This document shows positions 1 through 64,000 of a stretch of 64,000 nucleotides of DNA, in pieces. A program made the translations under genes and the position numbers. Origin of the DNA: Solibacillus sp. FSL H8-0538 (lineage in GTDB: Bacteria > Bacillota > Bacilli > Bacillales_A > Planococcaceae); the NCBI RefSeq assembly GCF_038003525.1, contig NZ_JBBOPI010000001.1, positions 425,001-489,000 on the forward strand, given 5' to 3'. Every line of letters starts with the position of its first letter. The stretch's first letter is position 1. The notes under the pieces are model-generated. The model ran no database searches. It was not told the DNA's origin and was given only the letters and a program-made list of their open reading frames with translations.

Positions 1-1734
1 AGGTACACGGAGGAAAAATTTTCTCATTTAAGTGTTGATGGATATTTGAATGTATACGAATTAAATGATGCGGCAAAATTAGATAGAATCCTTCAAAACG
101 AAAGTTTTAGAGATTATGATAAAAAAGGCAACCGTATGTGTAGTTCCGGTCTAAAAAAATACCAAGAATTTTTAATAAGCACAAACTTATCGAATAGTGA
201 GGAAGGAATTATGCCGAGTAACTTGGAAGATGTAGTCCTTATCAAAATAAATAAATCATACAAAGCAAATATGACACCAGAAGAATTATATAAAGCAACA
301 AGTGTTAGCTGGGTAGCATCTTTCGAAAAGACAGATAAGCGTGATATCAAACATTATTGTGCAATTTATCAAAATAAAATTATTGAAGTATACGATTTTT
401 TAGGATCGGAAGAAGAAATTCCAAAGAGAACGCCTTCACGTTTTATTTTACATGGAAATGTTGCTGACGAAAAAATTCGCCAGAAACTAATGTACCTAGA
501 TGTTAGTTCTATACATAAAGGTTCAGGTAATCCGATCAAATATACAAGTCTAGATACTTTACTACAACTAAAAGAAAATCCAGATGCTTTATTACCCAAT
601 CCAATGGAGGATGAAGATGAGTTTAATGAGGAAATATCAGTACAACAGATCCCTTCATCGGACCTAATCCCACACATTCACCAATACATCACTTCAAAAG
701 GCTTCAACTATTCCCTATCCAACATCAAAAACCTCTACCTTTCCCTACGCAGCAAACCATTCGTCATCATTTCCGGTATTTCCGGGACGGGGAAGACGAA
801 GATTGTGCAGTTGTTTGCGGAGAGCGTTGGGGCGACGGAGGAGAATGAGCAGTTTAAGTTGATTCCGGTGCGTCCGGATTGGAGTGATAGTTCGGAGTTG
901 CTTGGGTATACGGATATTAAAGGGGAGTTTGTGGAAGGGCCGATGACAAAGTTGGTGAAGCATGCACTAGCCTATTCAGATCACCCACATTTCTTATTAC
1001 TTGATGAGATGAATTTGGCACGTGTGGAATATTATTTCAGTGATGTACTGAGTATCATGGAAAGTCGTAGAAAAGTGGATGACGAATTTACTTCATCCAC
1101 ACTAATAGAACTTCAGGAAGGTGAGAAGTTAACTTTACCAGGCAATGTGTACATAATAGGTACTGTCAACATGGACGAGACAACGCATCCTTTTAGTAAA
1201 AAGGTGTTAGACCGTGCAAATACAATTGAATTCAATGAAATCAATTTATCGGATTTCGGCTTTTTAACAAGCGCAGAAAACGTCGAGCCTGTACAACTTG
1301 CAAATAGCTCACTACAAGCAGACTATATTCAGTTAAAAGATGCGATTGTAGGCCACGAAGACATTGTGCGGGAAGTATCCACAGAACTTGAAAAAATTAA
1401 TGCTATTTTACAAGTTACAAATGCACAAGTAGGCTACCGCGTTCGCGATGAAATTTGTTTTTATATGATTCACAATCAAGAAGGAAGCTTGCTTGATAAA
1501 AATATTGCCTTGGATTTCTGTTATATGCAGAAAATTTTACCCCGTATTTCAGGTACTGGGGAAAGTGTTGAGAAAGTGCTAGCACAGTTGTACAAGTTCC
1601 TGACAGACCGGGAGTACTCGCGCGGGGAGTATATTGATTTTGACCGAGAGAACTATCCACAAAGCGTGAAAAAAGTAGTGGATATGTTAAGGAGGTTAAA
1701 GGAGGATGGCTTCACGTCTTTCTGGGTCTCGTAA
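1..1734 (+). CDS. McrB-like AAA+ NTPase subunit of a modification-dependent restriction system (5' partial)
   Basis: The reading frame is open from base 1, so the true start lies outside the window; the first in-window start codon is TTG at 46. Counting from there, residues about 1-195 form a target-recognition-like N-terminal region, with a WVASF...YCAIYQNKIIEVY stretch that resembles PUA/EVE-type readers (inference). A McrB-type AAA+ module follows: Walker A SGTGKTK near residue 246, Walker B FLLLDEMN near 316 and VNMDETTH near 375, where E. coli McrB has its NTAD nucleotide-specificity motif. Family members drive translocation by hydrolysing NTP and activate the partner nuclease on modified or foreign DNA. 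It overlaps the next gene by 29 nt. From about base 780 the base composition turns abruptly more GC-rich, which fits a mosaic gene with an exchangeable N-terminus. Confidence 0.85.
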   Translation, partial: RYTEEKFSHLSVDGYLNVYELNDAAKLDRILQNESFRDYDKKGNRMCSSGLKKYQEFLISTNLSNSEEGIMPSNLEDVVLIKINKSYKANMTPEELYKATSVSWVASFEKTDKRDIKHYCAIYQNKIIEVYDFLGSEEEIPKRTPSRFILHGNVADEKIRQKLMYLDVSSIHKGSGNPIKYTSLDTLLQLKENPDALLPNPMEDEDEFNEEISVQQIPSSDLIPHIHQYITSKGFNYSLSNIKNLYLSLRSKPFVIISGISGTGKTKIVQLFAESVGATEENEQFKLIPVRPDWSDSSELLGYTDIKGEFVEGPMTKLVKHALAYSDHPHFLLLDEMNLARVEYYFSDVLSIMESRRKVDDEFTSSTLIELQEGEKLTLPGNVYIIGTVNMDETTHPFSKKVLDRANTIEFNEINLSDFGFLTSAENVEPVQLANSSLQADYIQLKDAIVGHEDIVREVSTELEKINAILQVTNAQVGYRVRDEICFYMIHNQEGSLLDKNIALDFCYMQKILPRISGTGESVEKVLAQLYKFLTDREYSRGEYIDFDRENYPQSVKKVVDMLRRLKEDGFTSFWVS

Positions 1735-3592
1735 AGATATTGAGCTAGTGGTCATTGAGCATGATGCATTTACACTCATCATGAAAGGGAAGCTTGATTA
1801 TTCCAAGCATATTGCGCAGAGTGAGGATACGTTTATGCGTTTTCGTGCAAAAAGCGAGCAGCCTGTGCAGGTGAAGGTATATGATGCCCTGCAAGGTGAG
1901 CTTGTGGATTATGACGAGCAAAAGCTGTATCCGATTTTCTTTGAGAACGGCTATTATGAAGTCATTATTTTACCGAACAACAGTGAAAAGAAGCTGACGT
2001 TTTATCATGAATATGCACGTTTTCGGGATGCCATTAGCCCGCTTTCAAGAAGTGACATATTAACAGGTTATCTACATTTTCAAAATGAAGTCGGTTTGTC
2101 TGATTTTGAAATCCGTCAAGAAGGCAATATGTTGCTAGAAGTGCAAATGGAAGTATTTCCGACGAAGCTGGATTATCAGAAAGACTATAAAAATTTGATC
2201 GCTAGTGTGAATGAGGAAATTTATAATTTGGCCTATCATTTCATTAAGCGTACCTATATGCAGGGGAGCGTGGAGCTGTATAAAGATCCGTCCCCTAGTG
2301 AATTTTATCGTTTGATTACGACGCATTTTGGCACGTATTTACGAGCGGTGGGACAAGTGGAGCGGATGCCACATCATCAGCTTGTGACGCATTACGAGGA
2401 AGTGCGCGGTGATCGTTTGCGTAAGCAAGATAGCCACAGCCGTGCGTATTTGCGAAAACATGCACATAAAATGGTGGATGTTGCGCGTGGTATTCCAATT
2501 GGTGATCGAACAGTGATGCCAGTAAAAGGGCTCCTGGTAAAGAAGCAACATACCGCTGACACACTTGAAAATCGCTATGTGAAATTTACGATAGAGCGCA
2601 TTGTTTCGAAGCTTGAAAATTTAAAGGCGTCGATTGCGAAATTTAAAGAGCGCCAAGATGATGACACGGACTTATTGGGTCGTTTAGATGACATGACGAA
2701 GAAACTACAGCACAAGTTAAAGCAACCTTTTTGGCGTGGGATTGGCAAGCTAGACCGTTCTGTAAGTAGCCTAGTGTTGCAACTGGGTGCTGGCTACCGC
2801 GATGTTTTCCAGGTTTACGTCACGATTTCTAAAAGCATTGTTCTACAAGGTGAGCTATATAAAATGTCCGTTAAAGATATTGCCACGCTTTATGAATACT
2901 GGACATTCCTGAAGCTTGGCCGCATTTTACAAGATAAATGTGATGCCGTTAGCCAAGATATTATTCAAGCTTCTACAGACGGTTTATTCGTGAATTTGCA
3001 AAAAGATCGTAGCGCACTGCGTACATACAAGCATCCGCAAACAGGTGAGCTTATTACACTCCGTTACCAATACAGTACGGGGAAAAGTGTGCCAACTGTT
3101 ACGCAAAAACCAGATTCCATGCTCAGCATTGGCAAGCAAGGTAAAGATTATTTATTCCAGTATGTGTTCGACGCGAAATACCGTATTGAGGTAGAGGAAG
3201 GTAAAATGCCAGGCCCGAAGCTGGATGATATTAATACAATGCACCGTTACCGCGATTCGATCGTTATGGAGCGCAGAGGGTCTTATGAACGCACTGCTTT
3301 TGGAGCATATGTGTTATTTCCTTGGCATGAAGAAGAAACCTACCGTGAGCATTCTTTGTATAAAAGCATTCAATCCGTGAATATTGGCGGCTTACCGTTT
3401 TTACCAAATTCCACACAGTTAGTAGAAGAAATCATTGATGCTTTGTTGAATAAAACAGCTAACGAACTACAAGCTGAAGGTATTTTACCCATTGGAACAA
3501 AGTCGCACTTTAACTATGCCGAGCAGCCGGAGCAATTGATTTCAGAAGTAAAACCAGGTGTCGCAGCCGATTTAAAAGAAAATCAATTTTAA
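1706..3592 (+). CDS. McrC-like nuclease subunit, DUF2357 plus PD-(D/E)XK domain
   Basis: This 628-residue protein is encoded immediately downstream of, and overlapping, the McrB-like gene. That is the standard McrBC-type pairing, with the NTPase first and the nuclease second. The N-terminal part matches the DUF2357 type in general character. The C-terminal third carries a PD-(D/E)XK-like core: KPDS near residue 468, then FDAKYRI near 488-494, with DAK as the catalytic D-x-K. The start at 1706 is preceded by GGAGG at 1691-1695 (10-nt spacing) and a second GGAGG that abuts the ATG. Together the pair would form a type IV-like system that cuts modified DNA. The target modification cannot be read from sequence. 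Family assignment is strong; the exact subtype is not. Confidence 0.85.
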   Translation: MASRLSGSRKDIELVVIEHDAFTLIMKGKLDYSKHIAQSEDTFMRFRAKSEQPVQVKVYDALQGELVDYDEQKLYPIFFENGYYEVIILPNNSEKKLTFYHEYARFRDAISPLSRSDILTGYLHFQNEVGLSDFEIRQEGNMLLEVQMEVFPTKLDYQKDYKNLIASVNEEIYNLAYHFIKRTYMQGSVELYKDPSPSEFYRLITTHFGTYLRAVGQVERMPHHQLVTHYEEVRGDRLRKQDSHSRAYLRKHAHKMVDVARGIPIGDRTVMPVKGLLVKKQHTADTLENRYVKFTIERIVSKLENLKASIAKFKERQDDDTDLLGRLDDMTKKLQHKLKQPFWRGIGKLDRSVSSLVLQLGAGYRDVFQVYVTISKSIVLQGELYKMSVKDIATLYEYWTFLKLGRILQDKCDAVSQDIIQASTDGLFVNLQKDRSALRTYKHPQTGELITLRYQYSTGKSVPTVTQKPDSMLSIGKQGKDYLFQYVFDAKYRIEVEEGKMPGPKLDDINTMHRYRDSIVMERRGSYERTAFGAYVLFPWHEEETYREHSLYKSIQSVNIGGLPFLPNSTQLVEEIIDALLNKTANELQAEGILPIGTKSHFNYAEQPEQLISEVKPGVAADLKENQF

Positions 3593-3665
3593 CGAGCACA
3601 GCCTTTGGTGGTTTTGCTTTTTAATGTGGTTAGGTACGATGGGCTCAAAAAAAGGTAGTGGATTA

Positions 3666-3876
3666 ATGGAAACAAATATTTATTACAATTGAACATGGCA
3701 TGGTGCAATCCGTGTTTGGCGAAGAAGATGTGGGAATCGTTTTTTTTAATGCTGACGGAGGACATGAGGATGCATGTGTAGAGCTGACACAAGGTGAATA
3801 TTATGTCGAGCGCTTTGAGGCAAAGAAACATGTTAACGAAACAAATGAAATACGTAAGGAACTCCGAGTGAAGTGA
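3666..3876 (+). pseudogene. frameshifted small hypothetical gene
   Basis: An ATG at 3666 with a weak upstream AAAGGTAGTGG stops after eight codons. If one G is removed (ATGGAAAC to ATGAAAC), the frame runs without a stop as MKQIFITIEHGMVQSVFGEE and on to the TGA at 3874-3876, about 70 residues with a normal-looking acidic composition. I read this as a small gene inactivated by a single-base insertion. A shorter product of 58 aa could still start at ATG 3700. The family is not recognised. Confidence 0.45.
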
Positions 3877-3993
3877 AAAAATTATTTATGAAAATCGCAT
3901 CAGAACAAATACAAATGAAGCAATAGTTTTCATGACTTGCAAAATAAGGCGCTGTATTTTTTTCGCTAAAAACCCAAATTGACGAATTCCACA

Positions 3994-4076
3994 TACAACT
4001 TATCCGTAAATATGTGTCAATGTCACTTAATTTCGAATAAGTTGTACCTCGATTTGGCTAATTGAGACAAATCGAG
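3994..4076. repeat. two adjacent inverted repeats
   Basis: TACAACTTAT (3994-4003) pairs with ATAAGTTGTA (4037-4046), and directly after it CTCGATTTG (4048-4056) pairs with CAAATCGAG (4068-4076). Neither is followed by a T-run, so they are not clear terminators. They lie about 100 nt upstream of the TPR gene and could be leader or operator structures. The rest of 3877-4172 shows nothing recognisable. Confidence 0.5.
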
Positions 4077-4172
4077 CAAAAAAATGACGATGAAATTTTG
4101 CATTGCTGATTTTATCGAGGTTATCGTAAACTAGTATTAACAAATATTCCCTACTCGAAAGGAGCTCGCTCA

Positions 4173-5051
4173 ATGCCAACCAACTACACGCAGCTACAAA
4201 TCCGCGACGCTAAAATGCAGATGGGGCGTGCGCAGCATCAGAAACGGCATAACCGATTAGCACAACGAGAAGCAGTACGGCGGATGCTACAGCAGGCAAC
4301 GAAAGATGATCGGAATAATGCGGAAATGCTGTATCGCTATGGTTATTTTTTAATGTCGGAGGGTCGCTACTCCAAAGCAATTGGCCGTTTTGAGTTAGCG
4401 CTTGAGAAGAATGGCAAGCGCAACTGTACGTTCCCGCTGACTGAAGCACAACTATACAAAGCGCATATGTATATTGGCTATTGTGGTAGCCAGTTGTTGA
4501 AGCAGAGCTGGCAAAAAGTAAAGGAGCTTGACATCGAACAGGCCGCGATGAAGGAGTTAGAAATTGACGGAAAAGATATCGATGAAGTACTGCGTCAACT
4601 GGAAAATCACAGTGAATATTACTACGCTGTGGAAAACGGTGTGGATAAAATGATTTCGGCTGAGGAATATATTTCTCACAAGAGTGGTGTGAGCGAGCTG
4701 CTAGTTATCAGCTATGTTGAAGATGAACCATTCATGAAATACGGGATTGACGACCCGATTACTTTAACCGAACAACAAGCGGCATTTAGCAAGTTCCTCA
4801 TGGAGCGCTTAGTGAGATGTGCGCAAGTGGATATTGACGAAATTAACTTAGAATTCAGTGAGCGCCCATGGGAAACGGTACGTAGAGCAAAGGACCGCCT
4901 AAATGACATTGTGAGCCGTTTTGAATCGTTGCGGGACCGAGAGTTGTTCATTATTCCACAAGGTAATTTCGAAAAAATATACCCGCAAGCCTTTGCACTC
5001 GGTAATATTCCGTACATCTACATCACCCGCAAGCCAAATTTTGCTGAATAA
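4173..5051 (+). CDS. tetratricopeptide-repeat protein
   Basis: This 292-residue soluble protein has a strongly basic, Gln-rich N-terminus (residues 1-40) followed by a recognisable TPR unit (NAEMLYRYGYFLMSEGRYSK and on, about 48-82). A second helix pair carries a YKAHMYIGYCG segment near 97-107. The C-terminal 150 residues have no family I recognise. TPR domains mediate protein-protein contacts, so an adaptor role is likely, but the partner is unknown. The start is set by GAAAGGAGC at 4158-4166. An intrinsic terminator follows within 15 nt, so the gene is a single transcription unit. No signal peptide or membrane segment is visible. Confidence 0.75.
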   Translation: MPTNYTQLQIRDAKMQMGRAQHQKRHNRLAQREAVRRMLQQATKDDRNNAEMLYRYGYFLMSEGRYSKAIGRFELALEKNGKRNCTFPLTEAQLYKAHMYIGYCGSQLLKQSWQKVKELDIEQAAMKELEIDGKDIDEVLRQLENHSEYYYAVENGVDKMISAEEYISHKSGVSELLVISYVEDEPFMKYGIDDPITLTEQQAAFSKFLMERLVRCAQVDIDEINLEFSERPWETVRRAKDRLNDIVSRFESLRDRELFIIPQGNFEKIYPQAFALGNIPYIYITRKPNFAE

Positions 5052-5063
5052 TGCTATCACATC

Positions 5064-5094
5064 GCTAAGACGGAGCTGGTCTTAGCTTTTTTTT
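5064..5094 (+). terminator. intrinsic terminator of the TPR gene
   Basis: GCTAAGAC (5064-5071) pairs with GTCTTAGC (5079-5086) and is followed by eight T. Confidence 0.9.
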
Positions 5095-5153
5095 ATAATT
5101 CTCTATACAAGCTGATTCATTCGCTTAGTAAACGTATAGGGGAGAGCGATCAA

Positions 5154-6500
5154 ATGAGACCATATCAATTAAAGGACTTATTCACGCGTTTTGGATTTTT
5201 TGTGGGGGAACAAGATGGCAAGCTGCATTGCACAAGCTACACGAAGCATAATAAACAATTATTCTATGCGGTGATGGACGTACTGGGATGGCCAGATACG
5301 AATGCTACTATGACAGAAGAGGCATTTCTTCAAGTATTACGTCCGTTTTTTGCACATGTGGACCAAAGTTATGGTGCATTTGAAGAGCTGCATATTAACG
5401 GGCTGGATTTATACATGGTAGGGGTTGTTATGCAGTTAAATCGTCTCGGACTGCGAACAGCGCTTTGTTGTGAAGGGCATCAGGGGCGGTTGCCAAAGCT
5501 CTATTTCCATACAAAAGTGATGCAAAAGAAAGCGGCGGCGTTATTGAAAGTGTTTCGTATTCGCTTCGGTAATGATGAATTACTATTGCAAAAAGAAGGA
5601 CTGCCACGTTTAGCACAGCGGTTGGCGGAGCTTTCACCAGAAGAAATCCCTTCTTTACTTTCACCACATTATTACGAAATGCCGCAGTCTGAATATGCAG
5701 AGATGCTAGAGGAATTGCTATCCATTGACGGGGTGAGCGGTGAGGAGCATGAAATTCGCGAGCATGTGTTGAATGAACTAAAACCGCTACTAAATGCGGT
5801 GAATGTGGATAACTACGGCAATGTATATGGCCAGCTAAAAGTGGGGAACGGGCCGGTTGTGCTAGTTAATGCGCATATGGATACGGTATACAATTTTGAG
5901 CCAGGTCGCGAAATAGTGAAGGACGGCGATGTGTGGACTTCGAGCGCGGGCATTTTGGGTGCAGATGACCGCGCAGGGATTGGTGCAGTGCTAGCGGCTA
6001 TCAAAACGGTGAAGAGCAATCGTGATTTCCGCGGTACGCTAAAAGTGATTTTTACAGTAGAAGAGGAAAGTGGCTTACATGGCGCCCGAAATTCAAATGA
6101 ACAGTTCACAAAGGATGTGGACATGGCATTTGTTGTAGATCGCCGTGGGAACAGCGATTTAGTAACATCGAATTGGGGCGGCGATTTTTGTACGGAGCAT
6201 TTCGCAAATCGTCTACGAATGACAGGACGCGGCTTTTCAAGACAATATGATCGTCCGGAATGGCAAACGGTTGTAGGCGGCTCTAGCGACACAGTTATTT
6301 GGGCAGCGCGCGGCATTAACAGCATCAACATTTCAGCGGGCTATATGCACGAGCACACAGCAAATGAATCACTAAACATCACAGATAGCTACTACAGTTA
6401 CTTGCTATTAGTTGAGCTTATTACCGCAAGTAGAAGCTTGCTCCCGAACCCAGCACGCCGTATTTCTAATAGCATTTCAAAAAGTGGTGTGCGAAAATAG
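5154..6500 (+). CDS. M20/M42-type zinc peptidase with an extra N-terminal domain
   Basis: Residues about 185-430 are a di-zinc aminopeptidase/deacylase domain: HMDT near 241 (metal ligand), GADDRAG near 268 (bridging Asp), VEEESG near 303 (general base and ligand), GGSSDT near 376 and a late MHEHTANE near 398 (final His ligand). All ligand positions expected for the superfamily are present, so it should be active. The first 180 residues are not part of the peptidase; they contain an unusual LCCEGHQGR segment near 104-112 and no family I can name. The start has AGGGGAG at 5139-5145. The membrane-protein gene follows after 29 nt, suggesting co-transcription. The substrate is unknown; small peptides or acylated amino acids are typical. 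Confidence 0.8.
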   Translation: MRPYQLKDLFTRFGFFVGEQDGKLHCTSYTKHNKQLFYAVMDVLGWPDTNATMTEEAFLQVLRPFFAHVDQSYGAFEELHINGLDLYMVGVVMQLNRLGLRTALCCEGHQGRLPKLYFHTKVMQKKAAALLKVFRIRFGNDELLLQKEGLPRLAQRLAELSPEEIPSLLSPHYYEMPQSEYAEMLEELLSIDGVSGEEHEIREHVLNELKPLLNAVNVDNYGNVYGQLKVGNGPVVLVNAHMDTVYNFEPGREIVKDGDVWTSSAGILGADDRAGIGAVLAAIKTVKSNRDFRGTLKVIFTVEEESGLHGARNSNEQFTKDVDMAFVVDRRGNSDLVTSNWGGDFCTEHFANRLRMTGRGFSRQYDRPEWQTVVGGSSDTVIWAARGINSINISAGYMHEHTANESLNITDSYYSYLLLVELITASRSLLPNPARRISNSISKSGVRK

Positions 6501-6529
6501 AAATAAATGGTTTTGGAAGGGGATATCGC

Positions 6530-7561
6530 ATGAAAAAATTTGTACCAATCATCACTGTATTTTTCATCGCATTAGCGGGCGCATTCCTTTTCTCATGGCT
6601 ATCCCTACCAATTCCTTGGATGCTCGGACCATTGTTTGCGGTGTTAGTAAGTCAGTTTTTTGTAAAGTGGGAGCTCCACTGGCCACCGCTGTTTCGCAAT
6701 GCTGGGCTAGTTGTTGTGGGAGTCGCAATCGGGCAGGCGTTTGATTTGGCATTATTTGATGGACTAGGGCTCCTTGTTGTGTTGATGGTTGGCGTGAATG
6801 TGGCGCTCATGCTGTTTTGTGTGGGGCTTGCGTGGGGGATGCATCGCTATAGCGGAATTAGTTTTAAGACGGCGCTTACGGCGAGTGTGCCAGGCGGGTT
6901 GTCTCAGCTTGTGTTGTTTGCAGAGGAGGAGGCGGATATTGATCTTGCTGTCGTCACGTTTTTCCATGTCGTGCGCATCATTGCAGTTGTTATGCTCATT
7001 CCGTTCCTCGTGTCGGGGCATGTTGTAACAGGCGGGGAGGTGGCAGTAGACGGCACGATTTGGCAGCTTGCGTTACTCGTTGCGGCCGCGGCTTGTAGTG
7101 TGTGGGTGGGAAAACGAATCCGGCTCCCAGTTGCACACTTTTTAACGCCAATTTTATTTGTCATGCTGCTACATATTGTAGGCGTACAAACACCAGTCAT
7201 TCCAACGAGTTTATTGCACGAGGCACAGCTTTTAATCGGCGCATACATTGGGTTACTATTAAAGCCACCAATGCTCCGTTTACCAATGCGCGTACTAGTG
7301 GCTGGGGTGGCGAGTTCATTTGCAATGATTGTGATGGCCTATTTGAGCAGCGTTGTCATCGCGCATTTCCTAGAGCTATCCTTTGCGACAAGCTTTTTAA
7401 GCACAGCACCAGGAGGACTCGATCAAATGGGGCTGCTTGCTACGGCAGTAGGCGCAGATATTTCCGTTGTTACTGTGTTTCAATTGTTCCGGCTGTTATT
7501 TATTTTTTTAGTGGTACTTCCTGTATTGAAATATGTTTGTAAAAAACTATTATCCACATAA
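6530..7561 (+). CDS. AbrB-family integral membrane protein
   Basis: This 343-residue, very hydrophobic protein has about ten predicted membrane segments in two similar halves. Each half has the family hallmark of a helix followed by a Pro/Gly-rich loop (PIPWMLGPL near 25-33, and SVPGGLSQL / STAPGGLDQMG in the two repeats). That pattern matches the AbrB (PF05145) family, often mislabelled as ammonia monooxygenase or regulator. It is unrelated to the DNA-binding protein AbrB. Transport is suspected for the family but the substrate is unknown. GGAAGGGG at 6515-6522 sets the start. It is probably co-transcribed with the upstream peptidase. Confidence 0.8.
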   Translation: MKKFVPIITVFFIALAGAFLFSWLSLPIPWMLGPLFAVLVSQFFVKWELHWPPLFRNAGLVVVGVAIGQAFDLALFDGLGLLVVLMVGVNVALMLFCVGLAWGMHRYSGISFKTALTASVPGGLSQLVLFAEEEADIDLAVVTFFHVVRIIAVVMLIPFLVSGHVVTGGEVAVDGTIWQLALLVAAAACSVWVGKRIRLPVAHFLTPILFVMLLHIVGVQTPVIPTSLLHEAQLLIGAYIGLLLKPPMLRLPMRVLVAGVASSFAMIVMAYLSSVVIAHFLELSFATSFLSTAPGGLDQMGLLATAVGADISVVTVFQLFRLLFIFLVVLPVLKYVCKKLLST

Positions 7562-7592
7562 AAACACGATCTCTAAGGGAGGTCGTGTTTTG
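7562..7592. terminator. bidirectional terminator between convergent genes
   Basis: AAACACGA (7562-7569) pairs with TCGTGTTT (7583-7590). T-runs exist on both strands, so it serves both the membrane-protein gene and the convergent vWA gene. Confidence 0.8.
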
Positions 7593-7601
7593 CGTACGGA
7601 A

Positions 7602-8270
7602 TTATTTTAAAATACCAACTTTCTTCGCTTCAACGAGCCAGTCTGGAAATTCATTTAACAGCTGCTCATAAAGCGTTTCATCGGATACTTCCTCCAAATT
7701 ATTAAGGTGGAAGAAGTTGGCGTTATCCACAACACGCCCCTCCATCGTATCTAATCGACGCAGCACATCGAAATTCGAATCCCCAATGCCGACAAACTGC
7801 CAAAAAATCGGCTGAGAAGAGGATTTCACAATAAATTTCTTAATCCCGGGCTTACATCCACCATCATTTATGAACACAATAAACGCAGGATCATCGCTCG
7901 GCTCTTCAATTAAATACTTTGTCAAAATATCTTTCATCACAAGCGGCTCATCATTTCGTCCAAATTTATGAATCGAATTATCCGATAAAATTGCTTTTTC
8001 AACATAGTTTGGAAAGCCCATTTCCGTTACTGGCGTAAGGCGAGAGAATTCATTATCATACACCCACACATCCAAAGCCCCGTCATCATCTAACTGACTT
8101 GCCACCGCCAAAATCCGCTCCACTGCCTGTTGTACAACCCCGTCCCGGTAAAGCTTTTTCATCGAACCCGAAATATCCAAAATGAGTGCCACCCGAGCCT
8201 TCACACCCGTCAACTTCTTCTTCTCGAGCACAATCTGCACAGCCTTCTTCTGCAATTCAATCGTCGCCAT
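7602..8270 (-). CDS. von Willebrand factor A domain protein, TerF/TerY-like
   Basis: A 222-residue protein that is almost entirely one vWA domain. The MIDAS metal site is intact: DISGS at residues 32-36, a conserved Thr/Ser region mid-domain, and FINDGG near 137 as the third loop. The vWA subtype with DISGSM and a late WQFVGIGDSNFD resembles those in tellurite-resistance-type clusters, but no other ter gene lies here. No signal peptide or transmembrane segment is visible, so it is cytoplasmic. AAGGAGGGG precedes the ATG. It stands alone between a terminator and a repeat array, and its partner and role are unknown. Confidence 0.8.
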   Translation of the reverse strand: MATIELQKKAVQIVLEKKKLTGVKARVALILDISGSMKKLYRDGVVQQAVERILAVASQLDDDGALDVWVYDNEFSRLTPVTEMGFPNYVEKAILSDNSIHKFGRNDEPLVMKDILTKYLIEEPSDDPAFIVFINDGGCKPGIKKFIVKSSSQPIFWQFVGIGDSNFDVLRRLDTMEGRVVDNANFFHLNNLEEVSDETLYEQLLNEFPDWLVEAKKVGILK

Positions 8271-8364
8271 ACAACCCCTCCTTATACTATTAAACTACTA
8301 TAAATGTATATATTTGTAAAATTTAATAAATTGAAGTGTTTGGGGGGGGACTGAGAGTGTATGC

Positions 8365-8643
8365 GAACGCGCTGACATTCAACGAACGCACCAAGAATCC
8401 CCGCGAACGCACTGAGTGGGGCTGTGAACGAACTAAGTGTCCAGCAGAACGAACTAACCTGGCCCACGAACGCACCAACATTCAACGAACGCACCAAGAA
8501 TCCCCGCGAACGCACTAAGTGGGGCTGTGAACGAACTAAGTGTCCAGCAGAACGAACTAACCTGGCCTGCGAACGCACCAAGAATCCCCACGAACGAACG
8601 AAATTCCTACAAACGCACCAAATTACCCCCAAAAACGCACTAA
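8365..8643 (+). repeat. phased repeat array A (motif GAACGNACNAA)
   Basis: Fourteen copies of an 11-nt motif, consensus GAACG(C/A)AC(C/T)AA, begin at 8365, 8384, 8405, 8426, 8447, 8468, 8487, 8508, 8529, 8550, 8571, 8592, 8611 and about 8633. Spacings are mostly 21 nt, with 19-nt steps at regular places. Bases 8384-8486 form a 103-nt block that is nearly repeated from 8487. Reading frames through the array are artefacts: they have no ribosome binding sites, and the 103-nt period shifts frame every block. It fills the divergent gap between the vWA gene and ctaB. Confidence 0.9.
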
Positions 8644-8741
8644 ACAACCAGCTGTCCGAACAAAAGCCTCCGTTAGCGCTCTCCCTTCATTCCTAAATAC
8701 TGAAAAACTAGCTTATAGCCCTAGAATCCCTCTTAGACATG

Positions 8742-8800
8742 TGTACTTTCAGAGAAAAATGTTTATACAATAGCAGTAGGACTACTGTTTAGGTTATACT
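8742..8800 (+). promoter_or_regulatory. possible ctaB promoter with palindromic operator
   Basis: A candidate -10 TACAAT (8766-8771) and a second one TATACT (8795-8800) flank a perfect palindrome CAGTAGGACTACTG (8774-8787). The -35 elements are poor, so the promoter would need an activator or is wrongly placed. The palindrome sits where a regulator could act on ctaB. Confidence 0.4.
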
Positions 8801-8841
8801 AGTAGGAGTGACTATAAGAGGAAGTAGGAAAGAGAAATAAC

Positions 8842-9738
8842 ATGCAAATGCAATCCTATCGAAAGTTGTGGGCACAGGCTGTGAAAACGGGCATTATTAA
8901 ATCCAACTTAATCCCGATGGTAGCAGGATTGATGCTTGCACTTTATACGTATGAATTAAGTTTTATTGACCATATACCCACGATAATCTGTGCAGTGCTC
9001 GGCTCGGCAGCTGTAATTGCCGCGGCGGGGACGTTTAATAATGTGTATGATCGTGATATCGACAAAGTAATGCCACGTACGCAATCACGACCAACCGTTA
9101 CTGGAGAATTAAGCGCACGTTCTGTACTGATCGTAGGTATTATTTTATTAATTGTAGGTACGGTTTTACTTACATTAACAACACCACTTGCTGGATTTCT
9201 TGGATTCCTTGGGGTATTTTTCTATGTTGTGCCTTACACAATGTGGACGAAGCGCCGCACCATTTGGAACACAGAGGTGGGGAGTATTTCAGGTGCAATG
9301 CCGCCGTTAATCGGTTGGGCAGCCGTGGCACCGAATATTTGGCATCCGGCAGCATGGGCGCTATTTGCAATTATGGTAATTTGGCAAATGCCGCACTTTT
9401 ATGCAATTGCCATTCGAAAAAAAGATGATTATGCCGCAGCGAAAATCCCAATGCTACCTGTAGCAAAAGGGGAGCGCCGCACGTACATCCAATCGAATGT
9501 CTATTTAGTGCTGTTAATTTTATCGAGCTTCTTATTCCTGCCATTAAGCCTAGGTCTAACAATTGTCGCATTCATTTTAAGTGTGATTTGGCTATGGATG
9601 AGTATCGTGGGCTATCATAAAAAAGAAGGCAAGAAATGGGCAAATAAAATGTTTGTCTATTCTTTGATTCATATGATGGCAATCTTCGGCACGGTCATTA
9701 TTTATGCGTGTGTCGGCCTAATTTTACAAGCACAATAA
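8842..9738 (+). CDS. ctaB: protohaem IX farnesyltransferase (haem O synthase)
   Basis: CtaB/CyoE transfers a farnesyl group from farnesyl diphosphate to haem B to make haem O for terminal oxidases, in the cytoplasmic membrane. The 298-residue length is typical. The UbiA-superfamily prenyl-diphosphate site NNVYDRDIDKVMPRT lies at residues 66-80 and the second conserved region, around RKKDDYAAAKIPMLP, near 186-200; about nine hydrophobic segments are visible. It is a single gene here, without ctaA or oxidase subunits beside it. The start at 8842 has GGAAAGAG upstream; a second ATG three codons further on is possible. Confidence 0.93.
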   Translation: MQMQSYRKLWAQAVKTGIIKSNLIPMVAGLMLALYTYELSFIDHIPTIICAVLGSAAVIAAAGTFNNVYDRDIDKVMPRTQSRPTVTGELSARSVLIVGIILLIVGTVLLTLTTPLAGFLGFLGVFFYVVPYTMWTKRRTIWNTEVGSISGAMPPLIGWAAVAPNIWHPAAWALFAIMVIWQMPHFYAIAIRKKDDYAAAKIPMLPVAKGERRTYIQSNVYLVLLILSSFLFLPLSLGLTIVAFILSVIWLWMSIVGYHKKEGKKWANKMFVYSLIHMMAIFGTVIIYACVGLILQAQ

Positions 9739-9789
9739 GAAACGGGAATTCGTTTACCTCCGATAAGAGCGCGAATGCCTAGACAAATA

Positions 9790-9843
9790 AAAAAAGCTGT
9801 ACAATACGATCAGAACATCTGGCCTATTGAACAGCTTTTTTTA
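9790..9843. terminator. bidirectional terminator, ctaB / TetR
   Basis: AAAAAGCTGT near 9791-9800 pairs with ACAGCTTTTTTT near 9831-9842, with an inner AATA/TATT extension and a long loop. It separates the convergent ctaB and TetR genes. Confidence 0.75.
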
Positions 9844-9892
9844 GTGGTTAAGAAAAGAAAGAACAGCTTTCTTAACAACATAATACAGGACA

Positions 9893-10522
9893 TCATCGCA
9901 CCATATTTTGTGGAGCGTTGTGTCTTTCTATTGAAATTACTTTATTTCCTACATCAACACTATATAAATAAAATGCCCAGGCTTCCTCGATGCGTGCTAA
10001 AGAGCGTTCTTGATTTCCAAATAGAGTTTCTACTAAAATGCCTTCTAAAAGCACGCAATATAAACTAATCATTTCACTTATTCTCTTAGGTTCCATTGCC
10101 CTAAAAATCATGGCATCATGTAAGGCATCCATAATAATTTGTTTGGATTGTTCGTTATGTAAAGTTGTAGCCTGTTCGAGCTGTTGCTTCATATGAAAGG
10201 GTGGGAAAATCATGAAACGAAAAAGGAATTTTGAGGATGTCGATTGTGAAAAGTGGGACGTTTTCTGATCGATAAAGGTTTTTAATAATTGTAGCGTGGG
10301 AAGCATGGCATCGTTTGCGAAAAATCGTTTGTAAAAAGTGAGTTCTCCTTGAGAGCAAGTTTCAAAGATGGAGAGAAAAAGATCATCCTTACTTTTGTAA
10401 TGATTGTAAATGGAGGATTTCTTCATGCCAACGACTTCCGCGATATCAGCAAGGGACGTACCTTCATACCCTTTTTCAGTGAAGAGCTTAAGTGCGGTAT
10501 CTTTTATACGTTGAGATGACAA
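9893..10522 (-). CDS. TetR-family transcriptional regulator
   Basis: This 209-residue protein has a canonical TetR N-terminal helix-turn-helix: ALKLFTEKGYEGTSLADIAE at about 10-29, then GMKKSSIYNHYKSKDDLF. The remaining 150 residues form a ligand-binding domain whose effector cannot be read. The start is TTG at 10522 with AAAGGA nine bases upstream; the nearby ATG at 10529 is out of frame. No efflux pump or enzyme gene is adjacent in the same unit, so its target is either itself or elsewhere. Confidence 0.85.
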   Translation of the reverse strand: MSSQRIKDTALKLFTEKGYEGTSLADIAEVVGMKKSSIYNHYKSKDDLFLSIFETCSQGELTFYKRFFANDAMLPTLQLLKTFIDQKTSHFSQSTSSKFLFRFMIFPPFHMKQQLEQATTLHNEQSKQIIMDALHDAMIFRAMEPKRISEMISLYCVLLEGILVETLFGNQERSLARIEEAWAFYLYSVDVGNKVISIERHNAPQNMVR

Positions 10523-10890
10523 GTTGCATGTTCCTTTCTACTGATTTTTAAAATTCACGAAATAATTACATAATAATTATACTAAACTACGAGATTAATA
10601 GCGAAATCTTTGCCTAGTAAGAGTTTGATAAAGGAAAAAAGATGAAAAGCCAATCTGTACCGTATCAGTATTGTATGCAAATCCAATGTATTATTATGTT
10701 GAATTCCTTATAGATACAGAGTTTGGCTTTGTTTAACCATAAAAAAACGGAAGTGTTATACAACAATTCTACAAAATTGTGAACGAAAAATGTGATAGAA
10801 ATGTGTCTTTATAACTAAAAGCTTTTCTTTTGGATATGGGGGATGTTATGATAATTTTGTCATTAAGAGATTTGCCTTTGATTAATTTTT
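10523..10890. other. intergenic region without a convincing gene
   Basis: AT-rich. An inverted pair AAAGCCAA (near 10644) and TTGGCTTT (near 10725) encloses about 75 nt. Short frames of 23 and 32 codons at 10642 and 10848 have plausible ribosome binding sites, but the second overlaps the promoter of the small RNA candidate and neither is supported. Confidence 0.4.
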
Positions 10891-10920
10891 TTGACATTCT
10901 CGCTCTTTCAGTAATAATGA
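10891..10920 (+). promoter_or_regulatory. sigma-A promoter of the candidate small RNA
   Basis: A perfect -35 TTGACA (10891-10896) is followed 18 nt later by TAATGA (10915-10920), or 17 nt later by ATAATG. It is one of the best sigma-A matches I saw in an intergenic region of the window, and no open reading frame of note lies downstream of it before the terminator. Confidence 0.6.
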
Positions 10921-10926
10921 TAAGTT

Positions 10927-11057
10927 ATGCTCAAACGAACCTTTAATTAGCTATGTTCGACAACATATATAACCTCCCCTATGTTTATATATAAGACGCT
11001 TTAACTAAAAGGTTAGTAATGAAAAAACCCGGTGCATCAGTGGCCCGGGTTTTTTTT
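10927..11057 (+). ncRNA. candidate trans-acting small RNA with a C-rich loop
   Basis: A transcript from the promoter at 10891-10920 would be about 130 nt and end at a strong intrinsic terminator (ACCCGG 11027-11032 with CCGGGT 11045-11050, then eight T). Inside it, AACCTTT (10938-10944) pairs with AAAGGTT (11008-11014), and within that ATATATAA (10965-10972) pairs with TTATATAT (10985-10992). The apical loop (10973-10984) holds CCTCCCC, an anti-Shine-Dalgarno sequence. This is the layout of C-rich-loop regulators such as RsaE/RoxS and FsrA. It has no coding capacity of note. Expression and targets are inference. Confidence 0.5.
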
Positions 11058-11058
11058 G
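11022..11058 (+). terminator. intrinsic terminator of the small RNA candidate
   Basis: A GC-rich stem (ACCCGG/CCGGGT) flanked by A6 and T8 tracts. It could act in both directions; the next minus-strand gene upstream of it is the TPR-GGDEF gene. Confidence 0.85.
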
Positions 11059-11065
11059 TTCTTTT

Positions 11066-11151
11066 TTAGTAAATAAGAAAGTATACCTTTCTTATCTACA
11101 TAAGTAAGGACAGCATCTCGCCTTATTTTGGGCGAGAAGTGTCTTTCTAAT
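11066..11151 (+). repeat. dispersed palindromic repeat, copy 1 (long form)
   Basis: A long copy. An outer hairpin with AAGAAAG and CTTTCTT lies near 11073-11093, then the core palindrome CATCTCGCC ... GGGCGAGAAG around 11113-11139, ending in the family tail GTGTCTTTCTAAT. It directly abuts a copy of the GC-rich repeat. Confidence 0.8.
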
Positions 11152-11288
11152 ATGAATTGTCCAGGCATTCGCGGCACACCCTCGAGTTCGCTTTGGTCCA
11201 TTGGGGGGAAGTTGAACATGCACTTTCACTTCGGTTCCACCAGCGCTTGCCCGCGTGCATACGGGTGCCAATGCACTTTTCTTATAAA
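11152..11288 (+). repeat. GC-rich dispersed repeat, diverged copy
   Basis: It shares with 25400-25527 and 57815-57938 the pattern of CTCGAG, TCACTTCGG and a terminal GCACTTTTCTTA, with internal dyad symmetry, but is more diverged. It forms the 3' flank of the TPR-GGDEF gene. Confidence 0.6.
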
Positions 11289-12718
11289 GAGTGGCTCATA
11301 TTCGATAGGCTGACAATTTGGTTTTTTCCTTGATTTTTGGCCATATACAGAGCTTGGTCGGCAACGCGGAACAGTTGCGTAAATCTCTTTGACGGGACAC
11401 TATCATTGCAAACAAGCCCCATGCTGATCGTAATGTTTAGTGAATAGTCATCAAGTTTGACCTGTTCTGCTGTTATTTCTTCAAATAGCGCACGAGCAGT
11501 ACTCATAATATGCTGTTGGGGATAATTTTTCAGAATAACTACAAATTCATCACCGCCGTAGCGTGCAATAAGTGTATCCTTTTTATTCAGTACAGCATTG
11601 CAGATGCGGCCAATCATTTTAATCACTTCATCGCCGAAAAGGTGCCCATAATTATCGTTAATATGCTTAAAGTTATCAACATCGAAAACGATACAGCACA
11701 AGTGGTCATTGGTGTCTTTTGATTGCTCAAGCCATGTATTTGTTTTTTTCTCTAAATAATAGCGGTTGTACACACCAGATAGCGGATCTATATTAGCGCG
11801 GTGTTCAATCACTGCGACACTATGCTTCAAATCAAGCTCGGCAATTTTTGAAGCAAGTCGAATTGCATGCATGGCCTCTTTAATGCGTATATATTCCTTC
11901 ATACGACAAAGGGCAGCGCGGTAGTCTTCCAGCACCTCATAAATGTCAGCTAGCTGTAACGCAATTTGTTTTTGCATATGGTAGTCATTGAGTTCATGTG
12001 AAATTTTTTCTGCTTCCTTGAAATAGTGAATTGCTCCCTGTAGCTCACCAGTCCGTAAATTGTACATCGCCTGGACATAGTTGTAGCGGCTGCGTTCACG
12101 CTGATTGTGCAAAATTATCGGATTTTCCGCTAACGCTTGGAGTAGGGGAGAAGCTTTGGTATAGTACCCGAGCTCAATTAGTGCGGCAGCGAGAATAGTA
12201 TCATTTTGGCAATGTATAGTGAACTCGTTAGGACAGTGCAAGTTTGCTAATTGCTTGGCATGAGCACCATTTTTTGCAGCTAACTCAAACTCACCTGCTA
12301 ATAATAAAATATGATTGTAAAAATTATACGATATACAAAGATCTAGGTAGTCTTCATGCTCTTGTGCAATTTCCATGCACCGTTCAAGTGATTCCTTCGC
12401 TTTATGATAATTTTCCTCAAACTCATAAATATAGGCATTGATGTAGTACAAATAGTATTTTTCACGCGTTTCACCGAATTCCTCACATAAATCCTTATAT
12501 TGGAGTGCATGTTCGAAAGCGCTTTCAATTTCACCTAAACAAAAATGAGCGTAAGCTAAATACAAATGAGCTACCATGGTATTCTGCATATTTCCCTGTA
12601 ATTTACTTTCCTCTAATAGCTGCTTTCCTCCATTTATTACTTCGCTATAACTATTTTCTGTAAAATATCGATCTAAGAGGGGCTCTAACTGCGTAAAATG
12701 TGGTATGTGTATGTTCAT
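11282..12718 (-). CDS. diguanylate cyclase with N-terminal TPR-like helical repeats
   Basis: This 478-residue protein is cytoplasmic, with no signal peptide or membrane segment. Residues about 1-300 are TPR-like helical hairpins (repeated patterns such as AHLYLAYAHFCLGEIESAFEHA). Residues about 315-470 are a GGDEF domain with an intact active site RYGGDEF near 409-415 and the DPLSGVYNR entry motif. It should make c-di-GMP from two GTP, with activity controlled through the TPR module rather than by a membrane sensor. An RxxD inhibitory site is not evident. It is a single gene; its start is ATG at 12718. Confidence 0.85.
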   Translation of the reverse strand: MNIHIPHFTQLEPLLDRYFTENSYSEVINGGKQLLEESKLQGNMQNTMVAHLYLAYAHFCLGEIESAFEHALQYKDLCEEFGETREKYYLYYINAYIYEFEENYHKAKESLERCMEIAQEHEDYLDLCISYNFYNHILLLAGEFELAAKNGAHAKQLANLHCPNEFTIHCQNDTILAAALIELGYYTKASPLLQALAENPIILHNQRERSRYNYVQAMYNLRTGELQGAIHYFKEAEKISHELNDYHMQKQIALQLADIYEVLEDYRAALCRMKEYIRIKEAMHAIRLASKIAELDLKHSVAVIEHRANIDPLSGVYNRYYLEKKTNTWLEQSKDTNDHLCCIVFDVDNFKHINDNYGHLFGDEVIKMIGRICNAVLNKKDTLIARYGGDEFVVILKNYPQQHIMSTARALFEEITAEQVKLDDYSLNITISMGLVCNDSVPSKRFTQLFRVADQALYMAKNQGKNQIVSLSNMSHSL

Positions 12719-12923
12719 CCAGTCACCTACTTTATTTGAGAGTAATTTCCTTTTGAAAAATTATGCTTATGGGTATTATGTACTTTTATTTATTATAATA
12801 TATATGATTATTTAGGTGTGTAATATACTGGAAATATATTGGTTAATTAGTTTAATTTGTGACGGAAATGTGAACAGCAATGCGTTACTGACAGCCGCAG
12901 AAAATTCAGCTCAACACCAAGAG

Positions 12924-12975
12924 AAAAGGCTGCGCCAAGAGTGGGGATTTCCACTATTGGCGCAGCCTTTTTCTA
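12924..12975. terminator. strong intrinsic terminator
   Basis: AAAAGGCTGCGCCAA (12924-12938) pairs with TTGGCGCAGCCTTTTT (12957-12972), with a further GTGG/CCAC inner stem. T-runs on both strands allow it to end the M20 dipeptidase transcript reading leftwards and block anything reading rightwards. Confidence 0.85.
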
Positions 12976-12978
12976 TCT

Positions 12979-13028
12979 ACTAAAGCAAGGAACGCATTTC
13001 GCTCTATTTGGGTGAAATGTGTCTTTCT
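12979..13028 (+). repeat. dispersed palindromic repeat, copy 2
   Basis: Core CGCATTTCGCTC-TATTT-GGGTGAAATGTG followed by TCTTTCTAAT, just downstream of the dipeptidase stop codon. Confidence 0.7.
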
Positions 13029-13030
13029 AA

Positions 13031-14413
13031 TTAGAAAGTTAATGCAGCTATTTCGTACATGTAATCGCCTAAAACGCGCAGTCCATTATCAAAGTTTTCT
13101 AAGTGGAAATGTTCGTTCGGTGCATGGAAGTTTTCACTCGTAAGTCCGAATCCCATTAACACAACAGGAAGATTTAAAATTTCACCGAAAGCTGCCACGA
13201 TTGGAATCGAGCCACCACCACGTGTATAGGCTGTTGGTACGTTATATACTTTTTCATATGAACGGCCAGCTGCTTGAATAACTGGGTGATCAAATGGTGT
13301 AATGAAAGGTTTCCCTTTATCAAACTCAGAAATGCTCACTTCAACGCCTGTTGATTTATATTTCTCGATATGTGCTTTTAGTAACGCAACGATTTCAACT
13401 GGGTCTTGGTCCGGCACTAAGCGGCACGTAATTTTCGCACCCGCTTCAGCAGGAAGAACGGTTTTGATGCCTTCACCAGAGAAGCCACCAAATACGCCAT
13501 TTACTTCTAAAGTAGGGCGGGCCCACGTTTGCTCTAGGTAGCTATAGCCTTCCTCACCGAATAATTCTGTCACGCCAACTTCTTCTTTTAATTCATTTTC
13601 GTCAAAGTTCAGCTCACGGTAAGCCTGACGCTCTTCTTCAGATAGAGGACGTACATTATCGTAGAAACCTTCCACTTGAATTGTACCGTGCTCATCTCGG
13701 AATGATGCAAGAATTTCAGCCAATGCGTGAATTGCGTTTTGCACACCGCCACCATAGAGGCCAGAATGTAGATCACTTTTCGCACCGCGCACATCAATTT
13801 GTACGCCTGTTAACCCGCGTAAACCGTAGCATACAGCTGGTTTGCCTTTAGCGTAAAGGCTTGTATCAGAAATCAGAATAAGATCCGCCGCTAATTTTTC
13901 TTTGTTTTCTTCTACATAAGCAGGCAAGTTCGGGCTACCGATTTCTTCTTCGCCTTCAATGATGAATTTCACGTTTACAGGAAGGGACCCTGTTGTCTCA
14001 AATAATGCTTCAAGAGCTTTTAAATGCATAAATACTTGGCCTTTGTCATCAGATGAACCACGCGCAAATAATTTATTATCACGGATTTCCGGCTCAAAAG
14101 GTGCAGAGTCCCAAAGATTTAGAGGATCTACCGGCTGCACATCATAATGACCGTAAAATAGAATCGTCGGCTTACCCGGCGCGTGTAACCATTCACCGTA
14201 CACAACTGGATGCCCAGCTGTTTGATCGATTGATACGTTTTCGATAGTTAAGTTTGTTAATGCATTCGCCAACCATTTTGCAGCAGTTTGCATATCTTCC
14301 TTATGCTCTGATAATGAACTAATACTCGGAATGCGGAGAAATGTGTTTAATTCTTGGAGGTGCTTGTCGCGATTTTCAGTAAAATACGTGTCTAATTGTT
14401 GTAAATAACTCAT
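13031..14413 (-). CDS. M20-family dipeptidase
   Basis: A 460-residue cytosolic di-zinc peptidase of the M20 dipeptidase (carnosinase/PepV/DapE-like) type. Visible motifs are GHYDVQP (first metal His and Asp), GSSDDKG (bridging Asp), EGEEEIGSPN (catalytic base and Glu ligand), a lid/dimerisation domain with SDLHSG, and a late ENFHAPNE (final His ligand). All are intact. The chosen start is ATG 14413, which has AAGGGAG ten bases upstream; the longer frame to 14554 is not supported. Family members release C-terminal residues from dipeptides. Monocistronic, ending at the terminator near 12950. Confidence 0.88.
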   Translation of the reverse strand: MSYLQQLDTYFTENRDKHLQELNTFLRIPSISSLSEHKEDMQTAAKWLANALTNLTIENVSIDQTAGHPVVYGEWLHAPGKPTILFYGHYDVQPVDPLNLWDSAPFEPEIRDNKLFARGSSDDKGQVFMHLKALEALFETTGSLPVNVKFIIEGEEEIGSPNLPAYVEENKEKLAADLILISDTSLYAKGKPAVCYGLRGLTGVQIDVRGAKSDLHSGLYGGGVQNAIHALAEILASFRDEHGTIQVEGFYDNVRPLSEEERQAYRELNFDENELKEEVGVTELFGEEGYSYLEQTWARPTLEVNGVFGGFSGEGIKTVLPAEAGAKITCRLVPDQDPVEIVALLKAHIEKYKSTGVEVSISEFDKGKPFITPFDHPVIQAAGRSYEKVYNVPTAYTRGGGSIPIVAAFGEILNLPVVLMGFGLTSENFHAPNEHFHLENFDNGLRVLGDYMYEIAALTF

Positions 14414-14665
14414 GTCGGGGGCTCCCTTCAAAATATCGATAATGGAAATAGTATAGCACAAACGAATGGAATGAGCGGTGCGAGAGGTGAGGGGAAGAGG
14501 GGTTCGAAATAGAACTGCAAAAAAATAGAAAATACAATTCAAAATAAACCGCATCTGCGTTCAACCTTACATCATTGTAAGTTAATTGAAAGCAAATCCG
14601 ATAGAGTGTAAGCGATCGTTTTGAGAAGATGGGTACAACAAGAAATGTGTATGGAGGAATTGACA

Positions 14666-15214
14666 ATGAACGAAACATTGACAAAAGTTTATGATGAATA
14701 TAATCGTTACATTTATCACCTATGTCTAAAATTGACGCGCAACAATGAGGAAGCGCAGGATTTAATGCAGGAAGTATGGGTAAAGGTTGTACGCTACGAA
14801 GCATCAGTTGCTGAAGTAGACCACGTAAAAGCATGGTTAACAACAATTACGATGAACACATTCCGCGACCGCTATCGCAAAAATGTTCGACGTAGCAAAT
14901 ATATGATCAGTCAACCTGAACAATTAGACGTGCCGATTCTTGATTTGGTTCCCAATAATGAAATTTCAACAGAAGAAAAAATAGAAAAAGTTGAAATCAC
15001 AAAAATTGTCCAAGAAAAAATGGATTTATTAGATGCAATATACCAAAAAACATTATGGTACTTCTATGTGGATCAATTCTCTCTAGCAGAAATCTCTTCA
15101 TTAATGAAAGTTTCTATTGGTACCGTGAAATCACGTCTATTCCGTGCAAAAGCCCGTCTAAAAGAAATTCTTTTATCAGATGCAGCTATCGCAGAAGCAG
15201 TATTGCCAGCTTAA
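14666..15214 (+). CDS. ECF-type RNA polymerase sigma factor
   Basis: This 182-residue protein has sigma-70 region 2 (YNRYIYHLCLKLTRNNEEAQ, then LMQEVWVKV, at about 10-45) and region 4 (FSLAEISSLMKVSIGTVKSR near 144-163, the helix-turn-helix that contacts -35). The start ATG 14666 follows GGAGGA at 14653-14658; upstream in-frame codons lack such a site. No anti-sigma gene follows, which is unusual for ECF factors, so control may be transcriptional or come from an unlinked gene. Ends 90 nt before an intrinsic terminator. Confidence 0.85.
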   Translation: MNETLTKVYDEYNRYIYHLCLKLTRNNEEAQDLMQEVWVKVVRYEASVAEVDHVKAWLTTITMNTFRDRYRKNVRRSKYMISQPEQLDVPILDLVPNNEISTEEKIEKVEITKIVQEKMDLLDAIYQKTLWYFYVDQFSLAEISSLMKVSIGTVKSRLFRAKARLKEILLSDAAIAEAVLPA

Positions 15215-15306
15215 TCGGAGTTACTCGCAAATGAATGAGCTCAAAGAAAATGGAATACATGCTATTCCTATATAAAAAGTACAAAGTAATAAGTCGCCAT
15301 AAATAG

Positions 15307-15364
15307 AAAACCGTTCACCTAAGCGAGCCGCAACAAAGCCGCCGCCGAGTGAACGGTTTTTTTA
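15307..15364 (+). terminator. intrinsic terminator of the ECF sigma gene
   Basis: AAAACCGTTCAC (15307-15318) pairs with GTGAACGGTTTT (15349-15360), then further T. The 30-nt loop is unusually GC-rich. Confidence 0.8.
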
Positions 15365-15550
15365 TTGGTTGAAAAGCGTATTTTCTAAAACAAAAATAAT
15401 TAAGCATTTATCTTCTTTTATCTCGAGTAAACTCATATTTTAAGAGGACAAATTAAATAAGCATAAGGTACTCATACATTTTCGTGCTATGCATGCGCAT
15501 AAACATTGGAAAATTTGGAGAAAATAATTCTTAATAAAGGAGTTGCTGGC

Positions 15551-16633
15551 ATGCCAAAAATTGCTTCAGTCAGTACATATCAACCACCTTACACTTTGGA
15601 ACAAACGAATATAGAGCGGTTAACAAAAGAACTATTTCAAGATAAAATCTCCCAGTTGGACCGTTTGCTGCGTGTATTTGAAAATGGCGACATCAAAACG
15701 CGGCAATTCTGTGTTCCGCTTGAATGGCATAGAGTTGAACATACCTTTGAGGAACGCAATAATCTTTATATTAAGCTCGCTTCGGAATACAGTGTGGAAG
15801 TCATTAAAGCATGTCTTGAAAATGATGCATTTTTAGAACATCCAGTCTATCCAGAGGAAATAGACGCGATCATCTTTGTGAGTAGTACAGGCATGTCTAC
15901 ACCAAGTATAGATGCGCGTGTCATGAACAAGCTCCCTTTTTCTGACCGCATGAAACGGCTGCCGATATGGGGATTAGGTTGTGCGGGTGGTGCTTCGGGC
16001 GTGAGTCGGGCATTTGATTACTGCAAGGCACATCCAGCTGCCAAAGTGCTCGTTGTTTGCGTGGAGCTCTGTAGTTTAACCTTTCAACCAAATGACTATT
16101 CCAAAAGTAATCTTGTTGGTGCGTCGCTGTTTGCTGATGGTGCGGCGGCGATCCTCGTATGTGGGGATGAAGTTAATTTAACAACGAAAAAACCAGTCCC
16201 ACATATTATTAATACCGCTTCGAAGTGGATGCCAGATTCGGAAAATGTGATGGGCTGGGATATTAAAAATAACGGCTTGCACGTCGTTTTCTCTAAAAGT
16301 ATCCCTACGATTATTACCAGCTGGCTCGGACCCTTTATTGGTGAATTTTTACATGAGCAGCACATTCGAAAACGGGAGATCGTTAATTTTATAGCACATC
16401 CTGGTGGTAAAAAAGTATTAAAAGCTTATGAAGATACGCTAGAGCTTGTCGAAAGTCAAACTGCAATTTCCCGTAATGTACTAAAAGGAAATGGCAATAT
16501 GTCGTCGCCAACCGTACTTTATGTGCTAGAGCAATATATGTTGCAGCAAAACAGGGCTGGTGACTACGGTTTATTGGTTGCACTAGGTCCGGGTTTTTGC
16601 GGAGAAGCGGTGTTATTGAAATGGGGGGATTAG
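15551..16633 (+). CDS. bpsA: type III polyketide synthase (alkylpyrone synthase)
   Basis: A chalcone/stilbene-synthase-fold enzyme of 360 residues, closely resembling B. subtilis BpsA (BcsA). That enzyme condenses long fatty acyl-CoA with malonyl-CoA to give alkylpyrones. The thiolase-fold triad is visible: Cys in GLGCAGGASG near 139, His in AHPGGKKV near 282 and Asn in GNMSSPT near 316. The start at ATG 15551 has AAAGGAG at 15537-15543; an in-frame TTG 45 nt earlier has no site. The methyltransferase gene begins 1 nt after the stop, as in B. subtilis, supporting a two-gene pathway for methylated alkylpyrone lipids. Confidence 0.92.
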   Translation: MPKIASVSTYQPPYTLEQTNIERLTKELFQDKISQLDRLLRVFENGDIKTRQFCVPLEWHRVEHTFEERNNLYIKLASEYSVEVIKACLENDAFLEHPVYPEEIDAIIFVSSTGMSTPSIDARVMNKLPFSDRMKRLPIWGLGCAGGASGVSRAFDYCKAHPAAKVLVVCVELCSLTFQPNDYSKSNLVGASLFADGAAAILVCGDEVNLTTKKPVPHIINTASKWMPDSENVMGWDIKNNGLHVVFSKSIPTIITSWLGPFIGEFLHEQHIRKREIVNFIAHPGGKKVLKAYEDTLELVESQTAISRNVLKGNGNMSSPTVLYVLEQYMLQQNRAGDYGLLVALGPGFCGEAVLLKWGD

Positions 16634-16634
16634 T

Positions 16635-17156
16635 ATGCTATTTTTCGTAATCATCTCGCTTGTCATTGCACAAAGACTCATTGAGGTTTTGATCGCCAAG
16701 CGTAATGAAAAAAGAATGTTTGCACAAGGGGCATATGAAGTAGGGGCATCTCACTATCCGTACATGCTAGCTCTCCATAGTAGCTTTTTTGTGAGCTTGT
16801 TTGCAGAAGTTTTATATTTTGAACGCTCTATTTCGCTTATCTTTCCGGTACTGTTCGTCATTTTTTTAATCGTGCAGGCTTTGCGTATCTGGTGTTTAAC
16901 GTCCTTAGGGCAATTTTGGAATACAAAAATCATTATTTTACCCGGTTCCAACGTCATAAAAACGGGCCCATATCGATTCATACGCCACCCGAATTATGTA
17001 ATCGTTTGTATGGAAATCTTATTGTTGCCACTCATGTTTCAGGCGTACCTAACAGCGCTCGTTTTTACGTGCCTTAATTTTGCGATGCTGCTCGTGCGCA
17101 TTCCCCAAGAGGAAAAAGCTTTAAGGGAAGCGACGGATTATAAAAGCGATTTTTAA
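16635..17156 (+). CDS. bpsB: isoprenylcysteine-carboxyl-methyltransferase-family enzyme (alkylpyrone O-methyltransferase)
   Basis: A 173-residue membrane protein with four to five hydrophobic segments and the ICMT-family signature near the C-terminus (GPYRFIRHPNYVIV at about 111-124, followed by a conserved Glu and EEKALREAT). In B. subtilis the equivalent BpsB (YpbQ) methylates the alkylpyrone products of BpsA. The gene starts immediately after bpsA, with GGGGGA as ribosome binding site inside the bpsA end, so the two are translationally linked. Confidence 0.88.
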   Translation: MLFFVIISLVIAQRLIEVLIAKRNEKRMFAQGAYEVGASHYPYMLALHSSFFVSLFAEVLYFERSISLIFPVLFVIFLIVQALRIWCLTSLGQFWNTKIIILPGSNVIKTGPYRFIRHPNYVIVCMEILLLPLMFQAYLTALVFTCLNFAMLLVRIPQEEKALREATDYKSDF

Positions 17157-17201
17157 AAGAAGGTTTCGTCCACGTGACAGAAATCTCTTTTTTTTATTTC
17201 A

Positions 17202-17247
17202 TTAAGCACATCATCTCGCATTATTTTGGGTGAGATGTGTCTTTCAA
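17202..17247 (+). repeat. dispersed palindromic repeat, copy 3
   Basis: CACATCATCTCGCATTATTT then GGGTGAGATGTG and TCTTTC. It sits between the convergent bpsB and MarR genes. Confidence 0.8.
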
Positions 17248-17250
17248 ACG

Positions 17251-17282
17251 AAAAAAAGAGAACCCCTTTCAAAAAAAGGGTC
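17251..17282 (-). terminator. terminator of the Spx-MarR unit
   Basis: Read on the minus strand, ACCCTTT pairs with AAAGGGG, followed by TTCTC and seven T. Confidence 0.6.
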
Positions 17283-17287
17283 CTCAT

Positions 17288-17710
17288 CTATTTCGAGCAT
17301 TTATTAAAAATATTACGTAATGTTGTAATCTCATCTTCGGAAAGCATTCCAAAAAGTTGCGTAAATAGTGTGTCGACCTGTTGGCGAGATTGCTCTAGTA
17401 CATCAAGTCCAGCGTTTGTAATATGAATTTGCGAAGCACGGCGATCGGCCTCGTTCTGCGTTTTTTCGATAAAGCCTGCTTTCAAAAGCTTTGTCGTCAA
17501 AACCGTCACGCCACCCGTTGTCACTTTTAAGCGTTCGGCGATAGCGGAAGGACGTTTTGGCCCCTCGCTTGCTAAAAACTCAAGAATAAAAATATGCGAT
17601 TTTGAAAATCCTAATTCATTGTGACTATTCCACTCGTTTGCAATTTTGCGTTCAAGTGTGGCTACAGCTTCAAATAAAGAAGCTAGCTTTTCGCGTCTTT
17701 GCTCATCCAT
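17288..17710 (-). CDS. MarR-family transcriptional regulator
   Basis: A 140-residue winged-helix protein. The DNA-recognition region is RPSAIAERLKVTTGGVTVLT, followed by KLLKAGFIEK and the wing RRASQIHIT, all in standard MarR order. The start ATG 17710 has GGAG nine bases upstream and is preferred over the TTG at 17725. It lies 25 nt downstream of the Spx-like gene on the same strand, so the two are probably co-transcribed and may act in one stress circuit. No Cys pair suggesting a thiol switch: the single Cys is near the C-terminus. Confidence 0.85.
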   Translation of the reverse strand: MDEQRREKLASLFEAVATLERKIANEWNSHNELGFSKSHIFILEFLASEGPKRPSAIAERLKVTTGGVTVLTTKLLKAGFIEKTQNEADRRASQIHITNAGLDVLEQSRQQVDTLFTQLFGMLSEDEITTLRNIFNKCSK

Positions 17711-17735
17711 CTTTGTCAACTCCAAAACATATTCA

Positions 17736-18137
17736 CTATTCTACTGCCAATTGTTGTAATGCATTCAGCTCAAATGCACGCACTTTCCTTGGGATGAAAC
17801 GGCGAATATCCATTTCATTGTAGCCTACCTGGATGCGTTTTTCATCGAGTAAAATCGGGCTTCTTAGCATACGTGGATGCTGCTGAATTAAATTATATAG
17901 CTCTTGGATCGACAACTGATCGATATCCAAATCTAAATTTTTAAAGTCATTTGAGTTCGTCGCGATAATTTCGTCTGTCCCGTCCTCTGTCATGCTCAAA
18001 ATATTTTTAAATTCTGCAAGCGTTAGCGGCTGAGACGTCGTACGCTTCTCTGTATAAGAAATGTTGTTTTCGTTTAACCATTTAAGTGCTTTTCGTGATG
18101 AGGAACAACTTGATTGTGTATAGATTGTTACTGTCAT
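17736..18137 (-). CDS. Spx/MgsR-family RNA polymerase-binding regulator with a CxxS site
   Basis: A 133-residue ArsC-fold protein strongly resembling Spx throughout (MTEDGTDEII near 51-60, LDEKRIQVGYNE, then IRRFIPRKVR). Spx binds the RNA polymerase alpha C-terminal domain and redirects transcription under disulfide stress through a CxxC switch. Here that motif reads C11-S-S-S14: the first Cys is kept and the second is Ser. An intramolecular disulfide therefore cannot form, so either the protein is constitutively in one state or it uses mixed disulfides. Start ATG 18137 with GCGAGGAA upstream. Upstream DNA carries an inverted repeat. It may be a paralogue of a canonical spx elsewhere. Confidence 0.88.
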   Translation of the reverse strand: MTVTIYTQSSCSSSRKALKWLNENNISYTEKRTTSQPLTLAEFKNILSMTEDGTDEIIATNSNDFKNLDLDIDQLSIQELYNLIQQHPRMLRSPILLDEKRIQVGYNEMDIRRFIPRKVRAFELNALQQLAVE

Positions 18138-18185
18138 AAAAAATTCCTCGCTTTCCAATTAATTGTTTCATAATAGCTTACTTAT

Positions 18186-18211
18186 AAGATATATACCAAT
18201 ACGAATATCTT
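18186..18211 (-). promoter_or_regulatory. inverted repeat upstream of the Spx-like gene
   Basis: AAGATAT (18186-18192) and ATATCTT (18205-18211) are separated by 12 nt, and a palindrome TTACTAGTAA follows at 18210-18219. This is a plausible operator for the MarR protein encoded in the same unit (inference). Confidence 0.4.
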
Positions 18212-18365
18212 ACTAGTAAGGTAATGCTAATGCAACCGTTTTTTTTTGGTAATAACAGTATATGTTTACCCAGAGTTCTACCAATATATACGTCTCTATA
18301 AGCGAAAAGTTTCAATTTTTTTGTTACAGATTTGTAAACAGTGTATACTGGAAAAATATAACTAA

Positions 18366-19322
18366 ATGAAAGGAGCTGAAACGCACGCGGTGATTACTTT
18401 GCGACGGGTAATACCCGAAAAAGTAAACGTATTACAAAGCGTGCTCAAACGTTTATCGGCCGTAGATGAGGAATATACCAATTTGCAAGAACAGCTAAGG
18501 AGAGCACGAACAGGCTATGCTGGTGAACAGCGTATTGATGAATTGTTGGATGGAGTACCGCTACTGGACTCCGCGCACATCTTATGTGACGTAGAATTAA
18601 TGCAGCACCCGATTGATTGTTTAATTATAACGACAAGCTTTGCACTAATTTTAGAAGTAAAAAATATTTCTGGTCGAATTGATATTGATGATTCGAAACA
18701 CCAATGCATTCGCACGCGACTCGATGGAACACTTGAACCATTTTCCAACCCTACAGATCAAGCACGTAAATACCAACTCTTTATACAGCATTTATTTCAA
18801 CAATGGAATGTCCAGCTACCGGTTGAATGTGCCGTAGTATTTGCAAACCATAAGCTTATTTTAGGCAATATCACAAGCGATGTGCCGCTATTTCACGTTA
18901 GTGGCCTAACTTATCGTATTCACCAATTTTTTCAAAAATACCCCGAAAAGCTATCATGCAACCAAGTCACTAATATTGCAGACAAATTAAAATCGCTGCA
19001 TACACCGTATCAATGGCAACTAAAAACGGCACGGCACAAACTGCGAACTGGTGTGCTTTGTGAAAGATGCAATAAAGTGATGCATTATTTAAAAGGAAGT
19101 TGGCAATGTGAAAGCTGTCAGTTTAATAGCGACGCAGCCTTAGTACAGGCAATGCAAGACTACCGCCTCATTTGGAACCATAAAATCACAAACCGCGAAT
19201 TTCGCCACTTCACAGGCATAGAAAGCATCTACACCGCCAACTATTTACTCAAGAAACTAAACTTTAAAAGCGAAGGCAAATTTAAAGACAAAGTATATTT
19301 GATTGAAAAACGAAGTGACTAA
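18366..19322 (+). CDS. NERD-domain protein with C-terminal zinc ribbon
   Basis: A 318-residue protein. Residues about 50-165 are a nuclease-related (NERD) domain: GYAGEQRIDELL near 50-61, then HPIDCLIITTSFALILEVKN with the PD-(D/E)XK-like D...E-x-K arrangement near 85-100. Near 240-260 two CxxC pairs (CERC and CESC) form a probable zinc ribbon, and a C-terminal helical domain follows. NERD proteins are suspected DNA-processing enzymes, but a function for this one is unproven. The start is uncertain: ATG 18366 has no clear site, while GTG 18390 has GGAG 15 nt upstream. Confidence 0.8.
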   Translation: MKGAETHAVITLRRVIPEKVNVLQSVLKRLSAVDEEYTNLQEQLRRARTGYAGEQRIDELLDGVPLLDSAHILCDVELMQHPIDCLIITTSFALILEVKNISGRIDIDDSKHQCIRTRLDGTLEPFSNPTDQARKYQLFIQHLFQQWNVQLPVECAVVFANHKLILGNITSDVPLFHVSGLTYRIHQFFQKYPEKLSCNQVTNIADKLKSLHTPYQWQLKTARHKLRTGVLCERCNKVMHYLKGSWQCESCQFNSDAALVQAMQDYRLIWNHKITNREFRHFTGIESIYTANYLLKKLNFKSEGKFKDKVYLIEKRSD

Positions 19323-19340
19323 AATCACTTCGTTTTTTCT
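19310..19340 (+). terminator. intrinsic terminator of the NERD gene
   Basis: ACGAAGTGA (19310-19318) pairs with TCACTTCGT (19325-19333), followed by T. It overlaps the last codons of the gene. Confidence 0.85.
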
Positions 19341-19364
19341 TTTTGAGGAGATTTTTTAGGGGAT

Positions 19365-20514
19365 GCAAGTAAAGCTGCTGGAGTTGCAAGTAAAGCTGCT
19401 AGAGTAGCAAGTAAACGCCAAGAATTTGCAAGTAAATCAGAAGATCTTGCAAGTAAAATGAAAGGTTGCAAGTAAAGCTGCTGAAATTGCAAGTAAACCA
19501 AAGAATGTTGCAAGTAAAAGACCAGAGTTTGCAAGTAAATCAGTAGATCTTGCAAGTAAAATGAGAGGATGCAAGTAAAGCTGCTGAAATTGCAAGTAAC
19601 CCAAAGAATGTTGCAAGTAAAAGACAAGAGTTTGCAAGTAAATCAGAAGATCTTGCAAGTAAAATGAGAAGATGCAAGTAAACCTGCTGAAATTGCAAGT
19701 AAACCAAAGAATGTTGCGAATAAAAGACCAGAATTTGCAAGTAAACCAGAAGATCTTGCAAGTAAAATGAGAGGATGCAAGTAAACCTGCTAGAATTGCA
19801 AGTAACCCAAAGAATGTTGCAAGTAAAAGACCAGAGTTTGCAAGTAAACTAGAAAATCTTGCAAGTAAAATGAGAGGATGCAAGTAAACCTGCTAAAATT
19901 GCAAGTAACCCAAAGAATGTTGCAAGTAAAAGACCAGAGTTTGCAAGTAAACTAGAAAATCTTGCAAGTAAAATGAGAGGATGCAAGTAAAGCTGCTGAA
20001 ATTGCAAGTAACCCAAAGAATGTTGCAAGTAAACGCCAAGAGTTTGCAAGTAAATCAGAAGTTCTTGCAAGTAAAATTGGAGGATGCAAGTAAACCTGCT
20101 AGAATTTTCAAGTAACCCAAAGAATGTTGCAAGTAAACGCCAAGAGTTTGCAAGTAAATCAGAAGTTCTTGCAAGTAAAATGGGAGGATGCAAGTAAACC
20201 TGCTGAAGTTGCAAGTAACCCAAAGAATGTTGCAAGTAAAAGACCAAAGTTTGCAAGTAAATCAGAAGATCTTGCAAGTAAAATGAGAAGATGCAAGTAA
20301 ACCTGCTAGAATTGCAAGTAACCCAAAGAATGTTGCAAGTAAAAGACAAGAGTTTGCAAGTAAATCAGAAGATCTTGCAAGTAAAATGAGAAGATGCAAG
20401 TAAACCTGCTAGAATTTTCAAGTAACCCAAAGAATGTTGCAAGTAAAAGACCAAAAGTTACAAGTAAATCTAAAAATAGTGCAAGTAAACCAGAAAATTG
20501 TGCAAGCAAATCAA
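19365..20514 (+). repeat. phased repeat array B (motif GCAAGTAAA, 103-nt blocks)
   Basis: About 56 copies of GCAAGTAAA. Five units spaced 21, 21, 21, 21 and 19 nt make a 103-nt block. Blocks begin at 19365, 19468, 19571, 19674, 19777, 19880, 19983, 20086, 20190, 20293 and 20396. All steps are 103 except one of 104, caused by GC-to-TTC in one unit. The 10-12 nt between motifs differ among the five units but are conserved from block to block. The last block keeps 21-nt steps and decays. It lies between two convergent genes and is bounded on both sides by their terminators. On the minus strand the motif has no stop in any frame, which creates meaningless long frames. Confidence 0.95.
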
Positions 20515-20543
20515 AAAAGAGCTTCGCAAAAATTGCGAAGCTC
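20511..20543 (-). terminator. terminator of the ABC-F gene
   Basis: GAGCTTCGCAA (20519-20529) pairs with TTGCGAAGCTC (20533-20543); on the minus strand the T-run is TCTTTTTT. It abuts the end of array B. Confidence 0.9.
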
Positions 20544-20551
20544 CCGAAATC

Positions 20552-22132
20552 CTATTCCAAATCCAATTCAGCAGTTTTACCTGTTGTGAACCAATCTTGT
20601 ACGTTCCAAACTTTCGTTACTAAACCATCATAAAATTCAGGTTCATGGGATACGAGAATAATTGTGCCTTTGAATTCTTTCATCGCACGTTTTAATTCCT
20701 CTTTCGCATCAACGTCTAAGTGGTTGGTCGGTTCATCGAAAATTAAGCAGTTGGCCTCATCCATCATTAATTTACATAGACGCACCTTTGCTTGTTCGCC
20801 ACCTGATAATGAATTCAGTGGGCGCGTGATGTGGTCAGTTTTTAGACCTGCTTTTGCAAGTGCACCCCGAATTTGTGCTTGATCCATGGAAGGGAAAGCA
20901 TCCCACACATCATCAATTGGTGTAATTTTATCTGCTTTTACTTCTTGCTCGAAGTAAGAAGGGGCAAGGTAGTCACCTAAGATTACTTTTCCGTCTAGCG
21001 GTTTAACTTTGCCAAGCATTGTTTTTAGTAGTGTTGATTTACCTACACCATTCATGCCGACAAGGGCGATTTTTTCTCCGCGCTCAATCATGAATGAAAG
21101 AGGAGGTAATAACGGTTTTTCTTTATCGTAGCCGATTACAAGATTTTCAGCTTCTACGACGAAACGACTAGGCGTGCGAGCTTCTTTAAAGCGGAACTCT
21201 GGTTTTACAGCTGTTTCTGGACGGTCGATACGTTCTAGACGGCCAAGTTGTTTCTCACGAGATTTTGCACGACCTGAAGTTGAGTAGCGTGCTTTATTTT
21301 TCGCAATGAAATCTTCTTGCTTTTTAATAAAGTCTTGTTGTTTTTCATACGCGTCAATATGCTGGCGTTTATTAATTTCGGCAAGCTCCATAAACTTTTC
21401 ATATGTTGCTGTGTAGCGCGTTAATTTTGAAAATTCTAGTTGGAAAATAACGTCGACTGTTTCATTCATAAATTCTGTATCATGGGAAATTAATAAAAAT
21501 GCGTGTGGATAGTTTTTAAGATAGTTTTTTAACCAAGTAACATGCTCTTCATCCAGATAGTTGGTAGGCTCATCTAGAAGTAACACTTTTGGTTTTTCTA
21601 ATAATAGTTTTGCTAGTAATACTTTCGTACGTTGACCACCTGAAAGTGCTGAAACGTCGCGGTCTAATCCGATTGCATCAAGACCAAGTCCGCGTGCAAC
21701 CTCTTCAATTTTCATATCAAGCGTATAGAAGTCACCGGCATCTAGTGCGTCTTGAACTTCTGCCATATCATCTAGTAATGCTTCTAATTCTTCCGGCGTT
21801 GCGTCGGCCATTTTTGCTGCGATTTCATTTAATTCTTCTTCCTTTTTATAGAGAGGAAGGAATGCATCGCGAAGTGCATCGCGCATTGTGCGACCTGGTG
21901 TTAGTACTGTGTGCTGGTCCAAATAGCCGTAATGCGTGCCTGGAAGCCATTCGACTTTTCCATCATCATGAATTGTTTGACCTGTAATGATGCTCATCAT
22001 TGTTGATTTACCAACGCCGTTTGCACCAACAAGTCCGATGTGATCGCCTTCGACTAAGCGAAATGATACATCTTTAAATAGTGTGCGGTCACCGAAAGAA
22101 TGACCTAAATTTTCAACTGTTAAAATTGCCAT
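20552..22132 (-). CDS. ykpA: ABC-F family ATPase, YkpA/YbiT-like
   Basis: A 526-residue protein of two ABC domains in one chain with no membrane part: Walker A GANGVGKST near 35 and GMNGVGKST near 350, signatures LSGGQRTK near 165 and LSGGEQAK near 443, and Walker B LLLDEPTNYLD and LIFDEPTNHLD. The linker between them is rich in charged residues (about 240-310), as in ribosome-binding ABC-F proteins. By sequence feel it is the orthologue of B. subtilis YkpA. ABC-F proteins act at the ribosome, in translation or antibiotic protection; this branch is not a known resistance factor. Start ATG 22132 with GGAGGA upstream. Confidence 0.88.
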   Translation of the reverse strand: MAILTVENLGHSFGDRTLFKDVSFRLVEGDHIGLVGANGVGKSTMMSIITGQTIHDDGKVEWLPGTHYGYLDQHTVLTPGRTMRDALRDAFLPLYKKEEELNEIAAKMADATPEELEALLDDMAEVQDALDAGDFYTLDMKIEEVARGLGLDAIGLDRDVSALSGGQRTKVLLAKLLLEKPKVLLLDEPTNYLDEEHVTWLKNYLKNYPHAFLLISHDTEFMNETVDVIFQLEFSKLTRYTATYEKFMELAEINKRQHIDAYEKQQDFIKKQEDFIAKNKARYSTSGRAKSREKQLGRLERIDRPETAVKPEFRFKEARTPSRFVVEAENLVIGYDKEKPLLPPLSFMIERGEKIALVGMNGVGKSTLLKTMLGKVKPLDGKVILGDYLAPSYFEQEVKADKITPIDDVWDAFPSMDQAQIRGALAKAGLKTDHITRPLNSLSGGEQAKVRLCKLMMDEANCLIFDEPTNHLDVDAKEELKRAMKEFKGTIILVSHEPEFYDGLVTKVWNVQDWFTTGKTAELDLE

Positions 22133-22263
22133 TTATAATCCTCCAATAGTATCTTCAAATAATGTTTAGGGTGCAGACTTTTGCGAATGCATGGTACTTT
22201 TCGTGCATTTGCTTCTGCAAGCTATAGTGCTACGAAAAAATACGCTCTTTATGTCAGTAGAAA

Positions 22264-22312
22264 TAGAAAGACACATCTCGCCCTAAAATCGGACGTGATG
22301 ATGTCCTTTATG
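22264..22312 (-). repeat. dispersed palindromic repeat, copy 4 (reverse orientation)
   Basis: AGAAAGACACATCTCGCCC then a loop and GGACGTGATGATGTCCTTTAT. It is the same family as 57697-57751 but inverted, and lies upstream of the ABC-F gene. Confidence 0.8.
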
Positions 22313-22337
22313 ATGTGGTTAAAAAGATTTCACCACT

Positions 22338-22370
22338 AAAAAAACTCGCGGGCTATGCAAATGCCGCGAG
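22338..22370 (-). terminator. terminator overlapping the end of the small coiled-coil gene
   Basis: CTCGCGG (22345-22351) pairs with CCGCGAG (22364-22370), with seven T on the minus strand. The stem includes the last codons. Confidence 0.85.
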
Positions 22371-22541
22371 CTGCTTATTTAACTGTGCAAGCCGTGCTTC
22401 CATATTTTCAAGACGTGTTAGTGCTTGCTTCACGGAGCCAGCATGTCCTAGTGATTCAAGTTTTTCCATATCACCTTGAAGGTTGACGTAATCCATCTTT
22501 AGCTCAGCGATTTCCTGCTTTAATTGGTCTTTTGTTAGCAT
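22353..22541 (-). CDS. small coiled-coil protein, SE1832-like
   Basis: A 62-residue, highly charged protein with a continuous heptad-like pattern (LKQEIAELKMDYVNLQGDME, then LTRLENMEARLAQLNKQL), so probably a two-helix hairpin or coiled coil. It resembles the short conserved SE1832-type proteins of Bacillales; function unknown. The start ATG 22541 has GAAGGAG at good distance. The gene is monocistronic with its own terminator. No Cys or metal motif. Confidence 0.7.
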   Translation of the reverse strand: MLTKDQLKQEIAELKMDYVNLQGDMEKLESLGHAGSVKQALTRLENMEARLAQLNKQLAAFA

Positions 22542-22610
22542 AATATAAAGCTCCTTCAACAACCACATTTATTCTTTCAATATTGTATCATATGCTCGCT
22601 GAAATTTTCA

Positions 22611-23663
22611 CTAAATGTGTGCGATATTGTGACGTTCGTATGCAAAATCAAGGAGTAATGCTTGTAAAATTTCGTTATTGTGAATGATCTCTAAGGAACG
22701 CTGCTTGCGAACCGCTCGCTCGCGGCGATGGTCATGCAGCAGGAGCTCCATTACCGCATTTTGAATAAAGGACTGCTTCATTTTACGACCAAGCCCTAAA
22801 TGAATAAAGCCGTTTGCCTCGCGCGGAAATGCATGGCCAAGCTCGCGCTCATTTTGCGCAGCGGTAATGCAAGCGATGCCGGCAGCTGCGACTTGATAAG
22901 GCGTGTAGCTGGCATTGCAAATAATGAGGTCCGCATCAGGCATTAAGTGAAGCAGGGCATCAGGTCTCCGGACAACCTTTGTATTCCGTCTGCTAAGCAC
23001 CATCATTTGCAAATCCTCCACTGAATGTGCATAGTCATCATCAATTGCAACGGAGATTTTCAGCGGTATATGCAGCTGAGTTAAATGGCGTAGAGTACGG
23101 TACGTAAGGTTATTCGCATCGCCGTCCTCAAAGGCAACGACAATATGTGGAAGCGAGTCGGAAAAGCTTGCCTCAGTTTCGGGCTCAGTCTCTTCAGCTA
23201 ATCTATCGGCCACCAACTTTACTTCATCACTCACAGCATACGCATAGCTACCGGCCAGCTCATTAATATGAGGATGCTCACGAACTTCCTCAAAGAGTGC
23301 AACAATATTGCAGTCTGCCAGCTGAGCCCCTTCACCGAAATCATCAAAGTGTACAAGCGTTGTACAAAACGGTCGAATTTGCTCAACAGCATCAATGGCC
23401 GTATCCTTGCCATCATGTACGATCAAATCTGGTGATAACTCTCGTAAATGTTTTGGCAACTGTGTGAAGCGCTCAAAAAGAATTGGCGTAAAGCCTACCT
23501 CTGTAAAATAGTGAATCGCCTGGTTATTTGTTGTTTTAATAAAAACAAAAACCGTTTCCTCACTTAGCAGCTGCGCTAAAATTGCTGCACGTTTAAACGG
23601 ATATAGGCCTTTTAATTCACAATGCTCCACAATAAACGCAACTTTCCTTTTTTGCATAATCAT
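22611..23663 (-). CDS. PseG/SpsG-like nucleotide-sugar hydrolase or glycosyltransferase
   Basis: A 350-residue protein with GT-B-like halves: an N-terminal Rossmann region (KVAFIVEHCELKGLYPFKRA, residues 6-25, the site where PseG has its G-H motif) and a C-terminal nucleotide-binding half with ADLIICNASYTPYQVAAAGI followed by NERELGHAFP. This order matches PseG/SpsG, which act on UDP- or CMP-linked sugars in surface glycan or spore-coat polysaccharide synthesis. No other sugar gene is near, so the substrate is open. Two start codons are possible, ATG 23663 and ATG 23657, both behind AAAGGGTGGG. Confidence 0.6.
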   Translation of the reverse strand: MIMQKRKVAFIVEHCELKGLYPFKRAAILAQLLSEETVFVFIKTTNNQAIHYFTEVGFTPILFERFTQLPKHLRELSPDLIVHDGKDTAIDAVEQIRPFCTTLVHFDDFGEGAQLADCNIVALFEEVREHPHINELAGSYAYAVSDEVKLVADRLAEETEPETEASFSDSLPHIVVAFEDGDANNLTYRTLRHLTQLHIPLKISVAIDDDYAHSVEDLQMMVLSRRNTKVVRRPDALLHLMPDADLIICNASYTPYQVAAAGIACITAAQNERELGHAFPREANGFIHLGLGRKMKQSFIQNAVMELLLHDHRRERAVRKQRSLEIIHNNEILQALLLDFAYERHNIAHI

Positions 23664-23788
23664 CCCACCCTTTCCGGTTTCTATTTAAATTATGGTGAAA
23701 ACTACTAAAGTATGTGTGAAAATGAAAGACATACAATAGTACGGAGAAAAAGTGCTCGGATAAACGGCGCTTTAGGAAGGTGGTTTTA

Positions 23789-24598
23789 ATGATGGGAATG
23801 CGTTCAGCGCTTGTTGTGGGAGCGACCGGGTTAGTTGGTTCCGCGCTCGTCCGATTATTATGTGAAAGTGAGGAATACGCCGCAGTTAATGTAATTGCAA
23901 GGCGCCCACTTAATTTTTCACATCCGAAATTAGAGGTGAAGGTGCGGGAATTTGATGAAATTGCCGAGCTGGATATTGAATTTGCACATGAAGTATTTTG
24001 CTGTCTTGGGACAACGATTAAAAAAGCTGGATCTCGTGCACAATTTGAAAAAGTGGATGTGGAGTACCCGCTCTACATTGCTGCGCTTGCGAAAAATCGA
24101 GGCATTGGGCATTTCATCGTCATTTCGGCAATGGGGGCTAGTGAAAAATCATTTGTTTATTACAACCGGGTAAAGGGAAAATTACAAGACCAGCTGATTG
24201 CGATGGATTTTCCGCAGCTATCCATTGTGCAACCGTCACTGCTAACAGGGAACCGGACCGAGCGCCGCATTGGTGAAAAAGCAGGGGAGAAGCTACTGAA
24301 TGTAATGGGGCCATTGCTAATAGGGCCAGGTAAAAAATACCGTTCGATTTCAGCCGAGCAAGTGGCGCTAGCAATGAAGGTCATCGCGCTGCACGGTAAA
24401 CGGGCAAAGGTGTCCATTTATAAGTCCGATGAGCTAGCCGAGCTGCAAATGCCTGTTGTTGCAGAGGAAAATGTGCCTTCGCGCGAGGAGCTGTTTAACT
24501 GGGATAAATTAAAGAAGGAAGAGCTTACACCGATTGATGAGGACGTCGTGTTTGACCGTTCTAAAAGAAAAGAAGTAGAGGAACTAAACGACCAGTAA
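23789..24598 (+). CDS. NAD(P)-binding Rossmann oxidoreductase, TIP30-like atypical SDR
   Basis: A 269-residue protein. The dinucleotide site GATGLVGS lies at residues about 9-16. The order ALVVGATGLVGSAL, CCLGTTIKKAGS, then VISAMGAS and a YYNRVKGKLQ (active Tyr/Lys-like YxxxK region near 130) fits the TIP30/HTATIP2-like atypical short-chain dehydrogenases. The C-terminal 50 residues are a charged extension not typical of the family. The start ATG 23789 is chosen over earlier codons because AGGAAGG lies eight bases upstream. The substrate is unknown. It is divergent from the PseG-like gene. Confidence 0.75.
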   Translation: MMGMRSALVVGATGLVGSALVRLLCESEEYAAVNVIARRPLNFSHPKLEVKVREFDEIAELDIEFAHEVFCCLGTTIKKAGSRAQFEKVDVEYPLYIAALAKNRGIGHFIVISAMGASEKSFVYYNRVKGKLQDQLIAMDFPQLSIVQPSLLTGNRTERRIGEKAGEKLLNVMGPLLIGPGKKYRSISAEQVALAMKVIALHGKRAKVSIYKSDELAELQMPVVAEENVPSREELFNWDKLKKEELTPIDEDVVFDRSKRKEVEELNDQ

Positions 24599-24741
24599 TC
24601 GCGTAAACGCCAGTTCCGACCAAAGTCTGAAATTTATCTATTGAAAAACAGTTCCCTATTCTAGCATTGCTGCATCTGTTACAATAAGCGATAGGAATTA
24701 CACAGAGATGAGCTCTGTAAACAGATGGAGGAACGAACTAC

Positions 24742-25296
24742 ATGAAGATTTTACTCGTAGATGGCACAGTGTTTGGACGTAAAACAGGTGCAATGCTACA
24801 ACAAGTTGAACATTATATTAACGACTTTAATAGCGAGCTAGAGCTTGAAATATTATATTTCAGTGATTTAAAGCACCAAATTTTAGACGGCAGCCCGTTA
24901 AATGACGACATGAAAATGATGATTCAAAAATTTGAAGAGGCGGACGGTTACATTATTGCATCACCGATTTTCCAAGCGTCAATCCCAGGTGTGTTAAAAA
25001 ATGCATTTGACATGATTTCGCCAAAAGCAATGCGTTACAAACCAGTCGCAATGGTTGCAAACGGTGGCACGTATCAGCATCACCTAGTAGTAGAAAATCA
25101 ATTAAAACCAATTCTTGATTACTTTCGCTGCTTAGTAACACCAAACTATGTGTACACACACGCATCTCATTTTGATGCTGACAATTATATTGTGGATCCA
25201 GACGTGCACGAACGCCTACGCGAACTAGCACGCGTTTTCGTTCAATACTGCGAGATGAGCAAATCATTATGCAGAGAACCGATTGATACACCTTAA
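24742..25296 (+). CDS. NADPH-dependent FMN reductase-family protein
   Basis: A 184-residue flavodoxin-fold protein. The N-terminal phosphate-binding loop DGTVFGRKTGAML (7-19) and the flavin-contacting ASPIFQASIPGVLKNAFDMI (74-93) match the SsuE/NADPH-dependent FMN reductase family. It probably transfers electrons from NAD(P)H to bound FMN for an unknown acceptor. GGAGG lies at the usual distance from ATG 24742. It is monocistronic, with a strong terminator five bases after the stop. Confidence 0.85.
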   Translation: MKILLVDGTVFGRKTGAMLQQVEHYINDFNSELELEILYFSDLKHQILDGSPLNDDMKMMIQKFEEADGYIIASPIFQASIPGVLKNAFDMISPKAMRYKPVAMVANGGTYQHHLVVENQLKPILDYFRCLVTPNYVYTHASHFDADNYIVDPDVHERLRELARVFVQYCEMSKSLCREPIDTP

Positions 25297-25300
25297 GAGA

Positions 25301-25337
25301 AACTAGCCAAAATTAGGATTTTGGCTAGTTTTTTTAT
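25301..25337 (+). terminator. intrinsic terminator of the FMN reductase gene
   Basis: AACTAGCCAAAAT (25301-25313) pairs with ATTTTGGCTAGTT (25318-25330), then seven T. Confidence 0.92.
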
Positions 25338-25527
25338 TGTTAAAGAAATTATAAAATTTCGCATTGTAGATAATATTTTAATAAGTATATGTGACACCTA
25401 GGCGAAAGCGCCAGCCCCTCAAGGTTGCGGTCTGCCCTCTGGCGAAAGTTGTGGAGATTTTACTTTCACTTCGGGCTCGCAAGCAGCTTGTCGGGGCTAA
25501 GCAGGCGCTGTAGCACTTTTGTTCTTA
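25337..25527 (+). repeat. GC-rich dispersed repeat with AT-rich leader, full copy
   Basis: Starts ATTGTTAAAG, followed by AAATTATAAAATTTCGC, and contains GCGAAAGCGCCAGCCCC ... GTCGGGGCTAAGCAGGCGCT, an imperfect dyad that closes a long hairpin. Ends GCACTTTTGTTCTTA. The same arrangement recurs at 57750-57938, and truncated at 31030-31114. Such intergenic repeats are common in Bacillaceae; I cannot give a formal name. Confidence 0.8.
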
Positions 25528-25594
25528 GGAAGGAGTTAGTTAGAAATAATGAGTGTCTATTTAGAAATCCCAGAGACCTACTCATATTTCCCTA

Positions 25595-25654
25595 CAAAAA
25601 AACGATCCTAAATAGAAATGATATTCAAAAACGTATCACTTTTATTTAGAATCG
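25595..25654 (-). terminator. terminator of the ATP-grasp gene
   Basis: CGATCCTAAATAGAAATGAT (25603-25622) pairs with the 20-nt arm 25635-25654 with few mismatches; the minus strand then has seven T. Confidence 0.8.
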
Positions 25655-25669
25655 CATATTTCATTAAAA

Positions 25670-26713
25670 TCAAGCTGTTACATCCATGACTTCTCCGATA
25701 CAAGCTAAAATTTCTTCCGCTACGTTATGCGCGAGCTCGAGTTCAGATGTGAAGCCTACACATGAACAGTTCATTTCACCAAGAATGTACGTATCCTGAC
25801 CAAATGCATCTGTATCTAAAATGAAATCGGCTGTCCAAATCAAGGGCAAATCATAGCCACCTAATAAATCAGTAATTTCAGGAAGCTTAGCTAGGAAGCC
25901 ATCTACTAACACAGACCATTCTTCTGGCTTGTCATAGCGGTACTGTGCGCCAGAGAAAAGCGTTGCGCTGAAGGCATCCGCATCTTCTGCAGGCTTTTTA
26001 TGCACGACATTGATTGGCTTATCACGTAGCATGAATAAGCGAATTTCGCCTTCCTTAATGCGTGGCAGGAAAGGCATATCGACTAACATGCCGTTTGTAC
26101 CGACGATGTATTGTTCACAAAAGTCCATAAAAGCACCTAGCGCATGATATTCCACATGATTATCTTTCGCCTCTGTACATTTCACCTTAGCATCCAGCGG
26201 CACCTCAACAGCATCGGCGGCCAGCTCATCCACTAATTGAACGCGCCAAATGCCTTCACCTGTTGACCCACGATTTTGCTTTAATACACGTTCATTATTC
26301 ACTAATGATTTTGGGAATGTTGATTTGAATTCTTCAATTGTATAGTAGGCATACGTATCCTCAGGAACAAACGTCGTATGTCGTAATTTTACTAAAGCAT
26401 CTTTAGCACCGTAACCGATCATTGCATCGGGATGCGGCATGCCAATCACACCTTCATTACATAGCTCACGAAGCATTTCAAAATACTCGGCTTCATGTTT
26501 TAAATTCCCCGGATTAATGCGTGAAACATAAGCAACTGCATTTTCTTTTACATAATTAAAAATCGCATCACGTTTTTCGATGTCAAAAAAGATTACTTCT
26601 GCATCCTGCCCTCGTTGCTTCAAAGCATCAACCATGGGCATCGTATCTTTACGATGACCATCTAGACCTTTATCGCTACCACCTTGTACTTCAAAAAATA
26701 TGACTTTACTCAT
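25670..26713 (-). CDS. ATP-grasp family protein, Cj0069-like
   Basis: A 347-residue protein with ATP-grasp character: a central VLKQNRGSTGEGIWRV (ATP-binding loop, about 143-158), metal and nucleotide-binding residues in GEIRLFMLRDKPINVVHKK, and a closing LGEMNCSCVGFTSE (the N-x-S/C substrate end, about 314-327). It resembles the conserved Cj0069 family, whose reaction is unknown; ATP-grasp enzymes ligate a carboxylate to an amine or thiol. The start ATG 26713 has GAAAGGAG upstream. It is monocistronic and flanked by a GC-rich repeat. Confidence 0.7.
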   Translation of the reverse strand: MSKVIFFEVQGGSDKGLDGHRKDTMPMVDALKQRGQDAEVIFFDIEKRDAIFNYVKENAVAYVSRINPGNLKHEAEYFEMLRELCNEGVIGMPHPDAMIGYGAKDALVKLRHTTFVPEDTYAYYTIEEFKSTFPKSLVNNERVLKQNRGSTGEGIWRVQLVDELAADAVEVPLDAKVKCTEAKDNHVEYHALGAFMDFCEQYIVGTNGMLVDMPFLPRIKEGEIRLFMLRDKPINVVHKKPAEDADAFSATLFSGAQYRYDKPEEWSVLVDGFLAKLPEITDLLGGYDLPLIWTADFILDTDAFGQDTYILGEMNCSCVGFTSELELAHNVAEEILACIGEVMDVTA

Positions 26714-27290
26714 ATTATCTACTCCTTTCGAATTATGTATTACTAGTTCATCATAACTTGAAAATAGTAAAAGAAAATAGGTGGAATGTAAAGAATTTGT
26801 TGTGGGATTTCTATATTAATAAATAAATATGCTCGTTTAAAACATAGTATTCTAGTTGAAATTAATACAGCGATTAGTAAAAATCGGATATAGCTGTTGC
26901 TGTAATAAAAATACGTAGAATGTTGTTTTTGTTGCTGTCAAAAGACAAAATAAATACAAAAGAACATCTCAATAAACCCTTTATATTTCTAGGAAGAGGG
27001 GCAAAATACGGTATTCCAAATAGGTCGCTACTTCTATTGAATTTAGCCTAAAAAATATGCTAAAAATCAGCTAAAAATTAGTTCTAATTAATCAACGGAT
27101 AATAAAAATTTGCTTTGTTAATTTTATTGAGCCCTTCGGTGAAATTGTGTCTAAAAAAGCAAAATGAAAACGCAATATAAAGGTGGTCGTCATAACTGAA
27201 AATTAATGCTAGTTTTTTTGAGCGATTTCGGGAATAATGGCATATACGTGTTTTTCTGGCCTAAGAGGGGCTTTTTCAAGGAGGTACAAG
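26714..27290. other. AT-rich intergenic region, no gene seen
   Basis: 577 nt between divergent genes. It must hold promoters for the ATP-grasp gene and helD, but no sequence stands out. No repeat family member, no small frame with a convincing ribosome binding site. Confidence 0.5.
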
Positions 27291-29477
27291 ATGGAACAAA
27301 CAGTTTGGCAGCAGGAACAGCAACATTTAAAGGAAATTAGTGAAATGCTGGGTTTGCACATTGCAGCACTCAATCTACAACTAAAAAAACAAAAGGGCGA
27401 AATTGTAGAGGAACGGACAGCCGTTTCTTCTGAGTTCAATGACGTTTCGGGCGAGAGCGCGATTCAATTTTCACAAATGCTGCAAACGATGCAGCTCCGT
27501 GAACGCCAATATTTAAATGTTAGTGACCAACTTACAAAATCGGAAATTTTATATAAAAGCCCGTATTTCGGACGTATTGCAATTGACAACGAAGAATGCG
27601 AGCAGGAAAAGCTGTACATTGGGCTTTCTACGTTTCGTGATCCGGTGTCTGAGGATGTGCTCATTTATGATTGGCGCGCACCAATTTCAAGTCTTTTTTA
27701 TGAAAATAAAGTCGGACCGTCACGCTATCAAATTCCGGACGGGGAGTTTATTGAAGTGACGATTAAAGGACGTCGCCAGTACAAAATTAAGTATGACGAG
27801 CTGCTCCAACTATTTGATGCAGATATTTATATCGGAGATGAAGTGCTGCAGGGCTTGCTTGCGGATACAGCGAAGGAAAAAATGAAGTCCATTGTCGCAA
27901 CGATTCAAAGCGACCAAAACGCGGTCATCCGTTCATCGAACAAGGATAACTTAATTGTACTTGGCCCGCCCGGTAGTGGGAAAACGTCTGTGGCGATGCA
28001 GCGAATTGCGTTTCTACTATATGAATACCGTCAAACGATGAACGCCAAAAGCATCCTACTCATCTCGCCGTCGGATTTATTTAACGATTATATTTCGAAT
28101 GTTCTCCCGGAGCTTGGCGAGGAAAATGTGCAACATACGACGTATTACCGCCTGCTACGTGATATGAATTTAACGCGCTACCGTTGCGAAACGAATTATG
28201 AAAACATTGAGCGACTGCAAAATGCATCAGCTACAGAGCGTGAGCATTATGCATTTAAAGGATCACATCGTTACGTAAAGCAACTGCTTGCGTATATCGA
28301 CCATATTCAAAAACAAAATATGCCATTTTATAATTTAAAAATGGGTGAGGAAATGTTTGCTTCGGCGCGTCAGTTATCACAGTTGTTTTATGTGAAATTC
28401 AAAGGACTGGATATCGATTTTCGCTTGAAGAAAATTCGTTCAACACTACAGACACAGCTTGAAGAGCGCAAGAATAAAGAATTTACGACCCGCTTAAAAG
28501 AACTGCGCGCAGTGAATTCTTATATCGGTTCAGACGAAGAGCTTGAGCAGCAAGCAAATAGTGACATGAACAAGCGCTACGGAAAGCTTGCAGCGACGAT
28601 TGAGCAGCTTGGCTTTATTAATGTGCATAAAATGTATTTACAGTCATTAACATTCAAGGATGATAATTTATTTACACAGGAAATTCAAGCAGCAACGGCG
28701 GAGAACTTACAGCAAAAACGCCTGTACTATGAGGACTTGGCGCCAATTATGTATTTAACGGCCATGATCAAAGGCTTATATGTCAATAATGTTATCAAGC
28801 ACATTGTCATTGATGAAATTCAGGATTACTCGTACTTGCAGCTGCTGACGATCAAGGCGATACATCCGAAGGCACATTATTCTCTACTAGGTGACCGCAA
28901 TCAACTCGTACATCCGCAAATGAAGGACTCACTGACGGGTCCGTTGGCGAAGCACTTCAAAACCGTGGAACTGAATAAATCCTACCGTTCCACAAATGAA
29001 ATAACGGAATTTATGAGTGCGATTTTAAACAATACGGAAACGCTGTCGCTCGGAGTTGCAGGGGACAAGCCGCAAATTATTCAAACGACAAATCGTGCAC
29101 AAGTAATCCAGCGATTGGTCAAGCAGCACTACAAGGAGCAGGATAGTTTCGTACTCCTCTGCAAAAATAAAGCAGGATGCGAGCAGCTATACCGTGAGTT
29201 AAAGCCGGTTATAGATGCCGTTCAGCTCATTAATGCGGAGCAAAAAGTCTATATGAAGGGCATTTTAATTATGCCAGGCTATATGGCGAAAGGCTTTGAG
29301 TTTACGAGCGTCGTACTGGCGGATGCCAACGCAAAAACCTACAACGAAGAAATGGATGCGTATCTTTTATACACAATTGCTTCGCGCGCTACACGAAAAC
29401 TATTTCTATTAGTCGACGGGGAATGGCCAAAAATGATTCAACATATTCCAGTAGAGTTATTTGAACGGAAAGGGTAA
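27291..29477 (+). CDS. helD: RNA polymerase recycling motor HelD
   Basis: A 728-residue UvrD-like helicase-fold ATPase of the HelD class, which removes stalled RNA polymerase from DNA and releases it for reuse. The N-terminal about 75 residues are a coiled-coil arm that inserts into the polymerase secondary channel. The conserved PYFGRIAID...YIGLSTFRD stretch follows, then Walker A LGPPGSGKTS near 224 and motif II DEIQDYS near 508. Motif III LGDRNQ and the late ASRATRKLFLLVDG are also present. Start ATG 27291 follows AAGGAGG; the longer frame from 27237 lacks a site. It appears monocistronic. Confidence 0.92.
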   Translation: MEQTVWQQEQQHLKEISEMLGLHIAALNLQLKKQKGEIVEERTAVSSEFNDVSGESAIQFSQMLQTMQLRERQYLNVSDQLTKSEILYKSPYFGRIAIDNEECEQEKLYIGLSTFRDPVSEDVLIYDWRAPISSLFYENKVGPSRYQIPDGEFIEVTIKGRRQYKIKYDELLQLFDADIYIGDEVLQGLLADTAKEKMKSIVATIQSDQNAVIRSSNKDNLIVLGPPGSGKTSVAMQRIAFLLYEYRQTMNAKSILLISPSDLFNDYISNVLPELGEENVQHTTYYRLLRDMNLTRYRCETNYENIERLQNASATEREHYAFKGSHRYVKQLLAYIDHIQKQNMPFYNLKMGEEMFASARQLSQLFYVKFKGLDIDFRLKKIRSTLQTQLEERKNKEFTTRLKELRAVNSYIGSDEELEQQANSDMNKRYGKLAATIEQLGFINVHKMYLQSLTFKDDNLFTQEIQAATAENLQQKRLYYEDLAPIMYLTAMIKGLYVNNVIKHIVIDEIQDYSYLQLLTIKAIHPKAHYSLLGDRNQLVHPQMKDSLTGPLAKHFKTVELNKSYRSTNEITEFMSAILNNTETLSLGVAGDKPQIIQTTNRAQVIQRLVKQHYKEQDSFVLLCKNKAGCEQLYRELKPVIDAVQLINAEQKVYMKGILIMPGYMAKGFEFTSVVLADANAKTYNEEMDAYLLYTIASRATRKLFLLVDGEWPKMIQHIPVELFERKG

Positions 29478-29585
29478 CTAAACAAGGTTATGTATTCAGC
29501 GATAAGCTGTTGCATAGCCTTTTTAATTGTTAAGGAAGTATTAATATTTTTGTAGCGATGAAAGTATAAGTTTCTTAAACATATA

Positions 29586-29633
29586 ATAAAGCACATCATC
29601 TGGCCCTATTTTACGCGTGATAGTGTCATTCTT
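29586..29633 (+). repeat. dispersed palindromic repeat, copy 5 (degenerate)
   Basis: AAAGCACATCATCTGGCCC-TATTTTACGCGTGATAGTGTCATTCTT. Its left flank (29527-29580, TTGTTAAGG) resembles the AT-rich leader of the GC-rich repeat. Confidence 0.65.
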
Positions 29634-29820
29634 ATTAACGAGAGGGGGCACAGATCAGACAAGAATTTTCCTTTGTATGCAGCGCACTACAACCTCACGC
29701 TCTCGTGTCACTAAAATACTTTATAAAACGTTTATTAACTGGAATATCACTGACATATTGTATATATTACATGAAAGTGATAAAATTTTGAAAAATCCGA
29801 TAAAAGGGAAGAGATTAAAT

Positions 29821-30987
29821 ATGCAATATTCAGAGAGAATTTTAAATACACCGTCATCATTTATCCGGAATATTTTAAAGGTAACAGATGCAGAGGATGT
29901 TATTTCATTTGCAGGCGGTTTACCAAACCCAATTTCATTTCCAATCGATGCGTTAAAACAGTCAGTAAATCATGCGATTGAAGTAAGTGGGAGTAAATTA
30001 TTCCAGTATTCTACAACACAAGGCTACTTGCCATTACGTGAATATATTGCAGAAAAATATAATAAGAGGCAACCAGGTCTTGATTACAAACCTGAAGATG
30101 TATTTATCACAACGGGTTCACAACAAGCGCTTGAGTTAATGTCAAAGGTATTAATTAATAAAGATGACGGCATTATTATTGAAGAACCTGGCTATCTTGG
30201 TGCAATTCAAGCATTTACACTTAGCCAACCAACTTTCTATGGTGTAACACTTGAAGAGGAAGGTCTAAACTTAGAAGAACTTGAAAAGGCACTACAACAG
30301 CCAAACGTGAAGTTCATCTATACAGTACCGAACTTCCAAAACCCAACAGGCTTAACGTATTCTAAAGAACGCCGCGAGCAAATTTATGAAATCGTAAAAA
30401 AACACGATGTAATTTTATTCGAAGACGATCCGTACGGTGAATTACGTTTCACTGGTGAATCATTACCTTACATCGGTGCGGGCAAGCTAGAAAACAGTGT
30501 CGTACTTGGCTCATTCTCTAAAACGGTTACACCGGGTATGCGTCTTGGCTATATTTTAACAAAAAATCATGAGCTATTAGGGCATATTGAAACAGCAAAG
30601 CAAGCATCAGACTTACATACAAATATTTTTGCACAATATGTAATCCATGATTATTTAGCAAATAATGAATATGATGCACACGTGCAAAAAATTATCGCAT
30701 TATACAAAGAACAGTCAGATGCAATGTTAGCGGCAATGGACAAATACTTCCCAGCGCATGTAACCTACACAAAACCAGAGGGCGGTATGTTCATCTGGGC
30801 AACGATGGGGAACGGTGCGTCTGCACTTGAGAAATTCCACGAAGCAATGGAGCAAAAGGTAGCATTCGTACCAGGCGATCCATTCTATACTGACAAAAAA
30901 GGCGTTAGCACAATGCGCCTAAACTACACGAACGCAACGCCAGAAATTATCGAAGAGGGCATTAAGCGTTTAGGTAGCATCCTATAG
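29821..30987 (+). CDS. PLP-dependent class I/II aminotransferase (2-aminoadipate/aromatic type)
   Basis: A 388-residue fold-type I aminotransferase. The order SFAGGLPNP near 30, TTGSQQALELM near 100, NFQNPTGLTYS near 172, EDDPYGELRF near 202 (PLP-contacting Asp and Tyr) and SFSKTVTPGMRLGY near 232 (Schiff-base Lys) matches the LysN/ARO8-like family without the MocR helix-turn-helix. Substrates in this family include 2-aminoadipate, branched-chain and aromatic amino acids. The start is ATG 29821 with GGGAAGAG upstream; the in-frame extension to 29617 crosses a repeat and is rejected. It is monocistronic. Confidence 0.88.
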   Translation: MQYSERILNTPSSFIRNILKVTDAEDVISFAGGLPNPISFPIDALKQSVNHAIEVSGSKLFQYSTTQGYLPLREYIAEKYNKRQPGLDYKPEDVFITTGSQQALELMSKVLINKDDGIIIEEPGYLGAIQAFTLSQPTFYGVTLEEEGLNLEELEKALQQPNVKFIYTVPNFQNPTGLTYSKERREQIYEIVKKHDVILFEDDPYGELRFTGESLPYIGAGKLENSVVLGSFSKTVTPGMRLGYILTKNHELLGHIETAKQASDLHTNIFAQYVIHDYLANNEYDAHVQKIIALYKEQSDAMLAAMDKYFPAHVTYTKPEGGMFIWATMGNGASALEKFHEAMEQKVAFVPGDPFYTDKKGVSTMRLNYTNATPEIIEEGIKRLGSIL

Positions 30988-30999
30988 TTCAGAAATGAG

Positions 31000-31028
31000 C
31001 CTATCCTTTCGCGGGTAGGTTTTTTTTG
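31000..31028 (+). terminator. intrinsic terminator of the aminotransferase gene
   Basis: CCTATCC (31000-31006) pairs with GGGTAGG (31013-31019) allowing one G-U, then eight T. Confidence 0.8.
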
Positions 31029-31029
31029 G

Positions 31030-31114
31030 TTGTGAAGGAAATTATAAAATTTCCCCATGTGGATAATATTCAAATAAGTAAATGAAACGTCTAGTCGAAA
31101 GCGCCAACCCCTTT
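31030..31114 (+). repeat. GC-rich dispersed repeat, truncated copy
   Basis: The AT-rich leader (GAAGGAAATTATAAAATTTC and CATGTGGATAATATTCAAAT) and the first arm CGAAAGCGCCAACCCC are present, but the rest is missing. Confidence 0.75.
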
Positions 31115-31258
31115 AACATGATTGGAATAGCTATTAAAACAACTGTAGCGTGTAACAGCGCATTATTAACAAACAGATTCTTAAAATAGTAAATTTTTGA
31201 AACCTTTTTCCTCAAAATCCGTATACATTAGTACTAAAGATTGAAGGGAACGAAAATT

Positions 31259-31429
31259 ATGTTAGGGAAAATTATTAAATCACTTTTTAAAAGTAAATTC
31301 GGCCACCGCCGTTATTCATCATCAAGCAGTCATCGTCGCTATGCAAGCCATCATAATCACTACGGTCATAAGCACTATAAACGTAGCCATAAAAAAAGCT
31401 CGGGATCCTTTAGTTTTTTCAGTAGCTAA
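31259..31429 (+). CDS. small basic His/Ser/Tyr-rich protein
   Basis: A 56-residue product with an amphipathic start (MLGKIIKSLFKSKF) followed by a stretch made almost only of Ser, His, Tyr, Arg and Lys (from about residue 17 to 50), ending SGSFSFFSS. It has no signal peptide and no globular fold is expected. AGGGAACG upstream sets ATG 31259. Its TAA overlaps the ATG of the kinase gene (TAATG), so the two are translationally coupled. The density of Ser, Tyr and His beside a kinase makes it a candidate substrate or adaptor. This is inference; no family is recognised. Confidence 0.7.
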   Translation: MLGKIIKSLFKSKFGHRRYSSSSSHRRYASHHNHYGHKHYKRSHKKSSGSFSFFSS

Positions 31430-32214
31430 TGCATCGCTATTTTGAGAGGAAGTATGACGCATTAACAGCGCAATTTTTACTAGATTCAAATTATGAATTA
31501 ATTGAACAGCTCGGTATGGGCGGCTACGGTGTGGCCTATTTAGTAGAGCACAAAGAAACGAAAGTGCACTATGTATTGAAACGTTTGCGCCGTAAGCACC
31601 GAAAATCTGAGAAAAATAAAAAGAAGTTTTTTTTAGAAATTGAAATTTTACGTAAGCTACAACATGTACCAGTACCACAAGTCATTGAAGAAGGATTTAT
31701 TGCAGATGTGCCGTTTTATATCATGACCTATATACAAGGCGACACGTTTGAGCAACGGATTTTTCGTGACGGGGCGAAGTATTCTATTGTGGACTGTTTA
31801 AATATCATCGAGCAACTCATGCACATTGTGTCGGAAATCCATGCGCAACAAATTGTGCACCGAGATTTACGCATTCCGAATGTGATTATTCAGGGGCAGG
31901 AACTTGCTGTCATTGATTTTGGACTCGCAGTGGAATTACATCATGATGCGGACATGAAAATAAAAAACCCTAAGAAATTGCAAACACCCGCCAGTGATTT
32001 ATATTTTTTAGGCCATTTTCTATTGTTTTTATTGTATTCGGATTATGAAAGCACGGAGAGAAAAGAACGTAGCTGGCAGCAGGAGCTCGATCTCCCGCAA
32101 CAAGTAACTGCATTTCTGGAACGCCTGTTAACGATCCGTCCGCCGTTTCAAACGTTAGATGACGCTTTACAGGAACTTGCGTTGGTAAAAAAAGTGATTA
32201 AATCCGAAGTATAA
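31429..32214 (+). CDS. Hanks-type serine/threonine protein kinase, cytoplasmic
   Basis: A 261-residue protein that is one kinase domain without membrane anchor or PASTA repeats. Visible: glycine-rich loop GMGGYGVAYLV (about 29-39), VLKRL with the ATP-binding Lys near 53, catalytic loop HRDLRIPN near 143-150 (Arg in place of the usual Lys, Asn kept) and DFGLA near 163-167 for metal binding. The activation segment and C-lobe are short. All catalytic residues are present except the HRDLK Lys, so activity is likely but may be atypical. It is coupled to the upstream 56-aa basic protein and ends at a strong terminator. Confidence 0.85.
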   Translation: MHRYFERKYDALTAQFLLDSNYELIEQLGMGGYGVAYLVEHKETKVHYVLKRLRRKHRKSEKNKKKFFLEIEILRKLQHVPVPQVIEEGFIADVPFYIMTYIQGDTFEQRIFRDGAKYSIVDCLNIIEQLMHIVSEIHAQQIVHRDLRIPNVIIQGQELAVIDFGLAVELHHDADMKIKNPKKLQTPASDLYFLGHFLLFLLYSDYESTERKERSWQQELDLPQQVTAFLERLLTIRPPFQTLDDALQELALVKKVIKSEV

Positions 32215-32282
32215 AAGTGAGCGACTTAAAGGTAATTGAAATTATCGGCTCGTCTTCCAGTAAGAGCTTTAGTGAATAGTAT

Positions 32283-32330
32283 GGGCTGAGCCAAAAGTGG
32301 TAAATTCACTTTTGACACAGCCCTTTTTTA
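32283..32330 (+). terminator. intrinsic terminator of the peptide-kinase unit
   Basis: GGGCTG (32283-32288) with CAGCCC (32318-32323), and an inner CAAAAGTG (32292-32299) with CACTTTTG (32307-32314), then six T. Confidence 0.85.
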
Positions 32331-32332
32331 AT

Positions 32333-32523
32333 TTTGAAAGCGTTGAAGGAAAAGTATTCGTTTATGTCGCAGCCAAGGCCAATCCGTGCAACCTTACATT
32401 AAAAGAACTTGAAAAAAACTGACTCCACTTGGATTTTTCCGCTGTCACCGTTCGTATATTGTGAACTTAAAAAAGGTACGGGAAATCATTATAGTTAAGT
32501 ACTCCAAGGTCCGAGAAAAATAA
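32333..32523 (+). pseudogene. LytTR-family transcriptional regulator remnant
   Basis: The frame FESVEGKVFVYVAAK ... LTLKELEKN stops at a TGA near 32420. In another frame, FFRCHRSYIVNLKKVREI follows, ending at TAA 32521-32523. Joined, these two pieces are the C-terminal half of a LytTR DNA-binding domain (the FxxxHRSYIVN motif is diagnostic). The 5' part is missing and a frameshift lies near 32415-32440. Confidence 0.7.
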
Positions 32524-32583
32524 TCGATCTCTGCTATTTCAAATAAGCTAGCTGATTTAAAGGGGGATTGTAGGAATATAAAT

Positions 32584-32676
32584 AGTTTCATGTTATTTCC
32601 TGGGGAATACCGCGGAACACTCAGCGCAAATTACACAGAAATAACACGTATTTCCTACTATTCACCATGAAACTAC
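32584..32676. promoter_or_regulatory. long interrupted inverted repeat
   Basis: TAGTTTCATG at about 32583-32592 pairs with CATGAAACTA at 32666-32675, and further in, GTTATTTC (32592-32599) pairs with GAAATAAC (32638-32645). It lies about 60 nt upstream of the ABC remnant start and could be an old leader or operator. Confidence 0.45.
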
Positions 32677-32737
32677 TCTTTTCAATACGCCAATCTCCTA
32701 CATTAAGAGTAACCAATCACCTAAAGGAGGTTGGGAC

Positions 32738-33012
32738 ATGACAGCGGTAATTGATGTGCACAATTTAAAAATGACGTTCGGCAAGGAGGAAGCTTCGATC
32801 GCAGTTTTACCTGTGATGGTAGTATTCTCATCTGGCCCGTTAGCGCTCGCTTTATCCGAAACTTATCCCTCAGTTAAGGTGGCAGAATAGCTTCCGAGTG
32901 AACAGTTATTGTTACTGGCAGAGTAAGTCTAGGGCGTATTATTTTGCCTATAGCGATGATGTTTGTGTGGACGGTTGCCGCAGTCATTTATAAAAAAAGA
33001 ATGATGGAAAAA
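32738..33012 (+). pseudogene. ABC transporter remnant (ATPase start fused to permease fragments)
   Basis: After a perfect AAAGGAGG, the frame begins MTAVIDVHNLKMTFGKEE, the start of an ABC ATPase, then runs directly into hydrophobic sequence (IAVLPVMVVFSSGPLALAL) and stops at TAG 32888. A further hydrophobic piece in another frame (GRIILPIAMMFVWTVAAVIY) follows to about 33000. This looks like a large internal deletion that joined the ATPase start to the end of a permease, followed by decay. Together with the LytTR remnant it is a lost regulator-transporter locus. Confidence 0.6.
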
Positions 33013-33039
33013 AAGCTGCCCAAGTACTGTTGGGCAGCT
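33008..33039 (-). terminator. terminator of the two-component operon
   Basis: AGCTGCCCAA (33014-33023) pairs with TTGGGCAGCT (33030-33039); the minus strand follows with seven T. Confidence 0.9.
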
Positions 33040-33043
33040 CTTC

Positions 33044-34804
33044 CTATTTCGGGATAGTCAGTATAATAACCGTACCCCATCCTTCCTTACTTTGCACAAT
33101 GAGCCCGTATTGCTGGCCGTATGCGACTTTTAGACGGCGATGTGTGTTTAGAAGACCGATATGCTTTAAATGGTCATTGTTCGTTTCGAGTCGAGCCCGA
33201 ACTTCTGCCAGACGAGACTTTGACATACCGTGTCCATTATCAATAACCCGTATTTCAATTGATTTTGGTAAATTTATTAATTTAATCTTCATTTTAAATG
33301 GTCGTTCAGAAGTAAGTCCGTGCTGTAAGGCATTTTCAATGAGCGGCTGTAAAATGAGCTTCTTCACCTGATAATGACGGATGGTATCATCAAGCTCCCA
33401 TTGCAACGTAAACTCATTATGATACCGGATCTTTTGTATTTCAATATAGTGCATCGTATATTTAATCTCCTCTGAAATCGGCACTAACCTAGTTTCTTCA
33501 TCTAAAGAATAACGTAAAATGACGGCGAGATTTTCAATCATTGCATTTAATTCATTGGGGCTACCCGTTAGCGCAATAGCTTTCCAATTAATTGTTTCGA
33601 GCGTATTAAATAAAAAATGCGGATTAAGCTGTGAATGAAGTGCCATATATTCCATCGCCTGCTCCTTATATTTTTTCTCCGCTACATGCACCTTTAATAT
33701 GTTCGTTTCTCTGTAATTAATTAAAATACTATGTACGATATAGCTATAAATATCACGTACTTGGCGAGGCAGTGGAGGGAGTGGTTTATCGGCTTCCGCT
33801 GCTTCAAAAATTGCGACGATGGTTTTGACGTTCCGAGATGTAATATTCGTCAAATAGAGCGCTAATAAAACGCTCCCCCCTATGCAAGCTACGAGTAATA
33901 CGAGCGCGATTTTAATTAAACGAATCGGCACTTCGTAGATTGATGATTTCGGGCTAACTGAAAAGTACGTCCAGTTATATTTCTCAGAAGTGATTTTCGA
34001 CACAATAAATGAATCTCGGTTAATGACCTTAGAAAAGACATCTTCTTGCTTTTTCATAATATCCGCAATATCCGATTTCTTTAGTGAAAAACGCTCCTCA
34101 TTGAATAAAACTTTATTTTCTTCATCAACGATAAATAATCCGAGTCCAGCTGTTTTTGATAAGGTGTTCAGCTGTTCTTCAATATATTCTGTTTTAATAT
34201 TTAACACGATGACGCCATCCATATGTGGGATTTTTCGGAACATCGTAATTAAATCAACCTTATCAGAAGGCTCGTTAAAAATTTGTTTTGAAATGGTGCG
34301 CGCTTCAGCCCATGTCAATTCATCGCTTGCGGCATGACGCTGAAAGCTATTAAACCAGTACGTATCGTCAAATTCCTCAAGCTCTGTTAGACCACCCGCT
34401 GTAGAGGAAATAAATTTACCATTTTGATTTGCTACATAGATATAAATGGAATCAATGTATGGTCTCGCAATATTCGGTGAATCAATGAAATTTTTCAGGG
34501 CTGCTAGTTCCTTATGATCCTCCGTATTCAAGATAGATTTATTCATCACCTTCTGCAAATTTTCAAACTCAGACGCACTCGCAATAATATATAAATTTAA
34601 TGAATCGAGCTCGTTTAAAATAAGTTCCAGATGTTCACGCGTTTGCTTCAGAAGATTCGTGCTTTCATCGTTAATGCTCTCCTTTACATATTGCTGGATA
34701 ATTACAATTGACAAAGCACCCATGACAATAAGCGGAATTAGCATCGGAATGAGGAGCGTTAGGAAATTTTTAAAGAAGTAATCTCGATAATAATTATTAT
34801 TCAC
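33044..34804 (-). CDS. YesM-type sensor histidine kinase
   Basis: A 586-residue membrane kinase: a transmembrane segment near 13-35, an extracytoplasmic dCache-like sensor (about 36-290), a second transmembrane segment near 292-315, a HAMP-like stretch, the His_kinase domain with phospho-acceptor His in HSQLNPHFLFNTLE (near 395), and an ATPase domain with N box LIENALQHGL and G1 VIDNGHGMS. The HPHFLFN type belongs to the LytS/YesM family. It lies ten bases downstream of its response regulator and divergent from the peptide-type ABC transporter, which is probably its target. The ligand is unknown. Confidence 0.9.
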   Translation of the reverse strand: MNNNYYRDYFFKNFLTLLIPMLIPLIVMGALSIVIIQQYVKESINDESTNLLKQTREHLELILNELDSLNLYIIASASEFENLQKVMNKSILNTEDHKELAALKNFIDSPNIARPYIDSIYIYVANQNGKFISSTAGGLTELEEFDDTYWFNSFQRHAASDELTWAEARTISKQIFNEPSDKVDLITMFRKIPHMDGVIVLNIKTEYIEEQLNTLSKTAGLGLFIVDEENKVLFNEERFSLKKSDIADIMKKQEDVFSKVINRDSFIVSKITSEKYNWTYFSVSPKSSIYEVPIRLIKIALVLLVACIGGSVLLALYLTNITSRNVKTIVAIFEAAEADKPLPPLPRQVRDIYSYIVHSILINYRETNILKVHVAEKKYKEQAMEYMALHSQLNPHFLFNTLETINWKAIALTGSPNELNAMIENLAVILRYSLDEETRLVPISEEIKYTMHYIEIQKIRYHNEFTLQWELDDTIRHYQVKKLILQPLIENALQHGLTSERPFKMKIKLINLPKSIEIRVIDNGHGMSKSRLAEVRARLETNNDHLKHIGLLNTHRRLKVAYGQQYGLIVQSKEGWGTVIILTIPK

Positions 34805-34813
34805 AAACTTTCT

Positions 34814-35542
34814 TCACTCCTCTTGGCGGTATTCTCTTGGTGATTTGCCAAACGTTTTACGAAACGTCCGCGTAAAATTTTTGGAGTTACTGTAGCCAAC
34901 CATTTCGCTAATTTCATAAATTTTATACTGTACATCATCGAGAAGTTCTGCGGCTTTCTTCATTTTCACTTGCACGACGTAATCGGAGAAATTTGTTCCC
35001 GTCTTTTCCTTGAAGTACTTGCTAATGTAGTAAGGGTTCATATGGACAAGCTTTGCTGCGCCTTCCAGTGAGGCATTTTGATAATGACTTTGTACATACT
35101 TTTTGATCGTGTCGATAATTTTATCGTTTGACGATTCGAGCTGTGGAAGCAAGTAAGGTTTTTGATTGGCGTCGAGTAATTGTTTAATTTTGCAAAATAC
35201 ATCGGATAACTCACTATATTTTGTTGGCTTTGTAATGTAATTATTGACCCCGTATGCAATCGCCTGCTGAGCATAATGGAAATCTTGAAAGCCACTTAAA
35301 AAAACGACTTTAATATTTGCTTGATGCTCAAATAAGTGTTGCGCCACCTGAATACCCGTCATGACAGGCATACGAATATCAGTAAGTAGCACATCCACTG
35401 GCTGCTGCTCGATAAAGGTGAGTATTTCAACACCATCGGCAGCTTGCCCCACAACCTCAAAACCAATTGACTCCCACGGAAAATAACTGCTAAGCCCGTT
35501 ACGGATTTCATATTCATCATCTGCAATGAGCAATTTATACAT
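34814..35542 (-). CDS. YesN-type response regulator with AraC DNA-binding domain
   Basis: A 242-residue protein: receiver domain 1-120 with acidic pocket IADDE (7-9) and phospho-acceptor Asp55 in LLTDIRMPVM, conserved Lys near 104 (ITKPTKYSE), then an AraC-type double helix-turn-helix (about 140-242) with SLEGAAKLVHMNPYYISKYF and the closing ISEMVGYSNSKNFTRTFRK. It is transcribed ahead of the sensor kinase gene. The intergenic region to the divergent transporter (35543-35798) is A/T-rich and should contain its binding sites, though I cannot identify them. Confidence 0.9.
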   Translation of the reverse strand: MYKLLIADDEYEIRNGLSSYFPWESIGFEVVGQAADGVEILTFIEQQPVDVLLTDIRMPVMTGIQVAQHLFEHQANIKVVFLSGFQDFHYAQQAIAYGVNNYITKPTKYSELSDVFCKIKQLLDANQKPYLLPQLESSNDKIIDTIKKYVQSHYQNASLEGAAKLVHMNPYYISKYFKEKTGTNFSDYVVQVKMKKAAELLDDVQYKIYEISEMVGYSNSKNFTRTFRKTFGKSPREYRQEE

Positions 35543-35798
35543 CGAAAAACACCCCTATTTTTCTAATTGTTTAATTCTTTTAAATATATTGTGAATTAAA
35601 TCTTACTCTTTTTTAGATATTTTTCCACTCTTTATATTAAAAAAAGATACCTTTTTGCAAAAATATCTAAAAGTTGTTAAGCGAAGATACCAATTGTGAA
35701 GATATGTATCTATTTATGTAAAAAAACTTCGTGTTTAATAGAGAATATACTTTTATTGAATTTTCAGTTTATTAAAGCGTCAGCTGGGGGTGGTTAGG

Positions 35799-36776
35799 GT
35801 GAATAATCTTTTAGAAGTGAAGGATTTGCAAATTGTTTTTGAAAAAGAGAAAAAAGAGCTCGTTTCTGTTGATAATGTAAGCTTTTCATTAAAGCGTGGA
35901 GAAACTCTTGGAATCGTAGGGGAATCAGGGTGCGGCAAGAGTGTTACATCGTTATCGATTATGCGACTGCTTGGAAAAAATGGTCGTATTCGCCAGGGAG
36001 AAGTACTATTTGCTGGTGAAGATATAGCACATGTATCGGACAAACGAATTCGTGAGCTACGTGGTAACGAAATTTCGATGATTTTCCAGGAGCCGATGAC
36101 ATCACTAAATCCGGTATTGACGATTGGTGACCAAATGATGGAGAGTATTCGTCTCCACATGAAACTGGATAAAAAAGCAGCACGTCAATATGCGATTGAG
36201 ATGTTAGAGAAGGTACGTATACCGCGTGCTGAAGTCATTATTGATGAATACCCACACGGATTATCAGGGGGAATGAGGCAGCGTGTCATGATCGCCATGG
36301 CACTCTCTTGTAAGCCGAAATTACTTATTGCAGATGAGCCAACCACGGCACTAGATGTAACCATTCAGGCTCAAATATTAAAGCTGATGCAGGGCTTACG
36401 TGAAGAATCGGACACGTCAATTATGCTTATTACGCATGATTTAGGCGTGATTGCTGAAATGGCAGACCGCGTCATTGTTATGTACGCAGGGCAAGTTGTA
36501 GAGGAAGCGGAAGTGTTTGAGTTATTCGACAATCCGAAGCATCCGTATACGAAAGGGCTGATGGCATCAATCCCGCATATTGAATTTGATGGAAATGAAC
36601 GACTTGTTTCGATTCCAGGAACGGTTCCGTCACTCGACCAAATGCCACAAGGTTGTCGTTTTCAGTCTCGCTGTTCTTTTGCGACAGACAAGTGTATAGA
36701 GCAACAACCGTCATTAACGCAAATAACTACACAGCATGCAGTACGCTGCTTCTTATATGAATCGGGGGAGGAATAA
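35799..36776 (+). CDS. oligopeptide/nickel-type ABC transporter ATPase, OppD/DppD-like
   Basis: A 325-residue ABC ATPase: Walker A GESGCGKS near 40, signature LSGGMRQRV near 150, Walker B LLIADEPTTALD near 172, H-loop THDLG near 213. The C-terminal oligopeptide-transporter extension has CRFQSRCSFATDKC near 288-301, the Cys-rich region found in Opp/Dpp ATPases that can bind an iron-sulfur cluster. The start chosen is GTG 35799 with GGGGG eight bases upstream; GTG 35790 is the alternative. It is the first gene of a five-gene operon in the order D-F-B-C-A. Confidence 0.88.
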   Translation: MNNLLEVKDLQIVFEKEKKELVSVDNVSFSLKRGETLGIVGESGCGKSVTSLSIMRLLGKNGRIRQGEVLFAGEDIAHVSDKRIRELRGNEISMIFQEPMTSLNPVLTIGDQMMESIRLHMKLDKKAARQYAIEMLEKVRIPRAEVIIDEYPHGLSGGMRQRVMIAMALSCKPKLLIADEPTTALDVTIQAQILKLMQGLREESDTSIMLITHDLGVIAEMADRVIVMYAGQVVEEAEVFELFDNPKHPYTKGLMASIPHIEFDGNERLVSIPGTVPSLDQMPQGCRFQSRCSFATDKCIEQQPSLTQITTQHAVRCFLYESGEE

Positions 36777-36779
36777 TAA

Positions 36780-37769
36780 ATGGGCGCACAACAAACAAAA
36801 GAGCCATTATTAAAAGTTGAGCATCTAAAAACATATTACCCGATCAAAAAAGGTGTTTTGTCTAAAGTAGTTGGTCAAGTAAAGGCAGTGGATGGGGTAA
36901 GCTTTGCGATTTATCCAGGGGAGACGCTAGGGCTTGTTGGAGAATCAGGCTGTGGTAAATCGACAATTGGTAAAACCATATTAGGACTTGAAACATTAAC
37001 AGAGGGGCAAATTTTCTTTCAAGGACAGGATTTAGCACAACTATCCAAAAGAGAAATGAAGCCATTTCGTAAAGATTTGCAAATCATTTTTCAGGATCCG
37101 TTCTCGTCACTAAATCCGCGTAAGCGTGTGAATGATATTTTAGGAGAGGCACTACAGGTTCATAAAATTGTGGATAAACAAGAAATTCCCACAAAAATTG
37201 ACGCACTTATGGAAATAGTGGGCTTACCGAAGCATTATAAAACACGCTACCCACATGAATTTTCTGGTGGGCAACGTCAGCGTATTGGGATTGCAAGGGC
37301 GCTTTGTTTAAACCCGCAGCTTATTATTTGTGACGAACCAGTATCCGCACTCGACGTATCGATTCAGGCGCAAGTGCTAAATTTATTAAAGGACTTACAA
37401 AAAGAATTAAATTTAACATACTTATTTATTGCCCACGGACTCGGTGCAGTGAAATATACATGTGATCGTATTGCCGTGATGTACTTAGGGAAAATCGTTG
37501 AAATTGCGACAACCGAGGAAATATTTAGCAATCCGAAGCATCCGTACACACAGGCATTACTGAGCGCATATCCGATTCCCAATCCACATAAACGCGGGCA
37601 GGAACGAATCGTGATTGAAGGCGATGTGCCAAGTCCAGCGAATCCGCCAAGTGGCTGTCGCTTCCATACGCGCTGTCCAATTGCAACGGCGATTTGCCGC
37701 GAGCAGGAGCCATTACTTAAATCAGATGACGAAGGACATGAAGTTGCTTGCTTCGCATTAGACCAGTAA
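36780..37769 (+). CDS. oligopeptide/nickel-type ABC transporter ATPase, OppF/DppF-like
   Basis: A 329-residue second ATPase: Walker A GESGCGKST near 55, signature FSGGQRQRIG near 160, Walker B IICDEPVSALD near 183, and a CRFHTRCPIATAIC C-terminal extension matching that of the previous gene. The switch loop reads IAHGLG where most OppF proteins have SHDL, with His retained. The gene starts 3 nt after the previous stop, with GGGGGAGGA overlapping it. Confidence 0.88.
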   Translation: MGAQQTKEPLLKVEHLKTYYPIKKGVLSKVVGQVKAVDGVSFAIYPGETLGLVGESGCGKSTIGKTILGLETLTEGQIFFQGQDLAQLSKREMKPFRKDLQIIFQDPFSSLNPRKRVNDILGEALQVHKIVDKQEIPTKIDALMEIVGLPKHYKTRYPHEFSGGQRQRIGIARALCLNPQLIICDEPVSALDVSIQAQVLNLLKDLQKELNLTYLFIAHGLGAVKYTCDRIAVMYLGKIVEIATTEEIFSNPKHPYTQALLSAYPIPNPHKRGQERIVIEGDVPSPANPPSGCRFHTRCPIATAICREQEPLLKSDDEGHEVACFALDQ

Positions 37770-37785
37770 GAAAGAGGGGGATTCA

Positions 37786-38736
37786 ATGGTTTCGTACATT
37801 ATTCGTCGGTTATTAATTGCAATACCAGTTATTATCGGTGTAACAATTTTTAATTTCATCATTATTAATTTAGCCCCTGGTAATCCAGTTGAAATGTTCA
37901 TTGATCCAAATACATCAGCGGATATGATTGAGCTACGAAAAGAGCAGCTTGGTTTAAATGACCCGATGTGGCAACAATATTTGCACTGGATGGGAAATTT
38001 GCTACAAGGAAATTTAGGCTTTTCATATACAACGAATGATCCTGTAGTGGATGTTCTTTTAGCACGTATCGGCCCAACGTTTTTATTAATGGGCTTAGCG
38101 CTAATTGTTGGGCTTACAATTGCGATTCCACTTGGGATTTTAAGCGCAAAGAAACAATACAGCTTTTTAGACTACACAACAATGGGTGTATCGTTTTTCG
38201 GTATTTCCATTCCAGGCTTCTTTTTAGGGCTTGGACTAATTTACATTTTTGGACTGACACTAAACTGGTTGCCAAGTGGTGGAATGTTCACGCTCGGAAA
38301 AGAAGGGGACTTACTCGACCGCATTAAACACTTAGTATTACCAGTTATGGTACTGAGCATTTATGTCGCAGGAACGAATATTCGTTACGTTCGTGCAAGT
38401 ATGCTTGAGGTATTTGGTCAAGATTATTTACGTACGGCACGTGCAAAAGGACTAAAGGAATATGTTGTCACGAATAAACATGCCTTCCGAAATGCGCTTA
38501 TTCCAATCATTACAATTATCGGAATTGAAGTGCCAGCATTACTTGGCGGTGCGGTTATTACAGAGCAAATTTTCCAATGGCCAGGTATGGGACAATTAAC
38601 GATTCAATCTATCATGTCGCGTGACTATCCAACATTAATGGCTATTAACTTTATGGCCGCAATAATGGTGCTTAGCGCAAACTTAATTACAGATATAGTT
38701 TACTCGGTTGCGGATCCACGCATCAAGTATGACTAA
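37786..38736 (+). CDS. ABC transporter permease, OppB/DppB-like
   Basis: A 316-residue protein with six membrane segments starting MVSYIIRRLLIAIPVIIGVT, the hallmark N-terminus of DppB/OppB permeases. The cytoplasmic EAA loop YLRTARAKGLKEYVVTNKHA (near 223-242) couples it to the ATPases. It forms the membrane channel with the next gene product. Starts 16 nt after the ATPase gene with AAGAGGGGG. Confidence 0.9.
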   Translation: MVSYIIRRLLIAIPVIIGVTIFNFIIINLAPGNPVEMFIDPNTSADMIELRKEQLGLNDPMWQQYLHWMGNLLQGNLGFSYTTNDPVVDVLLARIGPTFLLMGLALIVGLTIAIPLGILSAKKQYSFLDYTTMGVSFFGISIPGFFLGLGLIYIFGLTLNWLPSGGMFTLGKEGDLLDRIKHLVLPVMVLSIYVAGTNIRYVRASMLEVFGQDYLRTARAKGLKEYVVTNKHAFRNALIPIITIIGIEVPALLGGAVITEQIFQWPGMGQLTIQSIMSRDYPTLMAINFMAAIMVLSANLITDIVYSVADPRIKYD

Positions 38737-38751
38737 ATAGGAGGACACACT

Positions 38752-39672
38752 ATGGCTACAACAAATGTAGAGCTCCAGCAAAATGCACCAAATTCGCAGC
38801 AACCTGCTACCACGCTTTCAAAAAAGGAACAAGGCTATTTCGGCATGGTAATGAAGCGCTTCTTTAAGCATAAAATGGCCGTTTTTGGGCTCATTTCTTT
38901 TATTGCACTTACACTTATGGCAATATTTGCACCGTTTATTGCACCATATGATCCGTATGCAATGAATAGTGTTTTTGGCGGTGCACCGTCAGCGGACCAT
39001 TTACTCGGGACTGATCAAATTGGGCGTGATGTACTAAGTCGCTTAATTTACGCATCACGTGTTTCACTCGTTGTTGGCATTGGAGCAGTAAGTATTTTCG
39101 TTATTATCGGTACGATTGTTGGCGCAGTGTCAGCTTATTTTGGTGGTTGGATTGACATGGTATTTATGCGCATTACCGATGTATTTATGGCATTTCCTGC
39201 ATTGATGTTAATTTTAGTCATCGTAAGTATTGTTGGGCCTAGCTTAACAAACTTAATTTTGATATTAGGATTATTAGGATGGCCGGCAGTTGCAAGGCTT
39301 GTTCGAGGAAGTGTGTTATCGCTGAAGGAAATGGATTTTGTAAAGGCGGCAGTGGCGCTTGGTTATAGCACACCACGTATTTTATTTTTGCACATTCTAC
39401 CTAATGCGATTGCACCGGTGCTTGTTTACGCGACTTTCGGTGTAGCGAGTACAATTTTAATGGAAGCCGCACTTAGCTTTTTAGGGCTCGGTGTACGTCC
39501 ACCAACTGCAAGCTGGGGCAATATGCTGACGGATGCTCAGTCACTAACGGTTCTAACAGAAATGCCATGGTTATGGATCCCACCTGGCTTGATGATTGTC
39601 ATTGCAGTATTGTCGATCAATTTTGTCGGCGATGGCCTGCGTGATGCAATGGATCCAAAGAATATGAATTAA
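38752..39672 (+). CDS. ABC transporter permease, OppC/DppC-like
   Basis: A 306-residue protein with an OppC N-terminal domain (FKHKMAVFGLISFIALTL, near 38-55), the conserved HLLGTDQIGRDVLSRLIY near 83-100, and five further membrane segments. The EAA motif region DFVKAAVALGYSTPRILF lies near 197-214. A Gln/Asn-rich tail of about 25 residues precedes the first membrane helix. The start follows AGGAGGAC. Confidence 0.9.
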   Translation: MATTNVELQQNAPNSQQPATTLSKKEQGYFGMVMKRFFKHKMAVFGLISFIALTLMAIFAPFIAPYDPYAMNSVFGGAPSADHLLGTDQIGRDVLSRLIYASRVSLVVGIGAVSIFVIIGTIVGAVSAYFGGWIDMVFMRITDVFMAFPALMLILVIVSIVGPSLTNLILILGLLGWPAVARLVRGSVLSLKEMDFVKAAVALGYSTPRILFLHILPNAIAPVLVYATFGVASTILMEAALSFLGLGVRPPTASWGNMLTDAQSLTVLTEMPWLWIPPGLMIVIAVLSINFVGDGLRDAMDPKNMN

Positions 39673-39687
39673 TCAGGGGGAAAACGG

Positions 39688-41319
39688 ATGAAAAAGAGTT
39701 TACGATTTTTACTAGCTTGTATGAGTATTTTTGCTTTGCTCGCACTGGCAGCTTGTAGCAATAGCACGCCGGACTCTTCAAAAGAAAAAGAAACAACTAC
39801 GAAAACAACAGCTAGTGGCGACAAAATTATGTACGTAGGGATTATGACACCACCTACACAGCTAAATCCAATTAATGCGCGTGAACTAAATACTCAAATT
39901 TTATCATCAATTCTTTTTGAAAGCTTATTCGATCTTAATGAAAATTTCGAGTTTTTACCGAAATTAGCAGATAGCATGGAAACAGAGGATAACATCAATT
40001 TCACAGTAAACTTAAATAAAGATGCGAAATGGACAGACGGCGAACCGTTTACAACAGAAGACGTGTTATTCACACTAAAAACGATGGCAAATCCAGAAGT
40101 AACAAGCCTTGGTTTACAGCCTCTTTCTGTTATTGAAGGGCTTGAAGCGAACGGTACATTAGCTGCTGGTGCAACAGAAATTGCAGGTGTCAAAGTAGTC
40201 GATGAGCACACATTTACAGTAACAACAAAAGTAGCGACTGACATAAATTACTTGAAAGAAAAATTAGGCGTAGATATTCGTTTCTTACCTGAGCATGTGT
40301 TAAAAGACGAAGATCCAGTGAACCTACACCAAAGTGAATTTATGCGCAATCCAAACGTAACAAACGGTGCCTTTACATTTGTAAAGCTTGAAGCAGATCA
40401 ATATGTAGAATTCGCGGCGAATAAAGAATACTACCGCGGCACACCAAAGCTTGAAAAAATCTTCTTCAAAGTATTACCATCAACAAACTTAGTAGCACAA
40501 TTACAAACGGGCGAAGTGCATATTAACCACCCAGGTGTTGGTCCAATTGCAACAGATGATTTAGAGCGCGTAAAAAACATGTCAAACGTTACTTTATTAA
40601 ATGGACATGCACTTTATAGCCAAGTTGTTTATGTAAACTTAGACACAGTATCAAATGAAAAAGCACGACAAGCACTTGTTCAGGCAATGAATCGTGACCT
40701 AATTATTGAGCAAGTACAACAAGGGTTAGCAGAACCTTCAGATGGTCCATACCCAACAGGACATCCATATTCTAATAAAGAAAAAGTGTATTCTTATGAC
40801 CCTGAAGCAGCAAAAGCGTTATTAGAAGAAGCAGGCTGGGATTTCGGAAAAGTATTAAACTTTGCCGTACCAACAGGGAATAAGGCACGTGAGCAAGCTG
40901 CAACAGTAATTGCAGAAAACTTAAAAGCAATCGGAGTACAAGTTGAAATTAATAAATACGATTTACCAACTGTTGTTCAAAAAGGTGCAGCAAAAGAATT
41001 CGATCTATTAATGTTAGGCTTACCATTCACATTAGATCCAGACTTAAGTGCGTACTATGCAACAGGCGCACCTTATAACTTCTCTGGCTATAGCAATCCG
41101 AAAGTAGATGAGCTATTTGCACAAGGAAAAGCAGAGGCGGACGTAGCGAAACGTCAAGATATCTATAGTGAAGTATCTAGCATCCTTCAGCAAGATCTAC
41201 CAATCATCCATTTATATGCACTAACTTCACCAGGTGTTGTGTCAAATAAAGTAGTTAATGCAAAACCAACAGATTTCGGTATGTTCTACAACATCCACGA
41301 GTGGGATTTAACAGAATAG
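39688..41319 (+). CDS. substrate-binding lipoprotein, family 5 (peptide/nickel)
   Basis: A 543-residue lipoprotein: signal peptide with lipobox LAAC, lipidated Cys at 23, a Ser/Thr/Lys-rich linker, then a family 5 solute-binding domain with NINFTVNLNKDAKWTDGEPF near 104-123 and the SBP_bac_5 fold to the C-terminus. It is anchored outside the membrane and delivers substrate to the DFBC complex. It is the last gene of the operon, ahead of a strong terminator. The ligand (oligopeptide, dipeptide or metal chelate) cannot be read; no YesMN-type system is known to me for Ni. Confidence 0.9.
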   Translation: MKKSLRFLLACMSIFALLALAACSNSTPDSSKEKETTTKTTASGDKIMYVGIMTPPTQLNPINARELNTQILSSILFESLFDLNENFEFLPKLADSMETEDNINFTVNLNKDAKWTDGEPFTTEDVLFTLKTMANPEVTSLGLQPLSVIEGLEANGTLAAGATEIAGVKVVDEHTFTVTTKVATDINYLKEKLGVDIRFLPEHVLKDEDPVNLHQSEFMRNPNVTNGAFTFVKLEADQYVEFAANKEYYRGTPKLEKIFFKVLPSTNLVAQLQTGEVHINHPGVGPIATDDLERVKNMSNVTLLNGHALYSQVVYVNLDTVSNEKARQALVQAMNRDLIIEQVQQGLAEPSDGPYPTGHPYSNKEKVYSYDPEAAKALLEEAGWDFGKVLNFAVPTGNKAREQAATVIAENLKAIGVQVEINKYDLPTVVQKGAAKEFDLLMLGLPFTLDPDLSAYYATGAPYNFSGYSNPKVDELFAQGKAEADVAKRQDIYSEVSSILQQDLPIIHLYALTSPGVVSNKVVNAKPTDFGMFYNIHEWDLTE

Positions 41320-41350
41320 TTTTTAATAAAAAGGAAAAATAATCATATGA

Positions 41351-41397
41351 AAACGTTAATCTATTGCATCATTTATGCATAGATTAACGTTTTTCTT
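41351..41397 (+). terminator. terminator of the peptide-type ABC operon
   Basis: Arms 41351-41369 (AAACGTTAATCTATTGCAT) and about 41375-41393 are complementary, followed by a T-rich stretch. Confidence 0.85.
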
Positions 41398-41487
41398 AAT
41401 TTATCACGTCTATTGATGATCGACTTGATGTGTTAAAAGCAGCGACGATGACACAGGCAAAAAGACGTGAAAAATAAAATTAAACCA

Positions 41488-42090
41488 TTAATAACCTTGT
41501 CTATAATCGTTTGCCGGTTCGGTTTGTGAGCCTCTTTTTGTTTGGATTGTTTTCAATAATGGGTATATACGTGTAGCTAATAAACTTGTAAAAATAGCAA
41601 GCGCAATGTCTATGCCTACCGTACTAAACAATCCTGCTGCAAGTACGTGTGATAGATTAGTTGGTATGTCTAGCCAAAGATTTAATGCAACGTAAAGGTA
41701 ACTAACGCCAATTGTATAAATGACGGCAGTTCCAATTAAATTTGCGATAATAAAATGTTTACGTGTAGGTTGTTCGACGCTTTCAATGATGAAGCCGATC
41801 GTATAGGCACCTGCAACGAAGCCTATTAAATAACCAAACGTCGGCTGTAATATATACATAAAACCTCCGCCTTGTGTAAAGACAGGTAGTCCTGCCAAAC
41901 CCACTAGGACATAAACCAATTGACTAAGTAAACCTCGCTTACTTCCTAATAAGGAACCTGCTAAAAACACAACAATAATTTGCAGTGTAAAGGGGACAAT
42001 GGGTAACGGGATTTTTATAAAGGCTCCAATTGCGGACAATGCGGCAAAAATTGCAACTAGTGTAAGAGATAAGGTACGTGAGTTTTTCAA
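41488..42090 (-). CDS. bioY: biotin transporter substrate-capture component BioY
   Basis: A 200-residue ECF-transporter S component with six hydrophobic segments. BioY signatures visible are IPLPIVPFTLQIIVVFLAGSL near 31-51 and the GGGFMYILQPTFGYLIGF region near 74-91. The frame could start earlier, but TTG 42090, directly after the bioA stop with GATGGGAA upstream, gives the usual N-terminus and makes it the last gene of bioD-bioA-bioY. The operon therefore joins biotin uptake with late synthesis under one BirA-type operator. Confidence 0.85.
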   Translation of the reverse strand: MKNSRTLSLTLVAIFAALSAIGAFIKIPLPIVPFTLQIIVVFLAGSLLGSKRGLLSQLVYVLVGLAGLPVFTQGGGFMYILQPTFGYLIGFVAGAYTIGFIIESVEQPTRKHFIIANLIGTAVIYTIGVSYLYVALNLWLDIPTNLSHVLAAGLFSTVGIDIALAIFTSLLATRIYPLLKTIQTKRGSQTEPANDYRQGY

Positions 42091-42091
42091 A

Positions 42092-43453
42092 TTATTCCCA
42101 TCTTTCTTTAAAAAATTGGTCGATAACTTCCTTCGTCGTTTCAATCATCCATTCGATTTCATCTTCCGAAATGACATATGGTGGCATGAAATAGATAATA
42201 TTACCAAGCGGACGGATTAGGAGCCCTTTTTCTAGTGCACGCTGATAAATTTGATAACCGATGCGCTCTTCACTTGGGAATGGGGCCTTCGTGTTTTTAT
42301 TCGCAACTAATTCTATTGCACCAACAAAGCCGGTTTGGCGATATTCACCTACATAAGGTAACTGACTGAATGCTTCCTGTGCTAATTTTTTTAATAATTG
42401 TTGTTTGGGTACTAACTTAGTCATTACTTCTTCTTCTTCAAAAATTGTCAATACTTCCTGTGCTACACGTAGGGCGAGTGGGTTACCTGTATAACTATGT
42501 GAATGTAAGAAAGCCTTCATCGTTCCGTAGTCGTCATAAAAGGCGTTATACACTTCATTCGTTGTCAGTACTGCAGAGAGCGGCAAGTATCCGCCTGTAA
42601 TCCCTTTCGATAAACATAAAAAATCCGGTGTAATATCAGCTTGCTCGCAGGCAAATAATGATCCAGTACGACCAAAGCCAACTGCCACCTCATCTGCAAT
42701 GAGATGCACATCGTATTGATCACATAATACTCTTAATTTTTCCAGAAATACTGCAGGATACATTTTCATACCTGCTGCTGCTTGAATTAACGGCTCAATA
42801 ATAGCTGCAGAAATTGTGTCGGCATGTTGTTTCAATTGTTCTTCTACGTACTGTGTACAAGGTGCATTACAGGTCGTAGGTGACTCGCTAAAAGGACAGC
42901 GGAAGCAATCAGGTCCCTGTGTATGTACGACATTTAATAACAGAGGAGCATATACTTCGTTGTATAAATCAACCCCTCCAACAGACAAGGCACCGAGTGT
43001 TTCGCCATGATAGGCATTTGTAAACGCTAAAAAACGTTTTTTCTTCGGCTGATTCGTTTGGGCACGGTACTGAAAGCTCATTTTTAGGGCCACTTCAATT
43101 GCGGCGGATCCGTTATCGGCAAAAAACACTTTTTCCAAACCTTTTGGTGTCAACGCAACGAGTTTTTCTGCCACATGAATCGCAGGCATATGGGTAAAGT
43201 TTGCAAAAATTACGTGTTCCAATTTTTGCGCTTGCTCAGCTAAAGCCTTGCTAATACGTGGATTCGTATGGCCAAATAAATTGACCCACCACGATGAAAC
43301 CGCATCTAAATAGCGTTTACCTTGTTTGTCATACAACCACACCCCCTTACCACGTTCTATCACGATCGGTGGAAAGGATTCATAATCTTTCATTTGTGAG
43401 CAAGGATGCCATATATGTTTAGTATCGAGGGCTTGTAGTTCTTTATATGTCAT
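42092..43453 (-). CDS. bioA: adenosylmethionine-8-amino-7-oxononanoate aminotransferase
   Basis: BioA makes 7,8-diaminopelargonate from 7-keto-8-aminopelargonate, with S-adenosylmethionine as the usual amino donor. The 453-residue class III aminotransferase has [12 protein letters not shown] at the N-terminus (typical of BioA), [15 protein letters not shown] near 109, [11 protein letters not shown] near 248 (PLP Asp) and [13 protein letters not shown] near 275 (Schiff-base Lys). It contains a Cys-rich insertion [17 protein letters not shown] near 189-205, as seen in BioA of Gram-positives. It overlaps bioD by 11 nt. bioB, bioF and bioW are not in this window. Confidence 0.93.
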
Positions 43454-44123
43454 AGGTCATCAGCCTTTCAAAAATCGATTCATGATCGAAGCTTTCAATT
43501 GTACGATTCGCCTCAATGACCACGGATGGCACATTGATAAATCTATTTATTGTGTCGATATTATTTTTTTCTATTGTACGTTGTTCAAATTGGTTGAAAA
43601 CAACACCTATTAAATCGATATTACGCGCCTGCAGTGCCTTGATCGATAATAAAGTATGGTTGATTGTACCAAGCTTCGTATTCGCTACGAGTATGACAGG
43701 TAGTGCGGATTTCTGGATAACATCAATTAATGTCACAGTAGTATCCGAATGAAGTGGTACATACAACCCCCCAGCTCCCTCACAAATAATCGTGTCATAG
43801 TCTCGTTTTAACTGTTCAATGGCTATTAAAAGCGTATCTTCATTAATTGTTTCTCCTTCAAGTTCAGCGGCATAATGCGGTGATGCCGCTATGGGGAAGG
43901 AGTATGTATTCAGTGCCTCTTTAGATAAAGGCTGTAAACTATATTCTAAATAGCTTGTTGTGTCATGGTAATAATAGTGACCTTTATTTTCGACTACACC
44001 AGTTTGTACAGGTTTGTATGGTATCACTTTATGTCCTTGCATTTGCAGATGACGCATGATTAATGTTGTGATAAATGTTTTTCCAACATCTGTGTCAGTA
44101 CCAACTACCCAAAAATGTCTCAA
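43443..44123 (-). CDS. bioD: dethiobiotin synthetase
   Basis: BioD closes the ureido ring of dethiobiotin using CO2 and ATP. The 226-residue protein has the P-loop [10 protein letters not shown] at 8-17, the substrate region YKPVQTG near 37-43 and the second nucleotide motif [11 protein letters not shown] near 115-125. It is the first gene of the operon, starting 40 nt downstream of a BirA-type operator. The operator position predicts repression when biotinyl-AMP is abundant. Confidence 0.93.
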
Positions 44124-44163
44124 TGGACTCCCTCATTTACGTGTTTTTTTAAGTTAACCAACA

Positions 44164-44198
44164 TTGTGTTAACCTATTTTAAAAATAGGTTAACACAA
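44164..44198 (-). promoter_or_regulatory. BirA-type biotin operator
   Basis: TTGTGTTAACC (44164-44174) and GGTTAACACAA (44188-44198) form a perfect dyad with 13 nt between arms, matching the known BirA half-sites GTTAACC/GGTTAAC. It is just upstream of bioD. Confidence 0.9.
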
Positions 44199-44258
44199 AA
44201 GGGGTTTTACGTAAATGAATTATTTTATAACTGAATACTGCAATCATTCAAAATCAAG

Positions 44259-44345
44259 TCATGCTGCTACTCTACATAATCTTTCTGCTTCAACACGAGT
44301 TAAATAGTTGAGTGAACCATGTATTTGTTTGCGATTGTGGCAGAT
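44259..44345 (-). pseudogene. IS3-family transposase C-terminal remnant
   Basis: Read on the minus strand, CHNRKQIHGSLNYLTRVEAE then RLCRVAA-stop is the extreme C-terminus of an integrase-core transposase (the HxxxxxxSLNYLTPVE motif). Only about 28 codons remain. No intact terminal repeat or target duplication is apparent. It is the only insertion-sequence trace in the window. Confidence 0.6.
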
Positions 44346-44350
44346 TCAAA

Positions 44351-44394
44351 AAAATGCATTGCATCCTTAAACGAAAGGGTGCAATGCATTTTTT
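44351..44394 (-). terminator. terminator of the amidohydrolase genes
   Basis: ATGCATTGCA (44354-44363) pairs with TGCAATGCAT (44380-44389), with A/T runs on both sides, so it can act in both directions. Confidence 0.9.
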
Positions 44395-45821
44395 TATAGT
44401 TCAACTTTTGGTTTTTGATAAAGGTCGTAAAAATTATAACCAGGATCAAGTGGTGACATGTATGGATCGCTATCAGTACGGTCAGCTAATTCTTGTTTCG
44501 CTTGCTCAATAACTTCTGGGTTCAGTAGTGCCGCAATGGCTGTTGCCGCAATCACTTTTCCAGCGTGCAGTGTTGCTTTATGCGCTTGAGACGTACGCCC
44601 AACTGACACGGCTTGCCACGTATGTGCAGGTGTTCCAACTACCCAAGTAGCTGTGTTGCACTGTGCAGTAGGAACTTTCCAGCTAACATCGCCAACATCT
44701 GTGGAACCAAACATAATAGCGTTCGTTTCTTCAAATGGCTCAAGAATGTCTGAAATGGCTTTTCCTTGTAACGCTTTAATGCCATTAATATCTGACTGCA
44801 ATTCTTGCTCAGTTAGTGTAGCCTGTAACTTCTCCGCGAAATCTTGCTCCTTATCATCAAAAGTAGGAACGCCTAGTGCTTCGAATTGCTCGAACATTAA
44901 TTTTTGTAATGTTGTATTTGGTACAAGGTCAGATAATCCACTTACACGAGGTATAATGGCTGTTGTACCTGTCATTAAAGCGGCCCCTCGAGCGACATTA
45001 TTAACGCGTTCCATAATTTCACGTGCTTGTTTCACACGCGGTGCACGAATATAGTAAAATACTTCAGCTTCGGGTTGTACAACGTTTGGTGAGAAGCCGC
45101 CTGCATTTGTAATCGCATAGTGAATACGCGCTTCTTGGATGACATGCTCGCGTAAATAGTTGACGCCAACATTCATTAATTCAACTGCATCAAGAGCACT
45201 GCGCCCAAGATGAGGACTAGCTGCTGCGTGTGCGCTCGTTCCTTCGAAGCGGTAAGAGCCACCTAAGCATGCAAGAGAGCCTTCTGTCCATATTTTATTA
45301 TGTGAGCTTGGATGCCATGTAAGAGCTAAATCTACATCGTCAAAATAACCATCGCGTACAAGATGCGTTTTACCTGCGCCAGCTTCTTCAGCAGGGCAGC
45401 CGTAATAACGAATCGTCCCAGCGATATTATTTTCTTCCATATAGTAACGAAGAGCAACCGCAGCCGCAAGTGCACCAGAGCCAAGTAAATTATGCCCGCA
45501 ACCATGACCGTTTTCATCTCCAGGAATCGCTTTTTTCTCTGTACTACCAGGTACTTGGCTTAGGCCAGATAACGCATCAAACTCTCCTAAAATTGCAACA
45601 ATCGGAGTGCCGCTACCATAGCTTCCGATAAACGCCGTATTCATGCCTCCAACAGTACGTTCAACGTGAAAGCCTTCTTTTTCTAGTGCAGCGCAAAGAA
45701 TTTCTGCAGATTTTTCTTCTCTAAAGCCAAGTTCAGGATGATCCCAAACACCGTCACTTACCTCAATAATAGCATCACGTTTTTCTTCAATAATTGCTGA
45801 AAGTCTTTCAGTATAACTCAT
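44394..45821 (-). CDS. M20-family amidohydrolase, AbgB-like
   Basis: A 475-residue M20D-type hydrolase. It has WDHPELGFREE near 26, the metal-ligand region GHGCGHNLLG near 104-113, CPAEEAGAGK near 143-152 and TSAHAAASP near 202, plus a late HTWQAVS near 415. This order matches AbgB (p-aminobenzoyl-glutamate hydrolase) and related N-acyl amino acid hydrolases. The lid domain is complete. It lies 35 nt downstream of a second amidohydrolase gene on the same strand, implying a two-gene operon for breaking down amide-linked compounds; the substrate is unknown. Confidence 0.87.
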   Translation of the reverse strand: MSYTERLSAIIEEKRDAIIEVSDGVWDHPELGFREEKSAEILCAALEKEGFHVERTVGGMNTAFIGSYGSGTPIVAILGEFDALSGLSQVPGSTEKKAIPGDENGHGCGHNLLGSGALAAAVALRYYMEENNIAGTIRYYGCPAEEAGAGKTHLVRDGYFDDVDLALTWHPSSHNKIWTEGSLACLGGSYRFEGTSAHAAASPHLGRSALDAVELMNVGVNYLREHVIQEARIHYAITNAGGFSPNVVQPEAEVFYYIRAPRVKQAREIMERVNNVARGAALMTGTTAIIPRVSGLSDLVPNTTLQKLMFEQFEALGVPTFDDKEQDFAEKLQATLTEQELQSDINGIKALQGKAISDILEPFEETNAIMFGSTDVGDVSWKVPTAQCNTATWVVGTPAHTWQAVSVGRTSQAHKATLHAGKVIAATAIAALLNPEVIEQAKQELADRTDSDPYMSPLDPGYNFYDLYQKPKVEL

Positions 45822-45856
45822 TTAAATTCGCCCCTTTGTGAGTAAATAGTTATCAA

Positions 45857-47446
45857 TTATTGTGCTATAGCTGTTTCTTTCTCAAAAACAAGCTCGCCTT
45901 TGTAATACGTTTGCTGTACTGATAGTTCGCCAAGCTTTTCTGGTGCAACGGCAAAAATGTCATCACTGAGCACGACAAAGTCAGCTGCATGCCCGATTTC
46001 AAGTGAACCGATACCTTTAATTAATGTAGGGATTTGTGCATATTTCGTGTAGCAATATAATGATTCTTCCACGCTTACCGCATGTTGTTTTCCTGTTGAT
46101 GTTCCTTCGTAAGCAGTCCGTGTTACTGCAGATTGAATCGAAATGAATGGGTCAACTGGATCAGCCCAAGCTGTAGCAGGTGCATCCGAAGAAAAGACTG
46201 TAGTCATACCGGAAGCAAGCATGTCATCGAATAAATACGTTTCTTCTGTAGGCGCTTGCCCTAAGTTAAGAATATAGCTTTCAATTTCAGCGAACATAAA
46301 AATTGGCTGAGTTACGACGGCAATATTAAGCTCTTTAGCGCGTTGCATTTGTTCTTTAGACATAAAAGTTGCATGCTCCAAACGTACAGAAGGTCCATTT
46401 TCTAGCCAAGGTGTTAATTTTGCAGCTTCCTCGAGTACCATATCAAGTGCGATATCACCCATTGCATGAACCGAAAGCTGAATGTGTAATTCTTGTGCTT
46501 TTTGTAGCGCTTGAACAAGCTCCTCATTCGTTTGCACGATAACACCTTTATTACTCGTGTTGAAATAGCTTTCACTAACAGCTGCTGATTGACCTGATAC
46601 GCTACCGTCCATAAATATTTTCAACCCAGCAATATAGATTTGCTCGCTGCTATCTGTTTGTAGTGAGTCTGTTGTCGCATCCAGCATTTGCTGCCATTCA
46701 ACGTAAAGACCTGTACGGTGACGATAGCCGCGTTTTTCCGCCTCTTTATATAAGTCAAAATAATTCATTGGTTCATTCAATGCCAGCATTTCTGAAACGG
46801 TCGTAATCCCTTTAGAAAATAGTAAATCACCGAGTTGTACAAGTTTTTCTGCTTCTTCTGCAATTGACGGCGTGGGCATTTTTTCAATAAAGAAATCACG
46901 TGCTGTTTCTATAATAACACCAGTTGCTTCACCGTTTTCATCGCGTTCAATAATGCCGCCTGGTGGGTTTGGTGTATCTTTTGTTACGTTAGCAATTTCC
47001 AGCGCGCGGCTATTCACGATCATAATGTGGCCACATGCACGGCGAAGTGCAACCGGTAACTCTGTACAGGCTTTATCTAAATCCCACCGAGTTGGCGTGC
47101 GGCCTTCAGCAAGTTTACCTTCCTCGTAGCCCCATCCAGTGAGCCAGCCATCTGTTGTTTTTTCAGCGACTGTGCGTACTTCATTAATTAAGTCCTCAAT
47201 ACTTGTTACATCTGGTGCAGAACATTTTACCCCAAGTGCCGCATTTGCTAAAAATAAAGGGTGTAAATGTGCATCAATAATACCTGGAATGACACATTGT
47301 CCATTTAAATTGACGGCTTCCGTTGATTCCTTTGGTGATGCATTAATTGCCTGAATAACCCCATTGTCAACCGTAATGGACTCCACAAAAGGTTGATTTT
47401 TGTTGGCTGTAAAAATTTTTCCGTTATAATAAGTTACTGCAGTCAT
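45857..47446 (-). CDS. amidohydrolase of the YtcJ type (Amidohydro_3)
   Basis: A 529-residue metal-dependent hydrolase: N-terminal beta-sandwich MTAVTYYNGKIFTANKNQPF, metal motif IPGIIDAHLHPL near 53-64, GWGYEEGKLAEGR near 103-115, later LSVHAMGDIALD near 315 and VFSSDAPATAWADP near 437 (final Asp). The YtcJ-like proteins hydrolyse unknown amides. ATG 47446 is preferred over 47449 because GGGGG lies six bases upstream. It leads the two-gene unit with the AbgB-like gene. Confidence 0.88.
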   Translation of the reverse strand: MTAVTYYNGKIFTANKNQPFVESITVDNGVIQAINASPKESTEAVNLNGQCVIPGIIDAHLHPLFLANAALGVKCSAPDVTSIEDLINEVRTVAEKTTDGWLTGWGYEEGKLAEGRTPTRWDLDKACTELPVALRRACGHIMIVNSRALEIANVTKDTPNPPGGIIERDENGEATGVIIETARDFFIEKMPTPSIAEEAEKLVQLGDLLFSKGITTVSEMLALNEPMNYFDLYKEAEKRGYRHRTGLYVEWQQMLDATTDSLQTDSSEQIYIAGLKIFMDGSVSGQSAAVSESYFNTSNKGVIVQTNEELVQALQKAQELHIQLSVHAMGDIALDMVLEEAAKLTPWLENGPSVRLEHATFMSKEQMQRAKELNIAVVTQPIFMFAEIESYILNLGQAPTEETYLFDDMLASGMTTVFSSDAPATAWADPVDPFISIQSAVTRTAYEGTSTGKQHAVSVEESLYCYTKYAQIPTLIKGIGSLEIGHAADFVVLSDDIFAVAPEKLGELSVQQTYYKGELVFEKETAIAQ

Positions 47447-47449
47447 CAT

Positions 47450-47767
47450 AATCCCCCTATAGTCTAAAATAAATCCTATAATTCCATAAGCAATAAATAT
47501 GCCAACTTAATACCTTTTTAATAAATGAAGAATTCCGCGTTTTATTTTTAAAAGCACCGAGTAATATGTAAAATTTTTTTTACAAAACATATAATTTTTA
47601 CTTTTTAGGTGATGTATTTATTTGGTGATGCTTTTTTTCATCACCGTTGATGGAGGGATTTTGGATTTCTAAAACAATGTAAAACGAAGGTAAAAAAACT
47701 TGTCGATATCGGAGGCGGTCATATATGTAGTAGCGCAGGCGTACCTATACAATTAAATTTGAAGGAT
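47450..47767. other. AT-rich intergenic region upstream of the amidohydrolase operon
   Basis: 318 nt with no gene. It should contain the promoter of the amidohydrolase operon (minus strand). Oligo-T and oligo-A tracts and a GTGATG-type repeat (GGTGATG twice near 47610-47630) are visible, nothing else. Confidence 0.5.
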
Positions 47768-48397
47768 GCAAGTAAAGTTGCTAAAAGTGCAAGTAAACCA
47801 AGAAATATTGCAAGTAAAAGAGCAGAGTTTGCAAGTAAATGGAGCTATCTTGCAAGTAAAAAAGTTGGGTGCAAGTAAAGCTGCTAAAAGTGCAAGTAAA
47901 CCAAGAAATGTTGCAAGTAAAAGAGTAGAGTTTGCAAGTAAATGGAGCTATCTTGCAAGTAAAAAAGAAGGATGCAAGTAAAGCTGCAAAAAGTGCAAGT
48001 AAATTAAGAAATGTTGCAAGTAAAAGAGTAGAGTTTGCAAGTAAATGGAGCTATCTTACAAGTAAATAAGAAGGGTGCAAGTAAAGCTGCAAAAAGTGCA
48101 AGTAAACCAAGAAATGTTGCAAGTAAAAGAGCAGAGTTTGCAAGTAAATGGAGCTATCTTGCAAGTAAAAAAGTTGGGTGCAAGTAAAGCTGCAAAAAGT
48201 GCAAGTAAATTAATAAATGTTGCAAGTAAAAGAGCAGAGTTTGCAAGTAAATGGAGCTATCTTGCAAGTAAAAAAGAAGGATGCAAGTAAAGCTGCAAAA
48301 AGTGCAAGTAAATTAAGAAATGTTGCAAGTAAAAGAGCAGAGTTTGCAAGTAAATTTAGTTTTCTTCCAAGTAAACCAAGCTTTCCTACAAATAAAA
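47768..48397 (+). repeat. phased repeat array C (motif GCAAGTAAA, 103-nt blocks)
   Basis: About 31 copies of GCAAGTAAA. Blocks begin at 47768, 47871, 47974, 48077, 48180 and 48283, every step exactly 103 nt, with internal spacings 21, 21, 21, 21 and 19. Inter-motif sequences match those of array B position by position (for example CCAAGAAATGTT here and CCAAAGAATGTT there in unit 2), so the two arrays descend from one block. The last block decays with 21-nt steps (CCAAGTAAA, ACAAATAAA), as in array B. It lies between the amidohydrolase operon and the LysE gene, both on the minus strand. Confidence 0.95.
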
Positions 48398-48436
48398 AAG
48401 CAAGAGAATCATTTAAGAATCCCTTACCTTAGTCTT

Positions 48437-49063
48437 TTACAAACCCCCGATAAACACGTAGCCTGTGAAGTATAAAAATAGGAAGCCTGATAGCAGCGAG
48501 AAGACACGCATCGTTTTGGCGCCGAAAAATTTTCCGCCGACACTACTTAAGTAGGCGAGGGTGAAGCCCCAAATGACAGAAATCGTTAAAAAGCCCAGTA
48601 AAAATGGTGTTACAGCTTCCATAGAAGAATCGCCGACTGTTGATGCAACAACGCTACCACCAACTGTTGCAAACCATAAAAGTCCAGTAGGGGAAGAAAG
48701 CACAAGACCAATGCCAGTTAAAAACTGCTTAAAATTGGATCTATCTTTTAATACGCCGCTATTTAAATCCATTTCTTTCGGCTTCCATGCATCGCGGAAG
48801 GATTGCACTGTTAGCCATAATAAAATGATTGTCCCTGCAATCCATAGTATGTTTTGAAAAAATGGATTTGATTGTAGTAGCGCGGCAATGCCAACAACGG
48901 AAAGAATCGCATACGTCATATCACCAACTGTTGATCCAATCGCGTAATAAAGTGCTGGAACAAAGCCCTTTATTATCCCTGTTCGAATTAATGCGAGATT
49001 GCCTGTCCCGATTTCTAATACAAGCGACATCCCGAGTAAAAACCCTGCCATATATAAAGCCAT
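48437..49063 (-). CDS. LysE-family amino acid exporter
   Basis: A 208-residue membrane protein with six hydrophobic segments. The family N-terminus GFLLGMSLVLEIGTGNLALI, the TGIGLVLSSPTGLLWFATVGG region near 115-135 and a glycine-rich C-terminus match LysE/RhtB translocators, which export amino acids using proton motive force. The usual early Pro in the first loop (GPN) is replaced by GTGN. It is monocistronic; the substrate is not predictable. Confidence 0.85.
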   Translation of the reverse strand: MALYMAGFLLGMSLVLEIGTGNLALIRTGIIKGFVPALYYAIGSTVGDMTYAILSVVGIAALLQSNPFFQNILWIAGTIILLWLTVQSFRDAWKPKEMDLNSGVLKDRSNFKQFLTGIGLVLSSPTGLLWFATVGGSVVASTVGDSSMEAVTPFLLGFLTISVIWGFTLAYLSSVGGKFFGAKTMRVFSLLSGFLFLYFTGYVFIGGL

Positions 49064-49307
49064 TTCGTAATCATCCTTTTAACATAATAAAATACCGCTC
49101 AACTTTTTGGCGGATGGGAATGTAATATTTGCTACAAATGCTGTAGAAGTAAGTTAAGTTCAGTAGAACAATAGCAACTCATTGTATCGAATAGGGAAGG
49201 ATGAAATCAAGGAAAAAGTATTTTGATATAATAATTTGGATGATTCTTAATTTAAAGAAAACAAGAGGGGGTGTAGCGTCCAGTAAATCAGGGGAGAAAA
49301 AGACGCA

Positions 49308-49342
49308 AAAAAAGAGGCATCCATAAAGGATGCCTCTTTTGC
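49308..49342 (-). terminator. terminator of the cold-shock gene
   Basis: AAAGAGGCATCC (49311-49322) pairs with GGATGCCTCTTT (49328-49339), T-rich on the minus strand. It may act in both directions. Confidence 0.85.
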
Positions 49343-49372
49343 GCCTAAGTATTTTAACTTAATTCCTAAGAA

Positions 49373-49573
49373 TTAAAGTTTAGTTACGTTAGTAGCTTGT
49401 GGTCCACGGTTACCGTCTTCAACTTCAAATTCAACTTTTTGACCTTCGTCAAGTGATTTGAAACCTTCGCCTTGGATAGCTGAGAAGTGTACGAACACGT
49501 CGTTACCGCCTTCAACTTCGATAAATCCAAAACCTTTTTCTGAGTTAAACCATTTTACTGTACCTTGTTCCAT
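49373..49573 (-). CDS. cold-shock protein, CspA/CspB family
   Basis: A 66-residue single OB-fold RNA chaperone. RNP1 KGFGFIEV (13-20) and RNP2 VFVHFS (26-31) are intact, with aromatic residues at the nucleic-acid face. It binds single-stranded RNA and DNA and melts structure at low temperature. GGAGG lies before the ATG. The gene has a 5' leader of about 140 nt containing a strong hairpin (49626-49679), typical of cold-regulated csp genes. Confidence 0.95.
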
Positions 49574-49625
49574 GTGAGAAAACCTCCAAAAAATAAAATT
49601 AATCCAATTCCTTCAGTGATGTAAA

Positions 49626-49679
49626 AATTCACATATTAGAAAAGCGAGCGAACACGTTCACTTTTTTAATATGTGAATT
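49626..49679 (-). promoter_or_regulatory. hairpin in the csp 5' leader
   Basis: AATTCACATATTA (49626-49638) and TAATATGTGAATT (49667-49679) form a 13-bp perfect stem. The loop contains GAACACGTTC, itself a partial palindrome. It lies in the transcribed leader of the cold-shock gene and may act as a temperature-responsive structure (inference). Confidence 0.6.
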
Positions 49680-49715
49680 CATTGTTTACGGTGAAGCAAT
49701 TTAATTATTAACCTA

Positions 49716-49744
49716 ATTGTATAACAGTTTCCCCAATATGTCCA
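49716..49744 (-). promoter_or_regulatory. sigma-A promoter of the cold-shock gene
   Basis: On the minus strand, TGGACA (49739-49744) and TACAAT (49716-49721) are separated by 17 nt. It would start transcription near 49709. Confidence 0.6.
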
Positions 49745-49869
49745 GTTAAATACTTAAATAAATTCAATGAAATAAAAAAATAAGAAATGCAATGATATCA
49801 AGGGTTTGTAAGGTCAAAAAAATAAAGTATTCTCACTTTAATTAATCGAATTTTTAAAAAATATTTTTT

Positions 49870-49952
49870 CGTGGATAAGAAAATATAGCTTTTCCACCCA
49901 TATAAGGAAGGACATCAACGCGCACTATTTTGGCCGAGTTTAGTCATTCTAA
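49870..49952 (+). repeat. dispersed palindromic repeat, copy 6 (diverged long form)
   Basis: CGTGGATAAGAAAATATAGC, then CCCATATAAGGAAGGACATC and CGCGCACTATTTTGGCCGAG, ending TCATTCTAA. The palindrome is damaged but the same order of parts as at 11066-11151 is clear. Confidence 0.6.
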
Positions 49953-50046
49953 ATTTTTTGGTAAAAATAACTTGGATAAATAATAGGTGAACAGGATCGG
50001 GTTGAAAAATTAAAAGACCAGCTAACAAAAAACATTTCGGAGTATA

Positions 50047-50305
50047 TGTGGATAACGGATGAATGACCGCAAACGCGAAATTCCATACTAATAGAAGAAA
50101 CGCATTTTTCTCATAGTAGGAAGGTACGTTTTTTGTGTTCATCCACAACGTTATCCACCTATCCACGTAGCAATCGGTATTAATATCAGAAAAATAAGAA
50201 GTTTTACACATTATTCACAATGAGCGGTGTATAACTCCGACTTTGCATAGGCAATTGTGTATAACTAATTCGACACGCTCGCTACTAGCGAAAAACTTAT
50301 CCCCA
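50047..50305. other. cluster of DnaA-box-like 9-mers
   Basis: A perfect box TGTGGATAA (50047-50055) and near matches TCATCCACA (50139), TTATCCACC (50151), TTATTCACA (50211), TATAA-type GGTGTATAA (about 50226), TGTGTATAA (50257) and TTATCCCCA (50297) lie within 260 nt. No dnaA, dnaN or other oriC gene is near. The rest of 49953-50392 has no gene. Confidence 0.5.
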
Positions 50306-50392
50306 CTTTCTGAGAAGTTAAAAATAAATTGAACTTTTTGCTTCATTCATTTGTATAGTTAATAAATATACAAAATACGGAAGGTGATTCAT

Positions 50393-50770
50393 GTGGATAT
50401 TGGTTGGAAGATTTCATTAATTGTTTCAGGTGTGTTTATGCTAATTATTTTGGCAATAATGATTCCGTTAGACCGCAAGTATATAATACGTGAAAATCGC
50501 AAAATAAATTATAAAAAGACGACAATTTATCTACGCTGGAACGTGTTTGATACACTGACGTTAGTGTTAGCAATTTATACAATTGTCTGTGTGCAAGCTT
50601 TAAATATGCTACTGTCATCTGGACAAACGATTGAAAATCCGTACGTCCAGTTTTTCACGAACCAGTCTCAAGCCTGGGTCATTGTCATTGTAGTCTATTT
50701 CGTGTCCCGTGTTTCGATGACGTTAAAGTCGATTAAAGCTCACTGGGGGGATGAGCTTGATCAGGACTAA
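50393..50770 (+). CDS. small integral membrane protein of unknown family
   Basis: A 125-residue protein with three hydrophobic segments (about 5-25, 50-70 and 92-110) separated by basic loops. GTG 50393 is chosen because GGAAGG lies eight bases upstream; GTG 50384 overlaps that site. Its 3' end overlaps the sigma-factor gene by 20 nt, so it is the first gene of a sigma-factor operon. It may take part in sensing the signal for that sigma factor. I do not recognise the family. Confidence 0.7.
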   Translation: MDIGWKISLIVSGVFMLIILAIMIPLDRKYIIRENRKINYKKTTIYLRWNVFDTLTLVLAIYTIVCVQALNMLLSSGQTIENPYVQFFTNQSQAWVIVIVVYFVSRVSMTLKSIKAHWGDELDQD

Positions 50771-51296
50771 TGAATACAATATGAAAGCTTATCAGGCAGG
50801 GGATATTGAGGCATTTGAGCGCCTTTATGAGCGAATGCAAAAGCCTTTATTCTCTTTTTTATTCCGCTACACGCGTGATGAACAGCTTAGCATTGATATT
50901 GTACAAGATACATTTGAACGTGTGCAGCTGACAAAAGACCGCTATGATGAAAGTAAGGGAACAGTAAAGTCCTACTTGTTTCAAATTGCTTATCGGCTCA
51001 TGATTAATAAATTGAATCGCCGCAAAAAATGGCAAACTATTTTCCCATTTTTGACGCCCATTGCAAGAGTCCGTTTATCCATTGATGATACACTAACAAT
51101 ACAGTGCGCCATTACTCAATTACCGGATAAGCAACGAGCCGTGATTTTACTTGCCTATTATGACGACTTGCCGCAGAATGAAATTTCGCAGATTTTATCC
51201 ATTCCGGTAGGCACAGTCAAATCTCGCTTACATACCGCAATGGCGGCCTTAAAAGAAGCGTTAAAGGAGGAATTCCGTGATGAAGGAAGACATTAA
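50751..51296 (+). CDS. ECF-type RNA polymerase sigma factor
   Basis: A 181-residue sigma factor: region 2 with FERLYERMQKPLFSFLFRYT and DIVQDTFERV (about 22-65), and region 4 with LPQNEISQILSIPVGTVKSR (about 140-159). The ATG at 50751 overlaps the upstream membrane-protein gene and lacks good spacing from GGGGGG; ATG 50781 is an alternative. The following gene overlaps it by 17 nt and encodes a short one-pass membrane protein, which fits a dedicated anti-sigma factor. Confidence 0.85.
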   Translation: MSLIRTNEYNMKAYQAGDIEAFERLYERMQKPLFSFLFRYTRDEQLSIDIVQDTFERVQLTKDRYDESKGTVKSYLFQIAYRLMINKLNRRKKWQTIFPFLTPIARVRLSIDDTLTIQCAITQLPDKQRAVILLAYYDDLPQNEISQILSIPVGTVKSRLHTAMAALKEALKEEFRDEGRH

Positions 51297-51525
51297 AAAA
51301 GATAAGGCTCTGATGCAACACCTAGAGCAGTATAAAGTGGAAGTCCCAGCGTTCACCTCAAAAACGAAAAAAACGAGCTGGAATCGCTTTATTCACTATT
51401 TGGCTTCCCCTACCAAGGATCCTCTAGAACAGCTCTCGACTAGTTCTGCGGGCTACATATCTTTAAAAGTCGTGCCATTAGTAGCAGCGTTTGTAATCAC
51501 AGTTATACAAGTGTTGTTACACTAA
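51280..51525 (+). CDS. putative anti-sigma factor, one-pass membrane protein
   Basis: An 81-residue protein: a charged cytoplasmic part (1-60) with a Lys-rich stretch and a C-terminal hydrophobic segment VVPLVAAFVITVIQVLLH. It has no clear anti-sigma zinc motif. The role is inferred from position only: it overlaps the ECF sigma gene, starts behind AAAGGAGG, and has the topology of a small membrane-bound anti-sigma. Choice of ATG 51280 over GTG 51277 rests on spacing. Confidence 0.65.
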   Translation: MKEDIKKDKALMQHLEQYKVEVPAFTSKTKKTSWNRFIHYLASPTKDPLEQLSTSSAGYISLKVVPLVAAFVITVIQVLLH

Positions 51526-51598
51526 CATATTGAGTTGAGCCATTTCCGTTTGGTGGAGATGGCTTTTTACATGGGGATAAATCCAGTATTTATTCGAG

Positions 51599-51631
51599 TT
51601 ATCCACTTTTCCACAATGAGCCTGTGTATAA
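51599..51631. other. DnaA-box-like triplet, similar to 50211-50234
   Basis: TTATCCACT (51599-51607), TTTTCCACA (51607-51615) and TGTGTATAA (51623-51631). The CCACAATGAGC...TGTATAA order matches the sequence near 50214-50234, so both sites are copies of one element. Confidence 0.5.
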
Positions 51632-51740
51632 GTTTTCAGAAAATAAAGAAATTTGACGATTTTTGCGGAAGTAAGCTGTATATAAGAGGGGATTTTGTAG
51701 AAAAAGCGTAAACTTAATAAAGTTACTCACAACCCACTTT

Positions 51741-51812
51741 TTTAGTGGATAAGAAAGTATTATTTCCCCATCCACATAAGTAAGGACATCAACACGTATT
51801 GTAGTTTTATTA
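51741..51812 (+). repeat. dispersed palindromic repeat, copy 7 (incomplete)
   Basis: TTAGTGGATAAGAAAGTATT, then CCATCCACATAAGTAAGGAC and ATCAACACG. The right half of the core palindrome is missing. Confidence 0.65.
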
Positions 51813-51838
51813 GGAAAGCCCACTTACTAATAAATAGC

Positions 51839-51869
51839 AAGAGGTAGTGACATGAATTCACTACCTCTT
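51839..51869 (-). terminator. hairpin after the reductase gene
   Basis: AAGAGGTAGTG (51839-51849) pairs with CACTACCTCTT (51859-51869). The minus strand lacks a strong T-run. Confidence 0.65.
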
Positions 51870-51876
51870 GATGGTT

Positions 51877-52920
51877 TTAGAGCATTTTAACTAATTTTTC
51901 TTGTAGGAGCTCTTTATTTCTTTCTTTAAATACATCATTATGTGAAGAAACCATTGCATGTTCATAAGCAGAGGGTTCGAGGTATTTTTTTACACTGTTT
52001 ACTGCGTTGACCGCATCTTGAAATGCCCCAACGAGTAAGTTGATTTTACCCTCGTAAGAAATAATGTCTCCAGCAGCAAACAGACCATCTACCGATAATT
52101 TTCCTCTTCCTGTACCGACATAATAATAGTCGTCTTTTAGTTTAGGTTGCAAATCGGCCGCGAATTCAAATGAGCTTTCACGATTGTAGCCGTGATTGAT
52201 TAACACATCATCAACAGCGATCGTAACTTTTTCATAACCAGTTTCTATAACAACTTCTTTAATACATGTTCTTTCGTTATTTGCAACGAGTGACTGAATT
52301 GAAGCATTTAAAAAAATTTGACCGCCACCTTTTATAAACGCCTGGACCTGTGCTTCATGCGCTGAAAGTTGTTCTTTCCGGTAAATGACCTTTACGGAGG
52401 CAGCTACCTCTAATAGTTCGACAGCCCAATCAATTGCTGCATTTCCACCACCAGAGATCAGTATATGTTTACCACTAAATCGTTCTAAGTGTTGAACGGT
52501 ATAGTGGAGATTCGTCATTTCAAATTTTTCTGCCCCTTGAATATCTAGTTTAATAGGCGAAATAATACCGCCACCGTTAGCTAAAATAACGGCCTTCGAT
52601 ACATGTTTCATACCTGAGTTGGTCGTAATAACAAAAAGACCGTCAATCTTCTCAATGTATTCTACCTTTGTATTTAGGCAAACGGTAGGATCAAAGGTCA
52701 AACCTTGTTGAACTAATTCTTTTACAAAATCTTGTCCTAATGTAGGGCGCATGCCACCGACATCCCAAATCATTTTTTCGGGGTAAATCTGCACTTTACC
52801 ACCTAACTTCGGTTGGAATTCGATAATTTTCGTTTTCATGCCACGTAAGCCACTATAGAACGAACTATAAAGACCAGCTGGACCGCCCCCAACAATCGTT
52901 ATATCGTAAATATTCTGCAT
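51877..52920 (-). CDS. type 2 ferredoxin/flavodoxin-NADP+ reductase (YumC/YcgT-like)
   Basis: A 347-residue thioredoxin-reductase-like flavoprotein lacking the CxxC of thioredoxin reductases, which defines the type 2 ferredoxin-NADP reductases. FAD site TIVGGGPAGLYSSFYSG near 8-24, NADPH site LISGGGNAAIDWA near 150-162, second FAD motif GLFAAGDI near 280. Start ATG 52920 has GGGGG eight bases upstream; the frame to 52935 is longer but poor. It is divergent from the siderophore importer across a Fur-type box, so it probably supplies electrons to release iron from siderophores under iron limitation. Confidence 0.88.
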   Translation of the reverse strand: MQNIYDITIVGGGPAGLYSSFYSGLRGMKTKIIEFQPKLGGKVQIYPEKMIWDVGGMRPTLGQDFVKELVQQGLTFDPTVCLNTKVEYIEKIDGLFVITTNSGMKHVSKAVILANGGGIISPIKLDIQGAEKFEMTNLHYTVQHLERFSGKHILISGGGNAAIDWAVELLEVAASVKVIYRKEQLSAHEAQVQAFIKGGGQIFLNASIQSLVANNERTCIKEVVIETGYEKVTIAVDDVLINHGYNRESSFEFAADLQPKLKDDYYYVGTGRGKLSVDGLFAAGDIISYEGKINLLVGAFQDAVNAVNSVKKYLEPSAYEHAMVSSHNDVFKERNKELLQEKLVKML

Positions 52921-52991
52921 TTCAATAACCCCCATAATTTATATTGACTTTTTAAAAAGAAAGGATAATAATATTGTTTGTTAAGTATAAC

Positions 52992-53012
52992 TGAAAACGA
53001 TTATCATTATCA
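52992..53012. promoter_or_regulatory. Fur-type iron box
   Basis: TGAAAACGATTATCATTATC matches the Bacillus Fur consensus (7-1-7 dyad TGATAATnATTATCA) closely. It lies between the divergent reductase and ABC genes, so one site can control both. Confidence 0.85.
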
Positions 53013-53035
53013 AGTTTTTCGAAGGAAGTGACAGT

Positions 53036-53818
53036 ATGGGGCGTTTGGTCATTGAGAATGTACAAGTCGGATATGAGCAACAAACAATCGTTCAAAATTT
53101 AACCATCCAAATTCCAAATGGAAAGATAACAACGATTATTGGTGCGAACGGATGTGGCAAATCTACACTCCTAAAAGCGATGACACGGATTATCCCTTAT
53201 AAAAAGGGGAGTATTTTACTTGATGGTGAAGAAATTTATTTAACCAATACAAAGGAATTAGCTAAAAAAATGGCTATTTTACCGCAAACTCAAGATAGCG
53301 GCGCGGGGCTATTAGTTGAAGAATTGGTTTCTTATGGACGTTTTCCGTATCAAAAAGGCTTTGGTCAACTAACGAAAGAAGATAGAGAAATCATTAACTG
53401 GGCACTTGATGTTACAAATACAGCAGCGTTTCGTGAAAAAGCGGTAGATGAATTGTCTGGTGGCCAACGACAACGTGTTTGGATTGCCATGGCACTCGTA
53501 CAGGACACGGAAATTATTTTCCTAGATGAGCCAACCACATATTTAGATTTAGCACATCAGCTAGAAATATTGACGCTATTACAAAAGCTGAATGAAACAG
53601 AAAAACGCACAATTGTAATGGTCTTACATGATTTGAACCATGCTGCACGTTTTTCAGATTTTATGGTAGCTTTGTCGAAAGGGAATTTAATCTGTAGTGG
53701 CACGCCAGAAGAGGTCATGACCGAAAATGTATTAAAAGAAGTTTTTAACATCGATGCTTATATTGGTGTAGATCCAAGAACAAGTAAACCAATTTGTCTA
53801 ACGTACGATTTGATTTAA
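53036..53818 (+). CDS. iron-siderophore ABC transporter ATPase, FecE/YusV-like
   Basis: A 260-residue ATPase: Walker A GANGCGKST near 37-45, signature LSGGQRQRVW near 139-148, Walker B IIFLDEPTTYLD near 158-169 and H-loop LHDLNH near 197. It is the energiser of the following importer. It stands 22 nt from the Fur-type box, in the order ATPase, binding protein, permease, permease. GAAGGAAG precedes the ATG. Confidence 0.9.
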   Translation: MGRLVIENVQVGYEQQTIVQNLTIQIPNGKITTIIGANGCGKSTLLKAMTRIIPYKKGSILLDGEEIYLTNTKELAKKMAILPQTQDSGAGLLVEELVSYGRFPYQKGFGQLTKEDREIINWALDVTNTAAFREKAVDELSGGQRQRVWIAMALVQDTEIIFLDEPTTYLDLAHQLEILTLLQKLNETEKRTIVMVLHDLNHAARFSDFMVALSKGNLICSGTPEEVMTENVLKEVFNIDAYIGVDPRTSKPICLTYDLI

Positions 53819-54016
53819 TGGCGTTATTAAAGGCTACTGTTAGTTTTTTAAGCAAGACAGCAATCACGCTAAGCGAACTGTATGGCGTTCTACATGGTTC
53901 GTTCTCGCGCTTTAGGCAAGGCGCGATTGCAAGAAGTTTTGCATTTTTATTTATCACATCTAAATATCAACAATGAAATAAAACAGAGCCAATATAATTA
54001 AGGGAGAGAATGAATA
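53819..54016. other. gap inside the siderophore operon
   Basis: 198 nt between the ATPase and binding-protein genes. A 39-codon frame (ATG near 53883) lacks a ribosome binding site. No terminator is visible, so read-through from the Fur-controlled promoter is expected. Confidence 0.4.
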
Positions 54017-54928
54017 ATGAAAAAATGGATGTTATTGATGGTAGCAGCACTGATGCTCGTTTTAGCTGCATGCAGTGAGAAAGAAGAATCTACAGAAAAC
54101 AAAGAGGCACAAACGGTTACATATGAATCTGAAACGGGTCCTGTCGAGGTTCCAGCAAATCCACAACGTGTAGTAGTATTATCCTCATATGCAGGAGATT
54201 TAATTAAATTAGGCGTGAATATTGTAGGCGTTGACGCTTGGTCAGCAGGAAACCCAAACTTTACTGAAGAACTAAAAGATGCAGAAGTTGTAACTAATGA
54301 AGATTTAGAAAAAATTATTGAACTTGAGCCAGACTTAATTATTGGGTTAAACAATATTGAAAATGCAGATAAACTAAAGGAAATCGCACCGACTGTTCTT
54401 TTCACTTATGGTGGCGTAGATTATCTACAGCAACATATTGAGGTAGGTAAAGCAGTAAATAAAGAAAAAGAAGCAACTGCCTGGGTAGAAGATTTTAAAG
54501 CACGTGCGCAAGGAATAGGTGAAAAAATTAAGGCTGAAATTGGTGAAGAAGCAACGATTACTGTAGCTGAAAACTATGATAAACAAATATATCTTTTCGG
54601 AGATAACTGGGGTCGTGGAACAGAGATTTTATATCAAGAAATGGGCTTGAAAATGCCACAACAAGTAATTGATGTCGCATTGGAGCCGGGTTACTTTGCC
54701 ATTTCTCAAGAAGTGTTAGGAGACTATGTGGGTGATTATTTATTACTTAACTTAATTACTGAAGGGCAAGATACAACATTTACAGATTCTACTTGGTATA
54801 ACGAAATTGATGCGGTAAAAAATGGTCAAGTATTTGAAGCGAACGGTGCCACATTCTACTTTAATGATGCTTTTTCACTAGATTATCAATTAGATTTCTT
54901 TGAAAACGCATTTTTAGGCACTAATTAA
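54017..54928 (+). CDS. iron-siderophore-binding lipoprotein
   Basis: A 303-residue lipoprotein with signal peptide and lipobox LAAC (Cys 19), then a class III periplasmic-binding fold: ANPQRVVVLSSYAGDLIKLG near 48-67, the NEDLEKIIELEPDLIIG hinge-helix region near 93-109 and a C-terminal lobe. It belongs to the FhuD/FeuA family and captures ferric siderophore outside the membrane. GGGAGAG precedes the start. The siderophore cannot be identified. Confidence 0.88.
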   Translation: MKKWMLLMVAALMLVLAACSEKEESTENKEAQTVTYESETGPVEVPANPQRVVVLSSYAGDLIKLGVNIVGVDAWSAGNPNFTEELKDAEVVTNEDLEKIIELEPDLIIGLNNIENADKLKEIAPTVLFTYGGVDYLQQHIEVGKAVNKEKEATAWVEDFKARAQGIGEKIKAEIGEEATITVAENYDKQIYLFGDNWGRGTEILYQEMGLKMPQQVIDVALEPGYFAISQEVLGDYVGDYLLLNLITEGQDTTFTDSTWYNEIDAVKNGQVFEANGATFYFNDAFSLDYQLDFFENAFLGTN

Positions 54929-54938
54929 GGAGAGTAGA

Positions 54939-55946
54939 ATGGTGATGATGTACACACTAAAAAGTTCATTTTTCATTAAAATGCTCATAGCGTTTAGTGT
55001 GCTCTTGCTAATAATTTTAATAGCGGTAGGCTTTGGAGCCGCTAATACAACAATAAAAGATGTGTGTGAGGCAATTATTGGCCAATCAGGTGGGGAATAT
55101 TATGATGTGTTAAGAGAGATTCGTTTTCCACGTGTGCTCGCTGCCTTCTTTGTGGGAAGTGCACTAGCGGTTGCGGGTACTATCATGCAAGGAATGACAA
55201 GAAATCCTTTAGCAGATCCAGGATTACTGGGCTTAACGTCTGGTGCAAACTTAGCATTGGCCATTACGTTAGCTTTTGTTCCAACTACGCCTTATATTTT
55301 CATGATTGCCGCTTGTTTTGTAGGGGCGGCAATTGGGATGATCATTGTATTTGGAATCGGTACCTCATCTAAAAACGGCTTATCTCCGCTAAAACTTGTT
55401 TTAGCTGGAGCAGCCGTTTCGTTGTTTTTACAAGCAATTGCAGACGGTATAGGCATAGTCTTTAAACTTTCGAAAAATATTTCAATGTGGACTGCAGGTG
55501 GGCTAATTGGTACAACATGGGATGCGCTTATTGTGGTTCCGGTAATTGGCGTTGCGCTTTTCCTAGCCTTGTTTTTTGGTCGTCAGCTTACGATTTTAAG
55601 TTTAAATGAAGAATTAGCAGTTGGACTTGGGCAAAATGTGAAAAGGACTCGACTATTATTGATGGTACTTATTGTTGTTTTAGCAGGTTCTGCTGTTGCA
55701 CTTGTCGGAAATTTATCATTTGTGGGCTTAATCATTCCACATATTGTGCGTAGATTAGTTGGCAGTGATTACCGCTTCATTTTACCAATGAGTATATTAG
55801 CGGGCGGCATCTTTATGATTTTTGCAGATTTTTTGAGTCGAATGATTAACTCTCCCTTTGAGACACCCGTTGTAGCATTAGTATCCTTAATCGGCTTACC
55901 ATTTTTCCTATTCTTAGTGAAAAAAGGGGGACGCCGTTTTGTCTAA
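54939..55946 (+). CDS. iron-siderophore permease, FecCD family
   Basis: A 335-residue permease with about ten membrane segments, RFPRVLAAFFVGSALAVAGT and MTRNPLADPGLLGLTSGANL (near 83-102), and the coupling motif region LGQNVKRTRLLLM. The FecCD signature NPLADPGLLG is intact. Starts 11 nt after the binding protein gene with AAGGAGAG. It forms a heterodimer with the next product. Confidence 0.9.
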   Translation: MVMMYTLKSSFFIKMLIAFSVLLLIILIAVGFGAANTTIKDVCEAIIGQSGGEYYDVLREIRFPRVLAAFFVGSALAVAGTIMQGMTRNPLADPGLLGLTSGANLALAITLAFVPTTPYIFMIAACFVGAAIGMIIVFGIGTSSKNGLSPLKLVLAGAAVSLFLQAIADGIGIVFKLSKNISMWTAGGLIGTTWDALIVVPVIGVALFLALFFGRQLTILSLNEELAVGLGQNVKRTRLLLMVLIVVLAGSAVALVGNLSFVGLIIPHIVRRLVGSDYRFILPMSILAGGIFMIFADFLSRMINSPFETPVVALVSLIGLPFFLFLVKKGGRRFV

Positions 55947-56946
55947 TAAGCGAAAAAAACAACTACGTATCGCCTACTCAATGATGGGATTGATCGCATT
56001 TCTCGTTTTCATTTGCGGGATTTCTATCGGCGCGTCATCCGTATCAATTGATCGAATCCTTCCAACTTTATTCGGGAATGGTACGTTCAAAGAGGAATTT
56101 ATTTTATTTACTGTACGCTTACCTAGAGTCCTTCTATTAAGTTTGGCAGGGATGTGTCTTGCTTTGGCAGGATCGATTCTTCAAACGTTAACAAAAAATG
56201 ATTTAGCGGACCCTGGAATTATTGGCATAAATGCAGGAGCAGGGGTAGGAATCACCATCTTTTATTTACTGATGGATGGAGGATTGACGCACTTTGCTTA
56301 TATTCTTCCTGCTGTCGGATTTTTGAGTGCGATTGTAACGGCTGCTGTCATTTACTTCTTTGCTTACGACAAGGAGCATGGCATTCAACCAGTCAATTTA
56401 GTCTTGATCGGGGTAGGGTTTGCGTCAGCATTATCTGGCCTCATGATGTTATTAATTTCATCCGCAGATCGCGCGGATGTCCAATTCGTCGCCCAATGGT
56501 TAGCAGGTTCTATTTGGGGTGCAGATTGGCCGTTTATTTGGGCATTACTCCCGTGGCTCGTCATTGCGTTGCCGATTATAGGCCGTAAGACAAAAACGCT
56601 AAATATTCTCGCTTTAAATGAAGCAACTGCTAAAGGATTAGGGGTATACCTCAAAAAAGAACGGGCAATTTTACTGACAATCGCGGTTGCATTAGCGGCA
56701 GCGGCTGTGTCTGTTACGGGTAGCCTAAGCTTTATTGGATTAATTGCACCGCATATTGCCAAAAAATTAGTGGGTGCGAGCCATCAACGCTTTATCTGGC
56801 TGTCCATGCTGATTGGGGCAACATTCCTTGTTTTAGCAGATACAATCGGTCGTGTTGTTTACAGTGAGGCAACGATCCCAACAGGAATTGTAGTGGCAGT
56901 GATTGGCGCACCGTATTTTATTTATTTGCTTAAGAAGGCGGATTAA
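55939..56946 (+). CDS. iron-siderophore permease, FecCD family
   Basis: A 335-residue partner permease: RLPRVLLLSLAGMCLALAGS, NDLADPGIIGINAGAGVG and the late GSLSFIGLIAPHIAKKLVGA near 257-276, diagnostic of FecCD. It starts with TTG 55939, overlapping the previous stop by 8 nt, behind GGGGGA. It is the last gene of the operon, 30 nt before a terminator. Confidence 0.9.
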   Translation: MSNKRKKQLRIAYSMMGLIAFLVFICGISIGASSVSIDRILPTLFGNGTFKEEFILFTVRLPRVLLLSLAGMCLALAGSILQTLTKNDLADPGIIGINAGAGVGITIFYLLMDGGLTHFAYILPAVGFLSAIVTAAVIYFFAYDKEHGIQPVNLVLIGVGFASALSGLMMLLISSADRADVQFVAQWLAGSIWGADWPFIWALLPWLVIALPIIGRKTKTLNILALNEATAKGLGVYLKKERAILLTIAVALAAAAVSVTGSLSFIGLIAPHIAKKLVGASHQRFIWLSMLIGATFLVLADTIGRVVYSEATIPTGIVVAVIGAPYFIYLLKKAD

Positions 56947-56976
56947 AGCATTCACTAGAATGAAAAAGAGTAATAG

Positions 56977-57014
56977 AAAATCCTGCACAGAAAGGTTCAT
57001 GTGCAGGATTTTTA
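56977..57014 (+). terminator. terminator of the siderophore operon
   Basis: AAAATCCTGCAC (56977-56988) pairs with GTGCAGGATTTT (57001-57012). Confidence 0.9.
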
Positions 57015-57098
57015 ATTGCTAGAATGATGTTGTGACAGAAGGAGTGAAAACACGCTTTTTATTGGACTAGTTGATGATGTGGTCAAGAAATTCCCATA

Positions 57099-57123
57099 AA
57101 AAAACGACCCGCAATTACGGGCC
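57099..57123 (-). terminator. terminator of the 40-aa gene
   Basis: CCCG (57108-57111) and CGGG (57118-57121) with a short loop; GGCCCG/CGGGTC flanks extend it, and the minus strand ends in seven T. Confidence 0.7.
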
Positions 57124-57132
57124 ATCTGTAAA

Positions 57133-57255
57133 TTATTTTGTATAAGAAAGAACCGCTGTTTGTGTAGTTTTTGCTAAAGCTGCAGTAGCTTCAGCTTTGT
57201 TGCTATATTCAAACATACGAACTGAATCTTGCTCAAAAATTGTAATTACCCACAT
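57133..57255 (-). CDS. small 40-aa protein
   Basis: MWVITIFEQDSVRMFEYSNK begins a 40-residue frame that ends AKTTQTAVLSYTK. It has AAAGGGGAC at the right distance, a terminator directly after the stop, and a perfect palindrome 29 nt upstream, so it is a complete single-gene unit. Codon usage looks like its neighbours. The sequence alternates beta-type and helix-type stretches (V-I-T-I-F, then E-A-T-A-A-L-A-K). I do not know the family; short proteins with this start are seen in Bacillales by memory only. Confidence 0.65.
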   Translation of the reverse strand: MWVITIFEQDSVRMFEYSNKAEATAALAKTTQTAVLSYTK

Positions 57256-57283
57256 TGTAAAAGTCCCCTTTTTGTATCCATAT

Positions 57284-57297
57284 TTGTTATATAACAA
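57284..57297 (-). promoter_or_regulatory. palindrome upstream of the 40-aa gene
   Basis: TTGTTATATAACAA is a perfect 14-bp palindrome, 29 nt before the start codon; a possible operator. Confidence 0.5.
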
Positions 57298-57391
57298 CCG
57301 AAGTTATTTTGTTGTTATGTATTATTTGTTGTATATCAGTTATGAGTCTTATTCTACTCCGATTTTTTTAAAAGAAAAGGGGTTTGTGCAC

Positions 57392-57434
57392 ACATTCACA
57401 AATCGTTCAATAATTGACGGATGTTTGTGAATGT
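57392..57434. other. inverted repeat in a non-coding stretch
   Basis: ACATTCACAAA (57392-57402) and TTTGTGAATGT (57424-57434) form an 11-bp stem with a 21-nt loop. The surrounding region 57300-57650 shows no supported gene. Confidence 0.45.
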
Positions 57435-57651
57435 TATGTGAATACGCACGTTTAAGTGAGTAATTCTACTGCGTTAATTGGGTAGTATCTTGAAATAAAT
57501 ATTTCTACCTGTACTAAGGTTGGCTGCGCTAAATAGCGAATCTTTTTTTACTGAAATAAGGTGTTTACTTTTTAAAGTTCAATTGCTGTCAATGTAGGAG
57601 AGGGATTATGGATGGAGAATCAGGGCTTTCTTTATTTGAAAGCACAATAGC

Positions 57652-57687
57652 TAAAAAGCCAATCCTCTACGTTTTGGGATTGGCTTC
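57652..57687 (-). terminator. terminator downstream of topB
   Basis: AAGCCAATCC (57656-57665) and GGATTGGCTT (57677-57686); the minus strand continues TTTTTAG. A topB transcript would pass both repeats at 57697-57938 before reaching it. Confidence 0.6.
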
Positions 57688-57696
57688 TTGCTTGGT

Positions 57697-57751
57697 AGAT
57701 AAGTAAGGACAGCATCTCGCCCTATTTTGGGCGAGATGTGTCTTTCTAATT
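57697..57751 (+). repeat. dispersed palindromic repeat, copy 8 (best-preserved)
   Basis: CATCTCGCCC and GGGCGAGATG form a perfect 10-bp stem around TATTTT (about 57713-57738), flanked by TAAGTAAGGACAG and GTGTCTTTCTAAT. It runs directly into a GC-rich repeat copy. Confidence 0.9.
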
Positions 57752-57938
57752 GTTAAGGAGATTATAAAACTTCGCCATGTGGATAACATTCAAATAAGTA
57801 AATGCTACGTCTAGGCTAAAGCGCCAGCCCCTCGAGGTCGCGGTCTGCCCTCGGGCGAAAGTGGTGGAGCGTTTACTTTCGCTTCGGGCTCGCAAGCAGC
57901 TGTCGGGGCTAAACAGGCGCTTTAGCGCATTTGTTCTT
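57750..57938 (+). repeat. GC-rich dispersed repeat, full copy
   Basis: The AT-rich leader (TTGTTAAGGAGATTATAAAA) and body (TAAAGCGCCAGCCCC to GTCGGGGCTAAACAGGCGC) are both complete. Near-identical to 25337-25527. Confidence 0.85.
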
Positions 57939-57984
57939 CAAATGTATCTATCACACGATTTGAGGCAGATTGGTTCTATAATAG

Positions 57985-60174
57985 TTAATCAAACTTCATC
58001 CCTTTTAATAAATCCGCAAAGGCATTATTAATCGGTTCTTCTTCTTTCTCTTGCTGCTTCAAATACTTCTGCACAGATTTTTTATCCACTTTGCCGCCGC
58101 CTTCTTTTTTACGGCGAGCTTCAAAAGCAGATAATTTCTCACGATAGCCACATTTACATACAAAGATTTGACCATCGCCTTCACCGCGAAGTTCTAGTTT
58201 TTTCTTACATTGTGGGCAGCGGGCGTTTGTGACGCGGGCTACGTTTTTACGGTGTCCACATTCGCGGTCTTGGCACACAAGCATTTTGCCTTTTTTGCCG
58301 TTCACTTCAAGCATTGGTTTACCACAGTCGGGACAAGACTTTGTGGAAATGTTGTCATGTTTGTATTTTTTATCGCTACCTTTTATTTCAGCAACGATTT
58401 CTTTTGTATGACGTTTCATTTCATTAATGAATGCTTCTTTTTTCAGCTTGCCATTCGCGATTTGCTCGAGCTTCATTTCCCACTCCGCTGTTGTCGCAGG
58501 GGATTTCAATTCATCCGGTACTAAATCAAGCAGCTGGCGACCTTTTGACGTAATGTGAATGTCTTTGCCACGCTTTTCGATGAGGAATGAGTTAAACAGC
58601 TTGTCGATAATATCAGCACGTGTTGCAACGGTTCCAAGTCCGCCTGTTGATTTTAAAGTTTCCGCTAGTTTTTTATCGCCCGTACCCATATACTTCGTCG
58701 GGTTTTCCATCGCAGAAAGTAACGTTGCTTCTGTAAAGCGTGCAGGTGGCTTTGTTTGGCCGGATGTTTGCGCGATTAGTTTCACGTCCAGTACATCGCC
58801 CTTATCAATGCGTGGTAAAATTTGCTCTTTTAAATCATCCGCCGCATCATCATCTTCAAAGCGGTTTTCGTAAACTTCTTTCCAGCCCGAAGCTAAAATC
58901 GTTTTGCCGCGTGCAACAAAGTTTTCATCGCCAATTTTTGCACGAAGCGTCAATTGCTCGTACTCGAAAGCAGGGAATAGCACAGCTAAGAAGCGTTTTA
59001 CAACAAGGTCATAAATTTTACGCTCTTTATCGGTCATCGCTGAGAAGTTCACGTAGCCTTCTGTTGGAATGATGGCATGGTGATCACTTACTTTGCTATC
59101 GTCCACAAATGATTTCGACGTTTTAATCGGTTTTGCTAACACCTTATTTGCCAGTGTGCGGTATTCACCAACTGCACAAGCTTTCAGGCGTTCTGGTAGT
59201 GTTGGGACAATATCCTGCGAAATGAAACGAGAATCAGTACGCGGATATGTTAAAACTTTGTGCTGCTCATATAATTTTTGCATAATGTTTAATGTTTCTT
59301 TTGCCGAGTAGCCAAAGATTTTATTGGCATCACGTTGAAGCTCCGTTAAATCATAAAGACCAGGGGAGAACGTTTTCTTCGGTTTCTTTTCGATTTCTGT
59401 AACAGTCGCATTGCCATTACCTAATTTCTTCACGATGGCATCAATTTTTTCTTTTTCGAAGCTGCGGCCATTGCCTTTTGCATCTTGCCACGTTAATTTC
59501 AGTTTGTCGGCTGTTTGTGCTTCAATGCCGTAATATGTTTGCGCTTTGAAGGTTTTAATTTCGTCTTCGCGTGCGGCAATTATGGCAACTGTTGGCGTTT
59601 GAACACGGCCGCAGTTCAGCTGTGCATTATAACGTGTAGTTAGTGCACGAGTTGCGTTCAGCCCGATATACCAGTCCGCCTCCGAACGAGCGACGGCTGC
59701 ATGGTAAAGGTTTTCATATGCTTTACCGGGTTTTAAGTTCGCGAAGCCATCTTTAATCGCTTTGTCTGTTACAGATGAAATCCATAGGCGTTTAATCGGT
59801 TTATTTACTTTTGCCTTTTCAATAATCCAGCGGGCAACAAGTTCACCCTCACGACCCGCATCCGTTGCGATAATAATTTCATTCACATCACCACGCGTTA
59901 ATACGGATTTCACGGCATTATATTGCTTGCCTGTTTGTTTAATCACTGTTAAATTCATGCGCTCTGGTAACATCGGCAAATCTTCTAAATTCCACGTTTT
60001 ATATTTTACGTCATAACTTTCAGGGTCCGCTAATGTAACGAGGTGACCTAGCGCCCAAGTGACAATATATTTATCTCCCTCAAGGAAGCCGTTTCCTTTT
60101 TTTGTACATTTCAATACATTTGCAATATCTCTTGCTACTGATGGTTTCTCAGCAATTACTATACTTTTTGCCAT
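57985..60174 (-). CDS. topB: DNA topoisomerase III
   Basis: A type IA topoisomerase of 729 residues that relaxes negative supercoils and separates linked replication or recombination intermediates by passing single strands. TOPRIM domain 1-140 with VIAEKPSVARDIA near 6-18 and ATDAGREGE near 102-110. Active-site Tyr in TYPRTDSRFI near 310. Two C-terminal zinc ribbons with CPDCGKP...CGH and CPQCKKK...CKCG near 605-670. Complete and typical of Firmicute TopB. ATG 60174 follows AAAGGG. Confidence 0.94.
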   Translation of the reverse strand: MAKSIVIAEKPSVARDIANVLKCTKKGNGFLEGDKYIVTWALGHLVTLADPESYDVKYKTWNLEDLPMLPERMNLTVIKQTGKQYNAVKSVLTRGDVNEIIIATDAGREGELVARWIIEKAKVNKPIKRLWISSVTDKAIKDGFANLKPGKAYENLYHAAVARSEADWYIGLNATRALTTRYNAQLNCGRVQTPTVAIIAAREDEIKTFKAQTYYGIEAQTADKLKLTWQDAKGNGRSFEKEKIDAIVKKLGNGNATVTEIEKKPKKTFSPGLYDLTELQRDANKIFGYSAKETLNIMQKLYEQHKVLTYPRTDSRFISQDIVPTLPERLKACAVGEYRTLANKVLAKPIKTSKSFVDDSKVSDHHAIIPTEGYVNFSAMTDKERKIYDLVVKRFLAVLFPAFEYEQLTLRAKIGDENFVARGKTILASGWKEVYENRFEDDDAADDLKEQILPRIDKGDVLDVKLIAQTSGQTKPPARFTEATLLSAMENPTKYMGTGDKKLAETLKSTGGLGTVATRADIIDKLFNSFLIEKRGKDIHITSKGRQLLDLVPDELKSPATTAEWEMKLEQIANGKLKKEAFINEMKRHTKEIVAEIKGSDKKYKHDNISTKSCPDCGKPMLEVNGKKGKMLVCQDRECGHRKNVARVTNARCPQCKKKLELRGEGDGQIFVCKCGYREKLSAFEARRKKEGGGKVDKKSVQKYLKQQEKEEEPINNAFADLLKGMKFD

Positions 60175-60288
60175 AAATAAAACACCCTTTCGTTAGCCAT
60201 ATTATAAATATAGCACATCAGGGTGGTCGTTACAGTTATTCAAATGTGGAGAAAAGCGGCCTACGTTGCTCTTCAAAACGTTAATCAC

Positions 60289-61242
60289 TCAAACATAAGC
60301 CAAACACCCTTCATTTATTTTATAACAACTCGCCTCAATCTTCTTACAGTTCCGTTTCACATTCGCGACAGCATCAGAAAGTTCTGCTTCATTTTTAAAC
60401 GTATAATGCTCGTTCGTAACAACGGCAATTGAAAGCGTCATCTCAGAGAAGACCACCTCATTACCATCGCGGTTTTTCACCATAATCGGATTCACTAAAT
60501 GTGTTTCATCATAAAATTGCGCTATGCCTGCATCAAAATGCTCGATGATCCCTTCACACAACGGACCTGCATTGTAGTGCGGCACAATCGCAACGAAATC
60601 ATCACCGCCAATATGGCCTAAAAAATAGTCGGGCTGGGCGATATGCTGCTTTAGTATTTGGGTTAAATAAAGGAGGACCTTATCTCCGCGGTTAAAGCCG
60701 TACAGATCATTAAATACTTTAAAGCGGTCTAAATCGAAATAAATAAAGCTGTACGCGGGCTGCTGTAGAATGTCCTCAATTTTTTTATCAATTAAGTGAT
60801 TACCTGGCAATGAACTAAGCGGATTAAGGAAGCTAGCAAACTCGACTTGTGTTTCTGCAAGCTTTAATAACAGAGACCGGACACTAACGATGCCAACGAA
60901 TTGCTCCTCTTTCGTCACGATAATATCATCGTACAAATCTTCTTCAATACGTGCCATTGCAAGCGTGCTAACCTCCGTGATTGGCTGATAGAAATCCACA
61001 ATAAGTGGGTTCGGTTTTGCAATCAGCTTATTGGTACGGCCCATATACAAGTTATAGCCGTATAATGTACCGATTTTTTGATAAAAATGTGCGCGGGGAA
61101 TATGGCCAACCGGTTTATGATCCTGCAGTACAACAATCCCGCGTAGTGTAGGATTGTTCACGAACGTTTCATTTATTTCCTTATTTTTTACTTCCTCGTC
61201 GATCCAATCGGCCAGTTCGATAATTTCACCAATATTTGTCAT
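60289..61242 (-). CDS. GGDEF-domain protein with N-terminal CBS-like region
   Basis: A 317-residue cytoplasmic protein. Residues about 1-140 have paired CBS-like sequence (LRGIVVLQDHKPVGHIPRAH near 33-52, then DIIVTKEEQFVGIVSVRSLL near 110-129). Residues about 155-310 are a GGDEF domain with FIYFDLDRFKVFND and signature HIGGDDF near 222-228. The Glu-to-Asp change in the signature (GGDDF) may lower or abolish cyclase activity. It lies 27 nt downstream of the EAL gene, so the pair is an operon combining c-di-GMP synthesis or sensing with degradation. Confidence 0.85.
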   Translation of the reverse strand: MTNIGEIIELADWIDEEVKNKEINETFVNNPTLRGIVVLQDHKPVGHIPRAHFYQKIGTLYGYNLYMGRTNKLIAKPNPLIVDFYQPITEVSTLAMARIEEDLYDDIIVTKEEQFVGIVSVRSLLLKLAETQVEFASFLNPLSSLPGNHLIDKKIEDILQQPAYSFIYFDLDRFKVFNDLYGFNRGDKVLLYLTQILKQHIAQPDYFLGHIGGDDFVAIVPHYNAGPLCEGIIEHFDAGIAQFYDETHLVNPIMVKNRDGNEVVFSEMTLSIAVVTNEHYTFKNEAELSDAVANVKRNCKKIEASCYKINEGCLAYV

Positions 61243-61269
61243 GTTATCGCCACCTTCAATTAGTCAAAA

Positions 61270-62130
61270 TCAAGATATCATAGGACTATGGGCAAGGAGT
61301 AGTTGTTCGTTTGGGCGACCGAGCGCATAGCCTTGCGCATAGTGAACACCCGCTTGTTTAATAAAATGAAATTCCTCGATGCGCTCAATTCCTTCTGCGA
61401 TGACTTTTGTGCCGGACTGCTGGGCGTAATGTAAAATGACTGATAATAACTGCTGCTGGGCAATCTCCATATCAATGTTTTGAATGAGTGAGCGATCAAT
61501 TTTAATGAATTCAGGCTTTAAATAAATCAACGTTTTCAAACTATTATAGCCAGAACCAACATCATCAATGGCGATGCGGTAGCCTTGCGAGCGGTAATGT
61601 GACAGCACGCGCGAAAACTCATCGAAATCCGTCACCGCACTGCGCTCCGTTAACTCAAATACAACTTGCTGCGGCTGGATGCCTAATGATCTCAATAAGC
61701 TAAGCGTTTCTCCACTATGATAATTTTTATCGAGTAACACATTCGGATGAATATTTACGAAAAGGATAAAATTTTGATTTCTTAAATGATCGTCAAGTCG
61801 CTCCCTAAAACGATGTAGCGATAAATTACGGCAAAAGCACTCAAAAGAGAAAACCTTTTTCGTCTGCCCGACAAACTCATAAAACACGTCGGCATTGCTA
61901 AACAATGGAGAGGGAGTGGGGCGATTTAATGCCTCAAAGCCAAATGTTTCATTTTTTTCTATATCTAAAATTGGTTGGAAAAATGTATTCATCTGTTCTT
62001 TGCGCATGATTTTTTTTAATGCGAAAAGCCTTTTCATATAAAGGAAGAGACGGCTTTTGTAAGGATTGAAAAGCTTGGAATTCTCAAAAATACGAACAGT
62101 TTTTGGCGTTGTTACGGATATGGGCTTCAC
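61270..62130 (-). CDS. EAL-domain c-di-GMP phosphodiesterase
   Basis: A 286-residue protein, cytoplasmic, consisting of a 50-residue basic N-terminus and one EAL domain with all catalytic motifs: FEALNRP near 67, NIHPN near 126, ELTERSA near 159, IDDVGSGYNSL near 188, IKIDRSL near 213 and AEGIE near 247. It should hydrolyse c-di-GMP to pGpG. Start is GTG 62130 with GAAGGTG upstream. It is the first gene of a two-gene unit with the GGDEF protein. Confidence 0.9.
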   Translation of the reverse strand: MKPISVTTPKTVRIFENSKLFNPYKSRLFLYMKRLFALKKIMRKEQMNTFFQPILDIEKNETFGFEALNRPTPSPLFSNADVFYEFVGQTKKVFSFECFCRNLSLHRFRERLDDHLRNQNFILFVNIHPNVLLDKNYHSGETLSLLRSLGIQPQQVVFELTERSAVTDFDEFSRVLSHYRSQGYRIAIDDVGSGYNSLKTLIYLKPEFIKIDRSLIQNIDMEIAQQQLLSVILHYAQQSGTKVIAEGIERIEEFHFIKQAGVHYAQGYALGRPNEQLLLAHSPMIS

Positions 62131-62385
62131 ACTTGCACCTTCTTCGGTTAATAATGCTTAAATTTTATCAGAACATTGTTAGAGCAATATAAAAGTATTG
62201 TAAATTTATGTTAATTCATAAACCATTACATAGGGGAATATAACAATATTAAATTTAAATTATTACTAGTAGAAATGGCTTAAATGTGAACAAAAGATGA
62301 AAGTAAAGAGGGATTTTTCCGATAATAATGGTATATAAGTATGTAAAGAATATTTCAATCGGAATACGGAGAGGGGTGATTTGTA

Positions 62386-63216
62386 ATGAAAATTGCTAGT
62401 TTAATACATCATGTAGGAGCAGATTTTGAAGATCGAAAGCGAGCGTTGCAGCGAAAAGAAATGGGCGAGGCTTATAAAAAGAATGCTAAATACGTAGATG
62501 CTAATAAAAATCCGATGCTAAAGGCGCTGGAAAATTTACTTTCAGGAAAGACGGAAAAGGATTTACATGCGGCTGACATTGAAGCAAAGGAGCAATCAGC
62601 ACAGGAGTTAGCTGGCAATGACAAACAGCAACAGCTTGAATTGCTCGAGGTGAAGAAGGAAATTCAGCTGCTCAAGCAGACCGAGCAAAATGTTATCGCA
62701 CATGAGCAGGCACATAAGGCAGCAGGTGGAGGCGTAACAGGGGCGATTTCTTATTCCCATACAACGGGTCCTGACGAACAGCGTTACATTGTGGCTGGTG
62801 AGGTTTCTATTGATGTACCGTCTAGGTCTACAACGGATGAAACAATCGCAATTTTGGAAAAGGTCAAGCAGGCCGCACTTGCACCAGCACAACCATCCCC
62901 ACAGGATTTACGCGTAGCCGCGAGTGCAGCAGCGCAAATCCTGCAAACCAAATCCGAGTTGTCTGGTGAATTAGTGGAACAACTTGAAGAGGTGGAGCCG
63001 TTTGTGGACGAAAGCTTACAGGTCAGCATTCCGGAGCGCTTCCAAAATGAATTCCAGCGCAACGCTCAGGAGGAAACGATATTTGGCAAGGACTTAGAAA
63101 GCTTATTATTCAAGCGTACGTTCAATAAAGCGATAGCAAAGTACGCAACGCATATTGAGATGGTGAAAAATGGCTACCGCATGTTCGACGAGCCTAAGTT
63201 TTCACAAACAGCGTAA
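62386..63216 (+). CDS. putative metalloprotease, SprA-related (CJM1_0395-like)
   Basis: A 276-residue protein with an HExxH-type zinc motif HEQAH at 106-110 inside NVIAHEQAHKAAGGGVTGAI, followed by SYSHTTGPDEQRYIVAGEVS near 125-144. This block is the family core of the SprA-related domain, known mostly from Gram-negatives and of unproven function. Residues 50-105 are a charged coiled coil, and 215-276 another helical part. No signal peptide. AGAGGGG lies before ATG 62386. It is monocistronic, with its own terminator. Whether it is an active protease is inference. Confidence 0.8.
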   Translation: MKIASLIHHVGADFEDRKRALQRKEMGEAYKKNAKYVDANKNPMLKALENLLSGKTEKDLHAADIEAKEQSAQELAGNDKQQQLELLEVKKEIQLLKQTEQNVIAHEQAHKAAGGGVTGAISYSHTTGPDEQRYIVAGEVSIDVPSRSTTDETIAILEKVKQAALAPAQPSPQDLRVAASAAAQILQTKSELSGELVEQLEEVEPFVDESLQVSIPERFQNEFQRNAQEETIFGKDLESLLFKRTFNKAIAKYATHIEMVKNGYRMFDEPKFSQTA

Positions 63217-63225
63217 TTTACATGG

Positions 63226-63257
63226 AAAACTGTGTCTTGTAGGCACAGTTTTTTTTC
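63226..63257 (+). terminator. terminator of the SprA-related gene
   Basis: AAAACTGTG (63226-63234) pairs with CACAGTTTT (63244-63252), then T. Confidence 0.9.
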
Positions 63258-63349
63258 GTAGATTTTTGTTCACGTTTCTATGTACTTATGAGTCGCCTCC
63301 TTTTTTGATATACTGATACAAGAATTTTAGATAAAAAGAGGTGTAGGTT

Positions 63350-63835
63350 ATGGCAAAAAAAGTAGCAAAAACAAATGCCGTTCGTCTAATTGAGCAACAG
63401 AAAATTGCACATCAATTATTTGAATATGAAACGGATAATGGGGAGGCAGTGGATGGCATTACTGTCGCAACGAAAATCGGTCAGCCGGTGGAGCATGTTT
63501 ATAAAACATTGATCGCAACAGCAGGTAAGGGCCATTATTATGTATTCGTTATTCCAGTTGCAGCTGAGCTTAATTTAAAGGCAGCAGCGAAAGCAGTGGG
63601 TGAGAAAAAAGTTGAGCTCATTGCTGTGAAGGAACTACTCGGCTTAACAGGCTATGTGCGTGGCGGCTGTTCACCTGTAGGGATGAAGAAGCTATTCCCA
63701 ACATTCATTGATGCCTCCGCAGAAGCATTAGACTTTATCATCGTAAGCGCTGGGAAAATCGGCATGCAAATGAAGCTTAAACCAACAGATATTGCACATA
63801 TCTCCCAAGCGGCATTTGCTGAAATTACGGTATAA
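63350..63835 (+). CDS. ybaK: YbaK-type Cys-tRNA(Pro)/(Cys) deacylase
   Basis: A 161-residue protein of the YbaK/EbsC editing family, which removes Cys mischarged on tRNA(Pro). The conserved [11 protein letters not shown] start, [20 protein letters not shown] near 52-71 with the catalytic Lys, and [14 protein letters not shown] near 102-115 are all present. Start behind AAAAGAGGTG. It is followed by a trace of the GCAAGTAAA repeat within 30 nt of its stop. Confidence 0.9.
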
Positions 63836-63862
63836 TTCAAAAGGCTGTTTACAATTTTGTGG

Positions 63863-63916
63863 TGCAAGTAAATTTGCTAATTGTGCAAGTAATCTTGGGA
63901 ATGTTTGCACGTAAAC
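63863..63916 (+). repeat. short trace of the GCAAGTAAA array (D)
   Basis: GCAAGTAAA at 63863, GCAAGTAAT at 63884 and GCACGTAAA near 63906, with 21-22 nt steps. The sequences between them (GCTAATTGT, GGGAATGTT) resemble units 1 and 2 of blocks in arrays B and C. Only three units remain. Confidence 0.75.
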
Positions 63917-63980
63917 CGACCAAGCAGCCTATCTTAAACAATACACTTTAGAAACACATACTTGAAAGCAGGTCTCCATC

Positions 63981-64000
63981 ATGAAAATAGCGTTCGCATG
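63981..64000 (+). CDS. possible start of a further gene, cut by the window edge
   Basis: ATG at 63981 (MKIAFA) has a weak GAAAGCAGG upstream. Only six codons are in the window, so nothing more can be said. Confidence 0.3.

Follow-up and report, generated by a model that had tools for sequence, protein, structure and literature searches.

The question raised by this locus is what keeps a 9-mer (GCAAGTAAA) in a two-level periodicity, five units to a block, over 1.1 kb between two convergent genes. We analysed a stretch of 64,000 nucleotides (the window; contig NZ_JBBOPI010000001.1, positions 425,001-489,000) from Solibacillus sp. FSL H8-0538 (the source genome), in which these repeats, designated array A, fill the intergenic region separating a NERD-domain gene from an ABC-F-type gene. 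The features of the gap are as follows.

18366 to 19322, + strand: NERD-domain gene (318 aa) upstream of array A; context, outside the element.
19305 to 19338, + strand: hairpin of 14 pairs resembling an intrinsic terminator (pattern match), at the end of the NERD-domain gene and facing array A.
19365 to 20510, + strand: array A, 56 GCAAGTAAA sites (45 exact), with steps of 21, 21, 21, 21 and 19 bp and ten block steps of 103 or 104 bp.
20517 to 20545, − strand: hairpin of 13 pairs resembling an intrinsic terminator (pattern match), at the end of the convergent gene and facing array A.
20552 to 22132, − strand: ABC-F-type gene (526 aa), convergent, downstream of array A; context, outside the element.

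The 56 sites are those with up to two mismatches from GCAAGTAAA, not counting a 57th match at 20506 that overlaps the final site. The figure of about 56 recurrences in the original prediction is therefore correct when variants are counted, but not for exact copies. The spacing of 21, 21, 21, 21 and 19 that it had described was recovered among the 55 steps (43 of 21 bp, ten of 19 bp and two of 22 bp), as were its blocks, which start at 19365, 19468 and so on up to 20396 in nine steps of 103 bp and one of 104 bp. Tandem Repeats Finder reported a period of 103 with 10.9 copies and 91% matches at 19361-20489. Exact GCAAGTAAA 9-mers numbered 74 in the whole window, compared with a mean of 0.40 (maximum 3) in 50 windows shuffled in 1-kb blocks. 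The two terminator-like sites around array A compare with 1.6 expected from shuffles, and their weight lies in their length and position. The ABC-F-type neighbour has two ABC domains with an ABC_tran_Xtn linker, and a search of genome contigs found no relatives of the NERD-domain neighbour.

Three arrays additional to that of the original prediction were found in the window.

8365 to 8643, + strand: array with a second core, GAACGMACYAA; 14 sites with up to two mismatches, steps of 21 and 19 bp, period 103.
47768 to 48396, + strand: array B, GCAAGTAAA core in 103-bp blocks, the last sites degenerate.
63864 to 63915, + strand: remnant array of three GCAAGTAAA-like sites, with steps of 21 and 22 bp.

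The consensus sequences of arrays A and B agreed at 44 of 45 core positions and at 39 of 58 spacer positions. In the whole source genome (3.93 Mb), exact GCAAGTAAA pairs at 21 bp lie at three places, 60 on the forward and none on the reverse strand, and GAACG-type pairs (up to two mismatches) are dispersed, with 32 forward and 19 reverse. There are at least 17 array places, all on one contig (17 were used here, two of them with three sites only); the 60 GCAAG and 51 GAACG-type pairs are all on the main contig, and the second contig (0.19 Mb) has none. Of 261 family genomes, only the source genome had exact GAACGMACYAA pairs. The source genome has two different cores with the same geometry.

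Runs of three to four copies of an 8-mer at exactly 21 bp with unlike spacers were also seen for TGGGATTG, TTTATTCR, TATCTATC and TCTCGTAT, at L046:2762, L059:8764 and L060:1330 in the source genome and, for TCTCGTAT, at L159:129 in the Psychrobacillus genome G174; these are perhaps further core classes. Apart from the arrays, we noted a separate interspersed repeat family with copies 81-91% identical (window 25330-25526, 31030-31112 and 57743-57938; L060:8844-9082) and a cspA thermoregulator RNA (Rfam RF01766) at window 49308-49649 on the − strand.

The core and the spacers have diverged to very different degrees. Differences per site pair were 0.0235 in the core and 0.113 in the spacer of array A without its first block, and 0.0089 and 0.100, respectively, in array B. 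Among five pairs of related elements, which were picked for likeness and two of which include L093, the core differed at 2 of 240 positions and the spacers at 134 of 390. The core is almost fixed, and the spacers drift; equal conservation of both, which the original prediction had named as evidence against itself, was not found. Its claim that the 9-mer is conserved against different neighbours beyond the effect of tandem duplication holds for the 21-bp level but not for the 103-nt block, which is an ordinary tandem duplication (91% matches). The description of a VNTR, in which all positions of the unit are roughly equally alike, largely fits the 103-bp block but not the 21-bp unit. Position profiles of Fictibacillus and Psychrobacillus units gave 1.2-2.0 bits at the first eight core bases and mostly less than 0.4 bits in the spacer, except just before the core, where the sequence is A/T-rich and then YC (Fictibacillus and Ureibacillus). 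A/T-only patches one turn apart lie inside the unit in Fictibacillus and also in the pooled Ureibacillus and Bacillus 522 units.

The second such outcome, arbitrary spacing in related genomes, was not observed either: four-fold 8-mers with unlike spacers gave 2,338 matches at lag 21 and 15 at lag 42 (from overlapping loci), and none at lags 17, 19, 20, 22, 23, 31 and 32. A three-copy scan gave 175 clusters at lag 21, 169 of them with known cores, compared with none at lags 19 and 23, three at lag 20 and one at lag 22, these four with known cores. The sole clear exception to 21 bp was Neobacillus niacini (L079), which has 12 GCAAGTAAA copies, mostly at 20 bp and with like spacers. When each distinct spacer was counted once per set, 331 of the 373 steps between 15 and 28 bp were of 21 bp, followed by 19 bp (27), 22 bp (five), 20 bp (four), 18 bp (two) and other lengths (four). 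The 19-bp steps sit in several unrelated spacers (GAACG arrays, Ureibacillus and Bacillus 522), with the reservation that the 19-bp step is copied by tandem duplication and that arrays A and B may have one origin.

The pooled best-fit period was 10.30 bp in three sets representing two cores and several genera. Coherence at 10.30 and 10.5 bp was 0.87 and 0.09 in the three source GCAAG arrays, 0.94 and 0.62 in the six source GAACG arrays, and 0.70 and 0.30 in eight arrays from Ureibacillus, Bacillus 522 and Psychrobacillus (L111). The pools comprise 17 of 21 arrays, those of L067, L079 and L155 having been computed but not pooled. The mean helical repeat was 10.27-10.44 bp in the nine source arrays and 10.09-10.42 bp in the twelve others; the arrays off 10.3 bp were two of Ureibacillus L070 (10.17 and 10.19), Neobacillus L079 (10.09), one of the two Psychrobacillus L067 arrays (10.42) and source L054 (10.44). 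Note that many arrays are related by descent, so that their steps and contexts are partly non-independent. B-DNA in solution has about 10.5 bp per turn. Relative to a 10.3-bp lattice, each 21-bp step drifts by about 0.4 bp, and one −2 step in five therefore cancels the drift; the reset at every fifth site in the original prediction is an example of the −2 corrections that hold about 10.3 bp per turn. The geometry agrees with its proposal of recognition sites on one DNA face with a periodic reset; the binding of a protein to these sites is the part that we infer.

The tandem pattern was searched in the family genomes, as the original prediction had proposed, and the exact GCAAGTAAA pair at 21 bp was found in 16 of 261 genomes and five of 19 genera, the reversed control pattern giving at most one match per strand per genome. 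Triples of GCAAGTAA were found in 16 of the 261 genomes and six of the 19 genera. Among these family genomes, the Ureibacillus and Kurthia groups were assigned by their matching spacers. When triples were searched across 84,980 species, each represented by one genome, 42 loci were found. Those in Bacillales were from Psychrobacillus psychrodurans, P. antarcticus, Ureibacillus, Kurthia sibirica and two Fictibacillus, with further loci in Metabacillus indicus, Neobacillus niacini and Bacillus sp. 522_BSPC, and four outsiders were from Francisella, Chitinophagaceae, Avigastranaerophilus and Prevotella. The Kurthia, Francisella, Prevotella and Avigastranaerophilus loci have identical or nearly identical spacers and are ordinary tandem repeats; the spacers of the Chitinophagaceae locus are partly varied. 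Sites of GCAAGTAA at 21 bp with mostly unlike spacers occur in Psychrobacillus, Ureibacillus, Fictibacillus, Metabacillus and a Bacillus. The triple pattern gave nine loci in viral contigs, six with like or compound repeat units (L113, L115, L116, L117, L118 and L120) and three with three sites and partly repeated spacers (L112, L114 and L119). A BLASTN search with array A found no match among plasmids (72,556 records) or phages (50,697 records), which is a weak test as the spacers are free.

The anatomy of a single element could be read in Fictibacillus. Twenty stretches of Fictibacillus FJAT-27399 contain 22 elements anchored by a leader (consensus TTTATGAAAATGATGTGTTTT). Exactly six units follow the leader in 21 of these, and the remaining element scores seven units under a loose rule; the count of six holds also for two elements with differing core letters. 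The second element of L121 in this genome has the leader and six units, with the cores GCACGTAA, GCATGTAA, GCATGAAA and GCAAGTAA. Fictibacillus terranigra has 33 GTGAGTAA pairs in addition to 22 GCAAGTAA pairs, and none of eight other genomes searched had a GTGAGTAA pair. The GTGAGTAA core is found at 15 places beside GCAAGTAA and with the same leader; in these stretches, the common leader is followed by six units in 10 of 16 elements (15 stretches chosen for GTGAGTAA, plus L093) and by three to five units otherwise. The set also contains cores intermediate between the two (GCGAGTAA and GGGAGTAA), and the last unit has CA at core positions 2-3 in 5 of 13 elements having at least five units. 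The GTGAGTAA core suggests that the core and its putative binder can change together. Note that the Fictibacillus stretches were chosen by GCAAGTAA pairs (20) or GTGAGTAA pairs (15), which may favour complete elements. A BsrG-like RNA (Rfam RF01412), barely over the gathering score, was also seen in Fictibacillus (L071:3704-3992, − strand).

By manual count, 31 of the 48 Psychrobacillus elements are 111-115 bp long, corresponding to six positions at 21 bp, with some sites unrecognisable and many of the elements being tandem or orthologous copies. In one subfamily, conservation extends into the flanking sequence on either side, and paralogues appear alike over about 60 bp upstream and about 80 bp downstream (by eye). 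The leader is documented only for Fictibacillus (two species); a looser resemblance was judged by eye in Psychrobacillus, and arrays A and B have no leader. A strict search for the leader with two units found none in 398 genomes of the class, a sample that included the source genome and excluded the studied array-bearing Psychrobacillus and Fictibacillus genomes except G004.

Of 67 elements, 29 lie in convergent gaps, whereas 50 of the 303 remaining gaps (40 bp or longer) at the same loci are convergent; this count relies on a rough ORF caller and one element per cluster, takes window gaps twice in the baseline (per core class) and includes some mutually orthologous Psychrobacillus loci. Over five genomes with dnaA located, 66 of 83 places pointed with the replication fork (G274 with at least four places, the G030 contig taken as 4.0 Mb and neighbouring matches merged by hand). 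The fraction for genes was 0.67-0.85 in four of the five genomes, so that this orientation is not above the gene baseline and alone shows nothing. Elements in convergent gaps pointed with the fork in 13 of 15 cases (four genomes), a bias that gene direction does not account for in such gaps; with such small numbers, the alignment is suggestive. The corresponding counts were 8 of 12 in tandem gaps and 3 of 5 in divergent gaps, and the 12 elements between tandem genes were oriented with the genes in seven cases and against them in five. The ten neighbours of five source arrays were NERD, ABC-F, amidohydrolase, LysE, TerF-like vWA, UbiA, rubrerythrin, DUF2339, CTP synthase and DUF2529. There was no common theme among the commonest 25 of 189 neighbour families, counted from 117 of 145 neighbours, the remainder, including very long genes and some orthologous copies, having been omitted.

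The elements also turn over. At one Psychrobacillus locus, the element was present in 2 of 18 species (G172 and G022) but not in G174; the flanking genes of G172 and G174 share 97% identity. No array of another core was found there in the 16 species without the element. Array places number 21 in G172 and 32 in G174. Elsewhere, different species retain elements at orthologous loci, and the CTP synthase/DUF2529 neighbourhood has a GAACG array in the source genome (L054), its counterpart in P. psychrodurans (L064) having a GCAAG element. Element copies are gained and lost, which keeps a mobile-element reading in play. Near the element site, the gaps of several Psychrobacillus species (L161, L162, L164 and others of L161-L178) have a GATTTCCGCTTCAGGCGGACGCTTTCCGC-like repeat, as seen by eye.

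The original prediction knew of no named element with this design, in agreement with our searches of Rfam and of the open literature, in which the matches listed included no description of the array family or of the GCAAGTAAA or CGCAAGTAA repeat. CRISPR arrays have repeats of at least 23 bp, spacers of similar length and cas genes. The present arrays are CRISPR-like in having a leader, a constant repeat and differing spacers, but differ in the 9-bp repeat, the 12-bp spacer, the drift by substitution and the near-constant number of units (FJAT-27399); we rejected this assignment on the 9-bp core, the 10-12 bp spacers and the lack of cas genes among ten neighbour proteins scanned. A structured RNA family was rejected because there was no Rfam match at the gathering threshold and the arrays fold no better than shuffles. 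Clusters of transposase sites at Mu or Tn7-like ends are direct sites of about 22 bp that lie in phase; by eye, no second end or target duplication was seen in the Psychrobacillus and Fictibacillus flanks. Iteron origins contain helically phased direct repeats that recur about every 17-22 bp, and the arrays have such a period and phase. As in the iterons of theta plasmids and the RctB 12-mers of Vibrio chromosome 2, short sites lie head to tail about two turns apart; the arrays differ in their many chromosomal copies and in 21-bp steps with −2 corrections. A replication origin of this type was rejected, since there is no initiator (Rep) gene among the ten neighbours of five source arrays, and one origin per replicon is contradicted by at least 17 places on one contig (21 in G172 and 32 in G174). 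The minimal origin ori2 of Vibrio has six head-to-tail 12-mers with 10 or 11 bp between them (PMC6090056). The STAR elements of staphylococci, the function of which is given as unknown, are built on a GC-rich 14-mer whose copies are separated by 40 bp or more (PMC3532100). They share with the arrays interspersed intergenic direct repeats, locus-specific spacers and positions that differ between species (PMC3532100), whereas the arrays have an 8-11 bp core, 8-13 bp between cores, helical phasing and a six-unit element; the core and spacing do not match the STAR definition in that source. The arrays are nearest to iterons in design and to STAR elements as a genome phenomenon, and belong to neither.

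We consider it about 60% probable that the arrays are binding sites arranged along one face of double-stranded DNA, polar and probably cooperative, with a role much less certain than the geometry. Array A would belong, in amplified form, to a family of polar elements of double-stranded DNA, whose unit would be a conserved 8-11 bp core with a largely free spacer, one per two helical turns. A putative sequence-specific protein would bind each core from the same face and touch its neighbour, and six units (usual in Fictibacillus) or longer runs would form one continuous nucleoprotein rod. The two-turn spacing, re-phasing, free spacers and lack of an RNA fold point to a protein on one DNA face, and the maintenance of register in runs as long as 56 sites points to cooperativity. 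The elements are dispersed over the chromosome, enriched in convergent gaps and polar, head to tail. Their position at gene ends suggests a local role as barrier or organiser, and we would guess that the rod acts there as a roadblock, an insulator or a chromosome-organising site. Their patchy presence (16 of 261 genomes; 2 of 18 Psychrobacillus species at one locus) is odd for a chromosome function and argues against it.

A serious, though unlikely, alternative is a non-autonomous mobile element, in which the phased cores would be transposase or recombinase sites and the leader a terminus, with spread in trans and long arrays arising by later amplification. Dispersed paralogues with a common leader (Fictibacillus) or alike flanks (Psychrobacillus), the patchy distribution, the locus occupied in G172 and G022 but not in G174, and the two core classes side by side in F. 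terranigra are all in its favour. However, the Psychrobacillus and Fictibacillus flanks listed showed by eye no clean empty site, terminal inverted repeat or target duplication, the Fictibacillus elements have no conserved 3' end, some elements occupy orthologous places between species, and a transposon end needs no re-phasing over 12-56 sites. Mobility is compatible with binding sites on one DNA face and does not exclude them, as both need a binder. It is improbable that the arrays are chromosomal iteron clusters that titrate or handcuff the replication initiator of a plasmid or chromid. The Vibrio chromosome 2 origin has six 12-mers, with RctB sites elsewhere that titrate the initiator (PMC6090056), and the Fictibacillus element has six 8-mers with 13 bp between them; against this, none of the listed GCAAG and GAACG-type pairs lies on the second contig, array A matched no plasmid or phage record (a weak test, as noted), and none of the ten neighbours scanned is a Rep protein.

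The suggestion in the original prediction that the unit acts as RNA was not supported, and transcribed arrays with the motif as a protein or sRNA decoy are very improbable. Although the motif is A-rich and strand-specific, the leader before the first unit could be a promoter, and four + strand promoter-like matches lie inside array A (five in the region on both strands; expected 2.8, s.d. 1.6), eleven folds gave z from −1.24 to +2.69, Rfam at the gathering threshold gave no match on the arrays of the window and 14 relative loci, and array A is flanked by facing terminator-like hairpins; moreover, two-turn spacing with −2 corrections is apparently meaningless for an unstructured RNA. Slightly less probable again is a functionless satellite shaped by tandem duplication and drift. 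The 103-bp level is indeed a tandem duplication, and Kurthia and three of the four outsiders are tandem repeats, but this reading is largely refuted by the core and spacer divergence (2/240 versus 134/390); the same core with unlike spacers in separate genera and the constant six-unit count in FJAT-27399 also speak against it. Hardly credible, finally, are protein-coding heptad repeats, for which 21 bp would be seven codons, GCA AGT AAA reading A-S-K and GAA CGM ACY reading E-R-T. GAACGMACYAA varies mainly at would-be third codon positions, and Fictibacillus stops are below spacer shuffles in four of six frames (frame 0: 7 versus 18.1), but this depletion is alike in two forward and two reverse frames, Psychrobacillus has 65 stops in the same frame versus 35.7 expected, and the supposed wobble positions are almost only A/C and C/T (in units found with that pattern). 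The 19-bp steps also break the frame. We rejected a coding reading, and the array is non-coding, as originally proposed.

Returning to polar binding sites on one DNA face, we tentatively propose, at appreciably less than even odds, that the arrays represent an undescribed class of chromosomal nucleoprotein track. A protein would polymerise on one DNA face with two turns per subunit on six-site polar elements, −2 bp corrections would keep the register up to 1.1 kb, the elements would be sited between convergent genes and point there with replication, and the core and putative binder would change together (GCAAGTAA, GTGAGTAA and GAACGMACYAA). If the elements are mobile instead, they would be unusual non-autonomous elements with a nearly fixed internal site count. 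The occurrence of GTGAGTAA beside GCAAGTAA with the same leader in F. terranigra makes co-evolution of binder and site testable. If a protein binds, the arrays would be a natural ruler recording the helical repeat that DNA adopts when protein-bound, 10.30 bp per turn, and would predict a cooperative DNA-binding protein in culturable Bacillales.
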